Origin: a candidate division WWE3 bacterium GW2011_GWB1_41_6 | GTDB lineage: Bacteria; Patescibacteriota; WWE3; UBA101185; UBA10185 | DNA: 32,612 nt | Assembly (NCBI GenBank): GCA_000997355.1 | Contig: LCBS01000013.1 | Coordinates: forward strand, 1 to 32,612 | Direction: 5' to 3' | Part shown: piece after piece, positions 1-32,612 of the stretch | How the letters are laid out: each line of letters opens with the position of its first letter | Numbering within the stretch: position 1 is the first letter of the stretch | The notes under the pieces: generated by a model | Database searches by the model: none | What the model was told of the DNA's origin: nothing | What the model saw: the letters and a program-made list of their open reading frames with translations, nothing else | Position numbers and translations under genes: made by a program

Positions 1-1423
1 GCTCAACCTCTTCAAATGGAATCTCTATTCTCAACAAGTCGATTGCATTGATCATATCGTAAATATCAAGTTTATTTTCCAGTTTATATATCGCGTCTCT
101 CCAAAGTACCGCTTTCTCATATTCCCCTGTTTCGGCAGCTTTTTTCTCTAGTTTTTTCATCATTTCCATAAACGCGTAGTAAACTCCCTCCTCTGCACCA
201 CCTGCTCCGATGGTTCTATCTTTAAATGGAATACGTAACATCTCCGACTGTGACTTGGCCATTTGTCTTATTTTACCAGTCCTTTGCCAGTTAAAAGCTG
301 TTGATACTATATTTTGATACAAATTGTATGCTTGTCCTACTTTTTCGCTGTCCGCGTTTGGCACTAATTTGATGGTCTCAAGAAGCTGATGCGCGCCATC
401 CTCGATCATTTCAACACTCCACCATGGTTTAGCAGACGCCCACCAGAAGTGATCGCTCGCCACGGCTTTATCCATGCTGTGTCGCACAGTATCATATATA
501 TTACTGCTTTTGCCTACTTGATACACTTCGTTAAGCACTATATTGAGCAATTCCCATTGCCATTTGTGAATATCGTTGCTCGGGTCATACCATGACAAAA
601 ACTGAATACCTTTCTCAATGTCTTCTTTACTGCTTGCCCACGTTGATGCAACAGGTTCTACGTCAATAACCTCACTAAAATACTGCGGTATCTCTGATAT
701 TTTAATAAATTTAAAAGAAGTATCATTAAAAATCTTGAATAATAAGTTCTCCAGATCCGGCCTGTGATGCCCAAACGTTTCCCCATCCATACCGGTAACA
801 GCGTACCTGTTCTGCTCCAAATCACCTTTTAAAGCCTCTTTAAGACTCCCGGGTGTACGCACGACTGCACTCATGATTAAGTTACTTATTCTCCTATCCC
901 TAAAATAAACATTTAAATTAGAATCTTTTATCTTATATGTTTTACTATAGTCCACGGGCTCACTCCCCCCGGAATGCGCTATCTCATCCAGGATCACCCA
1001 ATTAAAGCCGAAATCCTCAAGTATAGGGATTAGTTTTGGATCGTACCCCATCTCCGGAGGAAAAAATCCTTTCGGCGCATAAGCATCGCCCAAAAAGTAA
1101 CTAGCGGTTTCGTTATTTATCTCAATTTGTCTATGTATTTCATTATCAGAAACCAGTGGCAAAAACGCGTGGTACTTTGCCGAACCTGTAAATTCCAGTG
1201 AACCGTTCTTGGCGGCCAAACGCAAATTATCTATCAAACTGTGGTAACCATATTTATCAAACAGCTCAAGCAGGGACCCGTTAATATTTAATGTAATTTT
1301 AATATGAGGATTGTCTACGATTCCCTGAATAAGCTTTTCGTAGCTTTGTTTTACTACAGCTTCCAAGATGTCCGGCTGCTGGTCGGCCGGTTGGTATAAA
1401 TGTAAAAAATTCGCCCAATACAT
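1..1423 (-). CDS. Glycoside hydrolase family 57 (alpha-amylase/glucanotransferase-like), truncated at window edge, with UVR-like C-terminal motif
   Basis: Manual translation from the ATG at 1423-1421: MYWANFLHLYQPADQQPD..., ...GFFPPEMGYDP..., ...GMDGETFGHHRPD..., matching the adjacent GH57 paralog; the frame stays open to position 1. Not in the ORF track because it has no stop in the window. Confidence 0.85.
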   Translation of the reverse strand, partial: MYWANFLHLYQPADQQPDILEAVVKQSYEKLIQGIVDNPHIKITLNINGSLLELFDKYGYHSLIDNLRLAAKNGSLEFTGSAKYHAFLPLVSDNEIHRQIEINNETASYFLGDAYAPKGFFPPEMGYDPKLIPILEDFGFNWVILDEIAHSGGSEPVDYSKTYKIKDSNLNVYFRDRRISNLIMSAVVRTPGSLKEALKGDLEQNRYAVTGMDGETFGHHRPDLENLLFKIFNDTSFKFIKISEIPQYFSEVIDVEPVASTWASSKEDIEKGIQFLSWYDPSNDIHKWQWELLNIVLNEVYQVGKSSNIYDTVRHSMDKAVASDHFWWASAKPWWSVEMIEDGAHQLLETIKLVPNADSEKVGQAYNLYQNIVSTAFNWQRTGKIRQMAKSQSEMLRIPFKDRTIGAGGAEEGVYYAFMEMMKKLEKKAAETGEYEKAVLWRDAIYKLENKLDIYDMINAIDLLRIEIPFEEVE

Positions 1424-1437
1424 ATGATCACAAATAA

Positions 1438-2718
1438 CTAATAAATCCTGTTATCCATATCCCTTACTGCTGACAAAACCTTTTCCAGTTCCTGCCTTAT
1501 AGACTCAGTTTTCACGGTATCGTTTTCAAGATCCAACACCCTTTTATACGCCTCCATGCTTCTTTTGATCATACCTGCATCAAACAAGACCTTGCCGTCA
1601 GGCATTTCCTTGTTCGAAGCCCACCAGAACTGGTCACTGCTCAAAGCCTGACTGATATACATGTCCTTTTTAAGTGATTCCCGTAACGTAGGGTCGTCAA
1701 TAACAGAAAGTTTGTCCTCATTCCAGATAGGCAATGTTTCGTAATCATCTGTTGAGCCGGCAAACTCCCTGCCATCATATAAAGAAATAAAATCTTTATA
1801 TAAATCCCACATTTTTTTCTGTAATTCATTGTTTTTCCTATGCCACATCGGATAGGCATCCCCATTTTCAATACCCTCCTCTACGGCAGCCCATGTGGAT
1901 TCGTTTATATGCTCTATATCCGTGGGAGAAACATGTTCGATCAATTCCGATACCGTCACAAACTCCCTTCCTGCATTGTGCATCGCATCAACAAAGCTCT
2001 CCAGAAGATACATTCCATCTCTATTGTGATGGCCAAACGTTTCCCCGTCCAAAGCGACAATGTAGTTATCCCTGCTTAATAAAAGGTGCATAATGTCTTC
2101 CACGCTGCCGTTACGCTTAAAGGACAGAACATTACTGATCTCACGTTCACGGACGGCGAGCTTGATCATACTATCTCCAAGTTTATACAGACCGCCCTTC
2201 TTCACCAAGCCGCCCGGTATTGCACATTCATCCATCACGACCCATTTGTACCCAAGTTCATCAAGTAAACTCACCAGCTCCTCATTTACGGCCATCTCGG
2301 GAGGAAAGAAACCATTAAGGTTCTTTAGCATGACTGAAGGCTCCCCCTCAAAGCCCGCCCTTCTCCCTACATAGTAGCCAAGACCGTATTCGTTTAGAAT
2401 TATTTGTTTTTCTATGAAACTTAAGGGTAATTTTGTAAGCAAAGGGTGGTAGGCAGCGCTTCCCGTCAGCTCTACCCTACCGGCATCTACCAGCTCTCTC
2501 AACTGATCGACCCAGCTCAAATATCCGTACTTCTCCATTTGTTGAAGAAGGCTTAACGGAACGTTTAAAGTAACCTTAAAGTCTTTTCTGTTCTTTATGA
2601 ATTTTAATAGAGGAAGATAGCTTGCAGACGTGATGTCATGAAAAACCCCTGGGTCTTGTGTGAGTGGTTGATACAGATGTAACAACAAACCAATTTTCGG
2701 TGAAATCTCATTTTTCAC
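1438..2718 (-). CDS. Glycoside hydrolase family 57 protein
   Basis: GH57 landmarks: HLYQPL near the N-terminus, GFFPPEM (nucleophile region), ALDGETFGHH (catalytic Asp region). Start is GTG at 2718 or ATG at 2711. Confidence 0.9.
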   Translation of the reverse strand: MKNEISPKIGLLLHLYQPLTQDPGVFHDITSASYLPLLKFIKNRKDFKVTLNVPLSLLQQMEKYGYLSWVDQLRELVDAGRVELTGSAAYHPLLTKLPLSFIEKQIILNEYGLGYYVGRRAGFEGEPSVMLKNLNGFFPPEMAVNEELVSLLDELGYKWVVMDECAIPGGLVKKGGLYKLGDSMIKLAVREREISNVLSFKRNGSVEDIMHLLLSRDNYIVALDGETFGHHNRDGMYLLESFVDAMHNAGREFVTVSELIEHVSPTDIEHINESTWAAVEEGIENGDAYPMWHRKNNELQKKMWDLYKDFISLYDGREFAGSTDDYETLPIWNEDKLSVIDDPTLRESLKKDMYISQALSSDQFWWASNKEMPDGKVLFDAGMIKRSMEAYKRVLDLENDTVKTESIRQELEKVLSAVRDMDNRIY

Positions 2719-2773
2719 AGTCGAAATTATATCATATTTTGTGCTTTACCACCTTAATTTTATCAACACAAAA

Positions 2774-2857
2774 CAAAAACAACCCAATATAAGAGGAGCC
2801 TGTTTCATATTCTCCTGCCCACAGAATAAGAAAACAGAACCCCTCATACATTGGGTC
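2774..2857 (-). terminator. Long imperfect stem-loop with T-rich tail (probable intrinsic terminator downstream of glgA)
   Basis: On the minus strand ACCCAATGTATGAGGGG...TTCTG faces CAGGAGAATATGAAACAGGCTCCTCTTATATTGGGT, followed by TGTTTTTGTTTTG. Confidence 0.65.
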
Positions 2858-2945
2858 GTTATGTGGACAGTATAGCAATTTGTTATAGGTTTGTCAAACG
2901 TACGTGTTGTTAAATTAGGGGATTTGAAGCGAGGTGAGTTAACAT

Positions 2946-4448
2946 CTAGCTCAACAACATAGCCATATGCTTAGGCACCTGATTCGCCTTGCTTTTAAAG
3001 GCAATTGAACGTTCATATAACTTTTCATATTCTTTCGCACTGAATTCCCAGCTAAAATCAGCTCTCATAGCATTGACCACCAACTGTCTCCAAAGTTTCT
3101 TATTGTTGTAAAGTTCGATAGCCCTTACGATTTGTCCAAACAACGAGAAAACATCAAAATCATTGAAAACGAACCCGGTTCCCTTACCTTTTATCGAATC
3201 AAAGTTCTCTACCGTGTCCGCCAATCCCCCTACTTTTCTTACGATTGGTATAGCACCATATCTCATCGACTCAATTTGTACGATACCGCAAGGTTCGAAC
3301 CTGGATGGATATAAGATACAGTCACATCCGGAAAATAACATGCGCGGTAATGTGAAATTTGGATAAGGATGAATTCCTACTTTTTCCGGGTATTTATTTC
3401 TCAGATCGGTCAGCATGGCTGCTAAACCCCCATCCCCGCCTCCCACCTGCACAAATTGCACGTCATAATCTTTCATAACTTGGTGAAGTGTGTTCACTAT
3501 TAAGTCCACACCTTTCATCGGATCAAGCCGCCCTACAAAGCCAAAAACCGGCACTTCTTCTCTTAAAGGCAAATCGTATTCTTTTTGCAATGCTGTTTTG
3601 TTTTCTTTTCTTAAGTGGACCGAAGAAACGGAATAGTTTTGTTCGATTAGATTGTCGGTAGCAGGATTGAACTCGTTGTAGTCAAGACCATTTACAATTC
3701 CAAACATTTTCCCCTTTACTTCAAGGAGTAATTTATCAAGATTCTCACCGAACTCAGGAGTCAGTATTTCCTTCGAATATTTTTTTGATACTGTATTTAC
3801 AGCATCGGAATAAAGTACTCCCCTTTTCATGAAATTCTGTTTGTTTAATCTTTCATCAAAAAAAGAAGCTACTGGTGATTTTCCATCATCAAAATCAAGT
3901 TCCGAAACATGCTTATGGTCGAACATGCCCTGGAACTGGAGGTTGTGTATAGTAAAGACCGTAGCCACCTGACTGATCAGAGGGTCTTTGTCATATACGG
4001 TTTTGATATAGTTGGAAACGATCCCGGTATGCCAATCGTTCGTATGCAGAACATCAGGAACAAATATACGGGTCTTTATGAACTCCAATACTCCGCGAGA
4101 CAAAAGCGCCCATCGTGTGGGGTCATCGCTGTAACCGTAAACGTTTGCACGTTTTTCATAATACTCCTGATTCTCTAAAAAGTAGGTTATTACTCCACTT
4201 GGATATTCGGTAGATTTGATGTTGCAGATAAGAAACGGGTTGTTCTCATCCCCTGTCGGAACCTGCAAGCCTTCATAAATAGTTTCGATCTTGTACTGTT
4301 CTTCGTTCAAGAAACCAAACTTTGGCATAAAAATGCGTACGTCATGACCCCTTTTTACTAAGGCTCTGGATAAGTAACCTACCACCGAGGCGAAACCGCC
4401 GATGGATGCATAGGGAGCAGCTTCTGTAGCCACTAACAGGACGTTCAT
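2946..4448 (-). CDS. glgA: Glycogen/starch synthase (GT5)
   Basis: N-terminal GGFASVVGYLSRALVKRGHDVRIFMPKFG, TNDWHTG, C-terminal PSRFEPCGIVQIESMRYGAIPIVRKVGGLADTV. Confidence 0.93.
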   Translation of the reverse strand: MNVLLVATEAAPYASIGGFASVVGYLSRALVKRGHDVRIFMPKFGFLNEEQYKIETIYEGLQVPTGDENNPFLICNIKSTEYPSGVITYFLENQEYYEKRANVYGYSDDPTRWALLSRGVLEFIKTRIFVPDVLHTNDWHTGIVSNYIKTVYDKDPLISQVATVFTIHNLQFQGMFDHKHVSELDFDDGKSPVASFFDERLNKQNFMKRGVLYSDAVNTVSKKYSKEILTPEFGENLDKLLLEVKGKMFGIVNGLDYNEFNPATDNLIEQNYSVSSVHLRKENKTALQKEYDLPLREEVPVFGFVGRLDPMKGVDLIVNTLHQVMKDYDVQFVQVGGGDGGLAAMLTDLRNKYPEKVGIHPYPNFTLPRMLFSGCDCILYPSRFEPCGIVQIESMRYGAIPIVRKVGGLADTVENFDSIKGKGTGFVFNDFDVFSLFGQIVRAIELYNNKKLWRQLVVNAMRADFSWEFSAKEYEKLYERSIAFKSKANQVPKHMAMLLS

Positions 4449-4515
4449 ACGAATATTGTATCACAAGGAATTCTTTGCGTAATCAATATAAGAGATACGC
4501 TTTATATACTTTTTA

Positions 4516-5418
4516 CTATGCGTTTAGAGTTTCTTCAAGTTCCCTGGCCAGTTGTTCTTCACCAAGTTCCTGAAGATCTTGCTTTAATTGCATGTCCGCA
4601 ACCACACTAAGACTGTGCATTTCTTTTTTACTATCGAAAACATTGTTATTAGTTGTGGTTATGAGGCATAGTTGGGCTGTCTTTTCGTCAGCTGAAACAA
4701 GATTTAGCATTCTTTCGAAAAATTCCCTGTCTTCAGGTCTTACATATACATGTAATATTGAAAATGGTTTTATCGGTTTATGCAGTGAGAGACCTGCGTT
4801 CATTGTGAATGCATAATCTATCGATGCTTTTTTTGCACTTTTATCAATGTTCTGTGCAATGTCCTTTAATCCCCCGATGAGACTTCTATAGTAATTGAAT
4901 ACTTTTTCCGGTTGTCTTTTTTGCTCGTATACATCCGTCATACTACCAACCGTTTCGGCCGGTTTAGTGGTAGTTTCTTCTTGGAATGTCATATCTTCTT
5001 CTTTGTATTTACTTGCTGCAGCTCTAAACTTTGCTAACCAGTCTACAGGTTCTTCTTCAACAGTTGGCTGTTGAGTAACCGGATGAGGTTGTGGTTCCGG
5101 CTGTGGTTGTACAGGTTCTTCTTTTACCTGTACTGGTTCAGCAATGACTTCTTTTTCTTCCTTTGTCTCAACGGTAATTTCCTGTATAACCGGTTCTATT
5201 TTTTGTTTTTGGATTGGTTCTTTTTGTACTTTTTCACCTTGGGGATATAAAAATTCTAATATGTTCTGCTTTGTAAATCTATGTCTTCCGGTAGCAGTCT
5301 TTACCTCTGCTTTTAACTTATCTTCGTCTAAGTATCTGTAAACAGATCTTAAACTTACACCTAGTATCTCAGCAACTTCTGTAGACGTATAAAGTCTATC
5401 TTCTAAATTCATAATCAT
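4516..5418 (-). CDS. Helix-turn-helix (MerR/excisionase-like) DNA-binding protein with long Q/P/E-rich linker and a C-terminal domain of unknown function
   Basis: N-terminal LYTSTEVAEILGVSLRSVYRYLDEDKLKAEVKTATGRHRFTKQNILEFL is typical of the MerR/excisionase HTH. Confidence 0.75.
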   Translation of the reverse strand: MIMNLEDRLYTSTEVAEILGVSLRSVYRYLDEDKLKAEVKTATGRHRFTKQNILEFLYPQGEKVQKEPIQKQKIEPVIQEITVETKEEKEVIAEPVQVKEEPVQPQPEPQPHPVTQQPTVEEEPVDWLAKFRAAASKYKEEDMTFQEETTTKPAETVGSMTDVYEQKRQPEKVFNYYRSLIGGLKDIAQNIDKSAKKASIDYAFTMNAGLSLHKPIKPFSILHVYVRPEDREFFERMLNLVSADEKTAQLCLITTTNNNVFDSKKEMHSLSVVADMQLKQDLQELGEEQLARELEETLNA

Positions 5419-5449
5419 ATATAAAGCAAATCATATATGTTATGACCTG

Positions 5450-6334
5450 TCAAGAAGTTCTTATTGAGGTAATGAATACCTTTAACGGATACGCCGGAAA
5501 AGCCTTGTAAATGCGCTTAATACGCCACGGTTGAGTAATTAATTTATACAACCACTCTATATTCACCTTTATAAACACATTAGCACTCCTCTTCTTATTA
5601 CTACATACGTAGTCAAACGTCCCGCCTACCCCTACCGACACTTTGGCGGGTATTTTGTACCCGTTTCTATCTATCCATTTTTCCTGACGAACATGTCCAT
5701 ATGCTACTAATAAAAAGTCAATATAAGAAACACTATGTTCAACCATGCAACCTTTAATGTACCTTACCGTATCCGCATCATCTTCGTCTTCACAACTATA
5801 CGAGGATGTAGACCCAATAACTCTCAATCGCGGGTACAATATTTTTAGAGCGTCAGCAGTAAGTGTAGCTATATCATCACCGTCCTGAATGAACCTCCCG
5901 TAACTGTCTTTTTTTCTTCCTCCTAATAAGAATATGCTTTTATTATTCATCTCTGCGTACTCGCATATTTTATATACAAGATCAACTCCGGTTATCTTCG
6001 GTGGGAATTGTCTAACCACACGGGGGTCAAATCCGGTCTGTAATCCCAGCACAAAAGCCCTTAACGGCAACAGAGTGTCACGCTTAAGTCCGGCAGCTTT
6101 TTCAAGGTAATACTCCGCATACAACACGCCCGAACCATCCGGAACCGACAGGTCGGACTCATTTATAATACTCATAAATTCCCTATCCTTCTGGGCATCC
6201 ATAATAAATTCAGGATTAGTTGTTGAAATATAATGAAAACCGCCGTCACTTAACATCCCGTCTATATGGTTTATTACGCCACTCATTGTCAGCCCGGTAT
6301 TTACTTTTACACCCAAAATATATGTTTCTTTCAT
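5450..6334 (-). CDS. WecG/TagA/CpsF family glycosyltransferase (GT26)
   Basis: HYISTTNPEFIMDAQKDREFMSIINESDLSVPDGSGVLYA, SIFLLGG, YIDFLLVAYGHVRQEKWI, VGVGGTFDYVCSNKKRS. Confidence 0.9.
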   Translation of the reverse strand: MKETYILGVKVNTGLTMSGVINHIDGMLSDGGFHYISTTNPEFIMDAQKDREFMSIINESDLSVPDGSGVLYAEYYLEKAAGLKRDTLLPLRAFVLGLQTGFDPRVVRQFPPKITGVDLVYKICEYAEMNNKSIFLLGGRKKDSYGRFIQDGDDIATLTADALKILYPRLRVIGSTSSYSCEDEDDADTVRYIKGCMVEHSVSYIDFLLVAYGHVRQEKWIDRNGYKIPAKVSVGVGGTFDYVCSNKKRSANVFIKVNIEWLYKLITQPWRIKRIYKAFPAYPLKVFITSIRTS

Positions 6335-7335
6335 CTCTTTATCATACTTCGGCTAAATATATCAAAATTCTCCAGCGCCTTCCCCAACCCCTTAACCACA
6401 CACAGCAAAGGATCGTCCGAGATATGAACGGGAACTCCTGTGAATTGTGTGACATGTTTATCCAAATTCTGCAATAAGGCGGTTCCTCCGCTCAACACAA
6501 TCCCCTTGTCCACAATGTCTGACGATAACTCAGGCGGTGTGCGTTCCAAAACGTTCTTAATTGACATACCAATTTGCGACAAAGACTGTGAAAGACATGC
6601 AACAATCTCGCTCGAAGAAATGTTGATTGTCTTAGGAAACCCACTTACCGAATCCCTGCCCTTCACTTCCAATTGTTTCTCTTTGGACAACGGAAGAGCT
6701 GCCCCAACCTCAATTTTCACACGTTCGGCGGTATTGTCACCTATTATCAGATTGTATTTTCTCCTGATATATAAAGAAATTGCTTCATCCAAAGTATTAC
6801 CCCCTACCCTGACACTTCCATGAACAACCATGCCATACAGAGAAACTATGGCGATTTCTGTAGTTCCCCCACCAATATTAACGATCATATTCCCTGACGG
6901 TTCGGAAACAGGAAGTCCCGCACCAATCGCAGCGGCTAAAGGTTCGGGTATTAAATATGCATTCTTCGCTCCGGCGGAATAAGCAGCCTCCAGAACAGCT
7001 CGTGCCTCCACCGAAGTAGCTCCACCGGGAATTGAAATAATAACGTCAGGCTTTGTCAGCCTTGAATTACCGGTGACCTTATTAATAAAATATCTTAATA
7101 AAGCTTCCGTCGTGGCGTAGTCGGCGATAACACCGTTTTTCAACGGTCTGGTTGCGACGATATTTTCAGGAGTCTTTCCCAACATATCCCTTGCTTCGAT
7201 ACCTACAGACACTACCTTCTCATCATCAATCGAAACCGCAACTACTGTAGGCTCCCTAAGCACGATACCTTTTCCTGAAACGTATACGAGAGAGTTTGCT
7301 GTTCCAAGGTCTACGGCAATTTTCTTAGAAAACAT
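6331..7335 (-). CDS. mreB: Rod-shape determining protein MreB/Mbl
   Basis: MFSKKIAVDLGTANSLVYVSGKGIVLREPTVVA; IPGGATSVEARAV; NIGGGTTEIA; GIVLSGGTALL. Start placed at ATG 7335; the track's 7350 start is TTG and overlaps the -10 box. Confidence 0.95.
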   Translation of the reverse strand: MFSKKIAVDLGTANSLVYVSGKGIVLREPTVVAVSIDDEKVVSVGIEARDMLGKTPENIVATRPLKNGVIADYATTEALLRYFINKVTGNSRLTKPDVIISIPGGATSVEARAVLEAAYSAGAKNAYLIPEPLAAAIGAGLPVSEPSGNMIVNIGGGTTEIAIVSLYGMVVHGSVRVGGNTLDEAISLYIRRKYNLIIGDNTAERVKIEVGAALPLSKEKQLEVKGRDSVSGFPKTINISSSEIVACLSQSLSQIGMSIKNVLERTPPELSSDIVDKGIVLSGGTALLQNLDKHVTQFTGVPVHISDDPLLCVVKGLGKALENFDIFSRSMIKR

Positions 7336-7341
7336 AACTGG

Positions 7342-7347
7342 ATTATA
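7342..7347 (-). promoter_or_regulatory. -10 box TATAAT of mreB, 6 nt before ATG (leaderless)
   Basis: Minus strand TATAAT-CCAGTT-ATG. Confidence 0.7.
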
Positions 7348-7378
7348 CAATATATCGGTATTATAAAACGGTTTCTGG

Positions 7379-7384
7379 TATAAT
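7379..7384 (+). promoter_or_regulatory. Extended -10 box TGGTATAAT, 7 nt before ATG of the PEGA protein (leaderless), divergent to mreB
   Basis: TGGTATAAT-CAGATTT-ATG. Confidence 0.65.
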
Positions 7385-7391
7385 CAGATTT

Positions 7392-8546
7392 ATGATCAGG
7401 AAGAATTGGTATCAATCGCTTCTGAGCGGTGTTATCCTAATTGGTATCACTACTCTGCTTTATTTGTATAGTGCCGGTTACCGGCTTACCCAACAGCAAG
7501 ATAGAACTATTGACCTCTCCAAGACCGGTATGATAAGTGCCAAATCGATCCCGGAGGGTTCAAGTGTTTATTTGAACGGTATCCTCCTCACAGCAACGAA
7601 CGATACCATATCCGGTATCGAGCCCGGCACCCACAACTTAAAAATAATTAAAAAAGGTTTTGTCACATGGTCAAAAGATATTGAGGTTTTCCCCGAACTT
7701 GTGACCGACATCACCGCTGTTCTGGTATCCCAAGGCCCACGACTTGAACCGCTGACCAACTCAGGAGCCCGAAACCCCACCATATCGTCTTCGCTTACTA
7801 AGCTCGCATATTTCTCCAAAGACGGTGAAACTCCCGGTATCAGGATCATTCCGTTAGCAGGAGAGGGGTTGAGCCTTTTCCGTTCGACACCGTCATCTGT
7901 TATACAGGACACACCGCGTATTATTTACTCAAACGGTAAGAGCATAGAGTGGTCTCCCGATGAAAAAAACCTAATGGTAGAGTCTGAGAACGGAACTTTT
8001 TATCTGATCGATATAGCTGAGGGAGCCGCAGAAGTCAGCACTTCCCCGCAGGAAATAAAACAGATCTGGCAGGACAAACTAAACCAAACCAGACAGGACT
8101 TCATACAAAAACTCGACATACCCGATGAGATTAAAACTTTGGCAATGTCCACAAAGACCGTGTGGTCCCCTGACGAAAAGAAATTCCTATACACAAGACA
8201 GAACGGCGCTGAACTTGAATACCGCGTATACAACCTGGAAAAACCACTGCCTGTGGGGGAAAAAGTGGAGAATACCGTATTTACAACAGCCGCTGCCGAT
8301 CCCCAACCAAAGATCTCGTGGTACGCGGATAGTTTTCACCTGATCCTTACAGAAGGTGATGTTAATGCGGATAAAAGAGGTGTGGTTAGCCTGATAAGGA
8401 TCGATGGTACAAACAAAACCGAGCTTTACAACAATACACTAATGTATGATCAGGTTTACAGTTCCCCCGCGGGCGACAAGATCATAATCTTAACTTCATT
8501 TAAATCGGGTGAACAGACCGACCTATATACGGTAAGCATTAGATAA
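7392..8546 (+). CDS. PEGA-domain protein with WD40/TolB-like C-terminal repeats, membrane anchored
   Basis: N-terminal TM; SIPEGSSVYLNGILLTATNDTISGIEPGTHNLKIIKKGFVTWSKDIEV is a PEGA domain; repeated W.PDEK segments. Confidence 0.8.
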   Translation: MIRKNWYQSLLSGVILIGITTLLYLYSAGYRLTQQQDRTIDLSKTGMISAKSIPEGSSVYLNGILLTATNDTISGIEPGTHNLKIIKKGFVTWSKDIEVFPELVTDITAVLVSQGPRLEPLTNSGARNPTISSSLTKLAYFSKDGETPGIRIIPLAGEGLSLFRSTPSSVIQDTPRIIYSNGKSIEWSPDEKNLMVESENGTFYLIDIAEGAAEVSTSPQEIKQIWQDKLNQTRQDFIQKLDIPDEIKTLAMSTKTVWSPDEKKFLYTRQNGAELEYRVYNLEKPLPVGEKVENTVFTTAAADPQPKISWYADSFHLILTEGDVNADKRGVVSLIRIDGTNKTELYNNTLMYDQVYSSPAGDKIIILTSFKSGEQTDLYTVSIR

Positions 8547-8570
8547 TCATTTGTTTGATAAGATCCCGGG

Positions 8571-9236
8571 TTACTTTATATCATCAACTCTTATAAGTTT
8601 CGCTGTGACAACCAGTCTGTTAAACGTAGTTCCCGGAGGATCACACGTTTGCAAAGTAAGTATGGGTTCGATGGTACTTCTTGTTAGCGGGAACGTATCA
8701 AATCCTTTAAGTACTTCTTTATTGATAACCTGATACACATAGTCGTCACCTTTATAAAAGACATGAACCTCATCCCCCGGCTCCACTTTCCTCAGCAAGT
8801 TGAAAACGGTCGCATACTTACCAAGGCGCCAGAAATCTATCGAAGCGTGTGCGAATAAATAAACATTTCCCGGACCTTCTGACGGGTACTCAGAAACAGC
8901 CGCGTGTGCCACACCCGCTTTTAGTGCCTTTAGATAAGCGTTTTTATCCGTAACGGGAACATCGGCTACTACGGGTGCGTTCACACCGATTTTTTCGATA
9001 ACAATGGAAAAGCTGGTATTTACCGGTCTTAATGATACGGTCTTGTTGCTAAGGTACCGGGCGAACGCACTGTCCTGCTCCCCTCCTGAAGCGTTCAGTT
9101 GATAATTTTGATCCTTGGCTTCCTTTAACATATACCAGAATTCGTCTTTTATTAAAGGTCCGTACGTCAAAATAAGAATAACGAAGCCGGCGATAATCAA
9201 AATATTAGAGAACATTAATCGGATACTTCCGGACAT
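8571..9236 (-). CDS. Sortase family protein (sortase 1)
   Basis: VYLFAHAS (His), TLQTCDPPG (TLxTC, Cys), FNRLVVTAKL (Arg); N-terminal TM. Start set to ATG 9236 after the -10 TATACT. Confidence 0.9.
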   Translation of the reverse strand: MSGSIRLMFSNILIIAGFVILILTYGPLIKDEFWYMLKEAKDQNYQLNASGGEQDSAFARYLSNKTVSLRPVNTSFSIVIEKIGVNAPVVADVPVTDKNAYLKALKAGVAHAAVSEYPSEGPGNVYLFAHASIDFWRLGKYATVFNLLRKVEPGDEVHVFYKGDDYVYQVINKEVLKGFDTFPLTRSTIEPILTLQTCDPPGTTFNRLVVTAKLIRVDDIK

Positions 9237-9301
9237 ATATAAAGTATACAATTAATTAACGCTTTATCTTACACCATGGATAGGTATATAATTTATACAA
9301 G

Positions 9302-10510
9302 ATGAACGACGATCTTAACAGTCAATCAAACATCGATGAGACAGAGTCGTTGGCAGAGCGAACACCTGAACAAACAACACCGCCCCCTCATGTACCCCTT
9401 AACCCACCGGCAACCTCTTCATACCCGGGTTTTAAGGATCTTCTTAAGCAATCGTTAGATATATACAAGAAACACTTTTTCAAGTTTATACGTATACTCG
9501 TATTGTTAGTATTGGTAGCATTAGCATTCCTATTACTCCCTTTTAATAGCATGGAAGGAAGCGGATCTACCCCTAATATATCTTTTCTTATTACCACCCA
9601 GCTAATCAGTAATCTTGTGGGGATCTTTGTGGCTTTGTGGCTGGTTTTCGCCATTAAACAAGCTTTGGATACCGGAGATGTCATTATAAAAGAAGCCTTC
9701 AGATCTACTTTGAGAAATTTATTCCCATATATTTGGGTTGGTTTACTGGTCTATTTCATAGCCTTGCCGGGTTTCTTCTTGCTAATTATACCCGGCGTTA
9801 TTTTGGCAGTTCATTTATCAATGTCACACCTTGTGTTAGTGGATGAAAATATTAAAGGTCTGAATGCCGTAATAAAAAGTATGGATTACGTTAAAGGCAA
9901 AGCATTCTGGGTCATAGGAAATTTTATAGTATTAACAATATTAGCATTAGTTACTTTTGTACCTATTATGTTACTTTTCGCAGGTTTCGGTGAGTTTTTT
10001 TACGGTATAGCAATTTCACTTATTAGCGTCCTTATTTCACCGATACCGTGGATATTCGCATTCTTAATGTTCAGAGCATTAAAAGCTGCTAAAGGTTCGT
10101 ATATACCCGCCCCCACCCGTAAAAGAAGGATTAAGTTTGCATTGCTTGCATTAATTGGATTTGTGGCGCTGCCGGTAATATTTGGAGGTCTGTTATTATC
10201 CACATTAAATCCTAATGAACAGCTTCAAAAAGCCAGAGATTCAAAGAGAGAAAGCGATATTTTAATGATGAGTAATGCGCTTAATACATATTTTACCGAT
10301 AACCAAGAATATCCGGCTAGCCTTAATGAATTAACTCCTAGGTATTTTTCCTATGTACCTGTGGATCCCCTTTCGGGTAAGTCATATACTTATTCGGCAA
10401 CTACAGGCACCGGAGAGAATTATAAATTATGCGCTAATGAGATGGAAGTTTCGGAAAAATTCTGTAAAGACAGCTTTATACCGTCCCGTATTTACGATAC
10501 CGTAAAATAA
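9302..10510 (+). CDS. Polytopic membrane protein fused to a C-terminal pseudopilin (GspG-like) domain
   Basis: Multiple TM segments (LLVLVALAFLLLPF, IWVGLLVYFIALPGFFLLIIPGVILAV etc.), then ARDSKRESDILMMSNALNTYFTDNQEYPASLNELTPRYFSYVPVDPLSGKSYTYSATTGTGENYKLCANEME. Confidence 0.75.
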   Translation: MNDDLNSQSNIDETESLAERTPEQTTPPPHVPLNPPATSSYPGFKDLLKQSLDIYKKHFFKFIRILVLLVLVALAFLLLPFNSMEGSGSTPNISFLITTQLISNLVGIFVALWLVFAIKQALDTGDVIIKEAFRSTLRNLFPYIWVGLLVYFIALPGFFLLIIPGVILAVHLSMSHLVLVDENIKGLNAVIKSMDYVKGKAFWVIGNFIVLTILALVTFVPIMLLFAGFGEFFYGIAISLISVLISPIPWIFAFLMFRALKAAKGSYIPAPTRKRRIKFALLALIGFVALPVIFGGLLLSTLNPNEQLQKARDSKRESDILMMSNALNTYFTDNQEYPASLNELTPRYFSYVPVDPLSGKSYTYSATTGTGENYKLCANEMEVSEKFCKDSFIPSRIYDTVK

Positions 10511-10515
10511 CTTTT

Positions 10516-10591
10516 TGGTCAGGGACCCGAGACTCGAACTCGGAACCTCCGCAACCCGAATGCGGCGCGCTACCAATTGCGCCAGTCCCTG
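10516..10591 (-). tRNA. tRNA-Pro(CGG)
   Basis: Full cloverleaf on minus: CAGGGAC TG GCGC..GCGC G CCGCA TTCGGGT TGCGG AGGTT CCGAG TTCGAGT CTCGG GTCCCTG A CCA. Confidence 0.95.
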
Positions 10592-10628
10592 ACATTAACT
10601 GCAAACCCATTATATACCTTTAAGTTCA

Positions 10629-10704
10629 TGGCGCCCCCACCCAGAGTCGAACTGGGATCTAGGGTTTAGGAAACCCTTGCTCTATCCTCTTAAGCTATGG
10701 GAGC
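10629..10704 (-). tRNA. tRNA-Arg(CCT)
   Basis: Cloverleaf on minus: GCTCCCA ... AGGGT TTCCTAA ACCCT ... CCCAG TTCGACT CTGGG TGGGGGC G CCA. Confidence 0.93.
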
Positions 10705-10845
10705 TTATGCGGCTACAGCATTATATAACAGTTACATATCAATAAAAAGGAAGGGTAGTAATTATATCCTATAGTTGACAAACCTTTAAAGAGGGTTATA
10801 ATCCTAAGCAAAATCCAATACAGAAAGGAAAAAGACCTGAAGACT

Positions 10846-11142
10846 ATGAGATCGCTCACAACATTCAGCCTGTTAACCTTAATTATCCTCCTGCTTCTGG
10901 CTGGGTGTGCGGGTTTAGAAAAAGAACCTGCATACTTGGACGGCAACATGTTGTCTCCCCCGGTTGAAGTAACCGAAGGACTCATCGAAGAAAAATTCCA
11001 AAGCATTGAGGTTGTGGGATGGTGGGTCGCGCCCGGAACAGTAAGCTACACAGTTGAGGTTCCGGAAACAAAAGAGACATGTTTCAAGTCGTTCACAGCT
11101 CTTCCTGGTCAATCATACCCGGTAGAGTACTTTTGCCCCTAA
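10846..11142 (+). CDS. Small putative lipoprotein
   Basis: Signal peptide with lipobox LLLLAGC; upstream AAAGGAAAAAG purine-rich stretch and a TATAAT; followed by an intrinsic terminator. Confidence 0.7.
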   Translation: MRSLTTFSLLTLIILLLLAGCAGLEKEPAYLDGNMLSPPVEVTEGLIEEKFQSIEVVGWWVAPGTVSYTVEVPETKETCFKSFTALPGQSYPVEYFCP

Positions 11143-11151
11143 AGTTTTATC

Positions 11152-11186
11152 AATAGGACAGTATCCCCCACTACTGTCCTATTTTT
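11152..11186 (+). terminator. Rho-independent terminator after the lipoprotein
   Basis: AATAGGACAGTA-TCCCCCAC-TACTGTCCTATTTTTGT perfect hairpin plus T-run. Confidence 0.9.
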
Positions 11187-11240
11187 GTAGATATAAAAAA
11201 GTGATATTGATACTACAACGCTTTTGTGTACAATGGTGGA

Positions 11241-12041
11241 ATGGCAAGTCCGCTACAACACCAACCAAAATCCGTAATACTGGAACACGGTTATATAAAT
11301 GTCTACTCTGAACTTAACCCCAAAGAAAAACGCCAACTTTCATATAAGAGACGTTATAAAAAGGAAAATCCCTCCTGGGATGAGACAATGGTGTACTTGT
11401 CACATAGGTTTTCCGAACTTTGCGGGAACGACGCAGTTGTGCTTGATGCCGGGTGCGGAAACGGAAACTATATCATAGATGAAAACCGCGGTAATATCGC
11501 CTGGGCTGTAGGAGTGGATGTATCCGCCGATTACACGTCAAAAAACATATGTCTGGATGACATCAAAACAGCTGACCTGGGAAAACTTCCTTTTGAGTCG
11601 GATAAGTTTGACATGGTTACCAGCCTTTGGGTGTTAGAACACCTGGAAAACCCGTTGAGAGTATTTGGAGAAATCCATAGAGTGCTTAAACCGGGAGGAG
11701 TGTTCATGTTCGCTACCCCTAACAAGAGCTTTTTACCGTTGAAAATTGTTCACACTATCAAGTTGTCCAGGTTTAATCATTTGTTAAACAGAACACTGTT
11801 CGGCCGCGATAAACAGGATGTATTCCCCGCTTACTACAAAGCCAATACTATTAAGGATATAGCCGGCTTATCTCAGGGGTTGTTTGACATAGATGAACTA
11901 AAGTTGAACTCGGACGTCAGCTATACTTCTTTTAACGAACCTTCTTATTTGATTACCAAAGGACTATTAAAATTACCGGGAGGTTTTAGCCGGTTGATGC
12001 AGCCTCATATTATTGGGGTTTTGAGAAAGAGAAATGCTTAA
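11241..12041 (+). CDS. Class I SAM-dependent methyltransferase
   Basis: VVLDAGCGNGNYI (motif I), DMVTSLWVLEHLENPLRVFGEIHRVLKPGGVFMFATPN. Start at ATG 11241 is preceded by TTGATA-16-TACAAT-6. Confidence 0.88.
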   Translation: MASPLQHQPKSVILEHGYINVYSELNPKEKRQLSYKRRYKKENPSWDETMVYLSHRFSELCGNDAVVLDAGCGNGNYIIDENRGNIAWAVGVDVSADYTSKNICLDDIKTADLGKLPFESDKFDMVTSLWVLEHLENPLRVFGEIHRVLKPGGVFMFATPNKSFLPLKIVHTIKLSRFNHLLNRTLFGRDKQDVFPAYYKANTIKDIAGLSQGLFDIDELKLNSDVSYTSFNEPSYLITKGLLKLPGGFSRLMQPHIIGVLRKRNA

Positions 12042-12100
12042 GTTAAAGACCCGGCAGTTCAAATATTGACTAATTTAGCTAATATGTCTTATATACACAT

Positions 12101-12343
12101 ATGGCCAAAACAATATCAGCATCAAAAGCTAAAAATAACTTCGGATACCTTCTTGAGGAGGTGTATGTGAAGGGAAAATCTATAACAATTACCAAAAACA
12201 ATAAGCCCATTGCCAGAATATCCCCTATCTACAGCTACGAACAAACAGACCCCACCCCTTCCCTCTCGCTAACAGATAGTGAATATAAAAAAGTGATAGC
12301 CGGTGTTAAGGAGTTTCGAGAAACATTTAAGTTCTCATATTAA
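12101..12343 (+). CDS. Phd/YefM-type antitoxin
   Basis: MAKTISASKAKNNFGYLLEEVYVKGKSITITKNNKPIARISP; promoter TTGACT-18-TATATA-5-ATG. Confidence 0.85.
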   Translation: MAKTISASKAKNNFGYLLEEVYVKGKSITITKNNKPIARISPIYSYEQTDPTPSLSLTDSEYKKVIAGVKEFRETFKFSY

Positions 12344-12346
12344 TAA

Positions 12347-12737
12347 ATGAACATTCCACTTGATTCGAACGTATTAATAGACCTGATCATAGGTAAGGTC
12401 AAATTGGATCCTATGCCAAAGGTATTATATAAACCCAGTCGTTTATTCAGAAGTTTTATATGGGTTACTATACGTTAAAAAGCCTGAAAAAGCTCTAGTA
12501 GCGTTCTTAGACGAATGTGGTATCGAAGTATTAGCAATTGGGAGAGACACTGCCAGCCTACATTCCCGACTTAAACTTGAACTTAATAAAAAAGGGCAAC
12601 CACTTCCTGACAATGACCTACTTGTAGCGGCCAGCTGCCTGGAACATAGCATCACTCTTTACACTTTTAATGCTAAACATTTTAATAGAGTTCCGGGTTT
12701 AGAGTTACTGAATACTAAAAACCATCCTGATTTGTGA
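12347..12737 (+). pseudogene. PIN-domain (VapC-like) toxin, frameshifted
   Basis: Frame 1 from ATG 12347: MNIPLDSNVLIDLIIGKVKLDP... stops at 12476-12478. A second frame carries ...INPVVYSEVLYGLLYVKKPEKALVAFLDECGIEVLAIGRDTASLHSRLKLELNKKGQPLPDNDLLVAASCLEHSITLYTFNAKHFNRVPGLELLN to TGA 12735-12737. Confidence 0.85.
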
Positions 12738-12810
12738 GTATGTGGAATTTCTTTACATGTAAGTCTGTAGCTTACGGACGCCGATACCACTCCTTCTCCG
12801 AGCTTTCCTT

Positions 12811-12868
12811 CAAAAAAACAACCCCTCGCACGGTCAACTTTAATTACAGTTGTCAACCAAGGAGGGGT
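12811..12868 (-). terminator. Intrinsic terminator downstream of the small orphan gene
   Basis: ACCCCTC (12821-12827) pairs with GAGGGGT (12862-12868); minus-strand T-run from aaaaaaa at 12812-12818. Confidence 0.75.
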
Positions 12869-12892
12869 CTTTTGAGCTGGGTTGTAAGGTAT

Positions 12893-13099
12893 TTAAGCTT
12901 CGGTATAGTCTTCAAAAACAAGCACTAACCCAGAAGCAGTGTGGCGAATAGAGGAGATTTTGTGCCAAACGCCATTAACTTCTACCTCTTCACCAACATG
13001 CGGACGCTCGGCCAAAGTTACGGTGCCTTCGGTGACCTTGGGCGTATCTTCCATAAAAACTGGCCGAGTAAACACGGGCAACAAGTATTTATATTGCAT
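12893..13099 (-). CDS. Small protein of unknown function (about 68 aa)
   Basis: ORF with upstream AAAGGAG spaced 6 nt from ATG at 13099, and a terminator downstream. Confidence 0.65.
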   Translation of the reverse strand: MQYKYLLPVFTRPVFMEDTPKVTEGTVTLAERPHVGEEVEVNGVWHKISSIRHTASGLVLVFEDYTEA

Positions 13100-13337
13100 G
13101 GAAAACTCCTTTATTTTGGAATATGCAGATTTTAACATACTATAGGTGCAGCGCCAAATCTATCACACCACATAAAAGAAAAGCCTAGAACCACAACTTA
13201 AAACATTAGATACAAAGTTAGCAAACCTTTTGGATGTGTAAATTGAGGGAAATTTAGATAAAAGTTATATAACGATAAAAAACAATCTTCCCTTTGAATG
13301 GGTGCATTTAGCCTCTAAAAGTGGTGATTTTGATACA

Positions 13338-13429
13338 TGGCGGAGGGGGTGGGATTCGAACCCACGATGAGCTTGCACCCATGGAAGTTTTCAAGACTTC
13401 TGCACTAGACCGGACTATGCGACCCCTCC
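13338..13429 (-). tRNA. tRNA-Ser(TGA)
   Basis: GGAGGGG ... GAAGT CTTGAAA ACTTC, long variable arm, GTGGG TTCGAAT CCCAC, CCCCTCC G CCA on minus. Confidence 0.93.
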
Positions 13430-13497
13430 CTATAGGTCTTACTCTACCTAAACTGATCAAAGAGATTATATCAATAATATCAGGAAAATACTGTCTA

Positions 13498-14469
13498 CTA
13501 ACCCACCAAGATCTTATGTATCTGCGAAAACATACTCACCACATAAGTCGCGGCATAAATACTGTAAGAATCAACTCCTTCATCATCTTTAAAAATCCAC
13601 GGCTCCGTCATAACCTCAATGTTATCCCCCGTTCCTTTATACTTAAATACCGGCTGGATCTCGTAATCCTCAATATACTCCGATGCTTCATCAACCGGAT
13701 ACGAACTGCGGATCAATACTTTAGGCATGCCTTGCAAACCCATCGACATTTCCATCAGCTCGCCATCGGACTTGAGACGTTCGGCTATAGTGTCTTTCCC
13801 TGCGACGTCGCCTTCTTTGGAGTAATAACGAGCCTTCTCATACCCCGGACAAACCGCATTATCACAAACCAGATAATACTCCCCGGTTTCCGTATCATGC
13901 CTTACGAACTTGCCGGGGTTCGTGAGCATATTCTTGGAGGTTTTGCACACCGGACACACTACCCTGCCCCTGATGCGCATGTCGATAATTTCCTCGGCTA
14001 CATCAATAAAAATAAAAAAATCAGGATCATTACGGTAATTGATAAGATCCCTAAAATATAACGAGTACGAAATTTGATCAAGGCTTCGCGGCATCCCGTC
14101 AACAAATAATGCCTTTTTTCCTACCCTATCTATCTCCCTTTTTAATAGTGTCAGCATCAGTTCGGACGGAACGGAAACCCTGTCATTACTACGGTTTAAT
14201 AAGGCTTTTATAGCCTCTTCAGCCGATATATAACCTCTGTAATGCTTGTCAATATATGACAGAAGTTCCTTCCCCGCATAAGTTCCTTTACCTGCAATCT
14301 TTTTGGCCAACATATAACCCACAAAACTGTTGTGTTCCAAATACTCTTTAACCTCATCAATTTTTGAACCAAGTTTCGCGTGGAAATACTGCAGTCTTTC
14401 AGCGGGATCGGTCAGGTTATAGGTTCGGCCATCTGATAATTCTTTTGTGTTGAAGTAAGGAAAGTTCAT
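13498..14469 (-). CDS. Adenylate-kinase-like nucleotide kinase with zinc-ribbon-like LID and atypical P-loop
   Basis: AGKGTYAGKELLSYI, FVDGMPRSLDQ, FIDVAEEIIDMRIRGRVVCPVCKT...LVCDNAVCPGY; C-terminal extension. Confidence 0.75.
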   Translation of the reverse strand: MNFPYFNTKELSDGRTYNLTDPAERLQYFHAKLGSKIDEVKEYLEHNSFVGYMLAKKIAGKGTYAGKELLSYIDKHYRGYISAEEAIKALLNRSNDRVSVPSELMLTLLKREIDRVGKKALFVDGMPRSLDQISYSLYFRDLINYRNDPDFFIFIDVAEEIIDMRIRGRVVCPVCKTSKNMLTNPGKFVRHDTETGEYYLVCDNAVCPGYEKARYYSKEGDVAGKDTIAERLKSDGELMEMSMGLQGMPKVLIRSSYPVDEASEYIEDYEIQPVFKYKGTGDNIEVMTEPWIFKDDEGVDSYSIYAATYVVSMFSQIHKILVG

Positions 14470-14493
14470 TCCGTAAAATTCTACAACAAAATT

Positions 14494-15075
14494 CTAGTAT
14501 AGATAGAGATCTTCGTGAACTCTTTTGTACGACATTATTTCATCTTCCTTGAACCAAAGTTTAATCTCATCTTCAGCTTCCTCAGAAGTGCCCGAAGCAT
14601 GTATTAAATTAAACACCGAACGGCTCCTCCTGTTCGCAGCTAAAGCAGAGTCCAGTGAAAAATCACCCCGGATAGTGCCTGCATTTGCTTTCAAGGGAAT
14701 AGTATTGCCAACCAAAGAGCGGACCCTCTCAACCGCATTCACACCTTCAAAAACTATCGCGAGGACCGGCCCGGATTTTAAGAATTCTTCGTTCCATTTC
14801 TTTACTATTTCCCCTACTTCCAATGGATCCATTGTTCCCATGTTCTCCATCAGGTCAATCCCGTTTTGAACACATTCATCTATTGTTCTCTGCCCGACGA
14901 TAACTTTCCATTTCTCAGTATTTGGGTAGTGTTTTCCGGCAAGTTCGTCATCGGCTTGCACTAATTTAACCGCAACGATCTTAAGACCGGCGCGTTCAAA
15001 CCTATGCATAATCTCCCCGACTATACCTCTTTTTACCGCATCCGGCTTCATTAAAACGAGTGATCTTTGCACCAT
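14494..15075 (-). CDS. ndk: Nucleoside diphosphate kinase
   Basis: MVQRSLVLMKPDAVKRGIVGEIMHRFERAGLKIVAVKL; NLIHASGTSEEAEDEIKLWF (active-site His). ATG 15075 has an SD (GGAGGA). Confidence 0.93.
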   Translation of the reverse strand: MVQRSLVLMKPDAVKRGIVGEIMHRFERAGLKIVAVKLVQADDELAGKHYPNTEKWKVIVGQRTIDECVQNGIDLMENMGTMDPLEVGEIVKKWNEEFLKSGPVLAIVFEGVNAVERVRSLVGNTIPLKANAGTIRGDFSLDSALAANRRSRSVFNLIHASGTSEEAEDEIKLWFKEDEIMSYKRVHEDLYLY

Positions 15076-15114
15076 GGGAAGTTCCTCCAAACTAAATTTA
15101 GTCAAAATATCGTA

Positions 15115-16173
15115 TTATTCTAACATAACCTCTTCTACCGTAAAATCCCTGTTCTCATATATTTTTAGAACTGCGAATCTTGGTGTTTGTATGTTCCTGG
15201 TATCCGTAATTGCCCCCACAACATAGTGAGTTAAATTCGAGTTTACCGGATCCTCATACTCACTATACTGATGGTGATCGGCCGCGATAATAGCCTCAAC
15301 ACCGGAGTTCCTTATCATATCAAGGATCTTTCCCGCCTGCTCTTTAACTTTCATTACTTCTTCCCCATTAACAACGCCCATTACCCTATCGTTTACCGGA
15401 TGGTATAGCGGCTGTGATAGAACCACAAAATCAGCGTCCGTTAATTCGTTCTCAAACCAACTCATTTGAACATCGGATACCGTTGAATAATTAGCACTGT
15501 TATCGAATAAAACAAATTTATTATCACCAACTGTCACACTATGGTAGTTCTTATTAAATACGTTCAAAAAGTTTTCAGGACCTACACTTTTCCACAGGTC
15601 ATGGTCCCCCGAAATGGCATAATACTTAAGACCTGAGCTATCCAAAACGCCTTTTGCTTCCCTTAACGTTTCCAGTAGACCCAGATCCGTAAGGTCCCCA
15701 AGGTGGAATACATAATCCGGTTTTATTTCTTTGGCCATCTCCAGCGATTTTTTTAGTAATTCCGTCTTATCGTGGGAATCAGCCAAGAGGACGATACTTG
15801 CAAGAACTACGGACTCGGATTCATCGGCGGTCAGATTTTCCACACTGCTGCCGGCAACGGAACCGGTAGAACTATAATCCTGTTCAAGAACACCGCCTGA
15901 ACCGTTAACACCTGTAGTAAGCGTATTTCCTGCAGGGAATTTCGAGACAATCTTGCTAACCGCCTTCCCAAATTGCTCACTATCGATTCCTGCTAATTCC
16001 AGATAAGGTGCAAGTGTCTGAGTTAAAGTACGCGCATCAAGAGAGGACACTTCTTTAACAAAATATGATATGCCAAGAACAAACGCCGTCAATACAACTA
16101 TTGAGACCAGCATTCGCACACCGCGAAATAGAATGCCAGGTTCGTGTTTTTTATTTTTCTTGTACCTTGCCAT
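15115..16173 (-). CDS. Membrane-anchored calcineurin-like metallophosphoesterase
   Basis: N-terminal TM; LLADSHD, VFHLGDLTDLG, YAISGDHD motifs, AADHHQY. Confidence 0.85.
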   Translation of the reverse strand: MARYKKNKKHEPGILFRGVRMLVSIVVLTAFVLGISYFVKEVSSLDARTLTQTLAPYLELAGIDSEQFGKAVSKIVSKFPAGNTLTTGVNGSGGVLEQDYSSTGSVAGSSVENLTADESESVVLASIVLLADSHDKTELLKKSLEMAKEIKPDYVFHLGDLTDLGLLETLREAKGVLDSSGLKYYAISGDHDLWKSVGPENFLNVFNKNYHSVTVGDNKFVLFDNSANYSTVSDVQMSWFENELTDADFVVLSQPLYHPVNDRVMGVVNGEEVMKVKEQAGKILDMIRNSGVEAIIAADHHQYSEYEDPVNSNLTHYVVGAITDTRNIQTPRFAVLKIYENRDFTVEEVMLE

Positions 16174-16197
16174 ACGTATACCTATTATAAACTAAAT

Positions 16198-18078
16198 TTA
16201 CATCCGTTCTATTGTCGCTATACCTAATAAATGTAAACCTGTTTTTAATACCTGATTGACGCTTTTTGTTATATATAGGCGTTTTTTACGCAACGAGGTT
16301 TCTGCGGTGAGTATCGGGAGCTCTACATATAAAGTATTGTATGCCTGAGCAAGATGCAGTAGATAGTGGCAGATTACGTGAGGAGCCAGTTCCTCGGAAG
16401 CCGTTGCCACATCTTCCGGGAATACGTGCAGTTGTCTTAGAACAGCCTCTTCCAGGTGGTGCGGGGCATTCAATTTATCAATTTCAAGAACGAAGTGGTC
16501 AGGATTGAAAGAATAATCCGATTTCTCCAGGACCGAGCATGTCCGGGCATAAGTATATTGAAGGTAAGGCCCGGTATCCCCGCTCAATGAGATAGATTTC
16601 TCTTTATCGTAGATAATATCCCTGCCAAGATTTTGCTTCAGGATGCTGTATTTTAATGCCGCTATTGCTATTTTATCGGCAATTTCCTTAACATTTTCCT
16701 GAGGAACACGGTATTCCTGAGACTCCATCTTCTCCAACACAACATCCCTGACATTATTTAGCAGTAAGTCACCGGCTATAACATCTCCTGTCCGTGAAGA
16801 CATTTTGCCGCTGGTGAGCTTCATCATTCCGTGAGGAATGTGCAAAGTACGTGCCCCAAGATCAGGATCGATCAAAGATAAAGCTTTCAGAACAACTTTA
16901 AAATACTCGGCCACCTCTTCCGCTGTAATAATAATTGATATATCATAAGGAAAATCGCGGTTTTTAAGCAGTGCCAGTCCAAGATCTTTTGCCTCGTAGG
17001 TCGGCAGGTTCACGGAGTTAACGAACACCCTTGTGTGCAAACCATAGTTATCGCCTCTAAAAACTACTGCGTTATCACTTTTTTCGAACACACCTTTACC
17101 CAGCCATTCACTTACCAGTTCGTAACCGAATTCCCCTGCCATACTCTCAAAGTAATAGAGATCAAAGTGAGTTCCAAGACGTTTATAAACAGTCTCAAAG
17201 TATTCCAAGCTCCAACCCCGTCCGGTAGTATAAACTTCCTTTACCCGCGTATATAAAGCACCTGAGGCATCCACATCACCAAGTGACTTTTTATAGTCAA
17301 CTAAAGGCTTCCAACTCCCCGTTTCGGCCATATGTTCCTGGGCTACCACATAAACTATTGAGTTTATCTGCCTAATCTCTTGTTGAGCGGATTCATCGTC
17401 ATTGAAGAAAGCGGCACCTCTGGCGTAGCCGCGTCCTAAATAATCAATTCTTTCTGTCAGAGGTTTTCCAGCAAGGTTCCCTACTTCCAGGCCGTCTTCG
17501 TTCATTAAATGAATAAGACCCCAGATAGCCTTTGCAACATGAAGTCCAACGTCACCTTGGTAATTAGCGCGTTTTAAATTTGCTCCGTTAAACTCAACAA
17601 GCCGGCTGATCGACTCTCCTATACTATTACTCATCAAATGTCCAATGTGAAAAACCTTGAACGGGTTCGGGTCGGTGTACTCAACTATGACATTCTTACC
17701 TTTATAGGAACTCTTATCGTATACCCCATAATTATCGGCGGTTCCTAAAATCAGGTAGAGTACATAGTGTAACCACTCACTACTAAGTTCGAGGTTTATA
17801 AATCCTGGCGGAGCGGCTTCTATCCGTTCGAATATTTTATGTTCTTTACCGTGTTTTTCGAAAGTAAGGTTATATTGGGTTAACTTATAGGAGACATTTT
17901 TGGCAATCTCCAACGGCTTTTGCTTGACCTCACTTGCTAGTTCCAACGCCACGTTCGTTGAGTAGTCCCCGTGATTTTCGTTGGCAGGACGCTCTATGGT
18001 AAGCTTTTCCAGTTTGACATCATAAAGATCCAGAACCGCGGCTTTTATTTTTTCTTCAAGCAAGGACAATATATCCAT
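16198..18078 (-). CDS. argS: Arginyl-tRNA synthetase
   Basis: VEYTDPNPFKVFHIGHLMSNSIGESISRLVEFNGANLKRANYQGDVGLHVAK; LTSGKMSSRTGDVI. Confidence 0.95.
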   Translation of the reverse strand: MDILSLLEEKIKAAVLDLYDVKLEKLTIERPANENHGDYSTNVALELASEVKQKPLEIAKNVSYKLTQYNLTFEKHGKEHKIFERIEAAPPGFINLELSSEWLHYVLYLILGTADNYGVYDKSSYKGKNVIVEYTDPNPFKVFHIGHLMSNSIGESISRLVEFNGANLKRANYQGDVGLHVAKAIWGLIHLMNEDGLEVGNLAGKPLTERIDYLGRGYARGAAFFNDDESAQQEIRQINSIVYVVAQEHMAETGSWKPLVDYKKSLGDVDASGALYTRVKEVYTTGRGWSLEYFETVYKRLGTHFDLYYFESMAGEFGYELVSEWLGKGVFEKSDNAVVFRGDNYGLHTRVFVNSVNLPTYEAKDLGLALLKNRDFPYDISIIITAEEVAEYFKVVLKALSLIDPDLGARTLHIPHGMMKLTSGKMSSRTGDVIAGDLLLNNVRDVVLEKMESQEYRVPQENVKEIADKIAIAALKYSILKQNLGRDIIYDKEKSISLSGDTGPYLQYTYARTCSVLEKSDYSFNPDHFVLEIDKLNAPHHLEEAVLRQLHVFPEDVATASEELAPHVICHYLLHLAQAYNTLYVELPILTAETSLRKKRLYITKSVNQVLKTGLHLLGIATIERM

Positions 18079-18094
18079 GCATGGATAATAGCAC

Positions 18095-18850
18095 TTAAAA
18101 CGCTTTTATCTCAACAGTTCCCTGCATATCTGTCCTGTAAATTTCCGAACCTATTCCTCCCAAGAAATCTAAAACTTCTTCATCCGGTAGACCGAACTTG
18201 TTTCCCTCGCCCACCTGTATGACCGCATAGCGGGGTGTATACTTTCTTAGAAACGACTTATCCAACCCTGTCTTAGATCCGTGGTGCGAAACTTTAAGTA
18301 TATCGAGACCGTTTTGTATAAGATTGTCTAATTTACCCTTATCAAGCGAGCTTAGTACTGTGGAACCGGCATCACCTGTCAGTAATACCTCAAAAAATCC
18401 ATAATCTGCCAGAATAACAGTAGAGGTATCGTTTATATCAGATGGTGTATAGCTCTTTTCAGGAGGCCATAGTACATGCAGTTCCAGGCCGTCAATACGC
18501 AATAAATCCCCTTTATACAATTTCTTATACGTTCCTGCCGTACACCTTTTAAGTATCCTTTCCAGGCCGACTGAGTGGTCAGCGTGTTCATGGGTTAATA
18601 TGACAACATCCAAATGACATCCGCTAAGGAGGCGTTGGCGTTCGAACAGCAACCGATCCGCTGTATAATCCCCGCCCCCGTCAATTAAAATAAACTTCCC
18701 GGCGGTGGTAGTTATTAATATTGAATCCCCCTGCCCGACATCCAAAAACTCGAAAGTCATTCCTCTACTCTCACGGTTTGATAAAGTGTTCGACAATATG
18801 CTTACCAGGATATATAAAATATAAATTAGCGCGAGTGATCTGAAATGCAT
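18095..18850 (-). CDS. ComEC C-terminal-type metallo-beta-lactamase-fold protein
   Basis: TFEFLDVGQGDSILITTTAGKFILIDGGG, LTHEHADHSVGL, LKVSHHGSKTGLDKSFL. Confidence 0.88.
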   Translation of the reverse strand: MHFRSLALIYILYILVSILSNTLSNRESRGMTFEFLDVGQGDSILITTTAGKFILIDGGGDYTADRLLFERQRLLSGCHLDVVILTHEHADHSVGLERILKRCTAGTYKKLYKGDLLRIDGLELHVLWPPEKSYTPSDINDTSTVILADYGFFEVLLTGDAGSTVLSSLDKGKLDNLIQNGLDILKVSHHGSKTGLDKSFLRKYTPRYAVIQVGEGNKFGLPDEEVLDFLGGIGSEIYRTDMQGTVEIKAF

Positions 18851-19974
18851 TCTTTTTCAAAAATTCTTTTATACAAAAACGGTATTACTAGGACTCCTGA
18901 ATAATATAAGAGCATCGCCTGACGGCCGATCTGGTACCCAAGATCAGCATCTTTAATCTTTGAAAATAGGTCTGTTACTCTGACAAATATGTCCAAAGGA
19001 ACAAATATTATATTCGCTGCCGGTTCAGCAACCCCTGGCACTACCAAAGATAACAAAATAAATAAGAAACCTAATGTTGTAGATAATGGAACGGTCCAAA
19101 GTACCAAAGCGTTAACAAAAGGACTAATAACGCTAATCCGGCCGAAATTGTATGATATTAATGGCCATACTAATACCTGAGCAGCCACTGTTGTACATAG
19201 GTTTTCAAAAACAATGTTTCTTATATGCCAAAACTTCTTAAATATTTTCTGTACTACATCACCGTAAACTATCAAACTAAAAGTAGCAGCTAAACTTAAC
19301 TGAAAACTTAATGACATAATTAATTTGGGATCAGTTATTAACATGAAATATGACGCAACTATAAGAATTTCTTTTACATCGATAATCCTCCCATAGTACT
19401 TGCCTGCCGAAGCAATAGTTCCCATTATCCACGCACGCACTACAGGTGGTTCGAACCCTGCAAGTCCAGTGTATATTAATGTAATAAATACCGCTAATAA
19501 AAAATTATGTAGTTTATATCTGGTTCCTAACATAGATATAACCATATTGGATACTAATGTTATGTTATAACCAGACACCACTACAACATGAACTGTACCA
19601 GTTCTTATAAGAATGTCATAATACTTCTCATTCCTTTTTATGTCATTCGAGCCCAGAACAAGTCCTAAAAGGAGCTCACTATGAGGACTTGGAAGGAATT
19701 TCTGGACGCTCTTTGTTACGTTATTAACTACCATGGCCCTATATGACATAATCAAATCGGTGTTTTCTTTTGACTCGATTTTACTTGCGTCATAGTATGC
19801 AAAATGTTCTTTTTTACTTTCTTCATGTAACATAATACGACATGAAGAGGTGTACGATAGTGTGTTATTAAAAGCCTTTTGCAGGCTGAGTAAGTTCCAC
19901 AGATTATATCCCAAAGTCCCACACGCCCGTACAGCTAACAATATGATAAAAATAAGAACGCCAGCTGTCCGCAT
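18826..19974 (-). CDS. comEC: ComEC/Rec2 competence membrane domain (DNA uptake channel)
   Basis: LLLGLVLGSNDIKRNEKYYDILIRTGTVHVVVVSGYNITLVSNMV, GLAGFEPPVVRAWIMGTIA, multiple TM helices. Confidence 0.88.
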   Translation of the reverse strand: MRTAGVLIFIILLAVRACGTLGYNLWNLLSLQKAFNNTLSYTSSCRIMLHEESKKEHFAYYDASKIESKENTDLIMSYRAMVVNNVTKSVQKFLPSPHSELLLGLVLGSNDIKRNEKYYDILIRTGTVHVVVVSGYNITLVSNMVISMLGTRYKLHNFLLAVFITLIYTGLAGFEPPVVRAWIMGTIASAGKYYGRIIDVKEILIVASYFMLITDPKLIMSLSFQLSLAATFSLIVYGDVVQKIFKKFWHIRNIVFENLCTTVAAQVLVWPLISYNFGRISVISPFVNALVLWTVPLSTTLGFLFILLSLVVPGVAEPAANIIFVPLDIFVRVTDLFSKIKDADLGYQIGRQAMLLYYSGVLVIPFLYKRIFEKECISDHSR

Positions 19975-19977
19975 TAT

Positions 19978-20745
19978 CTAAAAAGTTATTAAATCCTTAA
20001 TTTTTTCGACAGCACTTTTCGGAAGTTTGATTCTTTCATTCAGGTCGTTTAAGTTAGCTACAGGTCTTTGGTCAATAATCTTCTGGGAATATACTTCCCC
20101 TATTCCCGGAAGATCCATCAGTTCGTTCTTACTAGCTGTATTGATATTAAGTAACTGGGTGTTAGAACTTCCGTTCGAAGTTAATGAGGAGTTACTGTCA
20201 CTAGTATTTACACTAGCCGCATTTTTAGCAGAACTCAGGGCTGCGTTGGTACCGGGGTTGTCCGGTCCTGCGCTACCCAAGCTATAACTTTGTATAACAT
20301 TACTACTACTCTCTTCAACATCCCAATCAAAAGGAATGTAAACCTTATCGGCATCACTGATCACCTTTGACAGGTTCATGTTCATGGACACCCACTTCAC
20401 AGACACGTCATTACTAAACCCGCCGGCTTCGCCAAGCAAATCCACGAACCTACTCCCTGCCGGAAGTTGATATACTCCCGGTGATACCACAGCTCCTGCA
20501 ATATCAGCGTAAATTGTTCCTTCAGTAGACCCACCCGAAGATACGTCAGATTCAATAGTTATATCGGAAGATGTTTTATCTTTTATATTTTCAACATATG
20601 ACAAATTCCCAAGAAAGAAATAAGCCGCTCCTCCCCCCAAAGCAAACGCAAAAAATAAACTTAATGTAATATTATTCCTGATAATGCCTAATATTGTTAT
20701 TAAACGTTCTCTCACATTATCCCCCATACTTGGACAATAACCCAT
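19978..20745 (-). CDS. comEA: ComEA-like DNA receptor (SLBB + helix-hairpin-helix)
   Basis: N-terminal TM; ADIAGAVVSPGVYQLPAGSRFVDLLGEAGGF (SLBB); LLNINTASKNELMDLPGIGEVYSQKIIDQRPVANLNDLNER (HhH). Start may be ATG 20727. Confidence 0.9.
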   Translation of the reverse strand: MGYCPSMGDNVRERLITILGIIRNNITLSLFFAFALGGGAAYFFLGNLSYVENIKDKTSSDITIESDVSSGGSTEGTIYADIAGAVVSPGVYQLPAGSRFVDLLGEAGGFSNDVSVKWVSMNMNLSKVISDADKVYIPFDWDVEESSSNVIQSYSLGSAGPDNPGTNAALSSAKNAASVNTSDSNSSLTSNGSSNTQLLNINTASKNELMDLPGIGEVYSQKIIDQRPVANLNDLNERIKLPKSAVEKIKDLITF

Positions 20746-20803
20746 TGCGTATGGTGAAAAAAGAGTATCTATTCCATTAAGAACAGAGTTTTATTAAATA
20801 TAA

Positions 20804-20885
20804 TTCCCGTACATTTACCGCGTTTCTGTAGAGTGTATCTCCCAATACTGCAATATTGAGTTATTATTTCCCGTACATTTACCGC
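20804..20885. repeat. Two exact 18-bp direct repeats TTCCCGTACATTTACCGC, 64-bp period, upstream of comEA
   Basis: Copies at 20804-20821 and 20868-20885; read directly. Confidence 0.9.
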
Positions 20886-21023
20886 ATTGCGGATTGAGAC
20901 TTGCATAATATTTCATATATTAAAACAATTTTTTAGACAAAGTATTAATAAAAGGAGAAAACACTCTTTACAACGGGAATATTGTTCAGTAGATAAAGTC
21001 AGGCAGTTCTATTTTAAAGAGAG

Positions 21024-21323
21024 TTACTCTTCTTCCAAAGCCCTCATTAATATTTCTTTAAAGGCTGAGTTTTTCTTAAGATCTCTAATAAGATTAACGA
21101 ATCTTGTATCGTTAATCTTGTAGAAGACCTCTCGGCCTTTCTTATCGTTCTTCAGAAAACCTAATCCGGCCAAAACTCTAAGATGATGAGAGGCCAGGTT
21201 CTCTTCAACGTTTAACTTGTCAGCTATCTCGCTGACATTTCTCTGTCCTGCGGACAGGTAATCTATTATTTTGATTCTGTTTTTATCGGAGAAAGCTTTG
21301 GAGAACTTTTCAACGTTAATCAT
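21024..21323 (-). CDS. ArsR-family winged-helix transcriptional regulator
   Basis: FSKAFSDKNRIKIIDYLSAGQRNVSEIADKLNVEENLASHHLRVLAGLGFLKNDKKGREVFYKIND. ATG 21323 follows TATAAT by 6 nt. Confidence 0.88.
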   Translation of the reverse strand: MINVEKFSKAFSDKNRIKIIDYLSAGQRNVSEIADKLNVEENLASHHLRVLAGLGFLKNDKKGREVFYKINDTRFVNLIRDLKKNSAFKEILMRALEEE

Positions 21324-21429
21324 ATTTGGATTATACAACAGGAATAAGTATATTTCAAGTTACCACTTGAAAAACTCACATAAATGATATAATTATTTAA
21401 ATTCCGTTATCTGCCCGCAAGTATTTCAT

Positions 21430-22092
21430 ATGTCTGAACTAATTAGCGTAGAAAAGTTAATCGAATCCTCAAGTGAAAAGGGTGTGGATTTCGGAAAAGG
21501 AGATCCATACAACCGGTTGAGGTATTACACCAAAATGGGGTGGCTGCCTCATATGGTAAGAAAAAAAGAGGATGAGAACAGCGATGTAAAAGGGCACTAC
21601 CCTGCCTGGGCGTTAAAGAGACTACTCCGCATAGAAAAACTAAAGGATCAGGGTTATACGAACGATGAGATTACTAAGCAACTTTCCTCAACTAACATAC
21701 TAGAAAGCATTGTATCCCAACTTTCATCAAACGATGTACGTACCAAAGTAGTGATTTACATATCATTTGTAGTTCTAATTGTGATACTTGCTGCCGAAAT
21801 GGGAATATTGAATATCGGCCGCAGCCAAGGCAATAACACCTCCTCAATCAATAGTGAAGTTAAAGTGCTAATAGATAGCGGTGCATCTTATGTTCCTTAT
21901 AATCAAAGGAAGGTGATGGTAAAGAATGACAATGTGCAAACCGGATCTAAAGTATACGTAGCATTTAATGATAATTACTCACCCGCCGAGAGGTTTTGGG
22001 TTTCCGAGATTATTCCCCAACAGGGTTTTATAGTCGAGCTGGATGCGCCAACCTCACAGGACGCGGATTTCACCTGGTGGGTATCAAACTAA
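21430..22092 (+). CDS. MerR-like HTH protein with a single TM helix and extracytoplasmic C-terminal domain
   Basis: NRLRYYTKMGWLPHMVRK...YPAWALKRLLRIEKLKDQGYTNDEITKQL; TM VVIYISFVVLIVILAAEMGIL; C-terminal KVMVKNDNVQTGSKVYVAFNDNYSPAERFWVSEIIPQQGFIVELDAPTSQDADFTWWVSN. Confidence 0.75.
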   Translation: MSELISVEKLIESSSEKGVDFGKGDPYNRLRYYTKMGWLPHMVRKKEDENSDVKGHYPAWALKRLLRIEKLKDQGYTNDEITKQLSSTNILESIVSQLSSNDVRTKVVIYISFVVLIVILAAEMGILNIGRSQGNNTSSINSEVKVLIDSGASYVPYNQRKVMVKNDNVQTGSKVYVAFNDNYSPAERFWVSEIIPQQGFIVELDAPTSQDADFTWWVSN

Positions 22093-23627
22093 AGCGTGGA
22101 TGTTTTATACTGCAAGGCCTCAGCGATGTGCGGAGGTTCTATATCTCCCGCACCCCCAAGATCAGCTATAGTCCGTGCTACTTTTACGATCTTAAAGTAT
22201 GATCTGGCAGACAAACCATAACTTTCTACCGCCCGGTTCAATAACACTTTAGCTTCTACTGAAAGATTGGCATGCAGACCAACCTGCATGTTCGTCATCT
22301 CCGAGTTCAACACAGTTCCTACCCCATCGAACCGTTTTTCCTGTATTTTATGAGCCGCGTAAATACGGTCAATTACCATTTTAATTTCGCTGTTATTCCC
22401 GTGCGAATCATGTGAACTTAGAACATTCTGGTCGGGAGACTTTAGTTCAAAATCTCTCATCCGGCACACAATATCAATCCTGTCCAAGATAGGACCGGAC
22501 AGCTTCTTGCGGTACCTCTCTACGTCAGGGACTGAACACTTGCATTTGTTCTTATGGTGCCAGAGGTATCCGCATGGGCAGGGGTTACACGCAGCCAGCA
22601 ATAAGAATCTGCATGGGAGCTCAACAGACATACTGCTTCTTGTTATCGTCACTTTTCCCTCTTCCATTGGCTGTCTCAAAGCCTCAATTATGTCCTTATG
22701 GAACTCGGTAAACTCATCCATGAACAGCACACCCCTGTGAGCAAGACTTATTTCTCCGGGCCTTATAGGATTTCCCCCGCCTATGAAACCTGCATATGAC
22801 ACAGTATGATGAGGCGCTCTAAAAGGTCTTGCAGTAATAAGTGAGCCTCCCGGCGGTATCTTACCGGTCACGGAATATATCTTCGTAACTTCGTGAGATT
22901 CCTGTTGGGTTAACGGAGCAAGCATCCCTGAAAACATCCTGGATAACATTGTCTTACCTACACCGGGTGAACCTATCAAAAGTACGTTATGTCCCCCCGC
23001 AGCAGCGATCTCCAGTGCTCTTTTTGCGTATTCCTGGCCGACCACTTCACTATCCTGTGTGCTAACATGCTTGCTTCTTGTATCAATAGCGGCATTTTTA
23101 TAAGGAGCTAGCTGCATTTTTCCTGTTATATGGGAGACAAGTTCCCCCATCGTAGAAAGACCGTATACATTTATTCCGGTAAAGACGGCCGCCTCATTTG
23201 CTGAATTAAGAGGTAGAAAAATACTTCTTAAGCCTATATCTTCCAAATACAACGCTGCTAAGAACGCCCCTTTCGTGTGCCTAAGACTTCCATCAAGTGA
23301 CAATTCTCCAAAGAACATGCTGTCTTCGGGAGGCTTTATACCTTTGGACGCGCATACAATACCCGTTGCGATCGCAAGGTCATAAAATGTTCCCTCCTTC
23401 GGCATACCGGCAGGGGCAAGGTTGACAGTGATCTTTTTTGAAGAAGGGAATTCTATACCGGAGTTTTGAATTGCTGTTTTGATACGCTCCTTACTTTCCG
23501 CGATCGACTTGTTCGGCAACCCCACGATATCAAACGAAGGGAAACCTCTCGAAGCGATGTTCACTTCCACTGTCACTCTCACCACGTCTACACCTAACAC
23601 AGCAATGGAGTTGATCTTAACTAACAT
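22089..23627 (-). CDS. comM: YifB/ComM family Mg-chelatase-like AAA+ ATPase
   Basis: VTVEVNIASRGFPSFDIVGLPNKSIAESKERIKTAIQNSG, LLIGSPGVGKTMLSRMFSGMLAPL, FMDEFTEF, CNPCPCGY. ATG 23627 with SD-like GGAAGG. Confidence 0.94.
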   Translation of the reverse strand: MLVKINSIAVLGVDVVRVTVEVNIASRGFPSFDIVGLPNKSIAESKERIKTAIQNSGIEFPSSKKITVNLAPAGMPKEGTFYDLAIATGIVCASKGIKPPEDSMFFGELSLDGSLRHTKGAFLAALYLEDIGLRSIFLPLNSANEAAVFTGINVYGLSTMGELVSHITGKMQLAPYKNAAIDTRSKHVSTQDSEVVGQEYAKRALEIAAAGGHNVLLIGSPGVGKTMLSRMFSGMLAPLTQQESHEVTKIYSVTGKIPPGGSLITARPFRAPHHTVSYAGFIGGGNPIRPGEISLAHRGVLFMDEFTEFHKDIIEALRQPMEEGKVTITRSSMSVELPCRFLLLAACNPCPCGYLWHHKNKCKCSVPDVERYRKKLSGPILDRIDIVCRMRDFELKSPDQNVLSSHDSHGNNSEIKMVIDRIYAAHKIQEKRFDGVGTVLNSEMTNMQVGLHANLSVEAKVLLNRAVESYGLSARSYFKIVKVARTIADLGGAGDIEPPHIAEALQYKTSTL

Positions 23628-24534
23628 AATACATCCCTTCCCTCTCGCAGATAACACCTGCTAGTGATAAGTTGGTCATTTCAACGCTTAATAACGGGAT
23701 ATCTATTTCCAGTATCTTTGACAACATGCTTATATCTAAAGGCTCTTTTCCAAGAACAGAAATTATTTTTGTACTCAATTTGTTGAGGTTGTTTTCTATC
23801 GTTTCTACAAAATGTTCGCCAATGACCTGACCCTTACCGTGCCCTAATAGCCTCATCAGATCCTCAGCCGAACAAACCATATCCGCACCTTCTTTTATAA
23901 GCTTCAGAGTTCCTGCTGATACCAAAGAGGTAACCGGGCCCGGTACAGCCATTACCCTCCTTCCATACTTCCGCGCAAACCCGGCAGTAATAAGAGAACC
24001 GCTATCCTCTCCGGCTTCAACTACCAGGACGGCTTTGCACAACCCGGCGACTATCCTGTTCCGACGTGGGTAGGTCCAGACACAGGGCGGGAACTCCTCG
24101 TCATACTCCGAAAGCACTAATCCCCCGTTCTGTAAAATATCCATGTATAAGTCTTTTTGACGGGGAGGGTGGATCATTTCTATCCCACAGGGCATAACAG
24201 CAACCGTTTTTCCTCCAAACTCTACACAAGAGGCGTGGGCTGTAGCATCGATCCCATACATAAAACCGGAAACAACCGTGATGCCCCCTGCACACAAAGC
24301 AGATACCAAATTTCGCGTCACAGTCCTGCCATACATTGTCATATTTCTGCTGCCAACCACCGCTACGCAGTTATCAAAAAGACCTGTCACAATGTCACCT
24401 TTGTAAAATAAGACTTTAGGAAAACTGTTAATGCCACGCAGTATTTCCGGATAAAGAGATTCCGGAAAACTATCTCCTGGCTCCATTTTCCTAGTTTTAT
24501 ATTTTACTGTATCAAACAAAGCAGCCTCACTCAT
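23617..24534 (-). CDS. dprA: DNA-processing protein DprA/Smf
   Basis: VAVVGSRNMTMYGRTVTRNLVSAL, VVSGFMYGIDATAHASC, LSEYDEEFPPCVWTYPRRNRIVAGL, SGSLITAGFARKYGR. Confidence 0.94.
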   Translation of the reverse strand: MSEAALFDTVKYKTRKMEPGDSFPESLYPEILRGINSFPKVLFYKGDIVTGLFDNCVAVVGSRNMTMYGRTVTRNLVSALCAGGITVVSGFMYGIDATAHASCVEFGGKTVAVMPCGIEMIHPPRQKDLYMDILQNGGLVLSEYDEEFPPCVWTYPRRNRIVAGLCKAVLVVEAGEDSGSLITAGFARKYGRRVMAVPGPVTSLVSAGTLKLIKEGADMVCSAEDLMRLLGHGKGQVIGEHFVETIENNLNKLSTKIISVLGKEPLDISMLSKILEIDIPLLSVEMTNLSLAGVICEREGMYYVS

Positions 24535-24547
24535 TTAGAGTGAGGCT
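24523..24547 (-). promoter_or_regulatory. Perfect 10-bp stem, 5-nt loop hairpin containing the annotated dprA start codon
   Basis: AGCCTCACTC-(5 nt)-GAGTGAGGCT; start codon at 24534-24532. Confidence 0.8.
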
Positions 24548-24618
24548 AACATTATCCTCTGTTCAGGTTAAGTACGAACTCTCTAGTCCCCCAAGAGATC
24601 TGCAAAACCCATCCCGGC

Positions 24619-26877
24619 TTACCTTCTGGGGGCACTCGGTGTAGTTGTGCTTGTAGAATTCACCGGCAACGACTCAATTCTTTCCTCTTCGCCCGGTTTT
24701 ATCAGGCTTTCCTGAGTCTGTTTCTGGGCATCGCTCTGGCCGTTCACGGGTATCGCGCTGCCTTCAAGCTGTTCTACAGTAGGCTGAGCCTTTGAACCTG
24801 CCTGTACTGCCATGGTTTTAGCTGTTTCAAGATCGGCGCTGGCCTTAGTGTAATCAGCTGTATCTGCGGGAACCATTCTCAGTACAAGTTCGAACTCCCT
24901 TTGTGCGTCCGCATATGCGTTCAGCTTCATCAGAGCATGCCCAAAGTTGTAGTGAGCGTTAGCATAGTCGGGCTTTAACGAAGTAGCCTGCCTAAAGAAA
25001 CTGGCTGCCGACAAGTAATCCTCTTTTGCGTAGTAAAGTCCCCCAAGGTCCAGTCTAAGTCTCGGATTGGAAGGATCCAACTGAATTGCAGAGTTATAAG
25101 CGTTGATTGCCCACTGATCGGCATCCTTCGCTACGCCAACCAAAGCTCTATATACAAACGCCCTGGTCTCCCAGTTGGCGACGTTTGTAGGATTGAGCGT
25201 CTCGGTTGTAACCCTTGAGCTTCTTATAGCCTGAGCGATCAAAGTCTGGATGGTCACTTTTTCCTGGTCGGTTAGGTCCGGCTTTGAAGCAAGCGTGTTC
25301 GCTAACGCCATATTGGTTTGAGCATAGGCATTGTGGTAAGCATCCCTTCTCGGATTGATGTTTATTGCTTTTACCTGCATTTGATATGTCAAAGAACCAT
25401 TGTTTTGAGCTGCCGCGGCTATAGCCTGCCTGATGTAATACTCACCGGAATACATCCTGAACAACTGGAACATGCCAAGAGCTACCAAACCTACAACCGG
25501 GGCAGACACTATATAAGGGAAGATCTCTTTTCTTTCACCAAGGTCATTAAGGATAGACATGGACGAGTCACTGCTGAAAGACGATATACCAAGAGATACA
25601 TCCTCCCCTACTCTTTTTTCCTTGAACACAGATGCAAGGGCAACCGACGTAGCAAGGAAAAGCATAAATAGGAACGCGGTCAGCACGTTCGCATAAGCAA
25701 GAAGGAAATACGCCGACATAACAATAAGACCTGTACCTGCTGCAGCAAGTAGCCCGGAGTTATCCTCCGATTTCTTAGCAAAAGCCACTACCTTAAGTAA
25801 CCTCACGGCGAACAACGCGGTCATCAGGATCCCGATCAAACCCAACGAGCTTAATATGTTAAACGCCTCGCTAAATGGTTTGTCAAACCTTACATTCCAA
25901 TATGTGGTGGCGTTCATAGCCAAACTCTTGTAATTGGGGTAGTTCAGGTAGAACGTTGACGGACCTGAGCCCAGCAACGGGTAATCTCTTAGCACCGAGA
26001 AAGCAACAACCTGTGATTCTTTAGCAGGAAGCGTGATCTCGCGTGGATAGTTCGAATTTACCAATACTTCTCTTGTTGTAGGCATAGCGAAGATCAATAC
26101 GAAAGCGGTAAATATTCCTCCAAGGGCAAGTAAAAGTGTTTTATTGGAACGGATGGTGTCTCCGGGCAGGAAATAGAAAGCTGCTAGAAGTCCAACCGCA
26201 AAAACCGTCCAGATCTGCCAAGTGCCAAGAAGCGCAACTCCAAGCATATTAAGTGCTACTGCCTGAAGAAGGAACATTTTAATTGCCTGAGTGTTCGTGC
26301 GGATCATAAGTATCATGGCCAGCAAAGCACCTACTACAGCGACAAGAGCTGCCGTAGTACTTGATCCTGTTAAGTTAAAATTGACTGATTGAAAGTAAAC
26401 CGCGCTTCCCAGCTTGATCCCGAAGTAGCTAAGCAAGGCAACCAAGGTTGATAATGTAGAACCTGCGATCAATGCATAATAAACCGTTCGAAGACTGCTT
26501 CGAAGATTTGCGGAAACTACATAATAGAAAGCAAGCAATATTGCGAACGAGAAAAGGCTTGGAAACCATCGCCCGTAGCTCCCAAAAATGCTCGAAACTT
26601 TATGCACCGAGAATACGGAACTTAATACAAATGAAACCAGCACCAACACCAATCCTACATCAAGGACTGAGCGGGTCACGTATACTCTTTTATTCTGGAT
26701 CATTGATAAAACCCAAAGTATAAGCAACACCGATGTGGTCACCGCCAGCAAGGCGAACTTGTTAAACTCGAAGAATTCCGATGTAATCGGTAAGAAAAAT
26801 ACCGGCATCAGGAACGCTAAGAGCACGGGAACTAAATTTAAAAGGGTATCTATAAGGTTTAATTTTTTCTCAGTCAT
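24619..26877 (-). CDS. O-antigen ligase/polymerase-like polytopic membrane protein with C-terminal TPR repeats
   Basis: About 10 or more TM segments, VAFSVLRDYPLLGSGPSTFYLNYPNYK, TPR region AINAYNSAIQLDPSNPRLRLDLGGLYYAKEDYLSAASFFRQATSLKPDYANAHYNFGHAL. Start likely ATG 26877. Confidence 0.85.
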   Translation of the reverse strand: MTEKKLNLIDTLLNLVPVLLAFLMPVFFLPITSEFFEFNKFALLAVTTSVLLILWVLSMIQNKRVYVTRSVLDVGLVLVLVSFVLSSVFSVHKVSSIFGSYGRWFPSLFSFAILLAFYYVVSANLRSSLRTVYYALIAGSTLSTLVALLSYFGIKLGSAVYFQSVNFNLTGSSTTAALVAVVGALLAMILMIRTNTQAIKMFLLQAVALNMLGVALLGTWQIWTVFAVGLLAAFYFLPGDTIRSNKTLLLALGGIFTAFVLIFAMPTTREVLVNSNYPREITLPAKESQVVAFSVLRDYPLLGSGPSTFYLNYPNYKSLAMNATTYWNVRFDKPFSEAFNILSSLGLIGILMTALFAVRLLKVVAFAKKSEDNSGLLAAAGTGLIVMSAYFLLAYANVLTAFLFMLFLATSVALASVFKEKRVGEDVSLGISSFSSDSSMSILNDLGERKEIFPYIVSAPVVGLVALGMFQLFRMYSGEYYIRQAIAAAAQNNGSLTYQMQVKAININPRRDAYHNAYAQTNMALANTLASKPDLTDQEKVTIQTLIAQAIRSSRVTTETLNPTNVANWETRAFVYRALVGVAKDADQWAINAYNSAIQLDPSNPRLRLDLGGLYYAKEDYLSAASFFRQATSLKPDYANAHYNFGHALMKLNAYADAQREFELVLRMVPADTADYTKASADLETAKTMAVQAGSKAQPTVEQLEGSAIPVNGQSDAQKQTQESLIKPGEEERIESLPVNSTSTTTPSAPRR

Positions 26878-26956
26878 GTAATAAGGATACCCATACCTTA
26901 ATCTGTAAGTCAAGTATTAATTTCTCGTAACGGGAAACGTTGTGGTTATGGGGTTT

Positions 26957-27190
26957 CTAGTTATTCATTATTATCCAGAGCACAAGAGGGAAGGTCACTA
27001 TGCCAACTAGCAATGAAATTAAAAGTCTGAATATGGGTTTTACCCGGACAAACTTTTTTTTGATTATGAAATAAGTCACAGTAGCAGTGATGACGGAAGA
27101 TGTTAACAAGACTGCCATAAGTACTCTAAAAACCGCCCAAAGTACCGGAGCCATTTGCTCGCCTATTTGACCTAAATCAATATCGCTCAT
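26957..27190 (-). CDS. Small two-TM membrane protein, unknown function
   Basis: Two hydrophobic helices; start preceded by TACACT-6-ATG. Confidence 0.6.
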   Translation of the reverse strand: MSDIDLGQIGEQMAPVLWAVFRVLMAVLLTSSVITATVTYFIIKKKFVRVKPIFRLLISLLVGIVTFPLVLWIIMNN

Positions 27191-27212
27191 GTATTAAGTG
27201 TATCAAAACAAT

Positions 27213-28458
<1,246 letters not shown>

Positions 28459-28463
28459 TTAAT

Positions 28464-29673
28464 TTACTGAATATACTTGAGCGGATTTGTAGGAACGCCG
28501 TTGTACTTAATAATGAAGTGAACGTGCGGACCTGTAGAACGCCCGGTGTTACCCATCAACCCCATTGCACTGCCTTTACCTACCTCCTGGCCATAGCTTA
28601 CGTCAATTCTGCTCATGTGCCCGTAGGTGGTTTCAAAACCATTCCCATGATCAACCGTAATACGCAAACCAAGACCCCAAGGATCCCAGCCCGCTCTGGT
28701 AACAACACCTCCGGAACATGCATATATCGGAGGCATTCCTCTCCCCCAGGGAGTAGCTATATCCAAACCGTTATGATACACCGAAAAGTATTGCGAAATG
28801 ATACGGACCGTAGTCACGGACCGTAGTCGGCCACATACACCAGCCGCTTCCGCCTGAAGGCGCATCGGGTATTCTGGGTGTAATATATGCCGGTACTGCA
28901 GGTACAATAACCTGCTGAGGTATCTTTGCGTCAGGAATGACAAGTTCCGTTCCTACAGCTAAGCTTGATACATCCAAAATGTAATTAAAGTCAGCAACCG
29001 CCTGAGCGGGAACGTCATATTTATTAGCAATTGACTGTAGCGAGTCCCCCTTCTCCACCTTGTGTATCAGACCTGCGACCGGAGGAATGACTATTTCCTG
29101 TCCGGGTTTCAATACCGAAGAATCAGTCAGATTATTAACATACTTAATAGCATCGGTAGAGATCTTGAACTTGTTGCCAATGTCATATAAAGTGTCCCCT
29201 CCCTCTACGACATACGCGACTGCTTCAGTTCTGCGGCTTTCGGGAATTGTAGTCATAGCCGTATTCTTTGAAGGTATAATGTCCGTGACATTTCGAAGAT
29301 AATCCCTGTTAATTTCCTGGCTGACCACATATTTTGAACTATTAAGTACCTCGCCAAGCATAAAAACTATCAACGCCGAGGCCATTACGACAAAAGTAGC
29401 GAGCGGGCGTCCAAGCTTACCCCTCGACCAGATAAGTTTACGTACAAGAAAACTCTTTCCATTCCGGGATAAAGTCCCTAATAACAGTACAAACTTACCT
29501 GTATACAAAATCGATAATGTGATCTTTTTACGGAAATACTTAATTAAAGCTTTAATGAAATCCAGATAGGCGTGCAGTGTTTGTTCTATTTTGTTACGCC
29601 CTTTAGGTCTGAACCCGTTAAAACTTAATTGGAAAAATCTTTCAGACTTAGGACGCTTTATTGTAAAAAGCAT
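28464..29673 (-). pseudogene. LysM-LysM-M23 (LytM) peptidoglycan hydrolase, split by a 13-bp tandem duplication into ORFs 28771-29673 and 28464-28943
   Basis: ORF 1: TM plus two LysM domains (YVVEGGDTLYDIGNKFKIS..., HKVEKGDSLQSIANKYDV...) ending ...WCMWPTTVR; ORF 2: TTVRIISQYFSVYHNGLDIATPWG...GHMSRIDVSYGQEVGKG...TGPHVHFIIKYNG. Removing one repeat unit restores one frame. Confidence 0.88.
28803..28828. repeat. Exact 13-bp tandem duplication (ACGGACCGTAGTC)x2
   Basis: Read directly: ACGGACCGTAGTC at 28803-28815 and 28816-28828. Confidence 0.97.
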
Positions 29674-29742
29674 AACTTAAAAACTGCATCTTAGCACCCA
29701 CAGTTCCTAACTGCGAACCCGGAGCAAAGGCGACAGTAAACA
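29674..29742 (-). ncRNA. Candidate structured 5' leader of the LysM-M23 gene
   Basis: TATAAT at 29754-29749 (minus) implies a roughly 68-nt leader containing CGCAGUU-AGG-AACUGUG hairpin, flanked by GCUCC/GGGUGC and ACUGU/GCAGU complementarities. Confidence 0.4.
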
Positions 29743-29811
29743 ACGGTTATTATATCATTATTATGCGTATGGTTCAGGTATGTTGCAGAGGTTAATGTTG
29801 GAATTAGGAAA

Positions 29812-30984
29812 TTAAGCCTTGTGTAAACTCTTAAGGAACTCGTCGTTGCTCTTTGTCTTTTTTAGTCTTTCAACAACCAATTCCGTAGCTTCACGGTCAT
29901 CAAGCAGATCCACCATTCTTCTTAGTTTATAGATGGCATCAAGCACCTTAGGTTCGTACAAGTGTTCTTCATGCCTTGTACTGCTTGCTTTAATGTCAAT
30001 CGTAGGAAAGATCCTTCTTTCTGCCAAACTCCTATCAAGCCTCAGTTCCATATTACCCGTTCCCTTAAACTCTTCAAAGATAACGTCATCCATTCTGGAG
30101 CCGGTATCCACTAAAGCCGTAGCCACTATAGTCAACGAACCTTTTTCCTCAAAATTCCTCGCGGCACCAAAGAAGTGTTTTGCCGGGTATAAAGCTGAGG
30201 GGTCAAAACCTCCGGTCAGTGTTCTTCCTGAAGGAGGAACTACCATGTTATACGCTCTTGCCAGTCTTGTTAAGGAGTCCATCAGAATAACTACATCGTC
30301 ACCCTTCTCGGCCAATCTCTTGGCTCTTTCAAGTGTGATCTCAGCGATACGGGTCTGATCTTCTGCTTTTTCATCAAAGTTGCTTGCGAACACCTCGCCC
30401 TGGACACTTCTTTTCATATCCGTTACTTCTTCAGGACGTTCACCGATCAAAGCTACCAAAAGTATGGTCTTCGGATAGTTCGTTGTAATGCCTTTGGCAA
30501 TATCCTTCAAAAGCCATGTTTTACCGGCTTTGGGAGGAGCAACGATCATCGCTCTTTGGCCTTTTCCTATCGGGGATACAAGATCTATAAGACGCGTGGA
30601 TATAACATTGGGGTCAGTTTCCAGCTTCATCCATTCATTCGGAAATATCGGGGTAAGCTTTGAGAACAAAGGCCTTTTTCTAGCCTCTTCAGGATCCAAA
30701 CCATCAACTTTCTCTACTTTTAACAGAGACAGATACCTTTCCCCTTCTTTCGGGGGTCTGGCATAACCGGTGATCAGATCACCCATTCTCAAACTAAATC
30801 TTTTAATCTGGGATTGACTGATATAAACGTCTTTAGGAAGGTTTTCCTCGATCCTTTCCTCCTGCCTTAGAATACCGTAATCGGGCAATATCTCAAGAAC
30901 CCCACTAACGGGCACTGTATCGCCATTAAAATATTCGGTACTTGCAGAACCGGTGTTATTATGATTTTCTTTTGGAGATGCCAT
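29812..30984 (-). CDS. rho: Transcription termination factor Rho
   Basis: GVLEILPDYGILR; PIGKGQRAMIVAPPKAGKTWLLKDIA; LIGERPEEVTDM; MDSLTRLARAYN; FFGAARNFEEKGSLTIVATALVDTGSRMDDVIFEEFKGTGNMEL. Confidence 0.96.
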   Translation of the reverse strand: MASPKENHNNTGSASTEYFNGDTVPVSGVLEILPDYGILRQEERIEENLPKDVYISQSQIKRFSLRMGDLITGYARPPKEGERYLSLLKVEKVDGLDPEEARKRPLFSKLTPIFPNEWMKLETDPNVISTRLIDLVSPIGKGQRAMIVAPPKAGKTWLLKDIAKGITTNYPKTILLVALIGERPEEVTDMKRSVQGEVFASNFDEKAEDQTRIAEITLERAKRLAEKGDDVVILMDSLTRLARAYNMVVPPSGRTLTGGFDPSALYPAKHFFGAARNFEEKGSLTIVATALVDTGSRMDDVIFEEFKGTGNMELRLDRSLAERRIFPTIDIKASSTRHEEHLYEPKVLDAIYKLRRMVDLLDDREATELVVERLKKTKSNDEFLKSLHKA

Positions 30985-31012
30985 ATTATCTTATTCTACT
31001 TCTACCCAACAC

Positions 31013-31070
31013 TCTCTGCTAAAGAAGGGAGATAGCCACTGCCCCGAGCTACCTCCCCACCTCAGCAGAG
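31013..31070 (-). other. Two-tier stem-loop in the sortase-rho intergenic region
   Basis: Minus strand: CTCTGCT...AGCAGAG outer stem and GGGAGGTAGC...GCTATCTCCC inner stem (one G-U). Confidence 0.6.
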
Positions 31071-31108
31071 ACGTTCATTCTACAAAACTCTAGTACAACT
31101 CAAGCATT

Positions 31109-31738
31109 TTAGCTTATTAACTCACCTTTTACAACTAGTCTTTTGCTGTACGTTAAATCACCCGAAAGCCACACGCCGCTGCATGTGATAAGGGTTATCG
31201 AAGATTTATCTTTATTGCTCTCAAAAATCTTTAATTTGTTGGGATCGTTGATATCAATGTAGATAATATCGGTAACACGATAAGTGTAGCTTCGGTCTAA
31301 CTTATCAAACACCACAACAGTATCATCTTTTTTTATACTTTTCAACTGCCAAAAAGCCGCGGGGCTTCCAGAACTTGTGTCGTAATGGCCGGCTATAACC
31401 ATGTTCCCCGGTTCGCCGGCGTGAGCGCTGTTTCTGTACCATCCGGCGTCGAACCAGTCCTTGGGAGCTTCCATTGTCCCATCCTCTTCTACACCAACCT
31501 CTATGACCGGCACGTCCATGCCAAGCGACTCAATCATCATACGGACCGGGCGTTCGTATAAAGGCACATTTTTGTCTTTAAATACAGATATCTTAGCCGC
31601 CCCCAAAACAGAAGCGCCTTCCGTGCCTAGGGATACCGCGTCTTTGACATGACCTTGTTTTAAAAAATAATCATAACCAATAGCTGTAATTATTACTGAT
31701 GATATGAGAATGTAGGTATAGATCAGAAACCTCTTCAT
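31109..31738 (-). CDS. Sortase family protein (sortase 2)
   Basis: N-terminal TM; MVIAGHYDTSSG (His), TLITCSGVW (Cys), SKRLVVKGEL (Arg). Confidence 0.92.
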   Translation of the reverse strand: MKRFLIYTYILISSVIITAIGYDYFLKQGHVKDAVSLGTEGASVLGAAKISVFKDKNVPLYERPVRMMIESLGMDVPVIEVGVEEDGTMEAPKDWFDAGWYRNSAHAGEPGNMVIAGHYDTSSGSPAAFWQLKSIKKDDTVVVFDKLDRSYTYRVTDIIYIDINDPNKLKIFESNKDKSSITLITCSGVWLSGDLTYSKRLVVKGELIS

Positions 31739-31786
31739 TTGTTGTAATTATACTGTTGTTTAGTACGGGACTGAAAAAGTGATTCA

Positions 31787-31843
31787 GGCCGAGAATAGTA
31801 GGGTCGCGTAAGTCAAGCAAACCCAACCCTACTAACCCCGGCC
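31787..31843 (-). other. Two-tier stem-loop between the LPETG gene and sortase 2
   Basis: GGCCG/CGGCC outer stem; AGTAGGGT/ACCCTACT inner stem. Confidence 0.6.
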
Positions 31844-31865
31844 CAAACCTTAAACTATATACTTA

Positions 31866-32477
31866 TTAGCTAATTTTTCTCTTACTTAAAGTACCGGCTA
31901 CAGCTAAACCAAGACCAAGCAAGGTTACTGCTACGGTAGAACCGGCCCCGGTTTCGGGAAGATCGGTTACTTCCGAATAACATACAGTAGCTGTGTCAGA
32001 TCCTTCAAAGTCATCTTTGTAGGTAAGTTCAACCTTGTTGACAATACATTTGTCAAAATTCTTACGGTCAAACTCGCTTTCCTTGATCTTAGCCTTAATG
32101 ATGAACTCTACCCTCTCGTCGGGTTCAAAGTCATTCCATTCCTCGGTAAGACCATTTCCTCCGACTCTTTCCATTTCTTCAGGAAGAAAGTCTTCGTACT
32201 TCATCTCATCGACTTCGATGTCCCCAACATTCTTTATTCTAATTCTGAATTGAACAGTGTCATCCTCTTCGACCCCGGTTACCTTATCTTTAAAGTCCCC
32301 GCTGTCTCCGATTCTGGCCTCTTTTTCAATTTCAAAAGATTTGTTGAAAACACACTTTTCGCCACCACCATAGGTAGGTTCACAATCACCTTCCGCATAA
32401 GCGGTACCGGAAACTAATACTCCGACTATAAGAGCGGACATAGCTATTATTATTTTGTTTTTTACCAATAATTTCAT
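31866..32477 (-). CDS. Secreted surface protein with C-terminal LPETG sorting signal, probable sortase substrate
   Basis: Signal peptide ...IIAMSALIVGVLVSGTAYAEG; C-terminus LPETGAGSTVAVTLLGLGLAVAGTLSKRKIS. ATG 32477 with AAAGGAAAAC upstream (track start 32492). Confidence 0.9.
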   Translation of the reverse strand: MKLLVKNKIIIAMSALIVGVLVSGTAYAEGDCEPTYGGGEKCVFNKSFEIEKEARIGDSGDFKDKVTGVEEDDTVQFRIRIKNVGDIEVDEMKYEDFLPEEMERVGGNGLTEEWNDFEPDERVEFIIKAKIKESEFDRKNFDKCIVNKVELTYKDDFEGSDTATVCYSEVTDLPETGAGSTVAVTLLGLGLAVAGTLSKRKIS

Positions 32478-32612
32478 GTTTTCCTTTACCAATTTATATG
32501 CACCCAGATAAAGCCTAGGCAGTACATACGTATTGGAGTTTTGGCAGGGAAATTAAATACAATCAGAACCTATCCGGTCCTGAGTTGTGAGGATTATAGC
32601 CTATAATGTGCG

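Follow-up and report, generated by a model that had tools for sequence, protein, structure and literature searches.

The locus analysed here occupies positions 28464-29673 on the minus strand of the window (the whole 32,612-nt stretch of DNA that was analysed), with obg and rho on either side. The window is a complete contig (G000:C13) of a draft genome from an uncultured bacterium, which amounts to 938 kb (0.94 Mb) in 54 contigs, is 85.7% complete and has metagenome-assembled genomes (MAGs) of candidate division WWE3 as its nearest named relatives; its assembly involved scaffolding, with an 18-N gap in contig C2. Two ORFs are found at the locus, in different frames. The 5′ ORF (28771-29673, minus strand) encodes a transmembrane segment and two LysM domains, followed, when read codon by codon, by 14 out-of-frame residues (DYGPYHFAILFGVS) and a TAA stop, and the 3′ ORF (28464-28943, minus strand) encodes a Peptidase_M23 domain. 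Both domains scored well above their Pfam cut-offs: LysM (PF01476) matched two stretches of the 5′ ORF with E=2e-23 (82.5 bits, cut-off 20.9), and Peptidase_M23 (PF01551) matched the 3′ ORF with E=1.9e-28 (98.9 bits, cut-off 28.7). The metal-binding and catalytic motifs of the M23 family (HxxxD, H and HxH) are present in the 3′ ORF as HNGLD, YGHM and PHVHF and align with those of relatives. A stretch of 173 nt is common to the two ORFs, both of which are open.

What separates the two ORFs is a 13-bp duplication, seen by direct reading and by an exact tandem scan. The first copy of the unit, ACGGACCGTAGTC on the plus strand (GACTACGGTCCGT on the minus strand), lies at 28803-28815, and a second, identical copy lies at 28816-28828, at a place where relatives carry only one, the two together making up exactly 26 bp. 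Because 13 is not divisible by three, the second copy throws the gene out of frame, such that in this assembly no continuous frame exports the catalytic domain, the break falling at 28803-28828. When one copy is removed, the minus strand encodes a 398-aa protein that reads GWCMWPTTVRIISQYFSVYHNGLDIA across the junction, shows about 50-68% identity to relatives from its own family in end-to-end alignments, and at the junction aligns without gaps to the WPTTVRIISQYF-type sequence of these relatives. An earlier sequence-only reading of this DNA, which had proposed the exact duplication, the limits of the locus and a continuous reading frame after removal of one copy, was therefore correct to the base in the first two respects and was borne out in the third. 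The one-copy product is best explained as an ordinary membrane-anchored LysM-LysM-M23 protein, a predicted peptidoglycan hydrolase of a WWE3-like (CPR) bacterium.

The duplication stands out in its surroundings. The window contains no other exact tandem repeat whose unit reaches 9 bp, and 381,830 sampled bases (~382 kb) of its genome contain no other whose unit reaches 10 bp; when Markov sequence of the latter size was generated in 20 runs, units of 10 bp or longer gave 0.55 repeats and units of 13 bp or longer gave none. That the duplication exceeds chance is argued more strongly by the comparative evidence, given below, than by these repeat statistics. No Ns were found at the junction, and the ends of the duplication share 0 nt of microhomology on either side. 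A near-palindrome, ACGG-N-CCGT, lies within each 13-mer, and the tandem copies together, when folded as single-stranded DNA, did better than most of their shuffles (z of -2.9 for the plus strand and -2.1 for the minus strand). A 26-mer from the duplication site had no match in a scan of viral contigs.

Orthologs were sought in 57 relatives and found in 52 of them, including 38 of the 39 high-quality genomes, and nearly all of them have an open frame of about 360-470 aa. In a class search with the M23 end as query, each ortholog on an unbroken contig formed one uninterrupted ORF (about 385-540 aa); the exceptions were G001 and G007, interrupted by contig ends, and G019, interrupted by an N gap. 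The gene neighborhood was likewise shared: at 29 ortholog loci, some of them cut by contig ends, rho was a neighbor at 26 and obg at 24. In the 28 aligned relatives with sequence at the site, the 13-bp stretch was present as a single copy without any repeat, and the duplication was not found in any class ortholog detected. We also checked whether homologs naturally carry two separate ORFs here, and no class ortholog had two abutting ORFs in unbroken sequence. Since the orthologs lack the duplication and form single ORFs on unbroken contigs, we conclude that the locus was once a single gene and that only this assembly has the duplication, and the earlier interpretation as a frameshift within one LysM-M23 gene is well supported.

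Among the closest counterparts are LysM-LysM-M23 hydrolases of WWE3 genomes (UBA1379, RIFCSPHIGHO2_02_FULL_38_14, RIFCSPLOWO2_12_FULL_36_10 and others), which share the domains, length and motifs of the one-copy reading and, in most cases, the neighbors rho and obg; these orthologs carry one 13-bp stretch and one ORF, whereas the window carries two copies, together with a valine at an otherwise invariant tryptophan. The gene also has its M23 catalytic domain in common with the characterized endopeptidases DipM, ShyA, MepM and Pgp3, according to NCBIfam and PDB matches, and DipM models match its LysM part as well. Its scores fall far under the NCBIfam cut-offs for these named enzymes, and so by this test it is none of them. 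Elsewhere in the window, two genes encode sortase-domain proteins (8571-9251 and 31109-31738), and near the latter an ORF at 31866-32492 encodes a surface-protein-like product that ends in LPETG, a hydrophobic stretch and a basic tail, and is plausibly a sortase substrate.

We then considered the age of the break. Of the near-invariant positions of the family, the 5′ part has 0 changed out of 81 and the M23 part 3 out of 51, similar to intact relatives, in which 0-6 and 0-5 were changed, respectively, and alignment with relatives revealed no further stops or indels in the broken gene. These results argue against a long-standing pseudogene; as neither half shows decay, the break is either very recent or absent from the organism. 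One other oddity lies close by: sequence and codon alignment showed that a valine codon, GTG (28779-28781, minus strand), replaces the tryptophan codon TGG of all aligned relatives within the F-x-W-Y-H motif (F-x-W-Y-H-N-G) of M23. This valine is unique among 22 full-length family members, and its codon differs from that of tryptophan by two adjacent base changes, about 22 nt from the duplication.

To put the break in the context of the assembly as a whole, ~382 kb of the window genome were scanned for frameshifts against 400 kb of a single-contig relative, which yielded 121 ORFs with homologs. Only one of the 121 gene comparisons gave a convincing frameshift, namely the LysM-M23 locus, and the assembly therefore does not seem generally error-rich; one isolated local error fits this result as well as one isolated mutation. 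A second candidate (L041 3783-4200) was rejected, as in most relatives its homologs are riddled with stops and the region is not covered by any RNA family, and for these reasons it looks like a chance ORF in an unused frame. A third signal, at 13311 on the plus strand of the window, was rejected as a chance ORF opposite the gene at 13498-14469. Opposite the same gene lies a plus-strand ORF (13321-14061) containing GGGGGIRTHDELAPMEVFKTSALDRTMRPLP, which looks spurious and whose start resembles, we presume, ORFs commonly read through tRNA genes. The window further contains comEC (18095-19974) as two overlapping ORFs, one with a competence domain and the other with a metallo-beta-lactamase domain; since most relatives likewise encode the metallo-beta-lactamase part in an ORF of its own (about 250-310 aa), and a 611-aa frame occurs in one, the split is the usual state in this family and comEC was rejected as a second broken gene. 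In another draft of the family, G019, the orthologous gene contains a 34-N scaffold gap (L019 2271-2304, on G019:C27) whose end falls in the homologous 13-mer and which takes the place of about 100 bases found in the congener G022. Assemblies do break at this site, then, an observation made post hoc that may be coincidence.

Taken together, the indirect evidence leads us to favor, with moderate confidence, the interpretation that the duplication is a local assembly error. Two assembled pieces, or two paths of an assembly graph, could have overlapped by 13 bases and been joined without collapsing the overlap, which would then have been written twice, the false copy breaking the frame; the organism itself would most likely carry one copy and make the full-length enzyme. 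Both the absence of the second copy from the organism's DNA and this manner of joining are what we infer. Several findings are in support: the gene is near-universal and undecayed, and a fixed null would be unusual given that orthologs occur in 52 of the 57 relatives and are single ORFs wherever the contig is unbroken; an overlap join needs no microhomology at the ends, and there is none; the GTG codon is a second oddity nearby; the draft is fragmented and scaffolded; and the gap of G019 falls inside the homologous 13-mer. Metagenome assemblies are known to contain joins that retain duplicate sequence despite overlapping ends, as well as wrong repeat numbers, and one 1.13-Mb CPR genome contained 13 local errors before curation (PMC7111523). 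The window resembles these cases in that a coding sequence of a scaffolded draft is interrupted by a short exact duplicate or wrong repeat number, a likeness drawn from the assembled sequence. It differs from them at the join, which lacks the Ns that the duplicate-at-join type of error carries (PMC7111523), and this, along with the otherwise clean assembly (no other convincing frameshift in 121 comparisons, and nowhere else in 382 kb an exact tandem repeat whose unit reaches 10 bp), speaks against an error.

The same two observations, an otherwise consistent assembly and a site without Ns, are in favor of the main alternative, which we regard as possible but less likely, namely that the population sampled truly carries the 13-bp tandem duplication, that it arose very recently and that it inactivates the hydrolase. 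The 5′ product would then be a membrane-anchored LysM protein without an enzyme, and the M23 part would lack an export signal. Strand slippage could be favored by the near-palindromes and the better-than-shuffle folding, and the cost might be lowered by another M23 gene in the genome (an 838-aa open frame in contig C38). Against a recent null stand the intact state of the gene in all comparable relatives, the lack of decay in the window and the lack of microhomology at the ends of the duplication. Even if the duplication were real, a copy could be lost as in any exact short tandem duplication, without this being an evolved switch. The likelihoods that we assign to an assembly error, to a recent null and, as a slim remainder, to all else are judgements and not computed values.

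Besides an assembly error and a recent null, the sequence-only reading had raised a reversible on/off (phase-variable) allele, in which the copy number of the 13-bp unit toggles the hydrolase within the population. In favor of such an allele, an exact tandem array is able to contract and its 13-bp unit does not divide by three, but there are only two copies, no relative carries a repeat tract or a second copy at the site, and the only broken members of the class are those interrupted by contig ends or an assembly gap. With no repeat in relatives, nothing is conserved as a switch, and with no microhomology at the ends either, the proposal found no support and we deem it highly improbable; the duplication is possibly reversible only in the trivial sense common to any exact tandem duplication. 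A search of the literature on reversible short tandem duplications in bacteria found nothing directly relevant. We give least credence to the possibility that ribosomal frameshifting still fuses the products of the two ORFs, or that each functions as a protein by itself: the ORFs do overlap and are both open, but no CTT-TGA-type shift site was seen by eye in the 14 codons from the duplication to the TAA, relatives need no shift, and the M23 ORF lacks an obvious signal or transmembrane segment of its own, its upstream part being linker sequence in the wrong frame.

For annotation, these data indicate that the two ORFs are to be read as one gene, and that a claim of gene loss in this species would be unsafe. 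In the highly improbable case of a duplication that is both real and polymorphic, cells belonging to one CPR species would toggle a wall hydrolase by gaining or losing a 13-bp copy, and the presence of both states in the population would provide an example of reversible wall-hydrolase loss in an uncultured CPR bacterium.
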